From Actinokineospora spheciospongiae (lineage in GTDB: Bacteria; Actinomycetota; Actinomycetes; Mycobacteriales; Pseudonocardiaceae): DNA of 57,741 nucleotides. The stretch spans positions 1 to 57,741 of the forward strand of contig NZ_AYXG01000240.1 in NCBI RefSeq assembly GCF_000564855.1, in the 5' to 3' direction. The notes beneath the pieces were generated by a model. It worked only from the letters and a program-made list of their open reading frames with translations, searched no databases and was not told the DNA's origin. Positions 1-57,741 of the stretch are shown here, in pieces (position 1 is the first letter of the stretch; each line of letters starts with the position of its first letter). The position numbers were made by a program, and so were the translations under genes.

Positions 1-745
1 GCCCCGCCCCGCCGCCCAATCCGCCCCGCCCCGCGCCACCGCGCAAGCTGCCCCGTCCAGCTCCGCCCAAGCCGCCGCGTCCCGCCGCGCCGTCAAGCGC
101 CCCGCGATCCGCCTCCGCTCGGCCTTCGGCCTGCTGCGCGACCGCCGCTTCCTGCGCGTCGCCGCAGCGGCCACCGTGCTGGGCCTGGCCACCATCAGCG
201 ACGCGTTCGTGTACGTGGTGGCGCAGAAGACCCTGGACGTGCCGGTCACGGTGCTGCCGCTGCTGCCGCTGGGCACGGCCCTGGTCTTCCTGCTCGGCGC
301 GTACCCGATGGGGCGCATCGCCGACCGGGTCGGCCGGTGGCCGGTGTTCGTCGCCGGGCACGTGCTGCTGCTGGGCGTGTACGCGGCACTGCTGCTGCCG
401 TGGGGCGGCTACGGCGTGCTGATCGCCGCCCTCGCCGTCCACGGCCTGTTCTACGCGGCGACGGACGGGGTGCTGATGGCCTACGCCGGGGCGGTCGTCC
501 CCGAGCACCTGCGCGCGGGCGGCATGGCGGTCGTGCAGACCGGCCAAGCGCTGGCCAGGCTCCTGTCGTCGGTCGGCTTCGGCATCCTGTTGTCCGTGGT
601 CACCATGCCCACCGCCACGATGATCGCGGCGGCCCTGCTGGTGGCGGCCCTGGTCGCGGCGGTCCTCCTGGTCGGCCGCTCCGGCGAAGACCAGACCACC
701 ATCAACACCCCCGACGCCGAGAAGAAGAACGAGGTCCAGCCATGA
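1..745 (+). CDS. MFS transporter, C-terminal part (5' end outside window)
   Basis: The reading frame is already open at the first complete codon of the window, so the start lies upstream and the gene is partial. The first 40 or so visible residues are Ala/Pro/Ser-rich and basic, which fits the central cytoplasmic loop of a 12-helix major facilitator. They are followed by about six hydrophobic segments. A loop with GRIADRVGR, of the MFS motif-A type (G-x-x-x-D-R-x-G-R), follows the second of these. A GTG inside the frame is an internal codon, not the start. The substrate cannot be told from this part. The stop overlaps the start of the next gene by four bases (ATGA), so the two are probably translated together. 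Confidence 0.85.
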   Translation, partial: PRPAAQSAPPRATAQAAPSSSAQAAASRRAVKRPAIRLRSAFGLLRDRRFLRVAAAATVLGLATISDAFVYVVAQKTLDVPVTVLPLLPLGTALVFLLGAYPMGRIADRVGRWPVFVAGHVLLLGVYAALLLPWGGYGVLIAALAVHGLFYAATDGVLMAYAGAVVPEHLRAGGMAVVQTGQALARLLSSVGFGILLSVVTMPTATMIAAALLVAALVAAVLLVGRSGEDQTTINTPDAEKKNEVQP

Positions 746-1719
746 CGAACAGGCGCCGCGCCCTGCTGGCAGTGGCGGCCATAGTCCTGGTCGTCCTGGG
801 CGGCGGCACCTACCTGGCGGTCAAGTTCGCCGGAACCACCCCCGGCGGAACCCCCGCCTCCGCAGCCCCCACCGGCGGCCTCCTCTTCGTCGACATGTCG
901 AGCGGCCTGCACCAGGTCAACCAACTGACAAAGGTCGAAGACCCGGCAGCGGGCCGCAGCCCCACCGACCTCCGCTGCGAACGCGTCTACCGCTCAACGG
1001 GCCGCACCGTCTGCCTCCGCCTGGCGGGCATCGGCCCCTCCTACGAGGCAGCGGTCCTCGACGCCACCGGCAAGGTCACCCACACCACCCTCCTAGCCGG
1101 AATCCCCAGCCGAGCCCGCATCTCCCACACCGGCGAGGTCGTGAGCTGGACCACCTTCGTCACTGGAGACTCCTACTCGGTCCCCGGCGGCTTCTCCACC
1201 CGCACCGGCGTGATGGACCTCCGCACCGGCGAGGTCATCGACTCCCTGGAAACCTTCACCGCCACCCTGGAGGGCAAGGAAGTCACCGCCGCCGACCGAA
1301 ACTACTGGGGTGTCACAGTCGCCGACGACAACCGCACCTTCTACGCGACGTTGGCCACCGCAGGCCGCACCTGGCTCGTCAAGGGCGACCTCCAAACCCG
1401 CACCGCCCACGACGTCATCCAGAACGCCGAATGCCCCTCCCTCTCCCCAGACGGCACCCGAGTCGCCTTCAAGAAACGCCAAGGCCGCCTGGGCGCCTGG
1501 GTCCTCAACGTCCTCGACCTGGCCACCGGCAAAACCATCGAAATCCCAGCCACCCAAGGCCTGGACGACCAACCCACCTGGCTCGACAACAACAACATCG
1601 CCTACGGCGCAGCCCTCCGAAACGCCAAGGTCCCCTCCATCTACGAAGTCCCCGCCGACGGCAGCAAGCCCCCAACCCTCCTCATCCAGGACGCCCAATC
1701 CCCCTCCCCCATCACCTGA
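742..1719 (+). CDS. Membrane-anchored TolB/WD40-like beta-propeller protein
   Basis: A 325-aa protein with one N-terminal hydrophobic segment (about residues 7-28) after MTNRRR, then a Ala/Gly/Pro linker and an extracytoplasmic domain. Repeated blade-like pieces such as CPSLSPDGTRVAFKK and NVLDLATGKTIEIP resemble the DUF/PD40 blades of TolB-type beta-propellers. The start ATG overlaps the stop of the transporter gene (ATGA), which suggests coupling and possibly a role in sensing or binding the transported compound; that role is inference. The second half uses A- and T-ending codons more often than its neighbours. It ends 66 bases before the first CRISPR repeat. Exact function unknown. Confidence 0.7.
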   Translation: MTNRRRALLAVAAIVLVVLGGGTYLAVKFAGTTPGGTPASAAPTGGLLFVDMSSGLHQVNQLTKVEDPAAGRSPTDLRCERVYRSTGRTVCLRLAGIGPSYEAAVLDATGKVTHTTLLAGIPSRARISHTGEVVSWTTFVTGDSYSVPGGFSTRTGVMDLRTGEVIDSLETFTATLEGKEVTAADRNYWGVTVADDNRTFYATLATAGRTWLVKGDLQTRTAHDVIQNAECPSLSPDGTRVAFKKRQGRLGAWVLNVLDLATGKTIEIPATQGLDDQPTWLDNNNIAYGAALRNAKVPSIYEVPADGSKPPTLLIQDAQSPSPIT

Positions 1720-1785
1720 CCCGGAGGCCCGCCGAAAGTGAATGAAAACCGCCACCAAGCCCAATAAAACCGCAGGTCAACAAGC
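1720..1785 (+). promoter_or_regulatory. Short AT-richer putative CRISPR leader
   Basis: These 66 bases between the beta-propeller gene stop and the first repeat are clearly richer in A/T (runs such as aatgaaaacc and aataaaac) than the surroundings. The array decays at the opposite end, so this is the expected leader side. It is short for a type I-E leader, and no promoter could be assigned with confidence. Confidence 0.4.
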
Positions 1786-2422
1786 CTCCTCCCCGCGCAG
1801 GCGGGGCTGTTCCGTCGGACTGCACGTTCGCAATCACCGGGGACGCCTCCTCCCCGCGCAGGCGGGGCTGTTCCCGCCTGCCGCTGGGTGTCGGTGCTGG
1901 TCGCGGTCTCCTCCCCGCGCAGGCGGGGCTGTTCCCACGCGGTGAAAGCCGTTTACTCATCGTTCCTCCTCCTCCCCGCGCAGGCGGGGCTGTTCCGGGC
2001 GGCAGCGGCAAGACCACCTTTGCCGGGCACTCCTCCCCGCGCAGGCGGGGCTGTTCCCGAAGAACTCAGGCACCAGGACGGGCGAACCGCCTCCTCCCCG
2101 CGCAGGCGGGGCTGTTCCCAGCCGGTAGAGCAGGTTGCCCTCCCCGTCGCCCTCCTCCCCGCGCAGGCGGGGCTGTTCCCAGCGGCGGTGATCACCCTGG
2201 CCCGCCGACCGCCTCCTCCCCGCGCAGGCGGGGCTGTTCCGGTTGACCCGGACACCCGGGTAGCGGGACTCGTCTCCTCCCCGCGCAGGCGGGGCTGTTC
2301 CTCCGCCTCCCACCCACCCCCTGCCGCGCGCCCCGTTTCCCCGCACACGCGGGGCTGTTCCGTGCAGCAGCGGGCGCGGCCCGTGACACGCGCGATCCTC
2401 CCCGCGTCAGCGGGGCTCCCCG
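1786..2422 (+). CRISPR. Type I-E-like CRISPR array, 11 repeats, 10 spacers, no cas genes nearby
   Basis: A 28-base repeat, beginning CTCCTCCCCGCG and ending GGGGCTGTTCC with an internal CCCCGC/GCGGGG hairpin, recurs every 61 bases. Nine copies are perfect. The tenth (from about 2334) has roughly five changes and the eleventh (from about 2395) is more decayed. Spacers are 33 bases, with one of 32. The repeat aligns in the same orientation with the Escherichia coli type I-E repeat, so the leader should be at the low-coordinate side and the decayed copies at the trailer end. No cas gene is in the window. The array sits between the stop of an upstream gene and the stop of a convergent deacetylase, ending one base from the latter. 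Open reading frames crossing the array are repeat artefacts. Confidence 0.96.
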
Positions 2423-2423
2423 C

Positions 2424-3140
2424 CTACTTCCGGAACCACGCGCCCTTCACCGCTTTCCCCGTCCCCACCGCTTCCCCCAACGACACCGGCGCCAACCCCC
2501 GCTCCGCCAACCCACCCAGCACCGCCCGAGCCAACCCCTCCCGAGAAAACCCGGGCGCGGGCCCGTCATCCACCCCCACGTCCAACCCAGCGTGCCCGTC
2601 GTGCATCAGGATCACATCCCCCGCCGAGGCCCCCGCCAATGTCCGCTCCGCCACCTCTCCCACCGGATCGTCCTGCCAGTCGTACCCGGTCCGGTTCCAC
2701 ACCACCGATTCCAGCCCACACCGCCGGATCGCCGCCCACGTGGCAGGTTGCTGCGCCCCGTACGGCGGCCGGAACCACCGCACCGGTGCCCCCAACATCT
2801 GCTCCAGCCGTTCCTTGCCCTCCCGGGTCCGCCGCAGCACCTCCCCGGGCGACAGCGTCGTCAGTCGCACGTGGTCGATCCCGTGCAGTGCCACCTCGTG
2901 CCCGGCGGCCACGATCTCCGCCAGCAGCGAGGGCTCCCGCTCCGCCCGCGCCACCAGCACGAAGAACGTCGCCGTCGCCCCGGCGTCGGACAGCGCGGAC
3001 AGCACGCCCGGGGTGTCCTCGGGTACCGGGCCGTCGTCGTAGGTGAGCACGACCTGGGGCGTCGGGGTGGTCACCGTGCGGATGGAGCCGACGGGGGAGG
3101 TCAGCGGGAGGATGAGGCGGCGAGCGGTCTGGCCCAGCAT
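2424..3140 (-). CDS. Polysaccharide deacetylase (NodB homology domain)
   Basis: A cytosolic-looking carbohydrate esterase family 4 protein of about 238 aa. All NodB motifs are visible in order: TYDDGP (catalytic base and metal Asp), HGIDH (metal histidines, HxxxH), RPPYGA (R-x-P-Y), the GYDWQDD loop and ILMHDGH (catalytic His). The family removes N-acetyl groups from peptidoglycan, chitin-like or other polysaccharides using a divalent metal. No clear signal peptide is seen. I chose the ATG preceded by AGGA at eight bases; an ATG three codons upstream lies directly against that site. It diverges from a glycosyltransferase cluster, so a role in modifying a surface polysaccharide is likely but inferred. 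Confidence 0.85.
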   Translation of the reverse strand: MLGQTARRLILPLTSPVGSIRTVTTPTPQVVLTYDDGPVPEDTPGVLSALSDAGATATFFVLVARAEREPSLLAEIVAAGHEVALHGIDHVRLTTLSPGEVLRRTREGKERLEQMLGAPVRWFRPPYGAQQPATWAAIRRCGLESVVWNRTGYDWQDDPVGEVAERTLAGASAGDVILMHDGHAGLDVGVDDGPAPGFSREGLARAVLGGLAERGLAPVSLGEAVGTGKAVKGAWFRK

Positions 3141-3241
3141 GGCGGACATCCTGCCAGGTGTAACGGTGTGCGAACGGCCCCCGATGCCGAACACGGAGAC
3201 CGGGCCGCCGCCAGCGGGCCGGCACGACCGAGCGGACGGCT

Positions 3242-4201
3242 GTGGCAGGGAACAGGGGCGGCCCCGAGCTGTCGATCGTGATGGTGTCCTACAACGCCGC
3301 CGCCCACCTCGAACGGACGCTGGCCGCGTTGACCGGGCCCGCGAAGCCCGCTGCCACCCACGAGGTGGTCCTCGTCGACAACGGTTCCGCCGATGGTGCG
3401 GCCGACGTCGCCGAGCGGTTCCTGGGCGCCGTCACCCGCCTCGGCCGGAACTCCGGTTTCGGGTACGCCGTCAACCGGGGCGTCGAGCGGACCACCGGTG
3501 ACCACGTCCTGCTGCTCAACCCGGACGCCGAGCCGAAGCCGGGGGCGATCGACGCGCTGCTGGCGCACCTGCGGTCCAATCCGGGGCACGGCATCGCGGG
3601 TGGGCGCTACCTGGCCGAGGACGGCACTGTCGACCCGCGCAGTTGCTTCGGCCGCATCACCCTCTGGAGCCTCACCTGCGGGGCGCTCGGGTTGTCGGTG
3701 GTGGCCCGGGGCTCGCGGGTGTTCGACCCCGAGGCGCTGGGGCACTGGGGGCGCGACAGCACCCGGCACGTCGACGTGATCAGCGGTGGGTTCCTGCTGG
3801 TGTCCCGGGAGCTGTGGGACAGGCTGGGCGGGTTCGACGAGCTGTTCCTGATCTACGGCGAGGACCAGGACCTGTGCCTGCGCGCGGCCCGGTTGGGGTT
3901 CCGCCCGTCGATGACGCCGACCGCCGAGGTGGTGCACGCGATCGGTGCTTCCTCCTCGACGAAGGCGGGGCGGGACGTGCTCGTGCTGTGTGGCCGCGCC
4001 ACCGTCGTGCGGCGGCACTACACCGGCTTCGCGTGCCGCTACGGCCTGGGGGCGATGGCGTTCGGCGTGCTGCTGCGGTCGGTCGCGGAGCGGGTGCTGC
4101 GCAGGCCGGGGCGGTGGACCGAGGTGTGGCGCAGGCGCGGTGAGTGGGTGCGCGGGTGGCAACCGGGCGCGGTGCTGCCGGGGGAGCGGGTCGCGGCGTG
4201 A
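3242..4201 (+). CDS. Family 2 glycosyltransferase, rhamnosyltransferase (WbbL)-like
   Basis: A 319-aa GT-A fold enzyme starting at GTG. The N-terminal SIVMVSYN strand, DNGSADGA, a GFGYAVNRG segment and LLNPDAEP (DxD-like metal site) are typical of the WbbL/rhamnosyltransferase group, which moves a nucleotide-activated sugar to a lipid-linked or polysaccharide acceptor at the membrane. The C-terminal acceptor part contains the GEDQDLCLRA segment with the catalytic-base ED pair. The stop overlaps the next glycosyltransferase start (GTGA). Together with the following genes it forms a surface polysaccharide assembly block; the actual sugar is unknown. Confidence 0.88.
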   Translation: MAGNRGGPELSIVMVSYNAAAHLERTLAALTGPAKPAATHEVVLVDNGSADGAADVAERFLGAVTRLGRNSGFGYAVNRGVERTTGDHVLLLNPDAEPKPGAIDALLAHLRSNPGHGIAGGRYLAEDGTVDPRSCFGRITLWSLTCGALGLSVVARGSRVFDPEALGHWGRDSTRHVDVISGGFLLVSRELWDRLGGFDELFLIYGEDQDLCLRAARLGFRPSMTPTAEVVHAIGASSSTKAGRDVLVLCGRATVVRRHYTGFACRYGLGAMAFGVLLRSVAERVLRRPGRWTEVWRRRGEWVRGWQPGAVLPGERVAA

Positions 4202-5049
4202 GCGGGGTGGTCAGCGTGGTCATCCCGGCGCACAACGAGGCCGGGGTCCTGGGGCGCACCCTGCACGCCCTGCTCTCCGGTGCCGAGCCGGGGGAGTTGG
4301 ACGTGGTGGTGGTGGCCAACGCGTGCACGGACGGGACGGCCGACGTGGCGCGGGCGTTCGGGGTGCGGGTGATCGACACCGAGGTGCCGGGCAAGGTCCC
4401 GGCGCTGTTGCTGGGCGACCGGTCGTGCGCAGGCTTCCCCCGCCTCTACCTCGACGCGGACGTGGAGTTGTCCGCCGCGTCGGTGCGCGAGCTGGCCGGG
4501 TGCGTGGACGCGGGTGCGCTCGCCTGCGCCCCGGTCCCCGAGTACGACCTGACCGGTGCCTCCGCCCTGGTGACCCGCTTCCACCGGGTGCTGGAGCACC
4601 TGATGGTGGCGCGGCGCGGTCTGGCGGGCACCGGTGCCTACATGCTCGCCGAACAGGGCCACGCGCGGATCTTCCCGATGCCCCCGGTGATCGCCGACGA
4701 CGGTTACGTGCACCGCTCCTTCACCGCCGCCGAGGCCGCGGTGGCCCCGGGTGCGCGGTCGCTGGTGCGCCCGCCGCGCAGCGCGGTGGCCACGGTCCGG
4801 CGCCGGGCCAGGGTGCGCCGGGGCAACGCCGAGCTGGACCGCCTGGGCCACCGGGCGACCGGGGCGCCGGTGTCCCTCGGTGAGCTGCGCGGCGCCGTGC
4901 GCGCGGGTGAGGTCGGTCTCCTCGACGCGGGGTGCTACCTGGCCGTGCTGGTGGCCGAGCGGGTGCTGTTGACCTGGCGGCGGTTGCGCGGCACGCAGGC
5001 GTCCTGGTCCGCTGACACCACCAGTCGCGCGGCCGAATCCGGCCGGTAG
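4198..5049 (+). CDS. Family 2 glycosyltransferase
   Basis: A 283-aa GT2 protein. It begins at the GTG that overlaps the upstream stop; an upstream in-frame GTG would add 18 Ala/Gly/Arg residues with no domain content. SVVIPAHNE, VVVVANACTDGTADVA and LYLDADVEL (DxD) mark the nucleotide-sugar domain. The C-terminal third is basic and Ala-rich, with a short hydrophobic stretch around CYLAVLVAERVLL. It is translationally coupled to the preceding GT2 gene and probably acts on the same glycan. The donor and acceptor cannot be read from sequence. Confidence 0.85.
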   Translation: MSGVVSVVIPAHNEAGVLGRTLHALLSGAEPGELDVVVVANACTDGTADVARAFGVRVIDTEVPGKVPALLLGDRSCAGFPRLYLDADVELSAASVRELAGCVDAGALACAPVPEYDLTGASALVTRFHRVLEHLMVARRGLAGTGAYMLAEQGHARIFPMPPVIADDGYVHRSFTAAEAAVAPGARSLVRPPRSAVATVRRRARVRRGNAELDRLGHRATGAPVSLGELRGAVRAGEVGLLDAGCYLAVLVAERVLLTWRRLRGTQASWSADTTSRAAESGR

Positions 5050-5111
5050 GTAACCCGAGCGACACCTCGGGCGATTACCGGGAGTCGGTACTTCCAGAGA
5101 ATGAGGTCCCC

Positions 5112-6482
5112 GTGAGGCGTCAGAGGGCCCCGCACGTCCTGATCATCGTGCAGAACCTGCCCGTACCGCTCGACCGGCGGGTGTGGTTGGAGTGCCAAGC
5201 CCTCAAGGCCGCCGGGTACGAGGTGTCGGTCATCTGCCCCAAGGGCCCCGGTGACCCGGCGTACGCCGAACTCGACGGCGTGCACCTGTACAAGTACGCC
5301 CCGCCGCGGCAGGCCGAGGGCGCCCTGGGGTTCGCCTGGGAGTTCGCCTACTGCTGGGTGCGCACCGCGTGGCTGAGCCTGAAGGTGCGCCGCCGCGCCC
5401 GCTTCGACGTCATCCAGGCGTGCAACCCGCCGGACACGTACTGGGCGCTGGCGCTGCCGTGGAAGGCCGCGGGCGTCCGGTTCGTCTTCGACCACCACGA
5501 CCTCAACCCGGAGGTCTACCGCTCCCGCTTCGGCGAGCCGACCGGGTTGGTCGGCAAGCTGCAACTGGCCGTGCTGGAGTGGTTGGAGCGCCGGACCTTC
5601 CGCACCGCCGACCGGGTGATCTCGACCAACACGTCCTACCAGGACATCGCCGTGCGCCGCGGCGGCGTGCCGCGCGGGCACACCACGGTCGTGCGCTCCG
5701 GCCCGGACACCACGAAGATGCGCCCCGTCCACACCGACGCCACCGCGCGGCGTGGCGGTGAACACCTGGTGGCGTACCTGGGGATCATGGGCCCGCAGGA
5801 CGGTGTCGACGGCGTGCTGGAGGCGGCGGACCGGATCGTGCACGAGCACGGCCGCACCGACTTCCGCTTCGTGCTGCTGGGCTTCGGCGACTGCCTGGAG
5901 GACCTCAAGCGGCAGTCCACCGAACTCGGCCTCGACGACTACGTGGAGTTCACCGGCCGCGTCGGCCCGGAGCAGATCACCCGCTACCTGTCCGCCGCCT
6001 CGATCGGCCTGTCGCCGGACCCGCTGAGCCCGCTCAACGACGTGTCGACGATGAACAAGACCATGGAGTACATGGCCTACGCGCTGCCCGTGGTCGCCTA
6101 CCGGCTCACCGAGACGGTCGTGTCCGGCGGCGACTGCGCGGTCTACGTCGAGCCCGGCGACAGCGCGGGCCTGGCCGACGCGGTCGTGGCACTGGCCGAC
6201 GACCCGGCCCGCCGCGGCGAGCTGGGTGCGGCGGGCAGGCGCCGCGCCGAGCAGGTGTTGGACTGGCGCCCGCAGGCCGAGGCTTACATCTCCGTCTACG
6301 ACGGCCTGACCGGGTTCGAGTCGGCCGGGCCGTTCCCGGGCGGCCCGCCCGCGACCGGGGGCGACTCGACCGACCAGTGGGGCAACCCGCTGGTGGACCT
6401 GACCGACGACGGGGCGTTGCGTGCTTTCGCCTCGGCTCGCATGATGGCGCCGGGGGCGGAGCCCGCGCCGAGCGCGAGCTGA
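5112..6482 (+). CDS. GT4-type glycosyltransferase
   Basis: A 456-aa GT-B fold glycosyltransferase. The N-terminal domain opens with HVLIIVQNLPVPLDRRVW, followed by FDVIQACNPPDTYW. The C-terminal nucleotide-binding domain carries DGVLEAADRIV, EFTGRV, and the ...NKTMEYMAYALPVVAY segment that holds the donor-binding Glu of the GT4 family. The GTG start has GAGG five bases upstream. The last 60 residues, after the domain, are Gly/Pro-rich and probably disordered. It lies eleven bases before the UDP-sugar dehydrogenase, so the two are probably co-transcribed. It likely adds a sugar to the same exopolysaccharide or glycolipid. Confidence 0.87.
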   Translation: MRRQRAPHVLIIVQNLPVPLDRRVWLECQALKAAGYEVSVICPKGPGDPAYAELDGVHLYKYAPPRQAEGALGFAWEFAYCWVRTAWLSLKVRRRARFDVIQACNPPDTYWALALPWKAAGVRFVFDHHDLNPEVYRSRFGEPTGLVGKLQLAVLEWLERRTFRTADRVISTNTSYQDIAVRRGGVPRGHTTVVRSGPDTTKMRPVHTDATARRGGEHLVAYLGIMGPQDGVDGVLEAADRIVHEHGRTDFRFVLLGFGDCLEDLKRQSTELGLDDYVEFTGRVGPEQITRYLSAASIGLSPDPLSPLNDVSTMNKTMEYMAYALPVVAYRLTETVVSGGDCAVYVEPGDSAGLADAVVALADDPARRGELGAAGRRRAEQVLDWRPQAEAYISVYDGLTGFESAGPFPGGPPATGGDSTDQWGNPLVDLTDDGALRAFASARMMAPGAEPAPSAS

Positions 6483-6501
6483 GACCAAGGGAGTGGAATC
6501 G

Positions 6502-7818
6502 GTGTTCGTACGACGCATCGCCGTGGTCGGCACGGGGTACGTGGGGTTGACGACGGGGGCGTGCCTGGCCTCGCTCGGCCACGACGTGGTCTGCGCCGAC
6601 GTGGACGCGGCCAAGGTCGAGCGGTTGCGGCGCGGTGAGATCGACATCCTGGAGCCGGGCCTGGCCGAGCTGGTCGCCGAGGGGATGGCCGCCGGTCGGC
6701 TGACGTTCGTGCTGGGCGCCACCTCGGCGATGCGGCACACCGCCGAGGGCCCGGAGGTCATGTTCCTCTGCGTGCCGACGCCGATGGGCGTGGGCGGGGT
6801 GGCGGACCTGAGCATCGTCGAGGCCGTGGTGGAGGAGGTGCGCGAGCTGCTGCCGCCGGGCTGCGTGGTGGTCAACAAGTCCACCGTGCCGGTCGGCACC
6901 GCCGAGCGCACCGCCGAACTCTTGGGCCGCGACGACGTGGCCGTGGTGTCCAACCCGGAGTTCCTCCGCGAGGGCAGCGCGGTCTACGACTTCCTCAACC
7001 CGGACCGCATCGTGGTCGGCGGCTCCCAGCAGGACGCCGCTGAGCGCGTCGCCGCCCTCTACGCCCGCCTGGGTGCCCCGACCGTGCTCACCGACGCCCC
7101 GTCGGCCGAGCTGGTCAAGTACGCGGCGAACTGCTTCCTGGCGATGAAGCTGTCCTACGTCAACGCCGTCGCCGAGCTGTGCGACCGCCTCGGCGCCGAC
7201 ATCACCGACGTCACCGAGGGCATGGGTTACGACAAGCGCATCGGCCAGGCGTTCCTGCAACCCGGCCCCGGCTGGGGCGGTTCCTGCCTGCCCAAGGACA
7301 CCTCGGCGATGCTGCAACTGGCCGACGCCGCCGACTTCGAGTTCCGCCTGATCCGGGCCACCATCGACACCAACACCCGCCAGCGGCAGCGGATGGTGGA
7401 GAAGGTCCGGCTGGCGGTCACCGGCAAGCGCGGCGGTTCCCTGTCGCACAAGCGGATCGCCCTGTTCGGCCTGACGTTCAAGGCGGGCACCGACGACCTG
7501 CGCGACTCACCGGCCCTCGCGGTGGCCGCGCTGCTGCGCCAGGCGGGGGCGGACCTGGTCGGCTACGACCCGGCCCTGCGCCCGGACAACCCCCACCCGG
7601 ACCTGACCGGCGTCACCGTCGTCGACGACCCGTACCTGGCGGCGAAGGACGCCGAGGCGGTGGTCGTGCTGACCGAGTGGCCGGAGTTCCGCTCGCTGGA
7701 CTGGTCCCGGCTGGCTGAGTCGGTCAGCAGGCCCACGGTGATCGACACCCGCAACCTGCTGGACCCGGCCGTGGCCCGCCGCGGCGGTTTCGAGTGGATC
7801 GGCATCGGCAAGAGCTGA
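6502..7818 (+). CDS. ugd: UDP-glucose/GDP-mannose dehydrogenase family, probably UDP-glucose 6-dehydrogenase
   Basis: A 438-aa enzyme that oxidises the C6 alcohol of a nucleotide sugar to the uronic acid with two NAD+. The Rossmann motif AVVGTGYVGL is at the N-terminus, SNPEFLREG and AELVKYAANCFLA lie in the middle, and the catalytic cysteine is in GGSCLPKDT. The C-terminal UDP-binding domain contains LFGLTFKAGTDDLRDSP. I chose the GTG with AAGGGAG at eight bases; a GTG three codons upstream abuts that site. It would supply UDP-glucuronate to the neighbouring glycosyltransferases. Confidence 0.92.
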   Translation: MFVRRIAVVGTGYVGLTTGACLASLGHDVVCADVDAAKVERLRRGEIDILEPGLAELVAEGMAAGRLTFVLGATSAMRHTAEGPEVMFLCVPTPMGVGGVADLSIVEAVVEEVRELLPPGCVVVNKSTVPVGTAERTAELLGRDDVAVVSNPEFLREGSAVYDFLNPDRIVVGGSQQDAAERVAALYARLGAPTVLTDAPSAELVKYAANCFLAMKLSYVNAVAELCDRLGADITDVTEGMGYDKRIGQAFLQPGPGWGGSCLPKDTSAMLQLADAADFEFRLIRATIDTNTRQRQRMVEKVRLAVTGKRGGSLSHKRIALFGLTFKAGTDDLRDSPALAVAALLRQAGADLVGYDPALRPDNPHPDLTGVTVVDDPYLAAKDAEAVVVLTEWPEFRSLDWSRLAESVSRPTVIDTRNLLDPAVARRGGFEWIGIGKS

Positions 7819-7825
7819 GCCCCAC

Positions 7826-7857
7826 GCCCCGGCCCGGCGACCCCGCCGGGCCGGGGC
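7826..7857. terminator. Strong hairpin terminator between convergent genes
   Basis: A perfect 14-bp GC-only stem (arms GCCCCGGCCCGGCG and its complement) with a four-base ACCC loop lies just after the dehydrogenase stop and before the end of the convergent phosphatase gene. There is no T-run, as is usual in actinobacteria. Confidence 0.7.
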
Positions 7858-7900
7858 CCGCCCACCGGCAGGCCGACCACCGCGAAACCGCGGGCGGGCT

Positions 7901-8668
7901 TCACGCGGGGTCGGTGAAGTCCAGGTACGCCAGTGCCTGGTCGTCGTGCGCCTTGCGGCGGGGCCAGCGCACACCGTCCCGATCGCCGCGCTCAGCGGCG
8001 CGAACAGCGTCCAGCAGGACCTGCGGCCCGTGCTCGCTCGCCATCACGCGCGCGGTCGCCCAGTCGAACAAGCCGTAGCGGTCAACCCCGCAGGTCACAC
8101 CGTCCGTTGCGATCAACGCCGCCAGCACCCGGTCCCGCCGCCACGTCCGGTGCACCGCCTGCGCGGCGGCCGACGGCAACGCCTCGGCGACCCAGAACCC
8201 GCCGTCCCGGTTGCGCAGCCGGTCGACCGAGGCCGTGGTCGCCCGCGCCTCCCGGGGCAGGTCGGCCAGCCGGGTGTCCTCGACCACCTCGTACCCGTCG
8301 TCGGTGAACACCACCACCGGGGTGTCGGCCAGCACCAGCGCCTCGACCTCGTCGTCGGTCCAGCGCACCACGGCCACCGTGCTCGACGGGCTGTTGCCCG
8401 GGGTGTAGCCGTTGCCGCGGGCCACCGCCCGGATCGCCCCGGCCAGGTGCTTGACCAGTGGCAGCTCCGGCGCCGCGGTCAGCCGGGCCACGAGCTGCGC
8501 GCCCAGTTCGATCGCGTACGCGCCCCCGGAGGGCAGGTCGTCGCGGGTGGCGGTGGCGCCGTCGAGCACGACCACGGCGTCCGGCAGGACCATGACGACG
8601 TCCTCGGTCGGGCGTTCCCGCCCGTCGAGTCCGACCCCGGCTGCCTCGGCGACGGTGATCTGCGGCAT
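7901..8668 (-). CDS. PP2C-like serine/threonine phosphatase domain protein
   Basis: A 255-aa cytosolic protein. Acidic metal-site elements of the PP2C family are seen in order: RPTEDVVMV, VVVLDGAT (D-G), a SSTVAVVRW beta strand, LIATDGV and HDDQALAYLDF at the C-terminus. The family removes phosphate from Ser/Thr in proteins using Mn/Mg. It is short and has diverged between the motifs, so activity is not assured. It diverges from a small HTH gene across two 16-bp palindromes and may share its control. Confidence 0.72.
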   Translation of the reverse strand: MPQITVAEAAGVGLDGRERPTEDVVMVLPDAVVVLDGATATRDDLPSGGAYAIELGAQLVARLTAAPELPLVKHLAGAIRAVARGNGYTPGNSPSSTVAVVRWTDDEVEALVLADTPVVVFTDDGYEVVEDTRLADLPREARATTASVDRLRNRDGGFWVAEALPSAAAQAVHRTWRRDRVLAALIATDGVTCGVDRYGLFDWATARVMASEHGPQVLLDAVRAAERGDRDGVRWPRRKAHDDQALAYLDFTDPA

Positions 8669-8685
8669 GTGCGCATCCTGCCTCC

Positions 8686-8729
8686 GTCAACCTGGGTTGA
8701 CATAGCCGCCCTCGTCAACATAAGTTGAC
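8686..8729. promoter_or_regulatory. Double palindromic operator GTCAAC-N4-GTTGAC
   Basis: Two copies of a 16-bp perfect inverted repeat, GTCAAC with four bases then GTTGAC, lie with their centres 28 bp apart in the 65-bp divergent region between the phosphatase and HTH genes. The inner bases differ (CTGG and ATAA), so only the half-sites are conserved. This is the pattern of a dimer-binding site, probably for the adjacent HTH protein; the binder is inferred. Confidence 0.75.
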
Positions 8730-8733
8730 GGCC

Positions 8734-8943
8734 ATGGTGGAGGCAACACAACTGGCAGGCGCCGCGGGTGACCGCGACCCCCGCGTGGGGCTGCGCGCCG
8801 TCGCGGCGCTGCGCAAGCTCCTCGAGCAACTGGAGGCGGTCCAGGTGCGCAGCGCCCGGGCGGACGGGTGGTCGTGGCAGGAGATCGCGGCCGAGCTGGG
8901 TGTCAGCAAGCAGGCCGTGCACAAGAAACACGGGAGGAACTGA
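8734..8943 (+). CDS. Small helix-turn-helix protein paired with Clp-N protein
   Basis: A 69-aa protein with a long helix (LRAVAALRKLLEQLEAVQVRSA) followed by a clear HTH, WQEIAAELGVSKQAVHKKH. It starts at the ATG four bases after the second palindrome. It ends two bases before the Clp-N gene, so the two form an operon. Small HTH proteins of this form commonly sit beside Clp amino-terminal-domain proteins in actinobacteria; a repressor of its own operon is the likely role, inferred from the adjacent palindromes. Confidence 0.75.
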   Translation: MVEATQLAGAAGDRDPRVGLRAVAALRKLLEQLEAVQVRSARADGWSWQEIAAELGVSKQAVHKKHGRN

Positions 8944-8945
8944 CG

Positions 8946-9485
8946 ATGTTCGAACGCTTCAGCAAAGCCGCGCGCAACGCCGTCCGCGACGGCGTCCAGA
9001 TCGCCGAGCGCGACCGCGCGGCGAGGGTCGAGGCCGAGCACCTGCTGCTCGGCATCCTCGCCCAGGACCGCACCCCGGGAACCGACATCCTCGTCCGGCA
9101 CGCGGTCACCACCGCGGCGGCCCGCGAGGCCATCGACGCCGCCCGCCGCCGCGGTGGTCTGTCCACAGCGGACGCCGAAGCCCTCACCGGCCTGGGCATC
9201 GACGTGGACGCGGTGGTCGCCGCCGTGGAGCACAGCCACGGCGAGGGCGCCCTGGCCGCGGCGGGCAGGCGCGGGCGCCCCTTCGGGTGGCGCGTCCCGC
9301 TGTCCGCCGAGTGCAAGCGCGTCCTGCAGCGCTGCCTGGTCGAGGTCGTCGAACGCGGCGAGAACACCATCGGCGACGAGCACCTGCTCCTGGCCATCCT
9401 CCGCACCGGCGGCACCGCCGCCGACGTCCTCACCGGCTTCGGCGTCACCTACGAGGTCGTCCGGGACTCCTTGACCAGGGCCTGA
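8946..9485 (+). CDS. Clp amino-terminal (Clp_N) repeat protein without ATPase domain
   Basis: A 179-aa protein consisting of two Clp_N repeats: FERFSKAARNAVRDGVQIAER ... VEAEHLLLGILAQ, then SAECKRVLQRCLVEVVERG ... IGDEHLLLAIL. In ClpC/ClpA this domain binds adaptors and substrates, but no AAA+ module follows here. It may act as a stand-alone adaptor or decoy for the ClpCP protease. It is in an operon with the preceding HTH gene, so stress-linked control of proteolysis is plausible but unproved. Confidence 0.82.
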   Translation: MFERFSKAARNAVRDGVQIAERDRAARVEAEHLLLGILAQDRTPGTDILVRHAVTTAAAREAIDAARRRGGLSTADAEALTGLGIDVDAVVAAVEHSHGEGALAAAGRRGRPFGWRVPLSAECKRVLQRCLVEVVERGENTIGDEHLLLAILRTGGTAADVLTGFGVTYEVVRDSLTRA

Positions 9486-9486
9486 C

Positions 9487-10578
9487 CTACGGCGTGACCG
9501 CCAGGAACACGAACGCGCTGAACAGGACCAGGTGGACGGTCCCCTGCAACAGTGTCGCCCGCCCGGTCACCAGCGTCATCATGCTCACCACCACGGTGAG
9601 CACCAGCAGCACCAGTTCCTTCGCGCCCAGCCCGAGCAGCAGCGGCCCGGTCAGGAAGATCGACGCCACCGCGATGGCCGGGATGGTCAGCCCGATGCTG
9701 GCCAGCGCCGAGCCCAGGGCCAGGTTCAGGCTCACCTGCAACCGGTCGCGCAGCGCGGCGCGCACCGCCGCCACCGTCTCCGGTGCCAGCACCAGCATGG
9801 CGATGACCACGCCGACGAACGACACCGGCGCCCCGATGGACTCGACGGCCGATTCCAGCGTCGGGGACACGGTCTTCGCCAGGCCCACCACCGCCACCAG
9901 GCACAGCAGCAGCAGGCCCAGGCTGGTGAAGGTGGTGCGGTTGGTGGGGGCGGCGGCGTGGTCGTCGTCGGAGGTGCTGCCCTTGGGCAGGAAGTAGTCG
10001 CGGTGGCGGACGGTCTGCACGAACACGAACACCCCGTAGAGGACCAGCGACGCGACGCCCGCGAAGGCCAGTTGGGCGCCGGAGAACGTGGGTCCGGGGG
10101 TGGAGGTGGTGAAGGTCGGCAGCACCAGGCTCAGCGTCACCAGGGCGACGATCACCGCGAGCGCGCCGCCCGAGGCGTGGGCGCGGAACTCCTGCTCCCG
10201 GTGCCGCAGCGAGCCGACCAGCAGCGCCAGGCCGACGATCCCGTTGCAGGTGATCATGATCGCGGCGAACACCGTGTCCCGGGCCAGGGACGCGGCCTTC
10301 TCCCCGCCCGAGGTCATCAGGGTGACGATGAGCGCCACCTCGATGACGGTCACCGCCAGGGCGAGGATCAGCGTGCCGAACGGTTCACCGACGCGGTGCG
10401 CCACGACTTCGGCGTGGTGCACCGCGGCGGTGACGGCGCCGCCGAGGCCCAGGCAGACCAGGACCAGCAGGACGGCGCCGAGGGAGCGCCCCCAGGTGAC
10501 GGCCAGCACCACCGCCGCGGCGGGTGGGACGGCCAGGCTCCAGCGGGGCAGGGCGGGGGTGGTCGTCGTGTCGTTCAC
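9487..10578 (-). CDS. ChaA/CaxA-type cation/proton antiporter
   Basis: A 363-aa inner-membrane protein with about eleven hydrophobic helices. The two conserved acidic alpha-repeat segments of the calcium/cation antiporter family are visible: GEPFGTLILALAVTVIEVAL in the first half and the LAPETVAAVRAALRDR ... NLALGSALASIGLTIP region in the second. It should exchange Ca2+, or Na+/K+, for protons. Its stop lies one base from the stop of the Clp-N gene, so the genes converge without room for a separate terminator. Confidence 0.88.
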   Translation of the reverse strand: MNDTTTTPALPRWSLAVPPAAAVVLAVTWGRSLGAVLLVLVCLGLGGAVTAAVHHAEVVAHRVGEPFGTLILALAVTVIEVALIVTLMTSGGEKAASLARDTVFAAIMITCNGIVGLALLVGSLRHREQEFRAHASGGALAVIVALVTLSLVLPTFTTSTPGPTFSGAQLAFAGVASLVLYGVFVFVQTVRHRDYFLPKGSTSDDDHAAAPTNRTTFTSLGLLLLCLVAVVGLAKTVSPTLESAVESIGAPVSFVGVVIAMLVLAPETVAAVRAALRDRLQVSLNLALGSALASIGLTIPAIAVASIFLTGPLLLGLGAKELVLLVLTVVVSMMTLVTGRATLLQGTVHLVLFSAFVFLAVTP

Positions 10579-10600
10579 CCCGTCGACAGTAATGTCGGTT

Positions 10601-11230
10601 TTACGCCCCGGCGCGCGGTCGCCAGGAGACCAGCGGCAGGAACGCCTGGGCGAGCGGGCCGATGGCGAGCGCGTAGAGCGCGGTGCCGAGGCCGACGGTC
10701 CCGCCGAGCAGCCAGCCGGTGGCGAGCACGGTCAGCTCGATTCCCGTTCGGACCCAACGGATCGAGACCCCGGTGCGCGTGGACAACCCGGTCATCAGCC
10801 CGTCGCGCGGCCCCGGTCCGAGCCGGGCGCCGATGTAGGCGGCGGTGGCGAAACCGTTCAGCAGCACGCCACCGATGAGGAAGGCGAGCCTCGTCACCAC
10901 CGCCGACGGGGTGGGCAGCAGCGCGAGCGCGGCGTCGACCGCCAGGGAGATCACCACCACGTTGGCCACCGTGCCCACGCCGGGCCGCTGCCGCAGCGGA
11001 ACCCAGCACAGCAGCACGCCGACGCTGGTGATCGCGGTGACGGTGCCGAAGCTGAGCCCGGTCCGCTCGTGCAGCGCCTCGTGCAGCACGTCCCACGGCG
11101 CGAGCCCGAGCGCGGCCTCGATCTGCATGGCCATGCTGGTGCCGTAGAGCACCAGTCCGAGGAACAACTGCGGGAGCCTGCGCCCGGGGCTGACCCCGAC
11201 CGCCACCGATCTCACGTCCAAAGCTGACAT
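10601..11230 (-). CDS. YczE/YitT-family integral membrane protein
   Basis: A 209-aa protein with about five to six transmembrane helices. It shows the features of the YczE family: LYGTSMAMQIEAALGLAPWDVLHEAL near the N-terminus and LGPGPRDGLMTGLSTRTGVSI in the centre. Family function is poorly defined. YczE genes often sit next to a MocR-type regulator, as in Bacillus subtilis yczE/ycxD, and the same divergent arrangement occurs here with shared half-sites between the genes. The ATG was chosen because the family motif starts about 22 residues later; the frame extends upstream without any domain. Confidence 0.82.
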   Translation of the reverse strand: MSALDVRSVAVGVSPGRRLPQLFLGLVLYGTSMAMQIEAALGLAPWDVLHEALHERTGLSFGTVTAITSVGVLLCWVPLRQRPGVGTVANVVVISLAVDAALALLPTPSAVVTRLAFLIGGVLLNGFATAAYIGARLGPGPRDGLMTGLSTRTGVSIRWVRTGIELTVLATGWLLGGTVGLGTALYALAIGPLAQAFLPLVSWRPRAGA

Positions 11231-11249
11231 GACCCCATCGTGGCCGGGC

Positions 11250-11289
11250 ATTGGCCTTCTCATCCATGGCCAATCATGCACAATTGGCC
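11250..11289. promoter_or_regulatory. Three ATTGGCC half-sites in the divergent YczE/MocR promoter
   Basis: ATTGGCC occurs at 11250 and again at 11283, 33 bp apart on the same strand, and GGCCAAT lies inverted between them at 11268. Mixed direct and inverted half-sites are the usual operator plan of MocR regulators. The last copy ends two bases before the MocR GTG, so binding would block a leaderless or near-leaderless message. Confidence 0.65.
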
Positions 11290-11291
11290 TT

Positions 11292-12731
11292 GTGAACGCG
11301 CCCACCGGCCGGATCTCGGCCCGCCGACTGGTCCTCCTGCTCGGCCAGTGGCGGGCCGCGGGCAGCAGGCAGGGCTCCGCCGGGCTCGCCGCGGGCATCC
11401 GCAGGCTGGTGCTGGAGGGCGAGCTGCCCCCGGGCACCACGCTGCCCGCCGAGCGCGAGCTGGCCGCGGCGCTCGGCGTCAGCCGCACCCTGGTGGCCGC
11501 CGCGTGGGAGCAGTTGCGCGCCGACGGCTTCCTGCGCAGCAGGCGCGGCTCGGGCACCTGGACGGCGCAGCCGAACACCCCGACCGCGCCCACCGCCCTG
11601 ACCGAGCAGCCCCTCGACCTCGCCCGCGCCGCCCCGGCCGCGCTGCCCGACATCCTCGCGGCCTTCGACCGGGTGCGCGACCGCTTCGCCGTCGAGCTGG
11701 GCGGCCACGGCTACCACGAGGTGGGCCACCCCCTGCTGCGCGCCCGCCTCGCCGAGCGGTTCACCGCCCGCGGCCTGCCCACCGACCCCGACCAGGTCCT
11801 GGTGACCAACGGCAGCCACCACGCGCTGGCGCTGGCCCTGCGCGCCCTCACCGGCCCCGGCGACCGCGTCCTGGTCGAGCAGCCGACCTACCCCAACGCC
11901 ATCGACGCCATCCGGGCCGCGCACGCCGTCCCGGTCCCGGTGCCGATGCCCGAGGCGGGCTGGGACCTCGCGGGCCTGGCGGCCACCACCCGCCAGGCCG
12001 CGCCCCGGCTGGCCTACCTCGTCGTCGACTTCCACAACCCGACCGGCCGCAGGCTCGACGCGCCGGGCCGCGAGCGGCTGGCCGCCGTCCTGCGCCGCAC
12101 CCGCACCCCGACCGTCGTCGACGAGACCCTGGTGGAGCTGGACCTCGACGGCGACCCGGCGGACGGCCCGCCGCCGATGGCGGTGTTCGCGCCGAACCAG
12201 GTGATCACCGTCGGGTCGGCCAGCAAGTCGCACTGGGGCGGGCTGCGGCTGGGCTGGGTCCGCGCCCCGGCCGAGGTCGTGCACCGGCTGGTCGCCGCCC
12301 GGTACGCCTTCGACCTGGGCTCCCCGGTCTTCGAGCAACTCGTGCTGGCCGAGCTGTACGCCGACCCGGAGCCGCTGCTGGCCGCGCGCCGGGCGCAGAT
12401 CCGCACCCAGCGCGGGGCCCTGGTCGACGCGCTGCGGGAGCACTGCCCGAGCTGGGGGTTCGAGGTGCCCGCGGGTGGGCAGAGCCTGTGGTGCGCGCTC
12501 CCCGCGCCGATCAGCACCCGGATCGCGGTCGAGGCCCAGCGGGTGGGGGTGCGGGTGGCGCCGGGTTCGCGGTTCGGCGTCCACGGCGGGCTGGAGCGGT
12601 GGCTGCGACTGCCCTACACGCTGGCGCCCCCGGCGCTGGTCGAAGCCGTGCGCAGGCTCGCGGTGGTGGCCGGGGAGGTCGGCGGGGAGACCGCGCCGGG
12701 AGCGGGGGCCGGACTCGTCCCGGTGGCGTGA
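11292..12731 (+). CDS. MocR-type transcription factor (GntR HTH fused to aminotransferase fold)
   Basis: A 479-aa regulator. An N-terminal winged helix of GntR type (LAAGIRRLVLEGELPPGTTLPAERELAAALGVSRTLV, residues about 27-65) is followed by a class I aminotransferase-like domain that binds pyridoxal phosphate. DFHNPTGRR and the Schiff-base lysine in VGSASKSHWGGLRLGW are both present. MocR proteins use PLP or an amine adduct as effector. The GTG start lies directly after the last half-site, with no Shine-Dalgarno. The divergent YczE gene is the expected target, as in the YczR subgroup. Confidence 0.88.
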   Translation: MNAPTGRISARRLVLLLGQWRAAGSRQGSAGLAAGIRRLVLEGELPPGTTLPAERELAAALGVSRTLVAAAWEQLRADGFLRSRRGSGTWTAQPNTPTAPTALTEQPLDLARAAPAALPDILAAFDRVRDRFAVELGGHGYHEVGHPLLRARLAERFTARGLPTDPDQVLVTNGSHHALALALRALTGPGDRVLVEQPTYPNAIDAIRAAHAVPVPVPMPEAGWDLAGLAATTRQAAPRLAYLVVDFHNPTGRRLDAPGRERLAAVLRRTRTPTVVDETLVELDLDGDPADGPPPMAVFAPNQVITVGSASKSHWGGLRLGWVRAPAEVVHRLVAARYAFDLGSPVFEQLVLAELYADPEPLLAARRAQIRTQRGALVDALREHCPSWGFEVPAGGQSLWCALPAPISTRIAVEAQRVGVRVAPGSRFGVHGGLERWLRLPYTLAPPALVEAVRRLAVVAGEVGGETAPGAGAGLVPVA

Positions 12732-12764
12732 CTGGCCCTGGAGGGGGTCCAACCGCTACAAAGT

Positions 12765-12825
12765 AGTGCGCTGGATGGCGTAGTCGCGTGGACCTTTCGG
12801 TTGCGACTCCGCCATCCAGCGCACT
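12765..12825. repeat. 61-bp long palindrome, terminator or mobile miniature element
   Basis: A perfect 16-bp stem (AGTGCGCTGGATGGCG and its complement) encloses a one-base mismatch, a second 6-bp stem (AGTCGC/GCGACT) and a 15-base loop. It begins 34 bases after the MocR stop. It is longer and more ordered than the other terminators in the window. It could end MocR transcription, be a structured RNA or be a REP/MITE-like element. Confidence 0.6.
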
Positions 12826-13089
12826 CGGCCCTGGTCGTACGCCCAGGTCAGTCGGCACAGCCCCTCGTTGTGCCGATCGGGCGGGCGACCGAGGGTGGGA
12901 CCCCGGCGCCGCGGGGGCATCGCGGCGCCGGGGCCAGTCCCCGAGTCGGCCGGGCGCGGTCGGCCGATCGGGACGTCTGGTTCCTCGGGGGGATCTCCAG
13001 GACCACCGGGTGTGCGGGCGGTACCTGGGGGGAGCGGCCGACGGAGTGGTCGGCGGCAGCGGGCAGACCGGTCCCGTGGGACCCGGGTG
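12826..13089. other. Non-coding stretch with a second strong hairpin
   Basis: No convincing gene is seen between the palindrome and the end of the Pro-rich gene. The stretch contains a perfect 13-bp stem (CCCCGGCGCCGCG and its complement, at 12901-12933) with a seven-base loop, which could terminate the leftward Pro-rich gene. Reading frames through this part are continuations of shadows. Confidence 0.45.
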
Positions 13090-13995
13090 TCAGTCGGGCG
13101 TCGAGGCGGGCAGCCCGGCCACCTGGCCCGGCTGCGCGAACACCCGGTCGTCGACGGTGACGGCGAAGGTCGGCGGCGCGGCGCCGGTACGCGTGGACAG
13201 GACGCCCTGCGGGGCGCCACCGCGGGCCTGACCGCTCAGGTCGTGACCCGAGGGGGCGGCGGCGGGCGCGGCCGGGGCGCTGGGGGAGAACGGCTGCTGG
13301 GGCGCCTGGCCGGACCCGGTCAGCGCGGTGGCCTCGACCGGCTCGGCCTGGGCGGGCGCCCCGGTCGCCGCGGGCACCCGGTCGGACCTGCGCTCGACCC
13401 GGGTCTGCGCCTGGTCGTGCCTGCGCGGGGACTCGGCGACAGCGGCGGTGACGGCGGTGGGGGCCTGCGGGAGCGCGGCCGGGGCCGGAGCGGTGATGGG
13501 GGTGGTGCCGGGGGCGGGCGCGGGTGGGACCTGCGGCCCGGGCGCCTCCGGGGCCGGGAGCACGAACGGCGGCACGAACGGCGGGGTGAACGGCGGCACG
13601 ACCGGCGGCGAGAAGGTCGGCGGTGGCGGGAGGGTCGGCGGTGGCGGTAAGGAAGGGAGGACGACCGGGGCGGGTGGGGAGAAGTCCAGCACCGGCGCGA
13701 CCAGTTGGTTCGCGGTCTCGGTGACCGTGCCGACGACCCCCGCCACGGTGCTGAGCGTGGTGTTGAGCACCGTCGTGACCTGGTCGAGCGTGCCGTCCAA
13801 CAGGCTGAACAACGCGGCGGAACCGTCGTGCTGGCCGCTCGGGGACTGCTCGGGGGCGGGGGGCTCGTGGGCGGTCTGCGCGGACGCGGAAACCGCCAGC
13901 GCGAGCCAGCCGATCAGCGCCAACGCCCCGGTCACGACCAGGCGCAGCAGGGTGCGGGAGGGAGCTCGGGAACCGCTCACCGCCGTCACCACCAT
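13090..13995 (-). CDS. Secreted Pro/Ala-rich protein
   Basis: A 301-aa protein of unknown function. The N-terminus has a signal peptide: basic SGSRAPSRTLLR, a hydrophobic core TGALALIGWLALAV and an SASA-Q cleavage site. A helical part with GTLDQVTTVLNTTLSTVAGVVGTVTETANQLV follows, then a long Pro-rich stretch with PPTLPPPPTFSPPVVPPF and FVPPFVLP units, and an Ala/Gln-rich tail. The composition fits a cell-wall-spanning or surface protein. I chose the ATG in front of the signal peptide; 53 further upstream codons have no domain and would bury the signal. It diverges from the subtilisin-like gene. Confidence 0.65.
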   Translation of the reverse strand: MVVTAVSGSRAPSRTLLRLVVTGALALIGWLALAVSASAQTAHEPPAPEQSPSGQHDGSAALFSLLDGTLDQVTTVLNTTLSTVAGVVGTVTETANQLVAPVLDFSPPAPVVLPSLPPPPTLPPPPTFSPPVVPPFTPPFVPPFVLPAPEAPGPQVPPAPAPGTTPITAPAPAALPQAPTAVTAAVAESPRRHDQAQTRVERRSDRVPAATGAPAQAEPVEATALTGSGQAPQQPFSPSAPAAPAAAPSGHDLSGQARGGAPQGVLSTRTGAAPPTFAVTVDDRVFAQPGQVAGLPASTPD

Positions 13996-14159
13996 CCGCA
14001 ACTCGTCGCCCGACGTCGAACCGGCCCCGCCCGATCGGTGCGACCTGGCCACTATCCAGCACCGGTTCTCCCTTTTGCACCTTAGTGGCGCGTGTTCCAC
14101 CCGGAAAGACGGTGAACGCCCCGCCTCAGTGGGCCGAATGGAGACGATGATCACCGACA

Positions 14160-15302
14160 GTGGAAATCACCGGTCCGGGTGACGTCGAGCCGCCTTCCGT
14201 GCGGGGGGACCGCGGCGGCGGCAGGGTGTCCGTTGTGTACTCACAGCACCCGGACGCCCTCCCCGAGCTGGCCGAACGGCTCAGCGGCCTCACGGTGCAC
14301 GACCCGGGCGGACCCGCGCAGTGCCTCGTCCGAACCGGTCAACTCCTCGTCCCGAGGGCGCGGGTGGAAGATGCCGCTCGCATTTTGCGGAGGTGGGTCG
14401 ACACCGTCGAAACCGACGGTCCGGGTCTGCTCCGATTGCGCCCCCCGGTCGCCGCCGACTGCGTGCGGATAGCCGCCGACGTGGCCGAGCGGGTCCCGGT
14501 CGCGGCCAACCACGTCCACCTCGTCGGCACCCCGGTCCTCCACGGGACCGGTGCCGTCCCCACCCCGGCCGACCCGCCCCCGCCACCTCCGCGGGAGGTG
14601 TGGGCGCCACCGGTCACGGTCACCCTGTTCGACACCGGCCTCGACCCGCACCCCTGGTTCGCCGACCGCCCCTGGTTCGACCCCGCCACCGCCGAACTCC
14701 TCGACGAGGACGCCGACGGCCACGCCGACCGCCAGGCGGGCCACGGCACCTTCGTCGCGGGCGTCCTCCTGCGCCACGCCCCCGGGGTCACCATCCGCGC
14801 CCACCGCGTCCTCACCCCCCGCGGCCTGACCGACGACCGGACCCTCGCCGCCGCCCTGCACCACGAGTCGACCCGCCCCCACCCCCACGTCATCGTGCTC
14901 ACCGCGGGCTGCCACACCGCCGACGACCGCTGCCCCCCGGTCCTCGCGGACGAACTGGCCCGCTTCCCCACCACCGCGGTCGTCGCCGCGGCGGGCAACA
15001 CCGGCACCACCCGCCCGTTCTGGCCCGCCGCGCTCCCCGGTGTGGTCGCGGTCGGCGCCTCGGCGCTCGACGGCTCACCCGCCCCCTTCACCAACCGCGG
15101 CCCCTGGGTCGACCGCCACGCCCCCGGCGTCGACGTCCTCAGCAGCCACGTCCGCCTCGCCGGGGGCATGCGCACCTTCGGCGCGGCCCGCTGGAGCGGC
15201 ACCTCCTTCGCCGCCCCCCGGGTCGCCGCCGAGATCGCCCGCGCCCGCCTCACGCCCCCACCACCCCCAGCACCCCGGGCCCGCGCCCACCCCGGTCCCT
15301 GA
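14160..15302 (+). CDS. S8 (subtilisin-like) serine peptidase without signal peptide
   Basis: A 380-aa protein. The first 130 residues form a separate alpha/beta-looking domain, followed by a PPPPPP linker and the subtilase domain. The triad is complete: Asp158 in LFDTGLDPH, His195 in GHGTFVAGV and Ser349 in SGTSFAAP, with the oxyanion Asn in AAAGNTGT. No signal peptide or transmembrane helix is seen, so it should act in the cytoplasm, unlike mycosins. A GTG 22 codons downstream is an alternative start. It converges on the TPR-CHAT gene and overlaps its 3' end by 53 bases, so the two proteases form one locus. Confidence 0.85.
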   Translation: MEITGPGDVEPPSVRGDRGGGRVSVVYSQHPDALPELAERLSGLTVHDPGGPAQCLVRTGQLLVPRARVEDAARILRRWVDTVETDGPGLLRLRPPVAADCVRIAADVAERVPVAANHVHLVGTPVLHGTGAVPTPADPPPPPPREVWAPPVTVTLFDTGLDPHPWFADRPWFDPATAELLDEDADGHADRQAGHGTFVAGVLLRHAPGVTIRAHRVLTPRGLTDDRTLAAALHHESTRPHPHVIVLTAGCHTADDRCPPVLADELARFPTTAVVAAAGNTGTTRPFWPAALPGVVAVGASALDGSPAPFTNRGPWVDRHAPGVDVLSSHVRLAGGMRTFGAARWSGTSFAAPRVAAEIARARLTPPPPPAPRARAHPGP

Positions 15303-17403
15303 CCGCGATCGGACTCCCCACCACCGTCTTGGCCCCCAGCCGGAGGAAGGCCAGCGGGAACCCGTAGGGGTGCCCCACCTCGCACGCCGCCAGCACCACC
15401 CGCTCGGGCCCCCGCCGGAGCCCACCGAGGTGGTGGGGGTGCAGCGTCCCGTCCCCCAGATCGATCCCGGGCGCCCCGGCGCGGTGGTGCCCGTGTGCGG
15501 CGATGTGCACCCACCCCGCCCGCCCGATCGCCTCCCGAGCGGCGTCGACGGTGGGCTCGACGAGGAGGGTGCCGCCGTGGGCGCGGTGCAGCGCGGTCAC
15601 CTCGGGCACGGCGTGGTCCAACCCCGGGCCGGCGATCCACAGGCGCGGCCCGGTCGGCTCGGGAGCGGCCTCGGCACGGCGGTAGGCGGCCACCGAGGGG
15701 GCGACGGTGATGCCACCGGGCAGCAGCCCCCACGGCAACCCCGCCAGGGCGGGCGTGGGCACGACCACGGTGCGGCGGCCTGCGGGCAGCCCCAACAACC
15801 GGGCGAACTCGACGGCAGCCTGGCGGGCGGATGACAGCCCGGCACCGGGCACACCGCAGGCCGGCAGGCCGGTGGGGAACAGCCCGGCAGTAGGCGGGCC
15901 GGGGGAGGCCTGGTTTGGGGGGACCAGGCCAGCGGTGGGCAGTCCGGGGGAGGCATGGCCTGCGGGGACCAGCCCGGCGTCCAGCAGACCTGGGGCAGGC
16001 ATGTCGGCGGGGGCCTCCCCGCTCGCGGAGTGTTCGGCGAGGACGGCGTGCCGGTGGAAGGCACGGGCGGCCGCGGTGATGCGAGCGGTGTCACCGATCT
16101 CTCGAAGGTCCGTAGTGGACAGTGCGAGCAGGGTGCCGCCCCGGTCGATGAGGACCACCAGCGCGGGGTCGTCGAGCGGCGCGGGCTCGGCGTCGTCACC
16201 GGTGTGCAGGGCCAGCAGCCGTTCGTTGCGCTCGTGCAGGTCCCGTGCCGTGCTCACCCTGGTGAGGGCGGACCTGGCCCGTTCGACGCGGGCGGGCGCG
16301 TCCACCCGAACCGCCCGGCGGGCCAGTTCGCGGGCCCGGGCGCCGAGTTCGGGCAGCCGGTGGTCCCGGAACAACTCGGCGGCCCGGGTGGCCGTCCGAG
16401 CGGCCGTCTCCCGGTCCCCGCCGCCCAAGGCGTGCTCAGCCCGAGCCAACAACGCCTCCGCGAACGCGGGCGCCCGCCCCGCCGCGGCCAACAACACCTC
16501 CGCCCTGGCCAACGTGGCATCAGCGGTGCGCACCAACCCCAACGCCAACTCCGACCGGGCGCGGTCGACCAACACCTCCGGCCACCGCCCCTCATCAACC
16601 CCCGAGGCCGCGTAGTGCTCCACGGCCCGCGCGTGCTCCCCCGCCTCAGCGGCGAGGAACCCCCGGTTGTGCACGCAGGTGGCCGCCCGCTCCACCTCTC
16701 CGATCCCGGCGTAGACCTCCCCGGCCTCCGCCAACGCCCGATCCGCCTCAGCGAACCGCCCCAGGTGCCCCGCGGCCACCCCCAACCCCACCAACGCGTT
16801 CGCCCGCCACCGCGGCTTCCCCGCCAACCCGGCCACCGCCACCGCCAACACACCGACCGCTTCCGCGTACCGCCCCGCCGCGCACTGGATCAACCCCCCG
16901 AGGCAGTCCGCCCGCACCACCCCACCCGCCCCCAACCCGGGCCGAGCGACCGCGATCAACGCCTCCGCCTCCGCGTCATCCCCCAACCGGTGCGACACCC
17001 ACGCCAACACCAACCGCGACTCGGCCCGCTCCCGCTCATCCCCCGCCACCGCGATCGCCGCCCGAGCCGCCCGCCGCGCCACCAGCGGCTCCCCCTCCTC
17101 CTGCCGCCGCACCGCCTCCGCGTGCCACTCCGCCCACGTCCGCAACTCCCCATCCCGCGGCCCCGCCCGCTCAGGACCTCGCGCGGCTCTCGACCGCCGG
17201 TCGCCCGCCCTCCGCGCCGACGTAGTCGTCTGCGCGGTCGTGCCCCCAGCCTTCACCTGCTTTTGCGTTCTCTCTACGTCCTGTGCCTGGGGGTGTTCCG
17301 CCAAGTCCTGCCCATCGCCGAACTGACCCGTCGGAGCTCGGCCCCCTGCCGCCGACCGCGCTCCCCGCACCGCGGCCCGGTTCCTGGCCACGCCCCCGCT
17401 CAC
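15250..17403 (-). CDS. TPR-CHAT caspase-like protease
   Basis: A 717-aa protein. Residues 1-85 are polar and probably disordered. Residues about 88-340 are helical repeats of TPR type (for example AVRRQEEGEPLVARRAARAA and GRFAEADRALAEAGEVYAGI). The CHAT cysteine peptidase domain is in the C-terminal half, with the catalytic pair in VHIAAHGHH (His about 637) and VVLAACEVG (Cys about 674). An insert of three 15-residue repeats divides the CHAT region. The protein ends only about 43 residues after the catalytic Cys, which is short for CHAT. The GTG start overlaps the stop of the 134-aa gene (GTGA), so sigma factor, small protein and protease form a coupled operon. Confidence 0.85.
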   Translation of the reverse strand: MSGGVARNRAAVRGARSAAGGRAPTGQFGDGQDLAEHPQAQDVERTQKQVKAGGTTAQTTTSARRAGDRRSRAARGPERAGPRDGELRTWAEWHAEAVRRQEEGEPLVARRAARAAIAVAGDERERAESRLVLAWVSHRLGDDAEAEALIAVARPGLGAGGVVRADCLGGLIQCAAGRYAEAVGVLAVAVAGLAGKPRWRANALVGLGVAAGHLGRFAEADRALAEAGEVYAGIGEVERAATCVHNRGFLAAEAGEHARAVEHYAASGVDEGRWPEVLVDRARSELALGLVRTADATLARAEVLLAAAGRAPAFAEALLARAEHALGGGDRETAARTATRAAELFRDHRLPELGARARELARRAVRVDAPARVERARSALTRVSTARDLHERNERLLALHTGDDAEPAPLDDPALVVLIDRGGTLLALSTTDLREIGDTARITAAARAFHRHAVLAEHSASGEAPADMPAPGLLDAGLVPAGHASPGLPTAGLVPPNQASPGPPTAGLFPTGLPACGVPGAGLSSARQAAVEFARLLGLPAGRRTVVVPTPALAGLPWGLLPGGITVAPSVAAYRRAEAAPEPTGPRLWIAGPGLDHAVPEVTALHRAHGGTLLVEPTVDAAREAIGRAGWVHIAAHGHHRAGAPGIDLGDGTLHPHHLGGLRRGPERVVLAACEVGHPYGFPLAFLRLGAKTVVGSPIAVRDRGGRGPGVLGVVGA
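15844..15978 (-). repeat. Three 45-bp tandem repeats inside the CHAT gene
   Basis: Three consecutive 45-bp units encode AGLVPAGHASPGLPT, AGLVPPNQASPGPPT and AGLFPTGLPACGVPG. The third is the most diverged, and a partial fourth (AGLSS) follows. They lie between the start of the CHAT region and its first core strands and probably form a flexible linker. Confidence 0.8.
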
Positions 17404-17804
17404 CCCAGCCACGACGTCACCAGCGGCACCCCACCGGCCCGGTGCAGCACGAACCGAACCCGCCCCCGGACCACCGGCCCGCCGAAGCTCCCCCCGGCGT
17501 CCACCGCGTACCGGGCCCCACCCGCCGCCCCCTGCGACTCCACCCGGGTGACCCCCAGTTCCGGCGCCACCACCCCGGTCACCTCGCCCCCCACCCGGAT
17601 GGTGATGTCCGGCTCCCGGGCCCACACCCGCGCGGTCCCCCGCATCAGCGGCACCGCGACCTCCTCGAGTTCGACCCGCTCCCACCGCACCCCCAGCAGG
17701 CTCCCCGCCACCACCGCCGCCTCCCGCACCCCGGCGGGCACCGGGTCGAGTCCGCTGAGCACCTCGCGCAGCTCGGCGAGCAGCCCGGCCTCGTCGTCCC
17801 TCAC
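17400..17804 (-). CDS. 134-aa protein of unknown function between sigma factor and CHAT protease
   Basis: I do not recognise a family. The N-terminal third is helical (LLAELREVLSGLDPVPAGVREAAVVAG). The rest is rich in beta-strand-like sequence and ends with VRGRVRFVLHRAGGVPLVTSWLG. It has no signal peptide or membrane helix. Both ends overlap neighbouring genes by four bases (GTGA), so it is made in ratio with the sigma factor and the TPR-CHAT protein. By position it is the best candidate for a partner of the sigma factor, an anti-sigma factor or a substrate of the protease; this is inference only. Confidence 0.75.
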   Translation of the reverse strand: MRDDEAGLLAELREVLSGLDPVPAGVREAAVVAGSLLGVRWERVELEEVAVPLMRGTARVWAREPDITIRVGGEVTGVVAPELGVTRVESQGAAGGARYAVDAGGSFGGPVVRGRVRFVLHRAGGVPLVTSWLG

Positions 17805-18352
17805 GCCGCCTCCCCGGGCACCCCGAGCAGCACCAGCCGCCGCCGCAACGCCTCCAGGCAGCGGCCGCGCGTCTTGGACACCGCGCTGCCAGACAGGCCC
17901 AGTACCCCGGACAGCTCCACATAGGTCAGTTCGGGTGCGAAAGACTGCAACGCCAACAGGTTCCGGCACCGCTCGCGCAGTCCGGCGAACGCCCGCCACA
18001 GCAGGTCGTCGCGTTCGCCGCGCAGTGCCACCTCCTCCGGGCGCCAGGTCTCGTCCCCGTCGACCCACTCGGCCCAGCGGTCCGTCACGGTCTCCCGGCC
18101 GCGCTCGCCGAGGACCCGCAGCGACTCGCGCCGGGCGGTGGTCGCCAGCCACGCGCCGACCCGGTCGGGTTCGCGCAGCCGCCCGATGTTCTCCGCCAGG
18201 CGCACCCAGGTCAGTTGGCTCACGTCCGCCGCGTCGGCCCGTTGCAGCCGGTGGGCCCGCGCCACCGCCCACACCAGGTCCGAGTACCGCCGCACCAGTT
18301 CCCGCCAGGCGTCCTGGTCGCCGCCCGCCGCCAGCGCCACCAAGTCCCGCAC
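17801..18352 (-). CDS. ECF-type RNA polymerase sigma factor
   Basis: A 183-aa sigma-70 family protein of ECF size. The sigma-2 region runs over WRELVRRYSDLVWAVARAH, then DAADVSQLTWVRL and VGAWLATTARRE, which contact the -10 and the polymerase core. The sigma-4 region has LRERCRNLLALQSF and the HTH YVELSGVLGLSGSAVSKTRGR for the -35. I chose the GTG with GGAGGT nine to ten bases upstream. The stop overlaps the next gene start (GTGA). No ordinary membrane anti-sigma factor is nearby; the operon continues into a small unknown protein and a protease. Confidence 0.88.
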   Translation of the reverse strand: MRDLVALAAGGDQDAWRELVRRYSDLVWAVARAHRLQRADAADVSQLTWVRLAENIGRLREPDRVGAWLATTARRESLRVLGERGRETVTDRWAEWVDGDETWRPEEVALRGERDDLLWRAFAGLRERCRNLLALQSFAPELTYVELSGVLGLSGSAVSKTRGRCLEALRRRLVLLGVPGEAA

Positions 18353-18424
18353 CCCGCACGCACCTCCGTCCGCTCCACCCCTCGTCAGCCCGTCCGACGG
18401 CGGGGTGCGGCGGGCGGCTCCCGG

Positions 18425-18444
18425 GGTCACGCGAAGGTGTGACC
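18425..18444. promoter_or_regulatory. Inverted repeat upstream of the ECF sigma gene
   Basis: GGTCAC and GTGACC face each other with eight bases between, in the 91-bp gap before the sigma gene and touching the aminotransferase stop. On the coding strand it reads GGTCACACC, which resembles -35 elements of some ECF promoters, so it may be an autoregulatory promoter element or a small terminator. Tentative. Confidence 0.35.
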
Positions 18445-19610
18445 TAGCGCAGCCTCCCCAGCCGCTCGACGGCTTCGTCCAGCACCTCGTCGCGCTTGCA
18501 GAACGCGAACCGCACCAGGTGCTTCCACTGCTCCGGCGAGTCCGTGAACACCTGCAGCGGCACCGCCGCCACACCCGCCCGCTCCGGCAGCGCGTAGCAG
18601 AACTCGACCCCGTCGGAGTAGCCCAGCGGGCGGATGTCGGCGCACACGAAGTACGTCCCCTCCGCCTGCCGCACCCCGAACCCGGCCGCCGCGAGACCCG
18701 CCGAGAGCCGGTTCCGCTTGTCCGCCAACACATCCCGCGTCGACGCCACCCACGCCGACTCGTGGCCGAGCGCGTAGGCCACCGCCGGTTGGAACGGCGC
18801 CCCGCCGACGAAGGTCATGAACTGCTTGGCCGCGCGCACCGCCGACACCAGTCCGGCCGGGCCGCACACCCAGCCGATCTTCCAGCCGGTGCAGTTGAAG
18901 CTCTTGCCCGCGCTGGAGATGGTCAGCGTCCGCTCCCGCATCCCCGGCAGCGACGCCAGCGGGGTGTGCGCGCGGCCGTCGAACAGCAGGTCCTCGTACA
19001 CCTCGTCGGTGATGGCCAGCAGGTCGTGGTCGCGGCAGACGGCGGCGATGCCCGCCAGCTCGGCCGCGGTGAACACGGAGCCGGTGGGGTTGTGCGGGGT
19101 GTTGACCAGGACCGCCTTGGTCCGGGGGGTCACCGCCGCGCGCAGCGCCTCGACCGGCACCCCGAACCGCCCGGACTCCTCCTCCACCAGCGGCACTACC
19201 ACCCGGGTCGCCCCGGCGAGGGCCACCGAGGCCGCGTACGAGTCGTAGTAGGGCTCGAACAGGATCACCTCGTCGCCCGTCTGCACGAGGGAGAGCAGGG
19301 CCGCCGCGATGGCCTCGGTGGCGCCCACCGTGACCAGGATCTCCCCGTCCGGGTCGTACGCCGTCCCGTACCGGGCGCGGCTCTCGGCGATGGCCGCCCG
19401 CAGCTCCGGGCGGCCCGGTCCGGGCGGGTACTGGTTGACGCCGGAACCGATCGCTTCCTGGGCCGCGGCCAGCATCGCGGGCGGCCCGTCGGTGTCCGGG
19501 AAGCCCTGGCCGAGGTTGACCGCCCCGGTCCGGGCGGCCAGCGCGGTCATCTCCGCGAAGATCGTCGAGGTGAACGGTCGCAGTCGGGGTACCAGCGGGT
19601 GTGGGGGCAC
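18444..19610 (-). CDS. Class I/II PLP-dependent aminotransferase (DapC/kynurenine-aminotransferase-like)
   Basis: A 388-aa fold-type I aminotransferase. Family landmarks in order are NLGQGFPD, VTVGATEAI, VNTPHNPTGSVF (substrate-carboxylate and PLP Asn), DEVYEDLLF and the PLP lysine in ISSAGKSFNCTGWKIGW, with the substrate Arg in LVRFAFCK. The closest remembered relatives are annotated as N-succinyldiaminopimelate aminotransferase (mycobacterial DapC) or kynurenine aminotransferase; the amino acid used cannot be decided here. It starts at GTG with GAGG about ten bases upstream and diverges from the DUF445 gene. Confidence 0.85.
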   Translation of the reverse strand: MPPHPLVPRLRPFTSTIFAEMTALAARTGAVNLGQGFPDTDGPPAMLAAAQEAIGSGVNQYPPGPGRPELRAAIAESRARYGTAYDPDGEILVTVGATEAIAAALLSLVQTGDEVILFEPYYDSYAASVALAGATRVVVPLVEEESGRFGVPVEALRAAVTPRTKAVLVNTPHNPTGSVFTAAELAGIAAVCRDHDLLAITDEVYEDLLFDGRAHTPLASLPGMRERTLTISSAGKSFNCTGWKIGWVCGPAGLVSAVRAAKQFMTFVGGAPFQPAVAYALGHESAWVASTRDVLADKRNRLSAGLAAAGFGVRQAEGTYFVCADIRPLGYSDGVEFCYALPERAGVAAVPLQVFTDSPEQWKHLVRFAFCKRDEVLDEAVERLGRLR

Positions 19611-19639
19611 GACTGCGCATCCTCACGGAGAATGGCGGG

Positions 19640-20899
19640 GTGGAGCAACTGACACCGGTCCCGGGCGAGGCGGAGAAGCGCCGCGCGCTGCGCACGATGA
19701 AACTGGTCGCGCTGTCGTTCCTCGGCGCGGCCACCCTCATCTTCCTGGCAACGGTCCTGTGGCCGGACCCGCCCGCGTGGGTGGGCTACGTGCGGGCGGC
19801 GGCCGAGGCGGGCATGGTCGGCGCCCTGGCCGACTGGTTCGCCGTCACCGCGCTGTTCCGCAGGCCGATGGGGCTGCCCATCCCGCACACGGCGATCATC
19901 CCCACCAAGAAGGACGTCCTGGGCGACAGCCTCGGCGACTTCGTCGGCTCCAACTTCCTGTCCGAGTCGGTCGTCCGCGACCGCCTCCGCCGCGTGGGCG
20001 TCGCCGGTCGCCTGGGCGGTTGGCTGGCCCAGCCGGACAACGCCGAGCGCATCACCTCCGAACTCGCCACGGTCTTGCGCGGCGCCGTCACCGTCCTGCG
20101 CGACGAGGACGTCCAGGCCGTCATGGAGCAGGCGGTCGTCACCCGCGTGGTCAACGTCCCCTGGGGACCGCCGCTGGGCAAGCTCCTCCAGCGCGTCTTC
20201 GACGACGGCACCCACCACAGGCTGGTCGACCTGATCTGCGACCAGGCCTACGAGTGGGTCAGCCGCAACCACGACCAGGTCATGCGCGTCGTCTCCAACC
20301 GCGCCCCCTCCTGGTCGCCCAAGTTCGTCGACGCCCTGGTCGCCGACCGCGTGTACGAGGAGGTCCTGACGTTCGCCTGGAACGTCAAGACCGACGTCAA
20401 CCACCCCATGCGCGCCGCCGTCGACAAGTTCCTGCACGAGTTCGCGGGCAACCTCCAGACCGACCCCAAGATCATGGAGCGGGCCGAACTGGTCAAGCAC
20501 CAGGTCCTCGAACACCCCGCGGTGAAGGACATCATCGGCCGGGCCTGGACCACGGCCAAGCGCATGCTCCTCGACGCCGCGGAAGACCCCTCCAGCGAAC
20601 TGCGCACCAGGGTCCGCACCGCCCTCACCACCCTGGGCGACCGCCTGGCCAACGACACCGACCTCCGCACCAAGGCCGACGGCTGGGTCGAGGGCGCGGC
20701 GGCCTACGTGGTCCTCAACTACCGCGACGAGATCACCACCCTGATCACCGACACCGTCCACCGCTGGGACGCGGAGGAAACCTCCCAGAAGATCGAACTC
20801 CAGGTCGGCCGCGACCTCCAGTTCATCCGCATCAACGGCACCGTCGTCGGCGCCCTCGCGGGCCTGCTCATCTACACGGTCGCCCAGTTCATCTCCTGA
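19640..20899 (+). CDS. DUF445 membrane-associated protein
   Basis: A 419-aa protein with one transmembrane segment near the N-terminus (LVALSFLGAATLIFLATVLW), the conserved GMVGALADWFAVTALFRRPMGLPIPHTAIIP region of DUF445, a long helical middle and a C-terminal hydrophobic helix (GTVVGALAGLLIYTVAQFIS). The family is found in the inner membrane; function is unknown. The GTG start has GGAG about nine bases upstream; the frame extends 13 codons further but has no better site. Confidence 0.85.
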   Translation: MEQLTPVPGEAEKRRALRTMKLVALSFLGAATLIFLATVLWPDPPAWVGYVRAAAEAGMVGALADWFAVTALFRRPMGLPIPHTAIIPTKKDVLGDSLGDFVGSNFLSESVVRDRLRRVGVAGRLGGWLAQPDNAERITSELATVLRGAVTVLRDEDVQAVMEQAVVTRVVNVPWGPPLGKLLQRVFDDGTHHRLVDLICDQAYEWVSRNHDQVMRVVSNRAPSWSPKFVDALVADRVYEEVLTFAWNVKTDVNHPMRAAVDKFLHEFAGNLQTDPKIMERAELVKHQVLEHPAVKDIIGRAWTTAKRMLLDAAEDPSSELRTRVRTALTTLGDRLANDTDLRTKADGWVEGAAAYVVLNYRDEITTLITDTVHRWDAEETSQKIELQVGRDLQFIRINGTVVGALAGLLIYTVAQFIS

Positions 20900-20923
20900 G
20901 CCCCGCAAGCCCTCGGTGTTGCC

Positions 20924-20950
20924 TGTGGACAACCTGCCGGGTTGTCCACA
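20924..20950. terminator. Hairpin made of two facing DnaA-box sequences
   Basis: TGTGGACAAC and GTTGTCCACA form a perfect 10-bp stem with a seven-base loop, 24 bases after the DUF445 stop. Each arm contains TTGTCCACA, the actinobacterial DnaA-box consensus. It may serve as a terminator, a DnaA-titrating site, or both. Confidence 0.5.
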
Positions 20951-21057
20951 AGCATGATCGTCTCTTCCCGCGCCGCACCCGTGGCGGGATAGGATGGCCT
21001 TGGGCTCGGCCCCATGGGTGTGGCGAGGTAATCGGGTATGACGGTTCGAGGCGATGG

Positions 21058-21077
21058 CCCCTCGGCTGGCTGAGGGG
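21058..21077. terminator. Small hairpin downstream of the Fic gene
   Basis: CCCCTC and GAGGGG pair with an eight-base loop, six bases from the end of the leftward Fic gene. This is a plausible terminator for that operon. Confidence 0.45.
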
Positions 21078-21082
21078 TGCAG

Positions 21083-21712
21083 TTACTCAGGGAATGGGAA
21101 CACGGGAATAAATGCAGCCAGCGCGCTGGAGTCGCGGTTGACGTCATACTGGCGCAGCAAAGTGATGTAGTGAGCTTTGTCTATATTCCAATCATATCCA
21201 TGAAGTGTTTCGTCATCTTGTGTGGCAGCAAATACCAGGTCGGCGAGCAGGCGGGTTGTGCGACCATTTCCGTCGGTAAATGGATGAATTCTCACCAACT
21301 CGGCATGGACGGCGATGCCGAGTTCGCGCGGCGTCCAGTCCTGGGTGGTGTTCCAGCGGTACTGGATGCTGTCCAAGGCGTTGCGTAGGTCGACTGCGAT
21401 CTGCTCGGGAGCTACGCCGATGTTCAGTTCGCGTTTGCGGAAGCGTCCGGCCCACGTCCAGATGTCTCCGTACAACCGCTCGTGCAATTCGCGCACAAAC
21501 CCGTCATGCGGGAGATCTTGGAGCGCTAGTTCGTCGACGAGTACCTGGGTCAGCAGTTGCTCGGTGACCTCGTTTTGCAGTTCCTGCTCAAGGTCGAATA
21601 TCGCGGCCTTGTTGATGGGTGACCCGAGTGCTGTCCGTGCATCCGCGAGCAGTGCTTGCATCTCGTCGTCGGAAACGGGGGTCTCACCGTAGCCTGGCGT
21701 GAACGCGGTCAC
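21083..21712 (-). CDS. Fic-domain toxin (AMP transferase), class I with separate antitoxin
   Basis: A 209-aa protein with the complete Fic motif HPFTDGNGRTTR; the catalytic His is about residue 143. Fic enzymes transfer AMP from ATP to a Thr or Tyr of a target protein such as a topoisomerase. The part before the core (LHERLYGDIWTWAGRFRKRELNIGV) resembles that of the Fic-containing mobile mystery protein B group. It has no inhibitory motif of its own, which fits control by the small upstream protein. GTG overlaps that gene's stop (GTGA). GC content is visibly lower than in the flanks, a sign of transfer. Confidence 0.88.
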   Translation of the reverse strand: MTAFTPGYGETPVSDDEMQALLADARTALGSPINKAAIFDLEQELQNEVTEQLLTQVLVDELALQDLPHDGFVRELHERLYGDIWTWAGRFRKRELNIGVAPEQIAVDLRNALDSIQYRWNTTQDWTPRELGIAVHAELVRIHPFTDGNGRTTRLLADLVFAATQDDETLHGYDWNIDKAHYITLLRQYDVNRDSSALAAFIPVFPFPE

Positions 21713-21879
21713 GCCTGCTGGCGACGCTTGACGAGGAACTGTGTGATGCTTTCCGGGCGGACGTAATCAGCGGGGATCGCCCGCCGTTCGAGCCGCGCGG
21801 AGGCCGCGGTCGAGCGGGCGACGATCCGTTTGACTGTCGACTTGCTCACAACCCTGCGCTTCACGGCTCGCATCTCCAT
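21709..21879 (-). CDS. VbhA-like antitoxin of the Fic toxin
   Basis: A 56-aa basic, helical protein just upstream of the toxin gene and coupled to it by a GTGA overlap. Its middle reads STAASARLERRAIPADY, which contains S-x-x-x-E (Ser27, Glu31) of the class I Fic inhibitory motif [S/T]xxxE[G/N]; Arg takes the place of Gly/Asn at the last position. In VbhA the Glu pairs with the Fic ATP-binding Arg and blocks AMP transfer. The first ATG was taken; a second ATG lies two codons on. Confidence 0.7.
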   Translation of the reverse strand: MEMRAVKRRVVSKSTVKRIVARSTAASARLERRAIPADYVRPESITQFLVKRRQQA

Positions 21880-21893
21880 TCGCCAGAACGCTC

Positions 21894-21921
21894 GTATACC
21901 ACGATATTACAGCCGGTATGC
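21894..21921. promoter_or_regulatory. Inverted repeat in the Fic-antitoxin promoter
   Basis: GTATACC and GGTATGC face each other with 14 bases between, next to TAATAT and TATACG hexamers that could be -10 elements of the leftward toxin-antitoxin promoter. This position fits autoregulation by the antitoxin complex, but it is not proved. Confidence 0.4.
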
Positions 21922-21977
21922 AAGGGGGCTGCGATGGCGCCGGTCGCCCACGCGCAGCAACTAGGCCGGCAAACCGG

Positions 21978-22454
21978 TCACTCCGGGCGGGTGCGTTCCC
22001 GCCAGGCCCGCGCTTTCTCCCGGTTGCCGCACACCCGCATCGAGCACCAGGTCCGCGACCGGTTGCGGCTCCGGTCGAAGAACGCCCACCGGCAGTCGTC
22101 CGCCGGGCAGATCTTCACCCGCTCCCACTCCCCGAGCACCGCCAACCGCACCGCCGCCGCCAGGACCGCTTCGGTCACCTCCGCCCCCGCCAACCGGGGT
22201 ACCCCGCCCGCCACTTCAACCGGCACCGCGAAACCGGCCAGGGAAGCGGGTTCTCCGGCGGCAGCGGCCCGGAGCCCGTCGCGCACGGCCCGCACCCGCG
22301 CCGCATCGCCGTCCGACAGGCCGTGTGCGGTGAGCCATGACCGCCACCCGTGGGCGTCGTCGAGCAGGTCGGTGTGCTCCTCGAGGTCGATCGTGTTCAG
22401 GAAGTCCAGGAGCAGGTCCGCGTCGTGCTCCGGGGTCGCCTCGCCAGTGCGCAC
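21978..22454 (-). CDS. CGNR zinc-finger (ABATE domain) transcription factor
   Basis: A 158-aa protein. The N-terminal ABATE-like part begins with LLLDFLNTIDLEEHTDLLDD. The C-terminal zinc finger reads KICPADDCRWAFFDRSRNRS then TWCSMRVCGNREKAR, with two Cys pairs and the CGNR signature. Such proteins are DNA-binding regulators, often of stress or detoxification genes. It diverges from a VOC-family gene, with a long inverted repeat between them. The GTG start has only a weak ribosome site; an upstream in-frame ATG would add 17 residues without domain content. Confidence 0.82.
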   Translation of the reverse strand: MRTGEATPEHDADLLLDFLNTIDLEEHTDLLDDAHGWRSWLTAHGLSDGDAARVRAVRDGLRAAAAGEPASLAGFAVPVEVAGGVPRLAGAEVTEAVLAAAVRLAVLGEWERVKICPADDCRWAFFDRSRNRSRTWCSMRVCGNREKARAWRERTRPE

Positions 22455-22494
22455 GTCACCACTGTAGGCCGGTGACCGGTTGTCGAAAGATGCC

Positions 22495-22523
22495 GTAACC
22501 CGCATACTCGGTATACCGGTTAC
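22495..22523. promoter_or_regulatory. Operator-like inverted repeat between CGNR and VOC genes
   Basis: Arms GTAACCCGCATAC and GTATACCGGTTAC are complementary at 11 of 13 positions around a three-base centre. The site lies 18 bases before the VOC start codon and 40 bases upstream of the CGNR start. It is the likely binding site of the CGNR regulator, controlling both genes. Confidence 0.6.
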
Positions 22524-22541
22524 CAACTCCAGGAGGTCGCC

Positions 22542-22901
22542 ATGTCCGTACCCACTTTCGGCACCACCGTCCTCGACTGCCCCGACCCGATCGCCCTGGC
22601 GGGCTTCTACGCCCGGCTCCTCGAGTGGCCGGAGCCGGGGGAGCAGCGGGAGAACGGCTGGGTGAACCTGAACGGCCCCGGCGGTCGGCTCTCCTTCCAG
22701 CGCGTCGCCGACCACACCCCGCCCACCTGGCCCACGGGTGAGCGCCCCCAGCAGTTGCACCTCGACCTCTACGTCGAGGACCTGGAGGCCGCGCACACCC
22801 GGGCGGTCGGCCTCGGTGCCCGGCTCCTGGACGACGGGGCGGAGGACTTCCGCGTGTACGCCGACCCGGCCGGGCACCCGTTCTGCCTCTGCCTCTCCTG
22901 A
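22542..22901 (+). CDS. VOC-family (glyoxalase/bleomycin-resistance fold) protein
   Basis: A 119-aa protein with paired beta-alpha-beta-beta-beta modules: TTVLDCPDPIALAGFYARLL at the start and LHLDLYVEDLEAAHTRAVGLGA in the second half, ending FRVYADPAGHPFCLCLS. Proteins of this subgroup are small metal-binding dioxygenase-, lyase- or resistance-type proteins; the substrate is unknown. ATG is preceded by AGGAGG, the best ribosome site in this region. It probably belongs to the CGNR regulon. Confidence 0.85.
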   Translation: MSVPTFGTTVLDCPDPIALAGFYARLLEWPEPGEQRENGWVNLNGPGGRLSFQRVADHTPPTWPTGERPQQLHLDLYVEDLEAAHTRAVGLGARLLDDGAEDFRVYADPAGHPFCLCLS

Positions 22902-22912
22902 TCTATTCGCCG

Positions 22913-22924
22913 TGTGTATACACA
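22913..22924. promoter_or_regulatory. PadR-type palindrome TGTGTATACACA
   Basis: A perfect 12-bp palindrome 19 bases before the PadR start codon, next to a possible -10 (TAGAGT). PadR repressors bind TGT/ACA-type palindromes, so this is probably the autoregulatory operator of the PadR-ABC operon. Confidence 0.65.
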
Positions 22925-22943
22925 TCCGGTAGAGTCCCGGGGC

Positions 22944-23468
22944 ATGTCAATCGGACACGCCTTGCTGGGGCTGCTGGAGACCGGTCCCCGGCACGGCTAC
23001 GACCTCAAGCGCGCCTACGACGAGCGCTTCGGGCAAGACCGCCCGCTGGCCTACGGACAGGTCTACTCGACGCTGTCCCGTCTGCTGCGCAACGGACTCG
23101 TGGAGGAGAGCGGTGTCGAACCAGGGGGCGGTCCCGACCGCAAGCGCTACGCCATCACCCACGCCGGGGTCACCGACGTGGCGGAGTGGCTCGTGACCCC
23201 GGAGAAGCCGCAGATCTACCTGCAGAGCGCGCTCTACACCAAGGTCGTGCTCGCGCTGATGTCCGGGCGCAGCGCGGAGGACGTGCTCGACGCGCAGCGG
23301 GTCGCGCACCTCAAGGCTATGCGGGAGCTGACCGCGCGCAAGCAGGAGGGGGACCTGGCCGACCAGTTGATCTGCGACCACGCCCTGTTCCACCTGGAGG
23401 CGGACCTGCGCTGGTTGGAGCTGACCACCGCCCGCCTGGCCGACCTGGGCGCGCAGGTCGCGTCATGA
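22944..23468 (+). CDS. PadR-family transcriptional regulator
   Basis: A 174-aa protein with the PadR winged helix (HALLGLLETGPRHGYDLKRAY ... YGQVYSTLSRLLRNGLVEE) and a C-terminal dimerisation helix bundle. The start is the ATG after GGGG; an upstream GTG would overlap the operator. The stop overlaps the ABC ATPase start (ATGA). PadR genes placed before ABC exporter genes usually repress them until a toxic compound binds, which is the likely role here. Confidence 0.88.
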   Translation: MSIGHALLGLLETGPRHGYDLKRAYDERFGQDRPLAYGQVYSTLSRLLRNGLVEESGVEPGGGPDRKRYAITHAGVTDVAEWLVTPEKPQIYLQSALYTKVVLALMSGRSAEDVLDAQRVAHLKAMRELTARKQEGDLADQLICDHALFHLEADLRWLELTTARLADLGAQVAS

Positions 23469-24145
23469 GCGACGTGCTGCTGGTCGGGACCGACCTGCGC
23501 AAGTCGTTCGGAAAAACCCCTGCGCTGGACGGGGCCGGGATGAGCGTGGCGGCGGGGGAGGTCGTCGCGGTGCTGGGGCCGTCCGGGTCGGGGAAGTCGA
23601 CGCTGCTGCACTGCCTGGCCGGGATCGTCGCGCCCGAGTCCGGGACGGTCGTGTACGCCGGGCGCGAGTTGTCGGCCATGGGCGACAAGGAGCGCAGCGC
23701 GCTGCGGCGCGGTGAGTTCGGGTTCGTGTTCCAGTTCGGGCAGTTGGTCCCTGAGCTGACCTGCCTGGAGAACGTGGCGCTGCCGCTGCGCCTCGGCGGC
23801 ACCCCGCGCAAGGCGGCGGAGGCGGCGGCCCGCGAGTGGCTGGGGCGGGTGCGGGTCGACGAGGTGGCCGACAAGCGGCCCGGCGAGGTGTCCGGCGGGC
23901 AGGGGCAGCGGGTGGCGGTGGCCAGGGCGCTGGTGACCCGGCCGAAGGTGATCTTCGCCGACGAGCCGACCGGGGCCCTGGACTCGCTCAGCGGCGAGGA
24001 GGTCATGCGGCTGCTCGTCGGCACCGCCAGGGAGACCGGGGCGGCGGTCGTGCTGGTGACCCACGAGGCCAGGGTCGCCGCGTACTCCGACCGCGAGGTC
24101 GTGGTGCGCGACGGGCGCACCAGGGAACCGGAGCACGCGTGGTGA
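23465..24145 (+). CDS. ABC transporter ATP-binding protein
   Basis: A 226-aa ATPase of the LolD/MacB-like group that pairs with FtsX-type permeases. Walker A is GPSGSGKST, the Q-loop is in VFQFGQL, the signature is VSGGQGQR (usual form LSGGQ), Walker B is VIFADEPTGALD and the switch His is in LVTHE. All catalytic residues are present. It overlaps both neighbours by four bases, so regulator, ATPase and permease form one operon. Confidence 0.92.
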   Translation: MSDVLLVGTDLRKSFGKTPALDGAGMSVAAGEVVAVLGPSGSGKSTLLHCLAGIVAPESGTVVYAGRELSAMGDKERSALRRGEFGFVFQFGQLVPELTCLENVALPLRLGGTPRKAAEAAAREWLGRVRVDEVADKRPGEVSGGQGQRVAVARALVTRPKVIFADEPTGALDSLSGEEVMRLLVGTARETGAAVVLVTHEARVAAYSDREVVVRDGRTREPEHAW

Positions 24146-26454
24146 GGGCCTGGTGCAACGACCTGGCCATCGGGGTCCGGCTGGCCGTCGGGGGCGGCCG
24201 GACCTCGCTGGCCAGGTTCCTGCTCAGCACCTTCGGCGTGGCCACGGCGGTGGCCGTGCTGCTGCTGGCCGCCTCGGTGCAGCCGACGTTGCAGGCGCGC
24301 GACGACCGCTCGACCGCCGCGAGCCCCGACTCCAACCCGGCAGACGGGATCACCCCGCTGGCGTACCGCAGCACCTCCACCAACTTCCACGGTCGCAACA
24401 TCGCCGTGCGGTACGTGTACGCCCCGGACGCCACCTCCCCGGTTCCGCCGGGCATGGACGCGGTGCCCGCCGAGGGGTCGATGTGGGTTTCGGGCGACCT
24501 CGCCACCCTGCTCGCCGAGCCGGGTTCGGGGCTGCTGCGCGACCGCTTCCCCGCGCGCGTGGCCGGGGTGCTCGGCCAGGAGGGCGTGCCCGACCCGCAC
24601 GACCTGGTCGCCTACGTCGGCGCCGGACCGGACCTGGTGGGCGGCTCGCTGACCACCCCCGTCTACGCGTTCGGCACCTTCGAGCAGGTCCGCTACCTCG
24701 ACCCGACGCTGCTGCTGCTGATCCTGCTCGGGATCGTGGCGCTGCTGGTGCCGGTGTTCATCTTCCTCGCGGCCAGCACCCGCATCGCCGGGGCCGAGCG
24801 GGACCGGCGGCTGTCCGCGCTGCGGCTGGTGGGCGCGGGTGACCGGCAGGTGCGGCGGATCGCGGCGGCGGAGTCGCTGGTGAGCGCTGTTGCCGGGCTG
24901 GTCGTCGGGGTCGGGCTGTACCAGGTGGGGCGGTCGGTGGCGCCGGGCGTGGTGCTCGCCGGGATCAGCGTGTACCCGTCGGACATCGTGCCGGTGTGGT
25001 GGCTGGCCGCGCTGGTGGTGCTCGCGGTGCCGGTGCTGGCCGTGCTGACCGCGCAGTTCGCCCTGCGCCGCACCATCATCGAGCCGCTGGGTGTGGTGCG
25101 GTTCAGCAAGCCGGTCAACCGGAAGCCTGCCTGGCGGTTCGCGGTGATCGGGTTCGGCGTGGTGCTGCTGCTCTGGCACGGCGGCGGCGCCAGGGCGGGC
25201 AGCGAGGTGTGGTCCTACAGCGTCGCCGCCGGGGCCACGCTGCTGCTGGCGGGCGTGCCGATCCTGCTGCCGCTGGTGATCGAGCGGGCGGTGGCGCGGC
25301 TGCGCGGCGGACCGACGTCGTGGCAGCTTGCCATCCGCAGGCTCCAGCTCGACTCCGGCACCTCGGCCAGGGTCGTCGGCGGGGTGGCCATCGTGCTCGC
25401 CGGGGCGATCGCCGTGCAGTCGGTGCTGGTCGCGCAGGCGGACCGCTTCGCGGACTCGCCGTCCGAGGTCTCGACCACGGCCGGGCAGAGCCCGCACATG
25501 CAGGTCTACCCGGAGGCCGACGCCATCCAGCGCAGCATCGATCTGCTCGACGGGGTGCCGGGTGTGCGCGGGGCGTTCCCCAGCGAGAGCGTGACCTTCG
25601 AGCTGGAGGAGACGGGGATGACCTACGGCCTCAACGTGCTCGACTGCGCGGTGGTGACCGAGGTCTACCGGGTGCCCGATTGCGGGGGCGGGCAGGTCTA
25701 CGCCGTGGGCGGTGCGGACTTCCCCGAGCTGTTCACGTCCGGTCGCACGCTGCGGCTGATGGACGTGGCCCCGGGTGGGGAGTACCGCCCCCGGGCCGCC
25801 TGGACCATCCCGGAGATCCGCCGCGTCGCCCGGCCCGCCGAGTCGGGCACGTCGTTGTACGGCCTCTTCCTCACCGCGGGCGGCACCCTGCCGGACCCGC
25901 TGCCCACCACCTCGCGGACCACCGTCGACGTCGTGCTCGACCCGACCGACCCGGACGCCCTGGACCGGGCGTACGCGGCGCTGGCCCCGCTGGGGTGGAA
26001 GGTGCACAGCAACGAGTTCGACCCCTACTACTACGGCTCCCGCCTCGTCGAGGAGCAGTCGTTCCTGACCATCCGCCGCGGCCTGCTCATCGGGGCGGTG
26101 TTCATCCTGCTGCTGGCCGGGATCAGCCTGCTGGTGCTGGCGCTGGAGCACATCCGCGAACGCCGCCGCCCGCTGGCCGTCCTCGCCGCCAGCGGGGTGC
26201 CCACGGGGGCGCTGGCCCGGTCGCTGCTGTGGCAGATCGCCGTCCCGATCGCACTGGGGGTGCTCATCGCCATCGGCACCGGCATCGCCCTGGCCGCACT
26301 GGTCCTGCGGCTGGGCAACGACCCGCTGTACGTCGACTGGCCGAGCGTGGGCCTGATGACCCTCGCCGCCGCCGTCCTCGGCCTGCTGGTCTCGGTGGTC
26401 ACCCTGCCGTTCCTGCGCGGCGCCACCCGGCTCACCTCGCTGCGCACGGAGTAG
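24142..26454 (+). CDS. FtsX-like ABC permease
   Basis: A 770-aa membrane protein. One helix lies near residues 25-45, followed by an external domain. The first FtsX block starts near residue 190 (LLLLILLGIVALLVPVFIFL, then the cytoplasmic ERDRRLSALRLVGAGDRQVRR coupling region). A second external domain comes next, and a second FtsX block starts near residue 645 (LIGAVFILLLAGISLLVLAL). Ten helices in all fit the two-domain permeases of antimicrobial or lipoprotein export systems. The exported compound is unknown; PadR control suggests a drug or stress signal. Confidence 0.87.
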   Translation: MRAWCNDLAIGVRLAVGGGRTSLARFLLSTFGVATAVAVLLLAASVQPTLQARDDRSTAASPDSNPADGITPLAYRSTSTNFHGRNIAVRYVYAPDATSPVPPGMDAVPAEGSMWVSGDLATLLAEPGSGLLRDRFPARVAGVLGQEGVPDPHDLVAYVGAGPDLVGGSLTTPVYAFGTFEQVRYLDPTLLLLILLGIVALLVPVFIFLAASTRIAGAERDRRLSALRLVGAGDRQVRRIAAAESLVSAVAGLVVGVGLYQVGRSVAPGVVLAGISVYPSDIVPVWWLAALVVLAVPVLAVLTAQFALRRTIIEPLGVVRFSKPVNRKPAWRFAVIGFGVVLLLWHGGGARAGSEVWSYSVAAGATLLLAGVPILLPLVIERAVARLRGGPTSWQLAIRRLQLDSGTSARVVGGVAIVLAGAIAVQSVLVAQADRFADSPSEVSTTAGQSPHMQVYPEADAIQRSIDLLDGVPGVRGAFPSESVTFELEETGMTYGLNVLDCAVVTEVYRVPDCGGGQVYAVGGADFPELFTSGRTLRLMDVAPGGEYRPRAAWTIPEIRRVARPAESGTSLYGLFLTAGGTLPDPLPTTSRTTVDVVLDPTDPDALDRAYAALAPLGWKVHSNEFDPYYYGSRLVEEQSFLTIRRGLLIGAVFILLLAGISLLVLALEHIRERRRPLAVLAASGVPTGALARSLLWQIAVPIALGVLIAIGTGIALAALVLRLGNDPLYVDWPSVGLMTLAAAVLGLLVSVVTLPFLRGATRLTSLRTE

Positions 26455-26460
26455 GACCCG

Positions 26461-26492
26461 GGCCCCGGGGAGGGTCCGACCTCCCCGGGGCC
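26461..26492. terminator. Bidirectional hairpin between permease and dioxygenase genes
   Basis: A perfect 13-bp stem (GGCCCCGGGGAGG and its complement) with a six-base loop fills the gap between two convergent genes. Confidence 0.75.
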
Positions 26493-26494
26493 GG

Positions 26495-27259
26495 TCACAT
26501 CAGCAGGTACGCGGCGCTCCCCAGCCGGGCGATCGTGCCGTCGGCGGGCTGCTCGTCGAACAGCGTGGTGGCCGCCCCGCGGCGGTGGAAGCCGGTGAGC
26601 ACGGCGTGCCGGGTGCCGCTGGAGTTGTTGCGGGTGCCCGAGTGCCACACGTGCGAGTTGAACAGCCAGGCCGTCCCGGCGGGCCCGGACAGCAGCACCT
26701 GATCCGGGTGGTCCTCGTGCCCGCGCGGCGCCACGAACCCCCAGTCCAGGTGCGACCCCGGCACCACCCGCGTCGACCCGTTCTCCGGGGTGAAGTCGGT
26801 CAGCGCCACGATCGCCGTGCACACCTGCCACCGCCCCGGCCCGGCCCGCTCCGGCGAATCCCGGTGCAGCGCCTGGCCCCCGTGCTCCGGGGTGCCCGCC
26901 CGGTAGTGCATCTCGTCGACCCGGAACTCCGGCCCGAGCAGGTGCCGCACCGCCGCCAGCAACCGCGGCCGCAGCCAGAACGCGTCGAACACCGGCCCGG
27001 CCTCCAGCAGCCCCCGCAGGTGCAGCGTCCCGCCCTGCCTGCCCGACCCCGCCAGCAGCCGCTCCAACTCCGCCATCGCCGCCTCGACCCGCGCCCGGTC
27101 GAGGAAGGTGTCGAACCGGCAGAACCCGAGCTCGTCCAGCTCGACCAGTTGCTGCGGGTCGAGCAGGTCCGATCGCACCCCCAACTCGGAGAGAACCTCG
27201 TGCACCCCTCCGGTGTAGCCCAGCGGAGCCGCCCGTGCCACCGGATTGACCGGATTCAC
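26495..27259 (-). CDS. Phytanoyl-CoA dioxygenase (PhyH)-family Fe(II)/2-oxoglutarate oxygenase
   Basis: A 254-aa double-stranded beta-helix oxygenase. The iron ligands appear as H-x-D in ALHRDSPE and the distal His in HVWHSGTRNN; the 2-oxoglutarate Arg is in SGTRHAV. PENGSTRVVPGSH is a typical PhyH segment. The substrate is unknown; family members hydroxylate fatty acyl-CoAs and many secondary metabolites. The GTG three bases after the PucR stop is used here; a GTG 18 codons later lies next to GGAGG and may be the true start. It could be translated as part of the upstream regulator message. Confidence 0.8.
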   Translation of the reverse strand: MNPVNPVARAAPLGYTGGVHEVLSELGVRSDLLDPQQLVELDELGFCRFDTFLDRARVEAAMAELERLLAGSGRQGGTLHLRGLLEAGPVFDAFWLRPRLLAAVRHLLGPEFRVDEMHYRAGTPEHGGQALHRDSPERAGPGRWQVCTAIVALTDFTPENGSTRVVPGSHLDWGFVAPRGHEDHPDQVLLSGPAGTAWLFNSHVWHSGTRNNSSGTRHAVLTGFHRRGAATTLFDEQPADGTIARLGSAAYLLM

Positions 27260-27262
27260 CTG

Positions 27263-29161
27263 CTATCGGCGCAGGCGGTGCAGGCGGAGGGCGAGTTGGA
27301 TCTCCAGGGCGCGGCGCGGGTCCTGCCAGTCCTCGCCCAGCAGGGTCGCCACCCGGTCGAGCCGTTGCACGACCGTGTTCACGTGGACGTGGAGCAGGTC
27401 CTTGGCGCGGGCGAGGCTGGCGCCGGAGTCGAAGTAGGCGGTGAGGGTGCCCAGCAGGTCGGTGCCTCGGCGGGAGTCGTAGTCGAGGACCGGGCCGAGG
27501 ACCGAGTCGACGTGGGCGGTCAGGTCGCGGGTGTCGCCCAGCAGGAGGCCGATGAAGCCCAGGTCGGCGGTGGTGGCGCCGTCGCCCGCGCGGTCCAGGG
27601 CGAGCAGGGAGCGGGCGCAGCGGGCCGCTTCGGCGTGGGCCGCCGCCAGTTCGGGGATGCCGGTGGCCGGGCCCGCGGCGCCGACGGTGACCGGGGCGTC
27701 GACGGCGGTGCCCAGGTCGGTGGCGACCCGGGCGGGGTGGACCGGGCCCGGTGCCAGCACCACGACCTGCTCCGCGTGCACCCCGACCAGTCCGCCGTAG
27801 CGGCTCGCGGCCGTGGCCAGCCTGCGGCGGGGGACCTCCGAGGCGCAGACCAGGACCATGTGCGGCGCCGACAGGTCCACCCCCAGCCGGGCGCCGCGCG
27901 CCGCCAGCCCGGACGGGTTGCGCGTCGGCGCGGTCAGCAGGTCCGACAGGAGTTCGCCGCGGACCTCGTCCTCCGCCGCGGCCACCGAACGCCGCAGCAG
28001 CAACAGCAGCGCCGTCACCACCCCGGCCCGTTCGAACAGCCGCCGTTCCGCGTCGCCCAGGTCCGCTCGGCCGGACAGGACCAGGCTGCCCAGCACCTCC
28101 GGGCCCGCCTGCACCGCGCACACCCACGCCCGCTCCACCGCCGCCACCCGGCCCGACGCCTGCGCCGCCACCCGACCCGTCGCGTCCATCGGCGCCGCCC
28201 GGCCCGGCGCCTCCACCAGCACCGCCCGGCCGGAGGCCTCCACCGGGAACGGGCCGCACGGGTCGCCGACCCGGGCCAGTTCCGCCCCGCCCGCGTCGAA
28301 CACCGCGATCCCGCCGCCCAGGACCGAGGCCAGGGCTCCGGCGACCTCGTCGAGGTCGCCGCCGCGCAGGACCAGGTCCATCAGCTTGTCGTGCGCTTCC
28401 GCGGCCTGGCGCAGGGCGGAGACGTGGCCGGAGATGGTGGTGTGCGCGGTGTTCAGCTCCGCCAGGGCGGCCCGGGTGGAGTCCAGGAGGCGGGCCGTGT
28501 CGATGGCGATGGCGGCGTGGTCGGCCAGGGACGACAGCAGGGCGACCTCGTCGGGGGTGAAGTCGCGGGCGGTGCGGTCGGCCGCGTACAGCACGCCGAT
28601 CACCCGGCTGCCCAGGGCGAGCGGCACGCCCAGGATCGCCGTCAGGCCCTCGTCGCGCACCGACGAGTCGATCGGGCCGGTGTGGTTGAAGCGGGTGTCG
28701 GCGAAGTAGTCGCGGCTGGCGTAGGGGCGGGCGGTTTGGGCGACCAGTCCGCCCAGGCCCTCGCCCATGCCGAGCTGGACCTGTTGGAACAGCGCGGACA
28801 CCGAGCCGTCGGTCACCCGCACGTAGGTCTTGCCCGCGTGCTCGTCGTTCAGCGACAGGTACGACACGTCGACGCCGAGGAGCATCCGGGCCCGGTGGAC
28901 GATCGAGCGCAGGACCGCGTCGGTGTCGCGCAGTGCGGCGAGGTCGCCCGCGGTGTCGAACAGGGCGGTCAGCTCCGCTTCGCGGCGGCGGTGGGCGGTG
29001 ACGGTGCGGCGGACCCGCAGCGCCGCCGCGACGGCGCGGTCCACCGCCGCCAGCGCGTCCCCGCCGAGGCCGGACGCGCGGGCCGTGGCCGCGACGCCGG
29101 ACAGCTCCTCGGGGCTCGCCCCCTCGGCCAGCAGGTCGAGCAGGGTGAGCAGGTCTGTCAC
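27263..29161 (-). CDS. GAF-PucR (CdaR-like) transcriptional regulator
   Basis: A 632-aa regulator. A helical N-terminus is followed by a GAF domain (about residues 55-215; ILGVPLALGSRVIGVLYAADR), a coiled linker, a GGDEF-like CdaR middle domain and a C-terminal PucR HTH (FDSGASLARAKDLLHVHVNTVVQRLDRV). Proteins of this type activate catabolic genes in answer to a small molecule bound in the GAF domain. I chose the GTG with GGAGG about ten bases upstream; a GTG six codons earlier is possible. It ends the MFS/regulator pair, next to a 3-hydroxybutyrate dehydrogenase, and probably controls both. Confidence 0.85.
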   Translation of the reverse strand: MTDLLTLLDLLAEGASPEELSGVAATARASGLGGDALAAVDRAVAAALRVRRTVTAHRRREAELTALFDTAGDLAALRDTDAVLRSIVHRARMLLGVDVSYLSLNDEHAGKTYVRVTDGSVSALFQQVQLGMGEGLGGLVAQTARPYASRDYFADTRFNHTGPIDSSVRDEGLTAILGVPLALGSRVIGVLYAADRTARDFTPDEVALLSSLADHAAIAIDTARLLDSTRAALAELNTAHTTISGHVSALRQAAEAHDKLMDLVLRGGDLDEVAGALASVLGGGIAVFDAGGAELARVGDPCGPFPVEASGRAVLVEAPGRAAPMDATGRVAAQASGRVAAVERAWVCAVQAGPEVLGSLVLSGRADLGDAERRLFERAGVVTALLLLLRRSVAAAEDEVRGELLSDLLTAPTRNPSGLAARGARLGVDLSAPHMVLVCASEVPRRRLATAASRYGGLVGVHAEQVVVLAPGPVHPARVATDLGTAVDAPVTVGAAGPATGIPELAAAHAEAARCARSLLALDRAGDGATTADLGFIGLLLGDTRDLTAHVDSVLGPVLDYDSRRGTDLLGTLTAYFDSGASLARAKDLLHVHVNTVVQRLDRVATLLGEDWQDPRRALEIQLALRLHRLRR

Positions 29162-29196
29162 GGCGTCGCGGGCCTCCACCGGGGGGATGGTGCCAC

Positions 29197-30510
29197 TCAG
29201 CGGGTGGCCGGGGCGGGTTCGTCGTGCAGGGAAGTCCCGGCGGTCTCCTCGGCCAGGAACACCGCCGCGGTGGTGATCGCGCACATGGCCACCACGTAGA
29301 GCGACACCGGGATGGTGCTGTCGTACTCCTGGAACAGGGCCACCGCGATCAGCGGCGCCACCGCACCGGCCGCGATCGAGGAGAGCTGCCCGCCGATCGA
29401 CAGCCCGGTGTAGCGGACCCGGGTGGGGTACTGCTCGGAGAAGAACGCCGCCTGCGGCCCGTACATCGCCCCGTGCAGCACCAGCCCCACGGTGGCCGCG
29501 GCGATGATGACCGGGGTGGAGCGGCTGTCGAGCAGGGCGAAGAAGGCGAACGCCCACCCGGCCATGGCGATCGCGCCGAACAGGTACACCGGGCGCCTGC
29601 CCAGCCGGTCCGACAGCGCGCCCCACAGCGGGATCGACACGAAGTGCACCGCCGACCCGACCAGCACCGCGGTCAGCCCGAGGCCGCGGGTCAGGCCCAG
29701 CCCGGTGGTGACGTAGACCAGGATGAACGCGGTCAGCACGTAGTAGGAGACGTTCTCCGCCATCCGGGCGCCGATGGTGATCAGCACCTGCCGCCGGCTC
29801 GTGCGGAACACCTCCACGGCGGGCGCGTGCTCCCGCCCGCCCGCCCGCTCGGCCGCCGCCAGGAACACCGGGGACTCCGCCACGGTCAGCCGAATCCACA
29901 GCCCGATGACGACCAGCACCCCGGAGATCAGGAACGGGATGCGCCAGCCCCAGGACTCGAACGCCGCGTCGGTCTGGACCGCGGCCAGCACCGCGAGCAC
30001 CGCGGTGGCCAGCAGGTTGCCGCCCGGCGCTCCGCACTGCGGCCAGGACGCCCAGAACCCGCGGCGGGCGTCGTCGCCGTGCTCGGAGACGATCAGCACG
30101 GCCCCGCCCCACTCGCCGCCGAGGGCGAAGCCCTGCACCAGGCGCAGCAGGATCAGCAGGAGCGGGGCGCCCGCGCCGATCATCGCGTAGGTGGGCAGCA
30201 GGCCCATGGCGAAGGTGGCGCCGCCCATCAGCAGCAGGCTCACCACCAGCAGCTTCTTGCGGCCGACCTTGTCGCCGTAGTGGCCGAACACCAGCCCGCC
30301 GATGGGTCGGGCGAGGAAGCCGATGGCGAAGGTGAGGAAGGAGAGCAGGGTTCCGGTGAGCGGGTCGCTGTCGGGGAAGAACAGCTTGTTGAAGACCAGG
30401 GCCGCCGCGGAGGCGTAGAGGAAGAAGTCGTACCACTCGATCGTCGTGCCGACGAGGCTGGCGCCGACGATGCGGACGAAGGACTTCGGCTGCGCTGCCG
30501 TCATCGTCAT
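29197..30510 (-). CDS. MFS transporter of the metabolite:proton symporter (MHS) family
   Basis: A 437-aa protein with twelve transmembrane helices. The MHS signature IVGASLVGTTIEWYDFFLYA at the start, GHYGDKVGRKKLL (motif A) and LRLVQGFALGGEWGGAVL (motif B) are clear. The family imports organic acids such as shikimate, 2-oxoglutarate or betaine with protons. Its position between a GAF-PucR regulator and 3-hydroxybutyrate dehydrogenase suggests 3-hydroxybutyrate or a related acid as substrate; this is inference. The start is the second of three nearby start codons, eight bases after GAGA. Confidence 0.88.
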   Translation of the reverse strand: MTMTAAQPKSFVRIVGASLVGTTIEWYDFFLYASAAALVFNKLFFPDSDPLTGTLLSFLTFAIGFLARPIGGLVFGHYGDKVGRKKLLVVSLLLMGGATFAMGLLPTYAMIGAGAPLLLILLRLVQGFALGGEWGGAVLIVSEHGDDARRGFWASWPQCGAPGGNLLATAVLAVLAAVQTDAAFESWGWRIPFLISGVLVVIGLWIRLTVAESPVFLAAAERAGGREHAPAVEVFRTSRRQVLITIGARMAENVSYYVLTAFILVYVTTGLGLTRGLGLTAVLVGSAVHFVSIPLWGALSDRLGRRPVYLFGAIAMAGWAFAFFALLDSRSTPVIIAAATVGLVLHGAMYGPQAAFFSEQYPTRVRYTGLSIGGQLSSIAAGAVAPLIAVALFQEYDSTIPVSLYVVAMCAITTAAVFLAEETAGTSLHDEPAPATR

Positions 30511-30635
30511 CACCGTTTCTCACAGGGGGACAGGGAAGCCCTGCGGCGTTTCTCGCAGGGAACGGGGGACCGGCCCCACCAGGCCGGGGACGATGCCGGG
30601 TGGGGACGAGGGGGTGGGTGGCGGGAGGGAGTGAT

Positions 30636-31400
30636 TCAGTTGGCGGTCCAACCGCCGTCGATCGGGAGGGAAGCTCCGGTCAGGTGGGCCGCGTGCGGGC
30701 CGCACAGCCAGGCGACCAGGGCGGCGACCTCCGCCGGTTCGACCAGTTGCTTGAGCGGTGCCCGGTCCAGCAGCACCTGCTCGACCACCTCGTCCCGCTC
30801 GATGCCGTGCGCCCGGGCCTGGTCGGCGATCTGCCCGGTGACCAGCGCCGTGCGCACGTACCCGGGGCTGACGCAGTTGCTGGTCACCCCGTGCGGCGCC
30901 CCCTCCACCGCGGTGACCTTCGACAGCCCCTCCAGCGCGTGCTTGGCCGTCACGTAGGCGACCTTGTACGCGCTGGCCCGCAGCCCGTGCACGCTGGACA
31001 GGTTCACCACCCGGCCCCAGCCGCGGGCGTACATGTGCGGCAGCGACCGGCGGATCAGCAGGAACGGCGCGGTGACCATGACCCGCTGCAGGTGGGTGAA
31101 CCGCTCCACCGGGAACTCGTGCAGCGGTGCCACGTGCTGCAACCCGGCGTTGTTGACCAGGACGTCGACCTCGGCGGGCAGCCGGTCGACCGCCGGGGGG
31201 TCGGACAGGTCCGCGGTGTGCGCCCACCCGCCGACCTCCTCCGCCGCCGCGGCGGCCCCGGCGGCGTCCACGTCGACCACGTGCACCTTCGCCCCGGCGG
31301 CGGCGAGCGCCCGCACGCACGCCAGGCCGATGCCGCTCGCGCCGCCGGTGACCAGGGCCGTGCGCCCGGCCAGGGGGTTGTGATCCGGACCACTCGTCAT
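30636..31400 (-). CDS. bdhA: 3-hydroxybutyrate dehydrogenase-like SDR
   Basis: A 254-aa short-chain dehydrogenase. TGGASGIG binds NAD, NNAGLQHVAPLHEFP matches the 3-hydroxybutyrate dehydrogenase group, and the catalytic residues are Ser in NLSSVHG and Y-x-x-x-K in AYVTAKHALEG. The reaction is (R)-3-hydroxybutyrate + NAD+ to acetoacetate, a step of poly-3-hydroxybutyrate and ketone-body use. It lies 125 bases upstream of the MFS gene on the same strand, giving a dehydrogenase-transporter-regulator set. Confidence 0.85.
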   Translation of the reverse strand: MTSGPDHNPLAGRTALVTGGASGIGLACVRALAAAGAKVHVVDVDAAGAAAAAEEVGGWAHTADLSDPPAVDRLPAEVDVLVNNAGLQHVAPLHEFPVERFTHLQRVMVTAPFLLIRRSLPHMYARGWGRVVNLSSVHGLRASAYKVAYVTAKHALEGLSKVTAVEGAPHGVTSNCVSPGYVRTALVTGQIADQARAHGIERDEVVEQVLLDRAPLKQLVEPAEVAALVAWLCGPHAAHLTGASLPIDGGWTAN

Positions 31401-31522
31401 GCGTCCACGGTAGGAGCGGGGGGTGCCCGCGGACCATGTGCGCCCGCACCACAAGCCGGGGGTTCGCCGTGTTCGTGTCGCACATGCGGACATGCGCATG
31501 GTCAAGTGCGTAGGCTGGCCCC

Positions 31523-31918
31523 GTGATTTGTCCGAAGTGTCAGAACGTGATGCACACGGTCGAGCGGCGGGGCGTGCACATCGAGCAGTGCACCGGTTGC
31601 CGGGGGATCTTCCTCGACCACGGGGAGCTGGAGCAGATGGCGGTGGCCGAGCAGCGCCACTACGCCGCTCCGCCGGCTTCGTACCAGCCGGGTGCGCCCG
31701 CGGGCCCGTACCCGCCCGCCGGGCCGTACCCGCCCGCTGGGGGCCACTACCCGGCGCAGCCGCACCAGCCGCACTACCGGGATTCGCCCCCCGGGTACCG
31801 GGACTCGCCCCCCGGCTACGGGCACGGCGGCTACCGCGACTCGCCTCCCGGGTACGGGCACGGCGGCTACGGGCACAAGAAGCGCCGCAAGAGCTTCCTC
31901 GAGGACCTCTTCGACTGA
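31523..31918 (+). CDS. Zinc-ribbon (zf-TFIIB) protein with low-complexity tail
   Basis: A 131-aa protein. Residues 1-45 form a zf-TFIIB zinc ribbon with CPKC (3-6) and CTGC (23-26), then GIFLDHGELEQM. The remainder is Pro/Tyr/Gly/His-rich, with GPYPPA repeats and three copies of YRDSPPGY(GHGG). It ends with a basic-acidic tail, KKRRKSFLEDLFD. Function of the family is unknown; the tail looks like a phase-separating or multivalent binding region. It starts at GTG and is followed eight bases later by a zinc-ribbon kinase-like gene. Confidence 0.8.
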   Translation: MICPKCQNVMHTVERRGVHIEQCTGCRGIFLDHGELEQMAVAEQRHYAAPPASYQPGAPAGPYPPAGPYPPAGGHYPAQPHQPHYRDSPPGYRDSPPGYGHGGYRDSPPGYGHGGYGHKKRRKSFLEDLFD

Positions 31919-31926
31919 GTTCCGCC

Positions 31927-32559
31927 GTGAACCCGATGATCTGCGCGGCCTGCGGCGAGTGGGCCGACGCACCCCGGGTGGACGGGAGCGGGGACGCCGC
32001 GTTCCTCGTGTGTGACCGGTGCGGGCACCGGGAGCCGTTCCGCAGGCTCCCGGTGTTCGCCCTGACCGGTCCCAGCGGAACCGGCAAGTCCACCGTGTGC
32101 CGCCGCCTGGGTCCGCTGCTCGGCGACCGGGCCGTGGTGCTGGAGCAGGACGTCCTGTGGGTCGGCGCGCTGCGCGACCCGGAGGACGACTTCGGCGCGT
32201 TCCGCCGCACCTGGCTGCGCCTGCTGGCCATGCTCAACCAGTCCGGCCGCCCCGCCGTGCTCTGCGGCACGGTCGCGCCCCCGCAGTTCGAGCGCAGGCC
32301 GGAGCGCGCCCTGTTCGGCGACGTGCACTACCTGGCCTTGGTCGCCGAGGACGACGTCCTGCGCGCCCGGCTGTCGGCCCGCCCCGCCTGGCGGGAGTGG
32401 CACGACGAGCGGCGCGTCGCCGACATGCTCGCGTTCAACGCCTGGATCAAGGCGAACGCCGATTCGACCGACGCCCCGATGCGCCTGCTGGACACCTCCT
32501 CGGCCAAGGTCGACGAGACGACCGCCGCCGTGGCGAAGTGGGTACTCGACCTGCTGTGA
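31927..32559 (+). CDS. Zinc-ribbon P-loop nucleotide kinase-like protein
   Basis: A 210-aa protein. An N-terminal zinc ribbon has CAAC (6-9) and CDRC (29-32). It is followed by a P-loop at residues 48-56 (GPSGTGKST) and an adenylate-kinase/AAA-like fold with LEQDVLW and a lid-like RLSARPAWREWHD segment. It probably phosphorylates a small molecule or nucleotide, but the substrate is unknown. The GTG start is used; an ATG three codons later is an alternative. It may be co-transcribed with the preceding zinc-ribbon gene. Confidence 0.72.
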   Translation: MNPMICAACGEWADAPRVDGSGDAAFLVCDRCGHREPFRRLPVFALTGPSGTGKSTVCRRLGPLLGDRAVVLEQDVLWVGALRDPEDDFGAFRRTWLRLLAMLNQSGRPAVLCGTVAPPQFERRPERALFGDVHYLALVAEDDVLRARLSARPAWREWHDERRVADMLAFNAWIKANADSTDAPMRLLDTSSAKVDETTAAVAKWVLDLL

Positions 32560-32598
32560 GGCCGTGGGGGTCGCCTTGTGACCGGACGCACCGCCGGG

Positions 32599-32641
32599 TG
32601 CAAGCTCTCCGCTTGCAGTTGCTAGCACTCGGGCGTAGCGT
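32599..32641 (+). promoter_or_regulatory. Promoter with overlapping inverted repeat for the XRE-hbhA operon
   Basis: TTGCAG (32613-32618) and TAGCGT (32636-32641) are separated by exactly 17 bases, a good housekeeping promoter. The inverted repeat TGCAAGC-N5-GCTTGCA (32599-32617) overlaps the -35 element, so a bound repressor would block polymerase. The XRE protein encoded downstream is the obvious candidate binder. Confidence 0.65.
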
Positions 32642-32672
32642 TGTTCCCGTCACGAGGAGGAGATGCTTTCCG

Positions 32673-33119
32673 ATGGGCGACACCGACGGCGAGGCCAGCG
32701 CGATCGACAAGGTCGCCGACCTGGGCCGCGACATCGGTGGCTACATCAAGCAGCAGCGCGACACCGCCAAGATCTCGTTGCGCCAGCTGTCGAAGCTCGC
32801 GGGCGTCTCCAACCCGTACCTGAGCCAGATCGAACGCGGCCTGCGCAAGCCGAGCGCCGAGATCCTGCAGCAGATCGCCAAGGGACTGCGGATCTCCGCC
32901 GAGGCGCTGTACGTGCGGGCGGGAATCCTCGACCTCCCGGTCGGGGGTCCGGTGCCCGACGCCGTGCGCGCCGACACCGAGCTGACCGAGCGCCAGAAGC
33001 AGGTCCTGCTGGACGTCTACGAGAGCTTCCGGCGCGAGAACGAGAACACCCGATGGTCCACACCAGAGGAATCCGATGTGGACGGCAAGCGGACCGCGGA
33101 TTCCACGAGTGAGGAGTGA
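32673..33119 (+). CDS. XRE-family regulator (Rv0474-like)
   Basis: A 148-aa protein. The HTH lies at residues about 18-75 (IGGYIKQQRDTAKISLRQLSKLAGVSNPYLSQIERGLRKPS). It is followed by EILQQIAKGLRISAEALYVRAGIL and an acidic C-terminal tail. It sits upstream of an hbhA-like gene and a DUF2516 gene, the same order as Rv0474-Rv0475-Rv0476 in Mycobacterium tuberculosis. The ATG has a GAGGAGGAG site upstream; a nearer ATG is in another frame. It probably regulates its own promoter through the overlapping inverted repeat. Confidence 0.85.
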   Translation: MGDTDGEASAIDKVADLGRDIGGYIKQQRDTAKISLRQLSKLAGVSNPYLSQIERGLRKPSAEILQQIAKGLRISAEALYVRAGILDLPVGGPVPDAVRADTELTERQKQVLLDVYESFRRENENTRWSTPEESDVDGKRTADSTSEE

Positions 33120-33123
33120 CGAC

Positions 33124-33816
33124 ATGACCACCACCGAGAAGCCCGCCACCGAGAAGACCACGCTGCCCGAGCCCGTCCGCACGCCGCTGCTGGCCGTGCT
33201 GGGCGCCGGTGACTACGCCGCCAAGGCCGTCGCCGAGGCGTTCGCCAGGGCCAAGGGCCGCGCGGAGAGCACCGTCGAAGAACTCCCCGGCGAGGTCGCG
33301 GGCCTGCGCGGCAAGCTGGACCCGGCCGAGCTGCGCAAGCTGGTCGACGCCTACGCCGCCGCCGCCGTCTCGCTCTACCAGAAGCTGGCCGAGCACGGCG
33401 AGGACGCGCTGGGCAAGCTGCGCGAGCAGCCCCAGGTCAAGCAGCTCGAGGACGCCCTCGCCCTGGCCCAGCTCAAGGCGGGCGACGTGGCGGGCGACGC
33501 CAGGGTGCTGACCGAGGACCTGCTGGCCAAGGTCACCCGCAAGACCCGCGCGGCGGGCGAGAAGGCCGCCAGCGTGACCGAGGACCTCACCGAGCGCACC
33601 GCCCTGGCCACCCAGGAGCTCGCCGAGGAGGTCGCCGAGGCCGTCGAGGACGCGGGCGCCGAGCTGGCGCACGAGGTGCGCACCACCTCCCGCAAGGCCG
33701 CCGACAAGGCCGACCCGGCCCGCAAGCCCGCGGCCACCACCGCCAAGCCCGCGGCCACCGGCACCGCCAAGCCCGCGACCGCCAAGCCCGCCGCGAAGCC
33801 GACCACGGACAAGTAG
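33124..33816 (+). CDS. Heparin-binding haemagglutinin (HbhA)-like protein
   Basis: A 230-aa protein. The first 150 residues are long amphipathic helices (LLAVLGAGDYAAKAVAEAFARAKGRAESTVEELPGE...), likely a coiled coil. The last 50 are Lys/Ala/Pro repeats (KPAATTAKPAATGTAKPAT), as in the heparin-binding tail of mycobacterial HbhA. In mycobacteria HbhA is a surface adhesin that also influences lipid inclusions; in a soil actinomycete a cell-surface or septal role is more likely. It starts four bases after the XRE gene stop. Confidence 0.82.
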   Translation: MTTTEKPATEKTTLPEPVRTPLLAVLGAGDYAAKAVAEAFARAKGRAESTVEELPGEVAGLRGKLDPAELRKLVDAYAAAAVSLYQKLAEHGEDALGKLREQPQVKQLEDALALAQLKAGDVAGDARVLTEDLLAKVTRKTRAAGEKAASVTEDLTERTALATQELAEEVAEAVEDAGAELAHEVRTTSRKAADKADPARKPAATTAKPAATGTAKPATAKPAAKPTTDK

Positions 33817-33915
33817 CCCGCGGCGATCGCGATCACCCGCCCACGACCCCCGGACCGACAGCCCGGGGGTCGTGGCGTGTGGTGGACCTGCCCGGTTCGC
33901 ACGTAGGGTGGTGCT

Positions 33916-34209
33916 GTGCCGGTTCTCGCCTACTGGATCTTGCGGGTCATCGACTGGGCCGCCGTGCCCGTCGGTGTCTTCGCCTTCATCCACGCCCTGT
34001 TGCAGCGACCGGATGCCTATTCCGCCGCCGACCGGCTCAGCAAACCCGCCTGGCTGGGGATCACCGCCGGGGCGGTGGGCGCGCTGCTGCTGTTCAGCTT
34101 CGCGAACTCGGGCTGGTTCTTCTGGACCGCGGGCCTGGTCGCGGCGCTGGTCTACATCGTCGACGTGCGGCCCAAGCTGATCGAGGTGCAGCGCGGCCAG
34201 CGCTGGTGA
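33916..34209 (+). CDS. DUF2516 membrane protein
   Basis: A 97-aa protein with three hydrophobic segments (LAYWILRVIDWAAVPVGVFAFIHALL, WLGITAGAVGALLLFSFA and GWFFWTAGLVAALVYIV) and a YIVDVRPKLIEVQRG tail. It matches the Rv0476 type in sequence character and position after hbhA. Function unknown. It starts at GTG, and its stop overlaps the next start (GTGA). Confidence 0.82.
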   Translation: MPVLAYWILRVIDWAAVPVGVFAFIHALLQRPDAYSAADRLSKPAWLGITAGAVGALLLFSFANSGWFFWTAGLVAALVYIVDVRPKLIEVQRGQRW

Positions 34210-34937
34210 TCCTGGCCCGCTCGTACGGCACCGGTGACCCGCGCACCCTGGTGGTCCCCGGGCTGGGGGCCACCGCCGGTGAGGCGCGCGTCCCGGCGTC
34301 GGGCCTGCCCGGCACCCGGACCGTGCTGACGCTGCCCTCGCACGCCGACAACACCGACGCCCCGCCCGGTTACTGGCACTACGCCACCCTCGCCCGCGAC
34401 GTCGCCGCCGTGCTGGGCGGCACCCGGCAGGCCGTGGGGGTCTCGCTCGGCGCCGCCGCGCTGTGCGCGCTGGTCGCCGCCGACCCGACCGCCCTCGACC
34501 GGCTGGTCCTGCTCCTGCCCGGCGCGCTGTCGAAGCCGCGCCCGGCCCCCTCGGCGGCGCTGGTCCTCGCCATGGCCGACGCCGCGGACGCGGACGACCG
34601 CGCCGGGCTCCGCGCACTGGTCGCGCCGACCGTCCCGCCCGGCACCGGCTCCTACGTCGACGACCGCACCACCGCCCTCCTGCGGCTCGGCCCGGCCCTG
34701 CGCGCCGTCGCCACCGAGGTCCCGGTACCCGACCCGGCAGCCCTGGCCGATGTCCGGGCGCAGGTCCTGGTGGTCGCCGCCACCGGCGACCCGGTGCACC
34801 CGGCCGAGGTCGCCGAGGAGGCCGCCAACGCCTTCCCGCGCGCCGAGCTGGTCCGCTACGACTCGCCCGCCCCGCTGGTCACCCACCGCCGCGAACTGCG
34901 GGCACGCCTCAGCGGCTTCCTGGGCCGCCCGGACTAA
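34206..34937 (+). CDS. Alpha/beta hydrolase-fold protein
   Basis: A 243-aa protein. LVVPGLGATAGEA resembles the oxyanion loop, GVSLGAAAL is the nucleophile elbow (Ser), and VLVVAATGDPVHPAE holds the likely acid Asp; a His is found in LVTHRRELR. It is small and Ala/Leu-rich, with no signal peptide. The substrate is unknown. It is coupled to the DUF2516 gene by GTGA overlap. Confidence 0.75.
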   Translation: MILARSYGTGDPRTLVVPGLGATAGEARVPASGLPGTRTVLTLPSHADNTDAPPGYWHYATLARDVAAVLGGTRQAVGVSLGAAALCALVAADPTALDRLVLLLPGALSKPRPAPSAALVLAMADAADADDRAGLRALVAPTVPPGTGSYVDDRTTALLRLGPALRAVATEVPVPDPAALADVRAQVLVVAATGDPVHPAEVAEEAANAFPRAELVRYDSPAPLVTHRRELRARLSGFLGRPD

Positions 34938-34947
34938 CCTCGGCGCG

Positions 34948-35496
34948 GTGACCTGGAGCATCGCCGGAAGCCTCACCGTCGTCCCCGCCCTCGACCGCCC
35001 GGACCTGCTCGCCGAGCCGGTGGCCAAGGCCCTCACCGGGCTCGACGCCACCCGCGTCGGCGTCGCCGAGATCGACCCGGACCTGGCCGACACCGCCGAG
35101 TTCTGCGCCCACTACGGCTCCCCGCTCGCCGCGTCGGCGAACTGCGTGGTGATCCTGGGCAAGCGCGGGGACACCGAGACCATGGCCGCCTGCCTGGTGC
35201 TCGCCACCACCCGGGCCGACGTCAACGGCCTGGCCCGCAGGCACCTGGGCGTGCGCAAGGCGTCGTTCGCGCCGATGGACCGCGCGGTGGAGGGCAGCGG
35301 CATGGCCTACGGCGGCATCACCCCGATCGGCCTGCCCGCCGGGTGGCCGCTGCTGGTGGACGCTGCCGTGGCCACCGCCCCGGAGCTGGTGATCGGCAGC
35401 GGGGTGCGCGGCAGCAAGCTGCTGGTGCCCGGCGACCTGCTCGCCGGGTTGTCGTCGGCCGAGGTGGTCGAGGGGCTGGGCCGTCCGGTCGGGTGA
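34948..35496 (+). CDS. YbaK/EbsC-family aminoacyl-tRNA deacylase-like protein
   Basis: A 182-aa protein with the YbaK fold: CVVILGKRGDTETMAACLVLATTRADVNGLARRHLGVRKASFAP, the GMAYGGITPIGLP loop and IGSGVRGSKLLVPGDLL. Members hydrolyse mischarged tRNA such as Cys-tRNA(Pro) or Ala-tRNA(Pro). The Lys usual in YbaK is probably the one in VRKASF. It starts at GTG eleven codon-bases after the hydrolase stop. Confidence 0.8.
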   Translation: MTWSIAGSLTVVPALDRPDLLAEPVAKALTGLDATRVGVAEIDPDLADTAEFCAHYGSPLAASANCVVILGKRGDTETMAACLVLATTRADVNGLARRHLGVRKASFAPMDRAVEGSGMAYGGITPIGLPAGWPLLVDAAVATAPELVIGSGVRGSKLLVPGDLLAGLSSAEVVEGLGRPVG

Positions 35497-35595
35497 CGTC
35501 GGCGGGAACCTACCTTCGTCGGTTGCCCCGATATGCCGGTTTCCGGTCCCATTTCCCCTGACGGTCGGTGGAGCGGGCCCAGGGAGGCTGCGGAG

Positions 35596-36285
35596 ATGAC
35601 CATGCAGGTCGAGGGTGGGCCGGAGGCGGCGAGAGCCACCATCCGCGTGGGCGTCGTCGACGACGAGGCCATGGCCAGGGCGTTCGTCACCAAGATCCTC
35701 GGCGCCGCGCCCGACGTCACCGTGGTCGCCGAGGGCGCCGACGGCACCGAGGCGCTGGAGCTGGTCCGCACCAGCTCCCTGGACGTGCTGCTGCTGGACC
35801 TGCGGATGCCGAAGATGGACGGCCTGGACACCCTGCGCGAGCTGCGCCGGGTGCCGGGCGCCCCCGCCGTGGTCGTGCTCACCACCTTCCACGCCGACCA
35901 GGCCGTGGCCACGGCGTTGCAGCTCGGCGCCAAGGGCTTCCTGCTCAAGCACGTCGACCCGGCCGAGCTGGTGCGCGCGGTCCGCGTCGCCGCCCGCGGC
36001 GGGGCGGTGCTCGACCCGACCCTGACCCACGAGCTGATGGGCCACCTGGCCAGCCACCACCTCGACCGGATCGGCGCGGCCACCGAGGTCGCCCGCCTGT
36101 CGGCCCGCCTGCGCGACGTGCTCAAGCTGGTCGGCATGGGGCGCAGCAACGGCGAGATCGCCGAGGCGCTGCGGCTGTCGGACTCCACCGTCCGCGGCTA
36201 CGTCTCGGAGATCCTGGCCGCCACCGGCTGCGCCAACCGGGTCACCGCCGCCGTCCTGGCCCAGCGGGCAGGCCTGCTCGACTGA
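35596..36285 (+). CDS. NarL-type orphan response regulator
   Basis: A 229-aa response regulator. The receiver domain carries VGVVDDEAMAR (acidic pocket), the phosphoacceptor Asp68 in LLLDLRMPKMDG, the Thr of VVLTTFHAD and Lys in GFLLKHV. The C-terminal LuxR-type HTH reads LVGMGRSNGEIAEALRLSDSTVRGYVSEIL. No histidine kinase gene is adjacent, so its partner lies elsewhere. The ATG after GGGAGG and GGAG was chosen; 21 earlier codons have no domain. Confidence 0.88.
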   Translation: MTMQVEGGPEAARATIRVGVVDDEAMARAFVTKILGAAPDVTVVAEGADGTEALELVRTSSLDVLLLDLRMPKMDGLDTLRELRRVPGAPAVVVLTTFHADQAVATALQLGAKGFLLKHVDPAELVRAVRVAARGGAVLDPTLTHELMGHLASHHLDRIGAATEVARLSARLRDVLKLVGMGRSNGEIAEALRLSDSTVRGYVSEILAATGCANRVTAAVLAQRAGLLD

Positions 36286-36358
36286 GGTCCCCGAGCCCAA
36301 CCGGAGAATGGCGTTATCTGAAAACCGGCGCACTGCCGAACCGGTAACCTCACGACCC

Positions 36359-36799
36359 ATGAACCAGGTCCAAGCGGTCACCTCGCGCAGCTTCGCCGCG
36401 CCCGTCGACGCGGTCCGCGCCGCCGTCGCCGACTACACCGGCACCCGTTCGAAGATCCTCCCCGCGAACTACAGCGAGTACGAGGTCCGCGAGGGCGGCA
36501 CCGGCGCGGGCACGGTCGTGCACTGGAAGTTGCAGGCCACCAAGAAGCGCGTCCGCGACTGCCTGCTCGACGTGACCGAACCGCAGCCCGGCACCCTGGT
36601 CGAGGCCGACCGCAACTCCACGCTGGTCACCACCTGGACCGTCGACGGCTCCGCCGACGCGGCGTCGGTGCGCGTCGCCACCACCTGGGAGGGCGCCAAC
36701 GGGATCGGCGGCTTCTTCGAGCGCACCTTCGCCCCCGCGGGCTTGCGCACCATCCACGACGAACTGCTCGCCAACCTGGCCAAGCACCTCAACGCCTGA
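36359..36799 (+). CDS. SRPBCC-family (polyketide cyclase/START-like) protein
   Basis: A 146-aa protein with the helix-grip pattern: AVTSRSFAAPVDAVRAAVADYT, a long beta sheet, and the C-terminal helix RTIHDELLANLAKHLNA. Such proteins bind hydrophobic ligands or act as cyclases and dehydratases; no specific role is visible. The ATG near CACGACCC was chosen over an ATG 17 codons upstream, which lacks a domain. A very strong hairpin follows. Confidence 0.78.
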   Translation: MNQVQAVTSRSFAAPVDAVRAAVADYTGTRSKILPANYSEYEVREGGTGAGTVVHWKLQATKKRVRDCLLDVTEPQPGTLVEADRNSTLVTTWTVDGSADAASVRVATTWEGANGIGGFFERTFAPAGLRTIHDELLANLAKHLNA

Positions 36800-36814
36800 G
36801 GCGCGAGCACGGGA

Positions 36815-36853
36815 AGTGCCGTCAGGGGCGGGAAACCCGCTCCTGACGGCACT
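36815..36853. terminator. 18-bp stem terminator with AAA loop
   Basis: Arms of 18 bases starting AGTGCCGTCAGG pair completely, with one G-T wobble, around a three-base loop. It lies 15 bases after the SRPBCC stop and on the downstream side of the convergent purU. Confidence 0.8.
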
Positions 36854-36971
36854 CGGTCAGACCCACTCCCGATCGGTCGGTTGTGGATGGTCGATGGTGA
36901 TCCTGTTCTGCTCCCCCTTGGTCATGGGGAAGACGATGCCCCGTCGATGCCGCCCCGGGCAACCGATATAT

Positions 36972-36994
36972 GCGTGAACCGCAACGGTTCGCGC
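36972..36994 (-). terminator. purU terminator hairpin
   Basis: A 9-bp stem (GCGTGAACC with GGTTCGCGC, one wobble) with a five-base loop lies 12 bases beyond the purU stop. On the purU strand it is followed by ATATATCGG, which is unusually AT-rich here. Confidence 0.6.
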
Positions 36995-37006
36995 GGCGGC
37001 TCCCGG

Positions 37007-37882
37007 TCAGAGGATGACGGTCTTGTTGCCGTGCAACAGGATTCGGCTCTCCAGGTGCGCGCGCAGCCCGCGCGCCAGCACGACCTTCTCGATGTCGCGG
37101 CCCTTGCGCACCATGTCCACCACCGAGTCCCGGTGGTCGACCCGGATCACGTCCTGCTCCACGATCGGCCCGGCGTCCAGCTCGGCGGTCACGTAGTGGC
37201 AGGTGGCCCCGATCAGCTTCACCCCGCGCCGGTGCGCCTGGTGGTAGGGCCGGGCGCCGACGAACGACGGCAGGAAGCTGTGGTGGATGTTGAGCGCCTT
37301 GCCCGCCCAGTCCGCGCACAACTCCGGCGGCAGCACCTGCATGAACCGCGCCAGCACCACCGCGTCCGGCTTGGCCGCGTCCACGAGCTGGCGCAACTGC
37401 GCGAACGCCGCCCGCTTCCCCTCCGGCTCGCAGGCGGGGAAGGGCACGTGGTGGAACGGGATGCCGTGCGCGCGGGTGATCGCGGCCAGGTCGGTGTGGT
37501 TGCCCACGACCGCCCGCACGTCCACGTCCAGCTCACCGCTCTGCACCCGGCCGAGCAGGTCGTAGAGGCAGTGCCCCTCCTTGGACACCAGGATGACCAC
37601 CCGGCGGCGGCCCCCGGTGTCGGTCACCGACCAGTCCGACTGCGCGTGCAGCCCGCGCGCCACCGCCCCGAACCGCTCCCGCAGCTCGGCGACGTCGAAG
37701 GGCAGCGAGTCCGCCCGCACCTCCTGGCGGGTGAAGAACCAGTTGGTCTCGGGGTCGGTGTGGTAGGCGGCCTCGACGATCCACCCGCCTGCCTCGGCGA
37801 GGAATCCGGCGATGGCGGCGACGATGCCGGTCCGGTCTGGGCAGGCCAGGCGGATCACGTAGCGGCGTTCGGTTGTGGGCAC
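37007..37882 (-). CDS. purU: Formyltetrahydrofolate deformylase PurU
   Basis: A 291-aa enzyme that hydrolyses 10-formyl-tetrahydrofolate to tetrahydrofolate and formate, balancing one-carbon units. An N-terminal ACT domain (YVIRLACPDRTGIVAAIAGFLAEAGGWI) is followed by a formyltransferase-type domain with LNIHHSFLPSF (catalytic His) and ELDAGPIVEQDVIRVDHRDS (catalytic Asp). The GTG before PTTERRYV was chosen. It stands alone, with convergent and divergent neighbours. Confidence 0.93.
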   Translation of the reverse strand: MPTTERRYVIRLACPDRTGIVAAIAGFLAEAGGWIVEAAYHTDPETNWFFTRQEVRADSLPFDVAELRERFGAVARGLHAQSDWSVTDTGGRRRVVILVSKEGHCLYDLLGRVQSGELDVDVRAVVGNHTDLAAITRAHGIPFHHVPFPACEPEGKRAAFAQLRQLVDAAKPDAVVLARFMQVLPPELCADWAGKALNIHHSFLPSFVGARPYHQAHRRGVKLIGATCHYVTAELDAGPIVEQDVIRVDHRDSVVDMVRKGRDIEKVVLARGLRAHLESRILLHGNKTVIL

Positions 37883-38196
37883 GCCCCGATTGTGGCAGCC
37901 ACCGTCCACAAGCGCGCCCCGCTCGCGGCGTTGTCAGCGCCCCCCGAGGTCGGCCATCAGCGAGCGGTCACCGCTCCTGTTGTGAACCCCCAGCCTCTGA
38001 TCGGGTGAATCGGCGGCTCGATCGGCCCGGACAACCGTTGTGGCGCAGTGGTTCCTCCTATTCTGGTCGTGTTCCGCATGGTGCAACTCCGATTCGACGC
38101 CGGGTGTCTGCCGATGACCGCCCCGCCGGATGCGTCCCACACTGTAAAATCCCGGCAACGGCGCACGTGTGTCCTTGCGGGGGTGGAAAGGAAGAC
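37883..38196. other. Intergenic region upstream of purU and the DUF5753 regulator
   Basis: No gene is seen in these 314 bases between divergent genes. TAAAAT at 38145-38150, in an unusually A-rich patch (CACTGTAAAATCCC), could be the -10 of the regulator; a matching -35 is not clear. No large repeat was found. Confidence 0.4.
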
Positions 38197-39027
38197 GTGT
38201 CCGGTCAGAGGAAGAACCCACAGGCGCGCGACCGCACCATCGGCGCCCAGCTCAAGGCTGTCCGCCTGGAGCAGACCCCGCTGAACCTGGAGGCCGCCGC
38301 CCGGGCCATCGGCTGGTCGACGGCGACCCTGAGCCGCACCGAGAACGGCAAGCGGCACATCACCAGCGAGGACGTCGCCATGGTCCTGGCCGTCTACGGC
38401 GTGCCCATGACCCAGCGCGGGGAGCTGATCGAAAGCGCCCGAGCGGGCGTGCAGGCCGGTTGGTGGTCCCGCCCCCTTCCCGGCGTGTTCCCCGACGTGG
38501 GCACCCTGGCCAGCTACGAGGCTTCGGCCAGGGCGATCACGAACTGGTCGCTCAACTTCATCCCCGGGCTGCTGCAAACCGAGCGGTACGCCACGGACCT
38601 GATGATCGAGGACGGCGTCGACCCCCACGACGCCGAGATGCGCTGGCTCGCCCGCTTGCGGCGGCAGGCGGTGTTGCCCACCGTCGACTACGTGGCCTTT
38701 CTCCACGAAGCCGCGTTGTACATGCCGTTCGGCGGCGTCGATGCGCTCCGGGAGCAGTTGGGCCACCTGGTCCAAGCCTCCACCCGAGGCCACGCTGTCC
38801 GCATCGTGCGCGGACGGGTGCCGCACCGATTGCTGCTGCACCCGTGGCTGCTGATGCACTTCCCCGACGCACCCCCGGTGCTGAATGTCGAGCTGCACGG
38901 CAGCAGTGTCTACCTGCACGACGATGAGGTGGACAGCTACGAGAACATGCGCTCCGCGCTCGATCGTCTGGCCCTGTCGACTGCGGAAAGCCGCAGTATG
39001 ATCGAACAACTACGAGAAAGGGTGTGA
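38197..39027 (+). CDS. XRE regulator with DUF5753 (Scr1/WhiJ-like)
   Basis: A 276-aa protein. The XRE HTH (IGAQLKAVRLEQTPLNLEAAARAIGWSTATLSRTENGKRHIT) is followed by the DUF5753 domain, with WWSRPLPGVFPDVGTLASYEASARAITNWSLNFIPGLLQTERYA. Many such genes in streptomycetes, paired with a DUF397 gene as here, affect development and antibiotic production (the WhiJ system). The GTG start has AAGGA upstream; a longer frame runs back 108 codons without a domain. Confidence 0.88.
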   Translation: MSGQRKNPQARDRTIGAQLKAVRLEQTPLNLEAAARAIGWSTATLSRTENGKRHITSEDVAMVLAVYGVPMTQRGELIESARAGVQAGWWSRPLPGVFPDVGTLASYEASARAITNWSLNFIPGLLQTERYATDLMIEDGVDPHDAEMRWLARLRRQAVLPTVDYVAFLHEAALYMPFGGVDALREQLGHLVQASTRGHAVRIVRGRVPHRLLLHPWLLMHFPDAPPVLNVELHGSSVYLHDDEVDSYENMRSALDRLALSTAESRSMIEQLRERV

Positions 39028-39029
39028 TC

Positions 39030-39185
39030 ATGGAGTGGCGCAAGTCATCCCGTTCCGGCAGCACCGGTGACTGTGTCGAGCTGCGGCAGGACCTCGCAGC
39101 CGTGCGGGACAGCAAGCGCCCCGGCGTCACCCTCCCCGTGACCCGGTCCGCCGTCCGCGAGCTGATCACCCGCCTCGCCCGCTGA
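39030..39185 (+). CDS. DUF397 small protein, partner of the XRE regulator
   Basis: A 51-aa protein starting MEWRKSSRSGSTGDCVELRQ, the standard opening of DUF397, followed by VAVRDSK-like AAVRDSKRPGVTLPVTRSAV. It starts two bases after the DUF5753 gene stop. DUF397 proteins are small partners, possibly antagonists, of the XRE regulator in developmental control. It is followed by a strong hairpin. Confidence 0.88.
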   Translation: MEWRKSSRSGSTGDCVELRQDLAAVRDSKRPGVTLPVTRSAVRELITRLAR

Positions 39186-39201
39186 CCCACCGCCCCAAAC
39201 G

Positions 39202-39242
39202 AGCCGGGTTGGGTCACCCCGCCACGGTGACCCAACCCGGCT
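39202..39242. terminator. 17-bp perfect stem between convergent genes
   Basis: AGCCGGGTTGGGTCACC and its exact complement enclose a seven-base loop. It lies 16 bases after the DUF397 stop and 15 bases beyond the stop of the leftward lipoprotein gene, so it can serve both. Confidence 0.85.
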
Positions 39243-39257
39243 TGAGCGCAGGCATTG

Positions 39258-39839
39258 TCAGGGCAGTTCCGGTTCGACCAGCTTGGCAGCGTCCAGCACC
39301 TTGGGACAGATGACTTCGGGCGGCATCCCACCGCCTGCCCCGGAGCCCAGTACGTCCACTCGTGAGGTCGCGGTCAGTTCGAGTGATACCGCACACGAGG
39401 AGCTGGTTGCAGTTCCATGCCATTGGATTGCTCGGTGATCCCCTATTGTCAGCGGTTCTTTCTCGCTGGTGGAGGTTACTTTGTCGATACCGAGCTTGGG
39501 AAAGACGGCCACCGCTAAAGTGTAACTTTCCGCTCCCGTTTCTTTGGCGACCTTCCACTGGCAGAGTTTTGCACTTCTGGTTTCGTCGGGTTCTGCTGGC
39601 CCTGTCACGCCAAGTGCGGTTTTGGTGGCTGGAGTGAACAGGACGCACGGGTCGAGCGTGTCTGCCCCCTCATCTGAGGTGGGTGGTTGTGATGGGGATG
39701 TGGTTGCCTGATCGGATTTGTTCGGTTCCGCCGTCGCAGCAGTGGGATTGCCTGGTGTCTGCGTGGAGCACGCCGTGATCATGCCAAGGGCAAGTATGGC
39801 GAGAACCGCACCGATACGGGTGAGTTTCACGATGGTCAC
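39258..39839 (-). CDS. DUF3558 lipoprotein
   Basis: A 193-aa lipoprotein. The signal peptide IGAVLAILALGMITAC ends in a lipobox with the lipid-bearing Cys near residue 24. A Thr/Pro-rich linker is followed by the DUF3558 domain (LDPCVLFTPATKTALGV ... LCQWKVAKETGAESYTLAVAVF ... AVSLELTATSRVDVLG). DUF3558 proteins are common actinobacterial surface lipoproteins of unknown function. The GTG start overlaps the upstream gene stop (GTGA). Base composition is less GC-rich than the flanks. Confidence 0.85.
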   Translation of the reverse strand: MTIVKLTRIGAVLAILALGMITACSTQTPGNPTAATAEPNKSDQATTSPSQPPTSDEGADTLDPCVLFTPATKTALGVTGPAEPDETRSAKLCQWKVAKETGAESYTLAVAVFPKLGIDKVTSTSEKEPLTIGDHRAIQWHGTATSSSCAVSLELTATSRVDVLGSGAGGGMPPEVICPKVLDAAKLVEPELP

Positions 39840-40276
39840 TCCTCTGGTGCGAGTTGCCTGGCCGTGTCTTCGTCGACATGGCGGTAGTTGCTCATCGCCA
39901 CCTTGATGGCCGCCTCGGCCTTGACCAGCGTCTCTTGAAGGGCGGTGAGTTGGGTCAGAAAGCCCTGGTGGTCGGTGGCCACCTGATGAACATACGGCTT
40001 CATCACCGTGGAGGCGTTGCTGCCACCGAGCATAGGCTCTTGGCCCAGGACAAGGCGCAGGTTTTGCTGCTTTTCCAGCCAGTCGAGCAACTTGCGGATG
40101 GCGGCCAGCAGGGCGTTGCCGCCGTGCTCGTTGACCGCGAACTGGCCTGCCGCTGCCGCGCCCACGAGTGCGTTCATGGACGCGCCGATTTGCTCCAGTG
40201 ACGCGTTGCTGCCCTCATCGATGTACACCATGCCCCCCGCCGTGCCTGTGGTGACGATGCGTTGACAGGTGGTCAC
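39836..40276 (-). CDS. Helical protein with YxxxD, possible type VII (ESX) secretion substrate
   Basis: A 146-aa helical protein of no recognised family. NASLEQIGASMNALVGAAAAGQ, LLAAIRKLLDWLEKQQN and LTALQETLVKAEAAIKVAMSNYRHVDED give a helix-hairpin character of WXG100/EspC type. Near the C-terminus Tyr131 and Asp135 form YRHVD, the YxxxD/E export signal of type VII systems. It is coupled to the DUF3558 lipoprotein by GTGA overlap. A start at the ATG 15 codons downstream is possible. Lower GC than the surroundings suggests recent gain. No secretion machinery is in the window. Confidence 0.6.
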   Translation of the reverse strand: MTTCQRIVTTGTAGGMVYIDEGSNASLEQIGASMNALVGAAAAGQFAVNEHGGNALLAAIRKLLDWLEKQQNLRLVLGQEPMLGGSNASTVMKPYVHQVATDHQGFLTQLTALQETLVKAEAAIKVAMSNYRHVDEDTARQLAPEE

Positions 40277-40330
40277 TCTAGGAGCTGTAGGGGTGGTGTG
40301 TCTCGGGTTTGAAACAACCCCGGCGAGCCG

Positions 40331-41101
40331 CTAGTCCAGGTTGGCGTCCGCGTAGACGACCATCGCCGAGCGCAAGTACTCCGCCAGGCGCGGGTCGGTC
40401 TTGTCGAACTTGACCCGAAACTTCGGGTCGTCGGCGTACACGTTGGCCAACCCCTTGTATGACTCCCGGTTCGGCACCCAGTTGCCCTGGAGCCACCGGT
40501 GGTGTCCGGCGATCGTCTCCTGCACGGCCGGGTCGTCCGGTGCCCGGTTCGCGTCGATGTGCCCGATCAGCGTTTCCAGCGCGGCGACCCAGACCTTGCC
40601 CTGTTCGCGCATCCAGTCCTGGCCCTTGGTGCGGTATTCGGCGTTCGCCGCGTCCACGTGCTCGGCGCCCCAGCGCTTCCGCGCTTCGGCCTGCAACGCC
40701 TCCTGCTTTTCCGGGTCGAAGCCCTCGAACCAGTGCGCCACGGATGTCGTTGTCATCTCAGCGTTCCTCTCCACCTCGGTGATCGTGCGGGAGACGGTTC
40801 GCGCGAGCCGGTCGAACCGGTCTCGCTCGGCCAGGAGTCGGTCGCGGTGTTGGCGCAGGGCCACCACCTGGTCCTTCTCGCGGTCGACGATCTCGGCGAT
40901 CGCGTCCAGGCCGAGCCCCAGTTCGCGCAGGAGCAGGATTTCCTGCAACCGCAGCACCTGTTCCCGCTCGTAGTAGCGGTAGCCGTTGTGGCCCACGAAC
41001 GCGGGCGGCAGCAGACCGATGTCGTCATAGTGCCGCAGCGTTCGGGAGGTCACCTTCGCCATTCGCGCCACCTGTTGGATCGACCAGGCCACCGCGCTCA
41101 T
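40331..41101 (-). CDS. MerR-family regulator with TipAS-like ligand domain
   Basis: A 256-aa protein. The MerR HTH (YSIQQVARMAKVTSRTLRHYDDIGLLPPAFVGHNGYRYY region) and dimerisation helix are followed by a TipAS-type domain: FEGFDPEKQEALQAEARKRWGAE ... AGHHRWLQGNWVPNRESYKGLANVYADDPKFRVKFDKTDPRLAEYL. TipA proteins bind thiopeptide antibiotics covalently through a Cys and activate resistance genes; no Cys is seen in this C-terminal domain, so another ligand is likely. Confidence 0.87.
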   Translation of the reverse strand: MSAVAWSIQQVARMAKVTSRTLRHYDDIGLLPPAFVGHNGYRYYEREQVLRLQEILLLRELGLGLDAIAEIVDREKDQVVALRQHRDRLLAERDRFDRLARTVSRTITEVERNAEMTTTSVAHWFEGFDPEKQEALQAEARKRWGAEHVDAANAEYRTKGQDWMREQGKVWVAALETLIGHIDANRAPDDPAVQETIAGHHRWLQGNWVPNRESYKGLANVYADDPKFRVKFDKTDPRLAEYLRSAMVVYADANLD

Positions 41102-41155
41102 CTCCCCGTCATCTCGCTGACCCGGTCAACGGTAGAAGTTGACGCGGCGAGAAGG

Positions 41156-41983
41156 TCAAACCCCGTTTTCGGCGGGGGCCACCGCCGCCCAGTCCAGCGT
41201 GACCTCGCCCAGGCGCCAGCGCCTGCGGTCGTCGAGGACCGGCCAGCCCTCGGCGGCCAGCAGGCGCGCCGACTCCACCCAGCGGGCGCGCGGGCCGAAC
41301 GGGGCGAACGCCGCCGCGGTGGCCCAGCAGGCGTCCAGGGCGGCGAGCAGGTCGTGCACCCGCTCGCCGGGCACGTTGCGGTGGATCAGCGCCTTCGGCA
41401 GGCGCTCGGCCAGGTCGGACGGCTTCTCGATGCCCGACGGCAGGCAGGACAGGGTGAGCGTCAGCGGCCCGTCCACCGTCAGGGCCACCCAGCAGCAGCG
41501 CCTGCCGATCTCGTCGCACGTGCCCTCGACCAGCAGGCCGCCGGGGGCCAGGCGGGCGAGCATGGTGTCCCACGCCGCCGTCGATTCGGCCTCGGTGTAC
41601 TGGCGCAGGACGTTGAACGCGCGCAGCAGCACCGGGCGGGCGCCCGCGAGTTCAAAGCCGCCGCGGCGGAAGTCCAGCCGGGGAGGGTCGGCGGCGGGTG
41701 CGGCGGCGGCGACCCGTTCCGGGTCGATCTCCAGGCCCAGCACGCGCACGCCCGGCTGGACCGCGCGCAGCCGGGCGGCCAGTTCCACGGTCGTCACCGG
41801 GGTGGCGCCGTAGCCGAGGTCGACGACCAGCGGGTCCGGGGTGCCCGCCAGCCGGGTGCGGACCTCGGGGGAGCCGGTGAGCCAGCGGTCGACGCGGCGC
41901 AGCCGGTTCGGGTTCGTGGTGCCCCGGGTCGGTGCGCCCAGGGCTCGCGCCCGGCCCGCGGCCAGGCGGGGTGCGCGGGCCAT
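41156..41983 (-). CDS. SAM-dependent methyltransferase-like protein
   Basis: A 275-aa protein. PLVVDLGYGATPVTTVELAARL is the SAM-binding motif I and VRVLGLEIDPERVAAA is motif II. It has a basic N-terminus (ARAPRLAAGRARALGAPTRGTTNPNRLRRVDRWL). A later part (LARLAPGGLLVEGTCDEIGRRCCW) is unusually Cys-containing. The substrate is unknown. The ATG overlaps the stop of the DUF2505 gene (TGATG), so the two are co-translated. Confidence 0.75.
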   Translation of the reverse strand: MARAPRLAAGRARALGAPTRGTTNPNRLRRVDRWLTGSPEVRTRLAGTPDPLVVDLGYGATPVTTVELAARLRAVQPGVRVLGLEIDPERVAAAAPAADPPRLDFRRGGFELAGARPVLLRAFNVLRQYTEAESTAAWDTMLARLAPGGLLVEGTCDEIGRRCCWVALTVDGPLTLTLSCLPSGIEKPSDLAERLPKALIHRNVPGERVHDLLAALDACWATAAAFAPFGPRARWVESARLLAAEGWPVLDDRRRWRLGEVTLDWAAVAPAENGV

Positions 41984-42486
41984 CAGCCGCCGTGCTCGGC
42001 CAGCCAGGCCGCGGTGAACTCCGCCTCGGCGGCCAGCAGCCTGCCGACCTGCTCGGCGATCACCGACTCGACCTTGCCGCCGACGAACGGGATGCGCACC
42101 TTCACCTCGCCCGAGGTGGTCCACACGCTGCCCGAACCGCTGTCGACCAGCGCGAACCGGCCCTTGATGTCGCCGGGGACCCCGGACACGGCGGCGGTGG
42201 TGTCCCCGGCGAAACCGGTTCCGTCCGGGCGCCAGCCCTCGGTGCGCTCGACCACCAGGTCGCCCTTGATGACCGTGCGGGCCACCGACGGCAGTCGGGC
42301 CGCGTCGACGCCCTGGCGCAGCCGGAACACCACCTCGGCGCCGCGCTCGGTGTAGTCGATCAGCCGCGCGTCCTTGCCGCCGAGCACCCGCAGGCGCTCG
42401 GCGAGGAAGTCGCGGTCGACGAACGCCGCGTGCACCGCCTTCGCGGGCACGGGGAACGCGGCACGGTGCTCGATGCGGCTCGCCAT
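41983..42486 (-). CDS. DUF2505 (SRPBCC-like) protein, Rv0481c-like
   Basis: A 167-aa protein with the helix-grip opening MASRIEHRAAFPVPAKAVHAAFVDRDFLAERLRVLGGK and the closing helix VIAEQVGRLLAAEAEFTAAWLAEHGG. DUF2505 members are lipid-binding-fold proteins of unknown function. It diverges from murB, as Rv0481c does from murB (Rv0482) in mycobacteria, which supports its identity. Confidence 0.85.
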   Translation of the reverse strand: MASRIEHRAAFPVPAKAVHAAFVDRDFLAERLRVLGGKDARLIDYTERGAEVVFRLRQGVDAARLPSVARTVIKGDLVVERTEGWRPDGTGFAGDTTAAVSGVPGDIKGRFALVDSGSGSVWTTSGEVKVRIPFVGGKVESVIAEQVGRLLAAEAEFTAAWLAEHGG

Positions 42487-42511
42487 GGGCTGGAGGTTAC
42501 CGTTGGCGCCC

Positions 42512-43618
42512 GTGACGAGCCTCCCCGTCGGTCAGCCGACCCACCCCCGCGTCCCGCTCAGCGGCTACACCACGCTGCGCCTGGGTGGACCGGCGGCGGC
42601 GTTCGTGACCGCCACCACCGCCGCCGAGGCGGTCGACGCGGTCCGCGGCGCCGACGCCGCGGGCACCCCGCTGCTGGTCCTCGGCGGCGGTTCCAACCTG
42701 GTCATCGGCGACCCGGGCTTCGACGGCACGGTCGTGCACGTCGCCCACCGCGGCACCAAGATCGACACGGCGGGTCCCGGCCGGGTCCGGCTCACCGTGG
42801 AGGCGGGCGAGGACTGGGACCACGTGGTCGCGGGCGCCGTCGAGGCGGGCCTCGGCGGCCTGGAATGCCTCTCCGGCATCCCCGGCCTGGTCGGTGCCAC
42901 CCCGGTGCAGAACGTCGGGGCGTACGGGGTGGAGATCAGCCAGGTCCTCACCTGCGTCGACCTGCTCGACCGCGCCACCGGTGAGGTCCGCACCCTGGCG
43001 GTGGAGGAACTGGGCCTGGGGTACCGCACCAGCGTCCTCAAGGGCACCGACCGCGCCGTCGTCCTCCGCGCCACCTTCACCCTCAGCGACGACGGCCTGT
43101 CCATGCCGATCCGCTACACCGAGCTGGCCCGCGCCCTCGGCGTCCGCCAGGACGAGCGGGTGCCGGTCGCCGCCGCCCGCGAGGCGGTCCTGGGCCTGCG
43201 CCGGGGCAAGGGCATGGTCCTCGACCCCACCGACCACGACACCTGGAGCGCGGGCTCCTTCTTCACCAACCCGATCGTCCCGGACGCCGACGCCGACGAG
43301 GTCCTGGCCCGCATCACCGCCCGGGTCGGCCCGGACGTGCCGGTCCCGCGCTACCCGGCCAACCCGGGCGCCTCCAAGCTGTCCGCCGCCTGGCTGATCG
43401 AGCGCGCGGGCTTCACCAAGGGCTACAGCCGACCCCCGGGCCGGGCGGCGCTGTCCGGCAAGCACACCCTCGCCCTCACCAACCGCGGCGGCGCCACCAC
43501 CGCCGACCTCCTCACCCTCGCCGGAACCATCCGCGACGGCGTCCACAGCACCTTCGGCGTCACCCTGCACCCGGAACCGGTCCTGGTGAACTGCTCCCTC
43601 GCCGACCACCCCGAGTAG
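42512..43618 (+). CDS. murB: UDP-N-acetylenolpyruvoylglucosamine reductase MurB
   Basis: A 368-aa FAD enzyme that reduces UDP-GlcNAc-enolpyruvate to UDP-MurNAc with NADPH, the second committed peptidoglycan step. TTLRLGGPAAAF begins the FAD domain; VLGGGSNLVI, LSGIPGLVGATPVQNVGAYG and YRTSVLKG mark type I MurB, with the proton-donating Ser in SAGSFFTNP and a C-terminal Glu in HPEPVLVN. The GTG is used here; a TTG three codons upstream has GGAGG at six bases and could be the true start. Confidence 0.95.
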   Translation: MTSLPVGQPTHPRVPLSGYTTLRLGGPAAAFVTATTAAEAVDAVRGADAAGTPLLVLGGGSNLVIGDPGFDGTVVHVAHRGTKIDTAGPGRVRLTVEAGEDWDHVVAGAVEAGLGGLECLSGIPGLVGATPVQNVGAYGVEISQVLTCVDLLDRATGEVRTLAVEELGLGYRTSVLKGTDRAVVLRATFTLSDDGLSMPIRYTELARALGVRQDERVPVAAAREAVLGLRRGKGMVLDPTDHDTWSAGSFFTNPIVPDADADEVLARITARVGPDVPVPRYPANPGASKLSAAWLIERAGFTKGYSRPPGRAALSGKHTLALTNRGGATTADLLTLAGTIRDGVHSTFGVTLHPEPVLVNCSLADHPE

Positions 43619-43628
43619 GTCCCGCGCC

Positions 43629-44657
43629 GTGCGCCTCGACCTGGCCCGCATCCGCGACGCGGTGTCCGCGATCGACCCGGCGTTCCTGCGCAGCCCGCAG
43701 TTCCGGTCGTGGCCGCTCGACGCCGCCCTCGGGTGCTCGGTGACGTTGAAGGTGGAAACCCTCAACCCGGTGCGCAGCTTCAAGGGCCGCGGAACCGAAC
43801 TGGTCGTCTCGCGGCTGCTGTCCGAGCGCCGGTACCCCTCGGTCGTGTGCGCCAGCGCGGGCAACTTGGGCCAGGCGCTCGCCTACAGCGGCGCGCGGCG
43901 CGGCGTGCCCGTCGCCGTCTTCGCCGCCGCGAACGCCAACCCCCTCAAGGTCGAGCGCATGCGCTCCCTGGGTGCGGCGGTGCACCTGGAGGGGGACGAC
44001 ATCGAACGGCCCAGGGCCCTCGCCCGCGAGTACGCCCGGACCGAGGGGGCGTTCCTGGTCGAGGACAGCCTCGACGTCGACACCTGCGAGGGCGCGGCGA
44101 CGATCGCCCTGGAACTCCTCGCAGGCCCCGCGCGCCCCGACGTGCTGGTCATCGCCCTCGGCGGCGGTGCCCTGGCCAGCGGCGTCGGCTACGTGACCAG
44201 GCAGTTGTCCCCGGACACCCGGGTCATCGCGGTGCAACCGGCAGGCGCCCCCGCCATGGCGCTGTCCTGGCGGGCGCGGGCGGTGGTCAACACCGACGCC
44301 GTCGACACGATCGCCGACGGCGTCGCGGGCAGGCACCCCATCCCCGAGGTCCTCGACGACCTCCTGGAGGTCCTGGACGACGTCACCCTGGTCGACGAAG
44401 ACCTCATCAAGCGCGGCATGCGCCTCCTGCTGGAGTGCGCCGGGCTCGTCGTCGAACCGTCGGCCGCCCTCGGGGTGGCGGCCGTCCTCGGGGACCCCGA
44501 GCGGTTCGCCGGGCTGGACGTGGCCACGGTCGTGTGCGGCAGCAACGTCGCCCCCGCCGACTTCCGCACCTGGACGGCGCCACCCGGCGCCCACTCGGAG
44601 CGGGTCAGCTCGGTTCGCGGTGCGCCCGGGTCGCCGACGCCTGGGCGCGGGGCTTGA
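43629..44657 (+). CDS. PLP-dependent fold-type II enzyme (threonine dehydratase-like)
   Basis: A 342-aa protein. The PLP lysine is in VRSFKGRGTE and the phosphate loop in IALGGGALASGVG; CASAGNLGQALAYSGARRG holds the substrate-binding loop. This is typical of threonine/serine dehydratases and related beta-eliminating enzymes; the exact substrate is uncertain. The start is GTG ten bases after murB. Its last 53 bases overlap the end of the convergent SDR gene, so the C-terminal tail (RVSSVRGAPGSPTPGRGA) is not part of the fold. Confidence 0.83.
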   Translation: MRLDLARIRDAVSAIDPAFLRSPQFRSWPLDAALGCSVTLKVETLNPVRSFKGRGTELVVSRLLSERRYPSVVCASAGNLGQALAYSGARRGVPVAVFAAANANPLKVERMRSLGAAVHLEGDDIERPRALAREYARTEGAFLVEDSLDVDTCEGAATIALELLAGPARPDVLVIALGGGALASGVGYVTRQLSPDTRVIAVQPAGAPAMALSWRARAVVNTDAVDTIADGVAGRHPIPEVLDDLLEVLDDVTLVDEDLIKRGMRLLLECAGLVVEPSAALGVAAVLGDPERFAGLDVATVVCGSNVAPADFRTWTAPPGAHSERVSSVRGAPGSPTPGRGA

Positions 44658-45342
44658 GCACGATCTGGTCCAGGTTGACGTGCGCCGGGCGGGTCACCGC
44701 GAAGGCGATCACCTCGGCCACGTCGTCCGCCGTCAGCGGCTCGATGCCCTGGTAGACCGCCGCGGCCCGGTCCGCGTCGCCGTCGAAGCGGGTCAGGGAG
44801 AAGTCGGTCTCGACCATGCCGGGGAGGATTTCGGTGAAGCGGACCGGCCTGCCCAGGAGTTCGCCGCGCAGCGTGCGGTGCAGGGCCGACTGGGCGTGCT
44901 TGGCCGCCGTGTAGCCCGCGCCGCCGTCGTAGACCTCCACCGCGGCGATGGAGGTCACGGTGACCACGTGGCCGTCGCCGGAGGCGACCAGGGGCGGCAG
45001 GAGGGCCTTGGTCATCCGGAGGGTGCCCAGCACGTTGGTCTCGTACATCCAGCGCCACTGCTCGACGTCCGCCGCGTCGACGCGGTCGAGGCCCAGGGCA
45101 CCGCCCGCGTTGTTCACCAGCACGTCGACCCGGTCCAACTGTCCCGCGAAGGCGTCCACCGACTCCTGCGAGGTCACGTCCAACTCCAGCGCCCGGCCGC
45201 CGACCCGCTCCGCCACCGCTTCCAGCCGGTCCAGCCTGCGGGCGCCGAGCACCACGGCGAAGCCCGCCCCGGCCAGTGCCGCCGCGGTCGCGGCCCCGAT
45301 CCCGGTGCTCGCCCCGGTCACCACTGCAACACGTTTCTCCAC
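44605..45342 (-). CDS. Short-chain dehydrogenase (Rv0484c-like)
   Basis: A 245-aa classical SDR. VVTGASTGIG binds the cofactor, NNAGG follows, and the active site has TVTSIAAVE (Ser) and YTAAKHAQSALH (Y-x-x-x-K). It resembles NADP-dependent serine/3-hydroxy acid dehydrogenases of the YdfG type. It lies between murB and mshA regions as in mycobacteria. Substrate unknown. Confidence 0.87.
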   Translation of the reverse strand: MEKRVAVVTGASTGIGAATAAALAGAGFAVVLGARRLDRLEAVAERVGGRALELDVTSQESVDAFAGQLDRVDVLVNNAGGALGLDRVDAADVEQWRWMYETNVLGTLRMTKALLPPLVASGDGHVVTVTSIAAVEVYDGGAGYTAAKHAQSALHRTLRGELLGRPVRFTEILPGMVETDFSLTRFDGDADRAAAVYQGIEPLTADDVAEVIAFAVTRPAHVNLDQIVLKPRAQASATRAHREPS

Positions 45343-45479
45343 GTCACCGATAATCCTCTCGGGGGAATTTCGTTCCCTTCCGGGGGGTTGTGAGAACTGT
45401 CACCGGGGGTGCACCCCACCGCGCCCCCACCCCGGGCGTCTTTCCCCACGGGACACGATTTCGGACTTGGAGGTCACCG

Positions 45480-46676
45480 GTGAGAAGCACGGCAACGAAG
45501 ACCAGGAACTCGACCCTGATCGGGGCGTTGTTCTCGGTTCTCGTCCTGCTCACCGCCTGCACCTCGGAGGGGTCGGGCACGCCCGGTTCCTCCGGTGGCG
45601 GGGCGGCGGGCACGACCGCCGAAACCCCACCGGTGGCGAAGCTGACCGCCCTCCCGGCCGCCGACGCCGCGGACGTCTCGCCCGCCGCGCCGGTGCGGGT
45701 CACCGTGGCGGACGGGAAGCTCGACGAGGTGGCGCTGACCAACGCCGAGGGCAAGGCCGTCAAGGGCGAGCTGTCCGCCGACAAGCTGACCTGGACCTCC
45801 GCGGAGACCCTGGGGTACGCCAAGAAGTACACCTACGACGCGTCGGCGACCGGCAGCGACGGCAAGCAGGTGGAGCTGAAGGGCTCCTTCACCACGCTCA
45901 AGCCCGCGAAGACGCCGCGCGCCACCGTCAACCCGGCCGACAACGCCAACGTCGGCGTGGCGATGCCGATCAGCGTGAAGTTCCCCGAGGGCAAGGTCAC
46001 CGACAAGGCCGCCGTGGAGAAGGCGCTCACCGTCACCACCTCGGTCCCGGTCGAGGGCTCCTGGGCGTGGCTCAACGACCAGCAGGTCGACTGGCGGCCG
46101 AAGGAGTACTGGCCCGCGGGCACCAAGGTCTCCGTCAGCGCCAAGCTCTACGGGCTGGCCTACGGCGGCGGCGCCTACGGCAAGGCCGACCTGACCAGCG
46201 ACTTCACCATCGGCCGCAACCAGGTCACCAAGGTCCACACGCCCGACCACAAGCTGAACGTGTACCGCGACGGCGCGCTGGTCGCCAGCTACCCGGCCAG
46301 CAACGGCAAGGACTCCGACCCGAACCTGAACACGCCCAACGGCACCATGATCGTCATGCAGAAGGACCCGGTCGGCGACTTCTCCAACCCGCAGTACGGC
46401 TACACCAACGTGATGAAGAAGTGGGCCGTGCGGTTCTCCAACCACGGCGAGTTCATCCACGAGAACAACGACAACGCCGCCAACATCGGCAAGGCCAACA
46501 CCTCGCACGGCTGCGTCAACCTGCTGGAGGCCGACGCCAAGGCCTACTTCGACAGCGCGCTGGTGGGCGACCCGGTCGAGGTCACCGGCTCCCAGGCGAA
46601 CATGCCCACCACCTCCGACGTCTACGACTGGCTGATCCCGTGGGCGCAGTGGCAGAGCATGTCCGCCCTCCGGTGA
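45480..46676 (+). CDS. L,D-transpeptidase lipoprotein (LprQ/LdtE-like)
   Basis: A 398-aa lipoprotein. A signal peptide ends in the lipobox LVLLTAC. Two immunoglobulin-like domains follow (about residues 50-240). The YkuD catalytic domain carries [10 protein letters not shown] and SHGCVNL, with the nucleophile Cys345. It makes 3-3 cross-links in peptidoglycan or attaches proteins to it, outside the membrane. The GTG start has GGAGG at seven bases. In Mycobacterium tuberculosis the corresponding gene (Rv0483) also follows murB. Confidence 0.93.
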
Positions 46677-47476
46677 CCCGCACCACCGGCGGCGGGCTGT
46701 CGCTGCTGGAGCGCGGCGAGCCGGGCAGGCCCGCGATCGTGCTCCTGCACGGCTGGGCGCAGACCGGGGAGGTGTGGTCGGACGCGGTCGACGCGCTCGC
46801 CGACGAGTTCCACCTCCTGGTGCCCGACCTGCGCGGCCACGGGCGCTCCGGCGGGGTCGACGGGCCGTTCGACGACGGCCGGGTGTGGGCGGACGACCTC
46901 GCCGAGGTGATCGCCCTCGCCCGCGGCCCGGTGACCCTGGTCGGCTGGTCCTACGGCGGGTTGGTGATCACCGACTACCTGCGCTCCCGCGGCTGCGCGG
47001 GCCTGCGCGGGATCGTGCTGGTCGGTGCGCTGACCGAGATCGGCCGCGGCAACCCCGGCGGGGCGGTCGGCCCGGCCATGCGCGCCGCCCTGCCGGACGT
47101 GCTCAGCCCGGACGACGCGGTCGCCGAGCCCGCCGCCCGGGCGCTCATCACGGCCATGACCGCCGAGCCCCCCGCCCCGGGGGTCGTGGAGCGCGGGGTG
47201 GCCACCACGCTGCGCACCCCCGCCCACGTCCGGCGTGGCCTGTTCACCCGATCGGTGAGCAGCGGGGACGTCCTCGCGGGCATCACCGTGCCGACGCTGG
47301 TGCTGCACGGCGACCAGGACGCCGTGGTCGCCCCGGCCGCGGCCGAGTACGCGCTCGGGAAGATTCCGGGGGCCTCCGCGCGTTGGTTCACCCGGGTGGG
47401 GCACATGCCCTTCGCCGAGCGGGCCGCCGAGTTCACCCACGCCGTTCGCTCGCACGCGGGAGGTCGGAAGGAGTGA
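46673..47476 (+). CDS. Alpha/beta hydrolase
   Basis: A 267-aa hydrolase. [10 protein letters not shown] is the oxyanion region, [10 protein letters not shown] the nucleophile elbow with Ser, HGDQDAVV the acid Asp and VGHMPFAE the catalytic His. It resembles haloperoxidase/epoxide-hydrolase-like esterases; the substrate is unknown. The GTG start overlaps the transpeptidase stop, and its own stop overlaps or abuts mshA, so it is in the ldt-hydrolase-mshA run. Confidence 0.85.
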
Positions 47477-47481
47477 ACGGC

Positions 47482-48768
47482 GTGACGCAGCTTCACCGGC
47501 CGCGCAGGGTGGCGGTGTTGTCGGTCCACACGTCCCCGCTCGAACAGCCCGGCACGGGCGACGCGGGCGGGCTCAACGTGTACGTGAGCGAGACGACCCG
47601 GCGGCTGGCCCGGCACGGCATCGCCGTCGAGGTCTTCACCCGGGCCACGTCCTCGGACCTGCCGCCGGTGGTGGAGCTGGCCCACGGGGTGCTGGTCCGG
47701 CACGTCACCGCGGGCCCGTACGAGCCGCTGGAGCGGGCCGAGCTGCCCAGCCAGCTCTGCGCGTTCACCGCGGGTGTGCTGCGCGCCGAGGCCCGCCAGG
47801 ACCCGGGCCACTACGACCTCGTGCACTCGCACTACTGGCTGTCCGGGCAGGTCGGCTGGCTGGTCCGGGAGCGCTGGGGGGTGCCGCTGGTGCACACCGC
47901 GCACACCCTGGCCAAGGTCAAGAACGCCGCGCTCGCCGACGGCGACGCCCCCGAACCGCGGGTGCGGGTGATCGGCGAGCAGCAGGTGGTCGACGAGGCC
48001 GACCGGCTCATCGCCAACACCGACGTGGAGGCGGCCCAGCTCACCGGCCTCTACGCCGCCGACCCGGACAAGGTGCACACCATCGCCCCCGGGGTCGACC
48101 TCGACCGCTTCCGCCCGGCCGACCGGGCCGCCGACCGCGCCGCCCTGGGCATCCCGGCCGACGCGGTCGTGTTCGCCTTCGTCGGCCGGGTGCAGCCGCT
48201 CAAGGCCCCCGACGTGCTGCTGCGCGCCGCCGCCGAACTGCTCGCCCGCGGCGACCTCGCCAGGGACCGACTGGTCGTGCTGGTCGCGGGCGGCCCGTCC
48301 GGCTCCGGCCTGGACCAGCCCGCCGCGCTACAGGACCTGGCCGCCGCGCTGGGCATCACCGACGTGGTCCGGTTCCTGCCGCCGCAGTCCGGCGACGCGC
48401 TGGCCAGGGTGTACCGGGCGGCCGACGTGGTGGCGGTGCCCAGCCACAACGAGAGCTTCGGCCTGGTGGCCCTGGAGGCGCAGGCCTGCGGCACCCCCGT
48501 GGTGGCCGCCGCGGTCGGCGGCCTCCCGGTCGCGGTCGCCGACGGCCGCTCCGGCCTGCTCGTCGACGGCCACGCCACTCCCGACTGGGCCGACGCGCTG
48601 ACCCGGCTGGCCACCGCCCCCCGGTTGCGGGCCGAACTGGCGGCGGGCGCGGTCCGCCACGCCCGCGCCTTCTCCTGGGACCGCACCACCGACGCGCTGC
48701 TGGCGGGCTACGCGGAAGCGGGGCGCGCGCTGCGGCGGTCGCTGCCGCGTGTTGAGGTTGCGGTGTGA
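47482..48768 (+). CDS. mshA: D-inositol-3-phosphate glycosyltransferase MshA
   Basis: A 428-aa GT4 enzyme that transfers GlcNAc from UDP-GlcNAc to 1L-myo-inositol-1-phosphate, the first step of mycothiol synthesis. [24 protein letters not shown] is the diagnostic N-terminal motif; [19 protein letters not shown] and [18 protein letters not shown] (donor-binding Glu) follow. I chose the GTG with GGAAGGAG about eight bases upstream; a GTG three codons earlier lies too close to that site. Confidence 0.96.
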
Positions 48769-49286
48769 GCACTCCACTCGATCAGGTCATCAAGGACGCA
48801 CTCGACGAGCGCGAGCTCGCCTACGACAACCCGGAACCCGGCCGCTTCCTGGTCGTGCTGCCCGGCATCAAGAAGCAGCAGACCAACTGCTGGTTGAGCG
48901 TCGGCAAGCACGCGCTGGTGGTCGAGGCGTTCGTCTGCCGCCGCCCGGACGAGGCGTTCGAGGAGGTCTACCGGTTCCTGCTGCGCCGCAACGCCCGCCT
49001 CTACGGCGTGCACTACACCGTCGACAAGGCAGGTGACATCTACCTGCTCGGCCGGGTCGGGCTGAACTCGGTGACCGCCGACGAACTGGACAAGCTGCTC
49101 GGGCAGGTCCTGGAGGCCGCCGACGGCGACTTCAACACCCTGCTGGAGATCGGCTTCGCCACCGCCATCCGCCGCGAGTGGGACTGGCGCACCTCCCGGG
49201 GCGAGTCGCTGGCCAACCTCAAGGCCTTCGAGCACCTGCTGGAGCCCGCGCAACGGTCGCGTGTCTCAGACGAGGCCGACTCGTGA
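48765..49286 (+). CDS. YbjN-domain protein (Rv0487-like)
   Basis: A 173-aa protein with the YbjN fold ([48 protein letters not shown] ... [12 protein letters not shown]). The domain resembles type III secretion chaperones and is thought to act in stress-related protein interactions. The GTG start overlaps the mshA stop, and the same order holds in mycobacteria. Confidence 0.87.
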
Positions 49287-49363
49287 CCGGCTCCCCGGCA
49301 ACGGGCTGACCCGGATGCCCCGTCCCACCGGTGATCGCACAGCTCACCTGAGGGGACACCGAG

Positions 49364-50293
49364 ATGAACACCACCCCGAGACGGGCCCGCCGCACGGCGG
49401 GCCTGCTCCTGGCCGCGACCGCGCTGGCGGCCCTGGCCTCCTGCACCAGCAGCGGTGAGAGCGGCACCTCCGCCGCCGTCGCCCCGGAGCGGGCGGCGCA
49501 GGCCCCGGCTGGCGCGGACGCCGCAGGTTCCGCGAACGGCGGGAAGGCCGCCGAGTCCGGACCGGCCGACCGGCAGGCCGCCCAGGTCAGCGCCCCGGGC
49601 GTGGACCGCAAGCTCGCCCGCACCGCCACCCTCGAACTGGGCTCGGACGACGTGGTCGCCGCCGCCGAGACCATCCGCGCCGAGGTCTTGGCGGCGGGCG
49701 GCTACTCCGGGCAGGAGTCCGTCTCCGAGCGCACCGCCTCGCTGACCCTGCACGTGCCGTCGGACAAGCTCGACGCGGTCCTGGCGAAGCTCACCGACGG
49801 CGGCGCGGGCACGGTCCGCAACCGGGGGCAGAACGCCGAGGACGTCACCGAGCAGACCGTGGACGTGGAGAGCCGCATCAAGACCCAGCGCGCCAGCCTC
49901 GACCGGGTGCGCGCCCTGCTGGCGAACGCGCGTTCGGTCCCCGAGATCGTCGAGATCGAGAGCGAGGTGACCCGCCGCGAGGCCGAGTTGGAATCCCTCC
50001 TCGCCCGCCGCGACCGGCTCGCGGGCAGCGTGGCGATGTCGAAGATCACCGTGCAGGTGGTCCGGGCGGACGCCCCGGTGGTGTCCGAGCCCGCGGACGA
50101 CAACAGCTTCCTGTCCGCGCTGGCGGCGGGCTGGGACGGCTTCCTGACCGCGGGCGGGTTCGTGCTGCGGGTGGTGGGCTACCTGCTGCCGTTCGCCGCG
50201 CTCGCGGCCGCTGTCGGCTGGGTCGTGCTGCGGCTGCGCCGCAGGACCAGGGCGGAGCCGCCCGCGGCGCCCGCAGTGCCCGCGGAGGGCTGA
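49364..50293 (+). CDS. DUF4349 membrane-anchored lipoprotein
   Basis: A 309-aa protein. A twin-arginine-like RRARRTAGLLLAATALAALASC start gives a lipobox. A Ser/Ala-rich linker and the DUF4349 domain follow, with RKLARTATLELGSDDVVAAAETI and a long coiled coil (VDVESRIKTQRASLDRVRALL...EAELESLLARRDRLAG). The C-terminus has a helix (VLRVVGYLLPFAALAAAVGWVVL) and a basic tail. Function unknown; probably an envelope protein. Confidence 0.82.
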   Translation: MNTTPRRARRTAGLLLAATALAALASCTSSGESGTSAAVAPERAAQAPAGADAAGSANGGKAAESGPADRQAAQVSAPGVDRKLARTATLELGSDDVVAAAETIRAEVLAAGGYSGQESVSERTASLTLHVPSDKLDAVLAKLTDGGAGTVRNRGQNAEDVTEQTVDVESRIKTQRASLDRVRALLANARSVPEIVEIESEVTRREAELESLLARRDRLAGSVAMSKITVQVVRADAPVVSEPADDNSFLSALAAGWDGFLTAGGFVLRVVGYLLPFAALAAAVGWVVLRLRRRTRAEPPAAPAVPAEG

Positions 50294-50785
50294 GGGGTGG
50301 GGTCGCGGAGCGGACCGGGCGAGGGGGGAGTCGTAATCCCGGTCCGCCCCGCGACCGAACCCACCGGGCCGCCGAGGCGGGGGGCACCTGGGGCCCACTG
50401 CGGGTTTCGTGCGGCTCGGCAGGGGAGTCGAGCCGCGCGGGTGGCCCCGGGGATCAGGGAGTGCTTGGGAGCTGATCCGTCGAGGCTGTTGTCAACTTGT
50501 CAGATGCGGGACACGGACACAAGGCCGCCAGGTAAGCCGATCGGGGACTCTCGCGCGGTTGGCGTCTCGATTTCATAACGACGCTTGTTCCGCAGGTCAG
50601 CGCAACCCCGACCGGCCCCGGCGCGCACCCCCGGACCGGTCGCGGACAGCGGTCCGACCATCCGGGGCGGATCATCCGGGCAGGCCCCGCCGCCGCGGGC
50701 GCCGGTACCGCGTGCGAGCGCACCCGTGCGCCCCTGTCAAGCCCACCCCGCGGGTGCGCCCGAACGGGTCTGGCAGGCTCCACCC
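50294..50785. other. Gene-free stretch upstream of gpmA
   Basis: No convincing gene is present in these 492 bases; the frames seen are shadows of GC bias. A lower-GC patch near 50490-50525 containing GTTGTCAACTTGTCAGATG may hold a promoter, but no clear -10 could be fixed. Confidence 0.35.
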
Positions 50786-51532
50786 ATGGCCATCGGAACC
50801 CTGGTGCTGCTCCGGCACGGCGAAAGCGTCTGGAACGCACAGAACCTCTTCACCGGCTGGGTCGACGTGCCCCTCTCCGAGAAGGGCACCGCCGAGGCGA
50901 TCCGGGGCGGGACCCTGCTGCGCGAGGCGGGCATCCTCCCGGACGTCGTCCACACCTCCCTGCAGCGCAGGGCCATCAACACCGCGCACCTGGCGCTGGA
51001 CGCGGCCGACCGCGCCTGGATTCCGGTCAAGCGCGACTGGCGGCTCAACGAGCGCCACTACGGCGCCCTGCAGGGCAAGGACAAGAAGCAGACGCTGGCG
51101 GAGTTCGGCGAGGAGCAGTTCATGCTCTGGCGCCGCTCCTACGACGTCCCGCCGCCGCCCATCGAGCGCGGCTCCGAGTTCAGCCAGGACGCCGACCCGC
51201 GCTACGCCGGGCTGGGCGCCGACCTGCCGCTGACCGAGTGCCTCAAGGACGTCGTCACCCGGCTGGTCCCGTACTGGGAGTCCGAGATCGTCCCGGACCT
51301 GCGCGCGGGCCGGACGGTGCTGATCGGTGCGCACGGCAACAGCCTCCGCGCCCTGGTCAAGCACCTCGACGGCATCTCCGACAGCGACATCGCCGGGCTG
51401 AACATCCCGACCGGCATCCCGCTGCGCTACGACCTCACTGAGGACCTGGCGCCGACCACGCCGGGCGGCACCTACCTCGACCCCGACGCCGCCGCGGCCG
51501 CCATCAGCGCGGTGGCCAACCAGGGCCGCTGA
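50786..51532 (+). CDS. gpmA: 2,3-bisphosphoglycerate-dependent phosphoglycerate mutase
   Basis: A 248-aa glycolytic enzyme interconverting 3- and 2-phosphoglycerate. LRHGESVWN holds the phosphohistidine, [11 protein letters not shown] the catalytic Glu and [10 protein letters not shown] the second His. [13 protein letters not shown] is characteristic of GpmA. It precedes senX3-regX3, as gpm1 does in mycobacteria. Confidence 0.95.
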
Positions 51533-51548
51533 CCCCCGACGACCGACC

Positions 51549-51578
51549 GAGGCCCCGGCTCACCCGAGCCGGGGCCTC
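51549..51578. terminator. gpmA terminator
   Basis: A perfect 13-bp stem (GAGGCCCCGGCTC and its complement) with a four-base loop lies 17 bases after the gpmA stop. Confidence 0.8.
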
Positions 51579-51724
51579 CGCCGTCCCCGGGGCGCCGTCC
51601 GGCGGCCCCGCGGTTCACCGGGCGACGCCCCGTCGTACGGGGCGCCACGCGCAGGCGACCGGCCCGTGGCAGCCCCGCCAAGTTCACCCGCCGGGGTGGT
51701 TACGGAAGGATCACCGGCGGGTTT

Positions 51725-51761
51725 CTACCGGCCGGTAGGACACGACAGGGTGAACGTGACC
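51725..51761. promoter_or_regulatory. Palindrome and PHO-box-like sequence upstream of senX3
   Basis: CTACCGGCCGGTAG is a perfect 14-bp palindrome. Eleven bases downstream GGTGAACGTGACC appears; its reverse strand reads GGTCACGTTCACC, two head-to-tail TCAC-type half-sites of the sort bound by RegX3/PhoP proteins. This suggests autoregulation of senX3-regX3; the palindrome binder is unknown. Confidence 0.45.
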
Positions 51762-51848
51762 TGACTGCGGTACGAACAACCGCGCGGCAGGTGTCACCAC
51801 TGTCACGGAAAGCGTGATCAGACTGGTCAAAACCGCTGCCGGGCTGCT

Positions 51849-51860
51849 TACGATCCCCCT
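51849..51860 (+). promoter_or_regulatory. -10 element giving a leaderless senX3 message
   Basis: TACGAT ends six bases before the senX3 GTG, so transcription would begin at or next to the start codon. No Shine-Dalgarno sequence is present in front of it. Confidence 0.45.
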
Positions 51861-53057
51861 GTGGCCGCCCCGGTCTGTATCGCGTTGTCGCTCGGCACCC
51901 TGCTGATCGGCCTGTCCGTCGGTTTCCTGCTCGGCCGCACCCGCGGCGCGGTGGGCAAGCGGAAGCCGGTCGGCCCCACGGTCGCCGAGCTGGTCAGTCG
52001 TCTGACGCACTCCTCGCACTCCGGCATCGTCGTGCTCAACCGCTTCGGCGACGTCGTCCTGCACAACCCGCGCGCCGAGGCCCTCGGCCTGGTCCGCAAC
52101 CACCGCGCCGACGACCGGGCCCGCAAGGCCGCCGAGGTGGTGCGCGAGACCAACGAGCCCATCGAGGTCGACCTGGCGCCGCTGGAGTCGCGCGGCGGGC
52201 GCACCCCGGAGGCCGTGGTCGGCGAGGTCCGCCCGCTCGGCGACGGGTTCACCGCCATCGACGCCGACGACCAGTCCGAGGTGGTCCGGCTGGAGGCGGT
52301 CCGCCGCGACTTCGTCGCCAACGTCAGCCACGAGCTCAAGACCCCGGTCGGGGCGATGGCGCTGCTGGCCGAGGCCGTCCTCGACGCCGCCGACGACCCG
52401 GTCGAGGTGCGCCGCTTCACCACCAAGATCCTGCACGAGGGCAACCGCCTGGGCACCCTCGTCACCGAGCTGATCGCCCTCTCCCGCCTCCAGGGCGCCG
52501 AGCGGCTGCCGGACATGAACACCGTCGGCGTGGACGCGGTGGTGGCCGAGGCCATGGGCCGCGCCCGCCCGGCGATGGAGACCGCGGGCATCGACATCAC
52601 CACCGACACCGACAGCGGCCTGCTGGTCGAGGGCGACCGCACGCTGCTGGTCACCGCGCTGTCGAACCTGCTGGAGAACGCCCTCGCCTACTCCCCGCCC
52701 GGGTCCCCGGTGACGGTGAGCAGGCGGGCCGCCGACGGCATGGTCGAGATCGCGGTCACCGACCGCGGCATCGGCATCGCCGAGGAGGAGCAGCAGCGCG
52801 TGTTCGAGCGCTTCTACCGCCTCGACAAGGCCCGCTCCCGGGCCACCGGCGGCACCGGCCTCGGGCTGGCCATCGTCAAGCACGTCGCGGCCAACCACGG
52901 CGGCGAGGTGCGGCTGTGGAGCAAGCCGGGGCTGGGCTCCACGTTCACCCTGCGCATCCCGGCCCACGTCGGGTCGGAACCCGTCGGGGTCGGGGCACAA
53001 GGCGCGCTGTCGACGGTCGACAGCGCCGTTAGCGATCACCACGGAGGACCGGCATGA
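51861..53057 (+). CDS. senX3: Sensor histidine kinase SenX3
   Basis: A 398-aa kinase. One N-terminal hydrophobic segment (CIALSLGTLLIGLSVGFLLG), a PAS-like domain (SGIVVLNRFGDVVLHNPRAEAL), then the HisKA box with phospho-His157 in NVSHELKTPVG and an ATPase domain: NLLENALAYS (N box), VTDRGIGI (G1) and GGTGLGLAIVKH (G2). SenX3 controls RegX3 under phosphate limitation. The overlap with regX3 (ATGA) is typical. Confidence 0.94.
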   Translation: MAAPVCIALSLGTLLIGLSVGFLLGRTRGAVGKRKPVGPTVAELVSRLTHSSHSGIVVLNRFGDVVLHNPRAEALGLVRNHRADDRARKAAEVVRETNEPIEVDLAPLESRGGRTPEAVVGEVRPLGDGFTAIDADDQSEVVRLEAVRRDFVANVSHELKTPVGAMALLAEAVLDAADDPVEVRRFTTKILHEGNRLGTLVTELIALSRLQGAERLPDMNTVGVDAVVAEAMGRARPAMETAGIDITTDTDSGLLVEGDRTLLVTALSNLLENALAYSPPGSPVTVSRRAADGMVEIAVTDRGIGIAEEEQQRVFERFYRLDKARSRATGGTGLGLAIVKHVAANHGGEVRLWSKPGLGSTFTLRIPAHVGSEPVGVGAQGALSTVDSAVSDHHGGPA

Positions 53058-53743
53058 CGAGGGTGCTGATCGTCGAGGACGAGGAGTCCTTCGCCGACCC
53101 GCTCGCCTTCCTGCTGCGCAAGGAGGGGTTCACCGCCGCGGTGGCGGGTACCGGGCAGCAGGCGCTGGAGGAGTTCGACCGCAACGGCGCCGACATCGTC
53201 CTGCTGGACCTGATGCTGCCCGGGATGAGCGGCACCGACGTGTGCAAGGCGCTGCGCCAGCGCTCGGCCGTGCCGGTGATCATGGTGACCGCCCGCGACA
53301 GCGAGATCGACAAGGTGGTGGGCCTGGAGCTGGGCGCCGACGACTACGTCACCAAGCCCTACTCCGCCCGCGAGCTGATCGCCAGGGTGCGCGCGGTGCT
53401 GCGCCGCGGCGGCGAGGCCGGTGGCGACGGCGAGCTGCTGCCGCAGGTGCTGGCGGCCGGGCCGGTGCGGATGGACGTCGAGCGGCACGTGGTGACCGTC
53501 TCCGGCACCGACGTGGCGCTGCCGCTCAAGGAGTTCGACCTGCTGGAGTACCTGCTGCGCAACGTCGGCAGGGTGCTCACCCGCGGCCAGCTCATCGACC
53601 GGGTCTGGGGCGCGGACTACGTCGGCGACACCAAGACGCTGGACGTGCACGTCAAGCGGTTGCGCTCCAAGATCGAGCCCGACCCGGCGGCCCCGAGGCA
53701 CCTGGTCACGGTCCGCGGCCTGGGTTACAAGTTCGAGTCCTGA
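53054..53743 (+). CDS. regX3: Response regulator RegX3
   Basis: A 229-aa OmpR/PhoB-type regulator. The receiver has VLIVEDEESFADPL, phospho-Asp52 in LLDLMLPGMSG, VTARDS and Lys in VTKPYSARELIARV. The winged helix includes LPLKEFDLLEYLLRNVGRVLTR and TLDVHVKRLRSKIE. It activates phosphate-scavenging and other genes, and probably its own promoter. Confidence 0.95.
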   Translation: MTRVLIVEDEESFADPLAFLLRKEGFTAAVAGTGQQALEEFDRNGADIVLLDLMLPGMSGTDVCKALRQRSAVPVIMVTARDSEIDKVVGLELGADDYVTKPYSARELIARVRAVLRRGGEAGGDGELLPQVLAAGPVRMDVERHVVTVSGTDVALPLKEFDLLEYLLRNVGRVLTRGQLIDRVWGADYVGDTKTLDVHVKRLRSKIEPDPAAPRHLVTVRGLGYKFES

Positions 53744-53767
53744 TCGAGGCCATGTACGGTTCTGGCC

Positions 53768-54721
53768 GTGCGCCTCGGTGTGCTAGACGTCGGCTCCAAC
53801 ACCGTCCACCTCCTCGTGGTGGACGCGCATCGTGGTGCCCACCCGACCCCCGCCCGCTCGGAGAAGACCGTGCTGCGGCTGGCCGAGCGGCTCACCCCGT
53901 CCGGGCTGCTGTCCAAGCGCGGGGCCGACGACCTGGTGCGCACCGTGGCCGAGGCGAAGGCGTCCTCGGTGCGCCTGGGCTGCGCGGAGCTGATGGCCTT
54001 CGCCACCTCGGCGGTGCGCGAGGCGGGCAACTCCGCCGAGGTGCTGGCCAGGGTCACCAGGGAGACCGGGGTGGAGCTGCGCGTCCTCTCCGGTGAGGAC
54101 GAGGCCCGCTACACCTTCCTCGCCGCCCGCCGCTGGTACGGCTGGTCGGCGGGGAACCTGCTGGTGGCCGACATCGGCGGCGGCTCGCTGGAGCTGGCCG
54201 CGGGCATCGACGAGAACCCGGACTTCGCCGTGTCGGTGCCGCTGGGCGCCGGGCGCACGACCCGCACCCGGTTCACCGCCGACCCGCCCACCCGCACCGA
54301 GGTGGCCGAGACCGCGCAGTGGCTGGTCGAGCAGCTCGCGCCGGTGGCCAAGCGGGCGGCGAAGTTCGGCAGGCCGGACCGGGCGGTCGCCACCTCCAAG
54401 ACGTTCCGCACCCTGGCCAGGCTGACCGGGGCGGCGCCGTCGTCGGCCGGGCCGAGGGTCCGCCGGGTGCTCACCGAGTCCGGGCTGAGCCAGCTCATCG
54501 CGTTCGTCTCCCGGATGTCCGCGACCGACCTGGCCGAGCTGGACGGGGTGAGCCCCAGCCGCGCGCACCAGCTCCTGGCGGGTGCCCTTGTGGCGCAGGC
54601 CACTATGCGAGCGTTGTCACTGACCGAACTCGAGATCGGGCCGTGGGCCCTGCGCGAGGGTGTCATCCTGCGACGGCTGGACCAGACGAATGGCGAGGAC
54701 CACACTGATTCCTCGGACTGA
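53768..54721 (+). CDS. Ppx/GppA-family exopolyphosphatase
   Basis: A 317-aa protein of the ASKHA fold. LDVGSNTVHLLVVDAH is the first phosphate loop, FATSAVREAGN and LSGEDEARYTFLAA follow, and VADIGGGSLELAAG is the second loop. Family members hydrolyse polyphosphate or pppGpp; the mycobacterial counterpart Rv0496 is a short-chain exopolyphosphatase. It starts at GTG, 24 bases after regX3, consistent with phosphate control. Confidence 0.9.
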   Translation: MRLGVLDVGSNTVHLLVVDAHRGAHPTPARSEKTVLRLAERLTPSGLLSKRGADDLVRTVAEAKASSVRLGCAELMAFATSAVREAGNSAEVLARVTRETGVELRVLSGEDEARYTFLAARRWYGWSAGNLLVADIGGGSLELAAGIDENPDFAVSVPLGAGRTTRTRFTADPPTRTEVAETAQWLVEQLAPVAKRAAKFGRPDRAVATSKTFRTLARLTGAAPSSAGPRVRRVLTESGLSQLIAFVSRMSATDLAELDGVSPSRAHQLLAGALVAQATMRALSLTELEIGPWALREGVILRRLDQTNGEDHTDSSD

Positions 54722-54811
54722 CAGGTACTGCTGGGCGGCGACCGACCGGGTGCTGCCGCTGGAGTGTGCGAGCACTGGACTGTTCGGCCCGCACGGGGCA
54801 CGGTGGAGTGG

Positions 54812-56560
54812 ATGAGTCAAGAAGGTGGACCGGAGCGCACGCAGCGCACCGTGGCCGAGTTGCTGGCCAAGTACGGCGGCAACCCGGACGAGGGCGCGCC
54901 CAGGCGACGCCGCCGCAGGGCGGACGACGCCTCGGACACCGCACCCCAGGCCATCATCGAGCGGGTCATGTCCGACAGCGGCACCATGCTCCCGATCCGC
55001 GAGGACCAGGAGGCGCCCGAGCGCACCTCGCACCGGCCGCGCCGAGCCCCGCAGCAGCCGCCCGCCGCTGACCGGCAGCAGCCGCCGCAGCGCAGGCAGG
55101 CGCCCCCGCAGCCCGAGCAGGCCCCGCCCCCGGCGCACCAGCCGCCGCAGGACCGCCAGGCCCCGCCGCGCCGCCGCACGCTGCCCCAGGGGCCGCCGCA
55201 GGCCGAGCCCCCGCAGGACCCGCCGACCGTGCCGCAGGCGGGCCCGCCCGCGGGCAGGCCGACCACGCCGCGCCGGTCGCTGCCGGTCCGCGGCCGCACC
55301 GGCGACCCCGGCCTGGAGACCGGCCGGTTCGACCCGGCCGCCCGCCCGGAGCCCGACCGCCAGGAGTTCGAGCAGCAGGCATTCGAGCCGCCGCCCTTCG
55401 AACCACCGCCGTTCGAGCCGCAGGGCCGCGCGGACCACGAGCGCCCGGACTACGAGCGCCCGGAGTTCGACCCGCCCGCCCGCCCGGACGTCGAGCCGCC
55501 GCGCCCGCCGCGCGGTCGGCCGCGCCCCGGGGTGGACCAGTTGCGCGACCCCGGCCGCCAGCAGGCCGACCAGGGCAGGCGGGAGGCCCGCCGGGACACC
55601 CGGATGGAGGGCACCCGCCCGGACCTGCCCGACCTGGGTTCCGCCGAGCCGCCCGCCCCGGACCTGCCCCGCCGCCCGGGGCGGCCGGAACCGCCGCGCG
55701 CCGCGCCGGAGCCGATGACCGAGCAGTTGCCCCGCGTCCCGGAGCGCACCGAGCTGGTCGACCCGGTGCAGGTGGACCCAGCGCCGACCGACCCGGTGCC
55801 GACCGACCCGCCCCAGGCCGGTCCGGCGCAGGCCGCCGGTCCGCGCCGGGGTGGCCCGCTGCTGCCCCGCCGCGCCCCGGGCACGTCCCGGCGCCCCGGG
55901 CTGCCGAACGGCCCGCAGCAGCCCTCGCAGGCCCTGCCGGTGCCGCCTGGTCGCGCCCAGGAGTTCCCCGGTGACGCCGCCGAGACCGCGGTCGACCCGC
56001 AGGGCCCGCCCACGGAGTTCCACGAGAAGGTCGAGGGCTTCGACGACAAGGCCGCGACCCGGTTCGACGACTACCAGGCCCACGACGACTACCCCGCCCT
56101 CGGCGCGGGCCCGCGCGGCCGCGCCGCGGTCGACGAGCGCCCCTCCGGCGACTTCGACGTCAGCAGGCTCGACGCCCCCGACACGTTCGACGCCGACGAC
56201 GACCGGCCCGACGACCGCGACGACGAGGACGACCTCGAGGAACTCGAGGACCTGGACGACCTCGACGCCGACGACGCCGACGACGACCGCGAGACCTCGC
56301 CCACCCGCGAGTGGCTGATCATGGGCGGCCAGCTCGCGCTCGGCGTGGCAGGCGGCGCGGCGGTGTGGCTGGGCTTCAACTGGCTGTGGCGGGTGCTGGC
56401 CCCGGCGGCGCTGATCGGCGCGCTGGCCGTGATCGTCGGCCTGGTGCTGATCGTCCGCAAGATCCGCAAGGCCGAGGACCTCCAGACCACCGTGCTGGCA
56501 GTGCTGGTCGGCCTGGTCGTCACGGTCTCCCCCGCCGTCCTCCTGCTGCTGGGCCGGTGA
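54812..56560 (+). CDS. Large Pro/Arg-rich protein with C-terminal membrane helices (Rv0497-like)
   Basis: A 582-aa protein. The N-terminus (RTVAELLAKYGGNPDEGAPRRRRRR) is conserved in character with mycobacterial Rv0497. A long disordered region rich in Pro/Gln/Arg follows, with FEPPPFEPPPFEPQG repeats, then a highly acidic stretch (DDEDDLEELEDLDDLDAD) and two to three transmembrane helices at the C-terminus. The soluble part should be cytoplasmic. Function unknown; the charge layout suggests a scaffold. GGAG lies just before the ATG, and the stop overlaps the next start (GTGA). Confidence 0.82.
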   Translation: MSQEGGPERTQRTVAELLAKYGGNPDEGAPRRRRRRADDASDTAPQAIIERVMSDSGTMLPIREDQEAPERTSHRPRRAPQQPPAADRQQPPQRRQAPPQPEQAPPPAHQPPQDRQAPPRRRTLPQGPPQAEPPQDPPTVPQAGPPAGRPTTPRRSLPVRGRTGDPGLETGRFDPAARPEPDRQEFEQQAFEPPPFEPPPFEPQGRADHERPDYERPEFDPPARPDVEPPRPPRGRPRPGVDQLRDPGRQQADQGRREARRDTRMEGTRPDLPDLGSAEPPAPDLPRRPGRPEPPRAAPEPMTEQLPRVPERTELVDPVQVDPAPTDPVPTDPPQAGPAQAAGPRRGGPLLPRRAPGTSRRPGLPNGPQQPSQALPVPPGRAQEFPGDAAETAVDPQGPPTEFHEKVEGFDDKAATRFDDYQAHDDYPALGAGPRGRAAVDERPSGDFDVSRLDAPDTFDADDDRPDDRDDEDDLEELEDLDDLDADDADDDRETSPTREWLIMGGQLALGVAGGAAVWLGFNWLWRVLAPAALIGALAVIVGLVLIVRKIRKAEDLQTTVLAVLVGLVVTVSPAVLLLLGR

Positions 56561-57357
56561 CGGTGGTCCCGGTCGGCCTGTCCACCGCGTCGGTGTGGCC
56601 GCAGACAGCGGCGACGGCGTTCGCCCTCGCCGCGGACCTCGGCTACGACGGCGTCGAGGTCATGGTGTGGGCCGACCCGCTGAGCCAGGACGTGCCGCAG
56701 CTACGCAGGCGCTCGCGGAGCACGGGCGTGCCGGTGCTGGCCGTGCACGCCCCCTGCCTGCTGATCACCCAGCGGGTCTGGTCCCCGGACCCGGAGGTCC
56801 GGCTGCGCCGGGCGGTCCGCGCCGCGCAGGACCTCGACGCCCGCACGGTGGTGGTGCACCCACCGTTCCGCTGGCAGCGCCGCTACGCCGACGGCTTCGC
56901 CGACCTGGTCGCCGCCCTGGAGGACGAGAGCGGTGTGGCGGTGGCGGTGGAGAACATGTTCCCCGTCCGCCGAGGCCTCGGCGCGGGGCGGGCGGTGGAG
57001 CTGTCCGCCTTCCGCCCGTCGACCGACCCGACCGACGAGGGCCACCGGCACTACACGCTGGACCTGTCGCACGCCTCCGCCGCCAGGGTGGACGCGATGG
57101 CACTGGCCGGTCGGATGGGCGCGGGCCTGACCCACGTGCACCTCGCCGACGGCAGCGGCCTGCCCAAGGACGAGCACCTGGTACCCGGCCGGGGCGACCA
57201 GCCGTGCGCGGAGCTGCTGCACAGCTTGGTCGAACGGGACTTCACCGGCCAGGTGGTGCTGGAGGTCAACACCCGGCACGCCAAGGCGCCGGGGGCACGG
57301 GCCGCCGAGCTGCGCGAGTCCCTGGCCTTCGCCCGCAAGCACCTCGTGCCCCGCTAG
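56557..57357 (+). CDS. Sugar phosphate isomerase/epimerase (AP endonuclease 2 fold, Rv0498-like)
   Basis: A 266-aa TIM-barrel protein. PVGLSTASVWPQTAATAFALAADLGYDGVEVMVW opens the barrel. VHAPCLLI, VVVHPPFRW, VAVENMFPV, YTLDLSHAS and THVHLADGSG carry the metal-binding His, Glu and Asp residues expected for the family. Substrate unknown. It is coupled to the upstream gene by GTGA, as in mycobacteria. Confidence 0.88.
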   Translation: MTVVPVGLSTASVWPQTAATAFALAADLGYDGVEVMVWADPLSQDVPQLRRRSRSTGVPVLAVHAPCLLITQRVWSPDPEVRLRRAVRAAQDLDARTVVVHPPFRWQRRYADGFADLVAALEDESGVAVAVENMFPVRRGLGAGRAVELSAFRPSTDPTDEGHRHYTLDLSHASAARVDAMALAGRMGAGLTHVHLADGSGLPKDEHLVPGRGDQPCAELLHSLVERDFTGQVVLEVNTRHAKAPGARAAELRESLAFARKHLVPR

Positions 57358-57434
57358 GGCCAGTCCCCGAAGCCACCCAGCCACCCCGCCAACCGCCCTG
57401 CCACGCCGAACCCCAGCGGCGCGGCAGCCGAACC

Positions 57435-57741
57435 GGCCACCCGCCAACCGGCTGCCCCCGCCGAACCCCACCGGCACAGTGGCCGCCCACCCCACCAACT
57501 ACAGGCCCGATGGCCAGCCACCCCAACCCCCGCCGCCGCAGCAGGCGACCACCCGACAAACCGCCAGCCCGGCGGCCAGCCACCCGAACCTCACAATGCG
57601 CAGCCAGCGACCACCCCGCCAACCCCCGGCCTGGCGGCCCGCCACCCGAATCTCACCGTGCGCAGCCGCCGACCACCCCACCAACCCCCGGCCTGGCGGC
57701 CCGCCACCCGAACCTCACAGTGCGCAGCCAGCGACCACCCC
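57435..57741. repeat. 62-bp tandem repeat running off the window
   Basis: Units beginning at 57497, 57559, 57621 and 57683 are 62 bp long and contain AACCCCCGGCCTGGCGGCCC and CCACCCGAACCTCAC. The last two are nearly identical, the first two progressively more diverged, and the stretch from 57435 is a more decayed copy. The period is not a multiple of three, so it is non-coding. The array continues beyond the window end. Confidence 0.85.

Follow-up and report, generated by a model that had tools for sequence, protein, structure and literature searches.

A four-gene set with an ECF sigma factor and two proteases in Actinokineospora spheciospongiae may be a protease-controlled sigma switch of ECF54 type

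The window analysed here, a stretch of 57,741 nucleotides from Actinokineospora spheciospongiae (contig NZ_AYXG01000240.1), carries genes for an ECF sigma factor, a small partner protein, a TPR-CHAT cysteine protease and an S8 subtilase (Table 1), which match the published ECF54 group by gene context and are not unique to the window. This four-gene set recurs across actinobacteria without any CRISPR part and may activate transcription through cleavage of the small partner. We put forward the set as a protease-controlled sigma switch of ECF54 type, a reading to which we give not quite an even chance. An initial annotation had proposed that a signal on the TPR domain activates CHAT, which cuts a Csx30-like small protein and frees the sigma factor; as a whole, this interpretation is partly supported.

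Results

The initial annotation had described the sigma, small and CHAT genes as coupled, and this observation is confirmed by the sequence and the translations, both junctions (sigma/small and small/CHAT) being GTGA overlaps. The identity of the ECF sigma factor holds, with 80.4 bits against TIGR02937 (cut-off 42.9) and a Sigma70_r2 match in a protein hmmscan, and so does the reported lack of an ordinary anti-sigma gene, since no classical one adjoins the set and the gene before sigma is, by our own reading of the open reading frame, an aminotransferase. The TPR-CHAT protease with its His/Cys pair is likewise borne out: a six-frame Pfam search gave 33.8 bits for CHAT, above the cut-off of 24, while in an hmmscan of the translated protein CHAT was not among the matches and TPR_12 fell below its cut-off. 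The catalytic dyad is kept in 34 of 34 alignment rows, a count made without L167, whose CHAT end reads out of frame. The CHAT domain of the window is shortened at its C-terminus, a trait common to A. pegani and, by a shorter frame, to A. bangkokensis; a frameshift was considered as the origin of this end and is not favoured because a sister species has the same one.

Table 1. Features of the four-gene set, with positions in the window
Feature	Position	Strand	Details
S8 subtilase gene	about 14235..15302	plus	open frame from 14160; PF00082 62.2 bits
TPR-CHAT cysteine protease gene	15250..17403	minus	717 aa; His637 and Cys674; PF12770 above cut-off
Small partner protein gene	17400..17804	minus	134 aa; family alignment, context beside sigma
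Codon of Arg55, predicted cleavage site (V-R-G/S/A)	17640..17642	minus	near-invariant linker residue
ECF sigma factor gene	17801..18352	minus	183 aa; TIGR02937 and Sigma70_r2 matches
ECF-type promoter-like site GGGAGC-N17-CGTCGGA	18393..18422	minus	before sigma operon

The subtilase gene, overlooked by the initial annotation together with the shortened CHAT end, is convergent with the CHAT gene, and their 3′ ends overlap by 53 bp. Its triad (Asp158/His195/Ser349, numbered in the frame from 14160) is intact and invariant in 34 of 34 sequences, and by our own reading a signal peptide is not evident. Against the T7SS mycosin model TIGR03921 the protein scored 81.6 bits, below the cut-off of 278.75. 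In a PADLOC comparison, S8 was matched by a subtilase model at 2.1e-10 and weakly by IetS, and CHAT weakly by BovA; the sigma factor and the small protein had no match.

The 134-aa protein had been assigned to no known family, and searched by itself against Pfam and NCBIfam it indeed gave no match up to E = 1, with nothing of weight in an NCBIfam search for the family; yet CarboxypepD_reg is weakly matched in 29 of 58 relatives (best E 4.1e-5), and the protein is probably the ‘carboxypeptidase’ member of the published ECF54 neighbourhood. The family alignment, A5, was built from the window protein and 57 of the 65 small proteins extracted, leaving out five weak-hit rows (L166, L179, L204, L206 and L230) and three close copies (L183, L190 and L203). 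A single-sequence search of the genome contigs with the window protein found no relative. Matches inside frames of about 500-870 aa were taken as chance; six such frames that were inspected (L056-L059, L063 and L064) read, in our judgement, as TraG/VirD4-type coupling proteins with matches of 54-71 residues. As read from the alignment, the small protein consists of an N-terminal helical part, a length-variable linker and a C-terminal CarboxypepD_reg-like beta part. By our own reading, the window protein has no cysteine and no obvious hydrophobic segment, and shows neither the zinc-site cysteines of zinc-binding anti-sigma factors nor the membrane segment of membrane-bound ones; it is a predicted anti-sigma factor or sigma partner.

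The linker varies in length on either side of Arg55, and this arginine is present in 122 of 123 non-identical small proteins (from 140 sequences after removal of identical ones, the five weak rows and L055, with an over-long frame, being already excluded). Four of the five weak rows lack the linker Arg, and L166 stops before its position. The sole exception, a Thr in A. inagensis, is found at a locus that has lost CHAT and S8; at 12 of the 13 further strongly conserved positions this protein is unchanged, the genome retains another CHAT of the family, and the change represents one lineage. At loci with neither CHAT nor S8 intact, small ORFs reduced to the N-terminal part come after sigma in Actinophytocola algeriensis, A. 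oryzae, two Kutzneria and Actinokineospora G201; with dN/dS values of 0.42 (55 codons) and 0.37 (49 codons), and flanks nearly as conserved, they may be decaying. Four Frankiales MAG relatives without the linker Arg gave no CHAT match in their genomes. Two genomes whose small proteins keep the Arg also gave no CHAT match at E up to 1e-15, namely those of L205 (G646, a 3.0 Mb MAG) and of L174 (G648, 8.8 Mb), the latter with an Arg-rich, ambiguous linker.

Across 394 genomes of the class, 103 hold a member of the small family and 130 hold this CHAT (101 with both, 2 with small only, 29 with CHAT only and 262 with neither); a Fisher test overstates this co-occurrence because the genomes are related. 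Among the 80 sigma-seeded loci, many of them cut by contig ends, the small gene is adjacent in 64, CHAT in 49, S8 in 43 and all four genes come together in 37, with no adjacent small protein called in the other 16. Sigma adjoins the small gene in 58 of 60 small-seeded loci at class level, which exceeds chance, and of these 60 loci CHAT is present in 44, S8 in 41 and all four genes in 37. The sigma-small gap lies between -10 and 0 bp in 28 of 61 measurable pairs, 27 of them at -4 bp.

The initial annotation had tied its reading to a conserved three-gene association and took frequent separation as evidence against it. The association of sigma, small and CHAT was found conserved; on separation the outcome is divided, since among the 101 genomes holding both, at least 14 have CHAT clearly apart from sigma-small, though still present. 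These 14 are 12 genomes with a CHAT stretch of at least 11 kb without sigma or small, G323, with 11 kb around the small gene free of CHAT, and G422, where small and CHAT are 3.5 Mb apart; the figure is given as a lower bound because a recheck of the first count, 26 unlinked genomes, put CHAT pieces beside the small gene at contig ends in G281, G301 and G416. S8 adjoins CHAT in 15 of 17 fetched loci whose CHAT is not known to adjoin sigma-small, and the fetched split sets have the small gene with sigma, not with CHAT. At L176 the small gene adjoins CHAT, about 4 kb from sigma; apart from this locus and L231, which is doubtful, no locus of the 80-locus scan has sigma and small both called but non-adjacent. 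The four genes form two modules, sigma-small and S8-CHAT, which are either linked or apart.

Within the genus, window-type CHAT and S8 are both present in 13 of 16 Actinokineospora genomes and both absent in 3, and window-type sigma is present in 15. All 16 yielded matches to another sigma and another CHAT of the family, G078 having only these. In the source genome this second set is split, with sigma-small on C2 and S8-CHAT on C5.

The promoter-like site of the window has one mismatch to a genus consensus that occupies the same place in relatives, and this conserved position before sigma suggests autoregulation. Within the window the site gave 4 matches at up to 2 mismatches, against 12 expected, which is not above chance. 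The strict promoter precedes only 10 of 77 sigma genes and was not matched before 39 S8 or 37 CHAT genes; the result thus does not support co-regulation of S8 through this site.

The absence of a gRAMP/Cas7-11 gene, stated in the initial annotation, extends to the whole source genome, where no RAMP-family gene (PF03787) was found (control positive in 4 of 14). A profile of 58 small proteins matched a single PDB sequence, 6nav and not Csx30, at E = 1 and no PDB chain below that value. The CHAT protein matches Csx29-type chains at E about 1e-6, is roughly equidistant from separase and Csx29, and is nearer to 8rot than to Csx29. An invariant CHAT Asp at Cys+37 (family consensus) was considered as a separase-like mark of Arg specificity and dropped, because the Arg-binding Asp of separase is at Cys+41 (human numbering) and the Cys+37 Asp is also present in 8rot; the P1 preference of CHAT cannot be read from sequence.

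Discussion

According to PMC8999054, the ECF54 neighbourhood contains carboxypeptidase, subtilase and CHAT proteins, no anti-sigma factor is recognised, and regulation by proteolysis has already been proposed. The present set has all of this in common with ECF54, its context (carboxypeptidase-like, subtilase, CHAT) being that of the 37 complete loci in either scan. Beyond that description go the proposal of the small protein as both sigma restraint and protease substrate and the finding of modules that are separable yet co-occurring.

In the protease-controlled switch that we favour, the small protein would keep the sigma factor inactive through its N-terminal helical part and be presented to the proteases by its C-terminal beta part. 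Activation of CHAT, perhaps with or through S8, would come from a signal on the TPR repeats, and one of these proteases would cut the linker after Arg55; the freed sigma would then transcribe its own operon from a GGGAGC-N17-CGTCYGA promoter. The arginine exception and the N-terminal-only forms, at loci without CHAT or S8, are consistent with cleavage, whereas the two Arg-bearing genomes without a CHAT match speak against it. Also counted against the switch are the shortened CHAT of the window, the 16 sigma loci without an adjacent small gene and the scarcity of the strict promoter. A wider formulation, in which a CRISPR-free system found throughout actinobacteria has CHAT and a subtilase cut a two-domain anti-sigma factor in series at the linker Arg, freeing an autoregulated sigma, with type III-E CRISPR as one case coupled to RNA sensing, is tentative and on balance somewhat unlikely.

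PMC10028731 describes Cas7-11, Csx29, Csx30 and CASP-sigma as the parts of the type III-E CASP/Craspase system, with which the window set shares a TPR-CHAT protease with His/Cys, an ECF sigma factor and, as we infer here, an intermediary with separate sigma-binding and protease-facing parts. These likenesses are all that favours a tie of the set to type III-E CRISPR and Csx30, which we regard as very improbable: unlike that system, the set comes without a RAMP gene in its genome and without Csx30 similarity or any PDB match of the small family below E = 1, its CHAT is nearer to 8rot, it has a subtilase partner, and its small protein has 134 aa against about 565 in Csx30. A Cas-type origin is rejected on the first two of these points. 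As for the Csx30-like part once given to the small protein, a division in two is supported, since the N-terminal part can persist with sigma alone while the linker and C-terminal part track protease-bearing loci; descent from Csx30 is not supported. With RseA/DegS-type proteolysis of an anti-sigma factor, mentioned in the same source, the set would share a protease cutting a sigma restraint, but here the small protein has no evident membrane segment and the proteases, by our own reading, look cytosolic.

Other accounts of the set give the small protein a different role. There may be no anti-sigma factor at all, the proteases lowering sigma by cutting sigma itself, as stated for ECF54 in PMC8999054, with the small protein acting, in our addition, as an adaptor presenting sigma to CHAT or S8; the 16 sigma genes without a called small gene would fit, but neither the near-invariant linker Arg nor its absence from loci that have lost the proteases is explained, and we consider this account unlikely. 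The small protein could instead regulate the proteases, its beta domain serving as an activator or pseudosubstrate while sigma does no more than transcribe the set. Its near-perfect co-occurrence with CHAT even when apart (101 of 103), the linker Arg as a possible pseudosubstrate residue and the arrangement at L176 agree with such a role, which is nevertheless quite unlikely in view of the split sets with the small gene beside sigma, the near-absence of other non-adjacent pairs and the N-terminal-only forms that remain with sigma. Finally, the shortened CHAT of the source species and its sisters, the second sigma and CHAT throughout the genus (in G078 the only ones) and the loss of window-type proteases in related species would fit the window set being a second, partly degenerate copy, with the split set on C2 and C5 as the working one; against this improbable alternative, the frames of the window are open and coupled, and the CHAT dyad and S8 triad are kept.

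Should sigma be restrained by the small protein and cleavage fall at Arg55, as the protease-controlled switch proposes, this would explain the control of ECF54 sigma factors for which no anti-sigma factor is recognised. The natural losses, Arg55 to Thr and the N-terminal-only forms at protease-free loci, offer specific and cheap tests. If the switch is real, caspase-like CHAT control of transcription would be a widespread bacterial pathway and not a CRISPR oddity.

Results

The initial annotation had described three overlapping genes, encoding an ECF sigma factor, a 134-aa small protein and a TPR-CHAT protease with a His/Cys pair, and both the arrangement, on the minus strand, and the identities of sigma factor and protease are confirmed, with a GTGA overlap at the sigma/small and small/CHAT junctions. 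A fourth gene encodes an S8 subtilase in which the Asp, His and Ser of the catalytic triad do not vary across the 34 aligned rows. A short end of the CHAT domain is common to the window species and A. pegani (L047); the A. bangkokensis frame (L035) is likewise short. The nearest CHAT protein with a solved structure is PDB 8rot/8rw5 (E 4.6e-14), for which no paper was found in the open literature.

Coordinates of the genes, sites and loci discussed in the text
Feature	Position	Strand	Remark
ECF sigma factor gene	17801-18352	minus	
Small protein gene	17400-17804	minus	
TPR-CHAT gene	15250-17403	minus	CHAT above Pfam cut-off in six-frame search; His637 and Cys674 kept
S8 subtilase gene	about 14235-15302	plus	convergent with CHAT, overlapping its 3' end
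Proline-rich repetitive insert in CHAT protein	15800-15990	minus	not present in aligned relatives
209-aa ORF	21083-21712	minus	HPFTDGNGR, which we take to be the motif of Fic proteins
Exact promoter consensus match	49266-49295	minus	at 3' end of an opposite-strand ORF
Second sigma-small pair, window genome	G000:C2:152-1173 (L095)		
Second S8-CHAT pair, window genome	G000:C5 (L061:1153-5583)		
Joined sigma-small frame	L139:5069-6061		
Non-adjacent sigma and small genes	L176:7001-12112		
Locus without S8 in genome G201	G201:C23:43000-55000 (L284)		

A profile of the small protein matched 103 of 394 genomes of the same class. Among 60 class-level loci picked from these matches (one being the second copy of the window genome), many of which stop at contig ends, sigma is adjacent in 58, CHAT present in 44, S8 in 41 and all four genes in 37. 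When named genomes were scanned with sigma as the seed, at least 594 pattern matches and at least 530 confirmed relatives were obtained; in the best 80 loci of these, 58 of them 14 kb or longer, the small gene is adjacent in 64, CHAT present in 49, S8 in 43 and all four in 37. The association of sigma, small and CHAT, whose conserved order the initial annotation proposed to seek in other genomes, does recur, but order and strand are shuffled (e.g. S8-sigma-small-CHAT, sigma-small-S8-CHAT, or CHAT and S8 on the opposite strand), and CHAT lies clearly apart from the small gene in at least 14 of the 101 genomes holding both. In the one clear non-adjacent case (L176), sigma is about 4 kb away from the small gene, which has an opposite-strand CHAT as its neighbour. 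At another locus (L139), a single open frame joins sigma region 2 to the small protein, with a further sigma piece in a different frame, which is either a fusion or a frame error.

With a cut-off of E up to 1e-40, the CHAT profile matched 130 of the same 394 genomes: small and CHAT co-occur in 101, small stands alone in two (G330, a borderline match, and G501, 75% complete), CHAT alone in 29, and neither in 262 (Fisher p about 3e-64, kinship ignored). In 75 of the 101, the two genes share a contig and are no more than 10 kb apart; three of the other 26 (G281, G301, G416) proved linked after all, as part of a CHAT gene adjoins the small gene where the contig stops. Twenty regions were fetched around sigma-distant CHAT genes, from 19 of these 26 genomes plus A. 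inagensis, and the three linked cases were then excluded. S8 adjoins CHAT in 15 of the 17 regions left; the two exceptions are a CHAT gene cut off by the end of its contig and L255, where 11.5 kb of sequence holds no S8. Two tandem S8 genes stand beside the unlinked CHAT at L249, L254 and L266. Since S8 accompanies distant CHAT, and small and CHAT co-occur, the set consists of two modules, sigma-small and S8-CHAT. The two accompany each other from genome to genome even where they are separated on the chromosome. The second set of the window genome is itself split between two contigs, and second-type sigma and CHAT matches occur in all 16 Actinokineospora genomes.

Natural losses were also found. 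With window-type S8 defined by E below 1e-150 and window-type CHAT scored at the locus, both are present in 13 of the 16 Actinokineospora genomes and neither in A. inagensis, G201 and G078, while at least one further CHAT match of the same family occurs in each of the 16 (in G244 in pieces only). A. inagensis keeps sigma and a full-length small protein with Thr at the position of Arg55, the near-invariant linker residue; G201 retains an intact sigma, an N-terminal-only small ORF and a CHAT remnant, a locus in decay; and in G078 no window-type gene is left. An N-terminal-only ORF bearing a DPVP motif comes after sigma in Actinophytocola algeriensis, Actinophytocola oryzae and two Kutzneria; neither CHAT nor S8 was called within the 14.5 kb locus, and CHAT lies elsewhere in these genomes. 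Selection acting on such N-terminal-only ORFs is weakly supported.

Upstream of sigma, the Actinokineospora loci carry GGGAGC or a close variant of it, followed after a 17-base spacer by CGTCYGA. Of 77 sigma genes, 10 have the strict form in the 250 bp preceding them, namely those of L156-L165, which comprise Herbihabitans and nine Actinokineospora loci. The strict form was not found before the L155 sigma and is absent before 39 S8 and 37 CHAT genes. It has 11 matches in the 80-locus set (about 2.1 Mb, both strands summed), hence only one elsewhere, a count that is partly circular because the consensus was built from the same sequences. Across the 16 genus genomes the exact form gives 17 matches, seven directly before sigma by coordinate comparison, and the reversed control eight. 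The window's own site departs from the consensus at one position and does not reach significance within the window alone; the exact match at 49266-49295 is probably due to chance. From this promoter-like site we infer that sigma may regulate its own expression.

Of 123 small proteins with distinct sequences, 122 keep Arg55, a count that leaves out divergent relatives including four Frankiales MAG proteins. The residue before Arg55 is Val in 94, and Gly, Ser or Ala comes next in 115. The linker varies from 5 to 16 residues before it (40 in one case) and from 6 to 15 between it and a later conserved column. As a near-invariant residue in a linker of variable length, Arg55 suggests a recognition rather than a structural site. 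The four Frankiales proteins lack the Arg, and no CHAT match was found in any of their genomes. Among six Arg-bearing loci with no CHAT called, the genome has CHAT elsewhere in four (L198, L203, L223, L227) and no match in two (L205, L174); in a set of 16 genomes, mostly with an Arg-bearing small protein without adjoining CHAT, CHAT was found in 15, the exception being the incomplete G501. This trend, though not clean, would fit Arg55 as the predicted cleavage site.

Discussion

The neighbourhood in the window equals that of the ECF54 group as summarised in PMC8999054, where proteolytic control without an anti-sigma factor has been proposed. The small protein is probably the carboxypeptidase-like neighbour of ECF54, given CarboxypepD_reg matches, all weak, in 29 of 58 small proteins. 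In the open literature searched, no paper could be recognised as describing the small protein, its conserved arginine or tests of ECF54; some of this may already be contained in the papers that defined the group, Casas-Pastor 2021 and Huang 2015.

According to PMC10028731, the N-terminal domain of Csx30 is enough to bind CASP-sigma, and Csx29 recognises and cleaves the C-terminal part. In the small protein, the N-terminal helical part is seen to go with sigma, and the linker and beta part with the proteases, these parts being named by reading the sequence. The initial annotation had suggested that the small protein may have a Csx30-like role: the functional split indeed parallels that of Csx30, but relatedness to the Csx30 system is not supported. 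By analogy, our reading is that the small-protein system may work like the Csx30 system.
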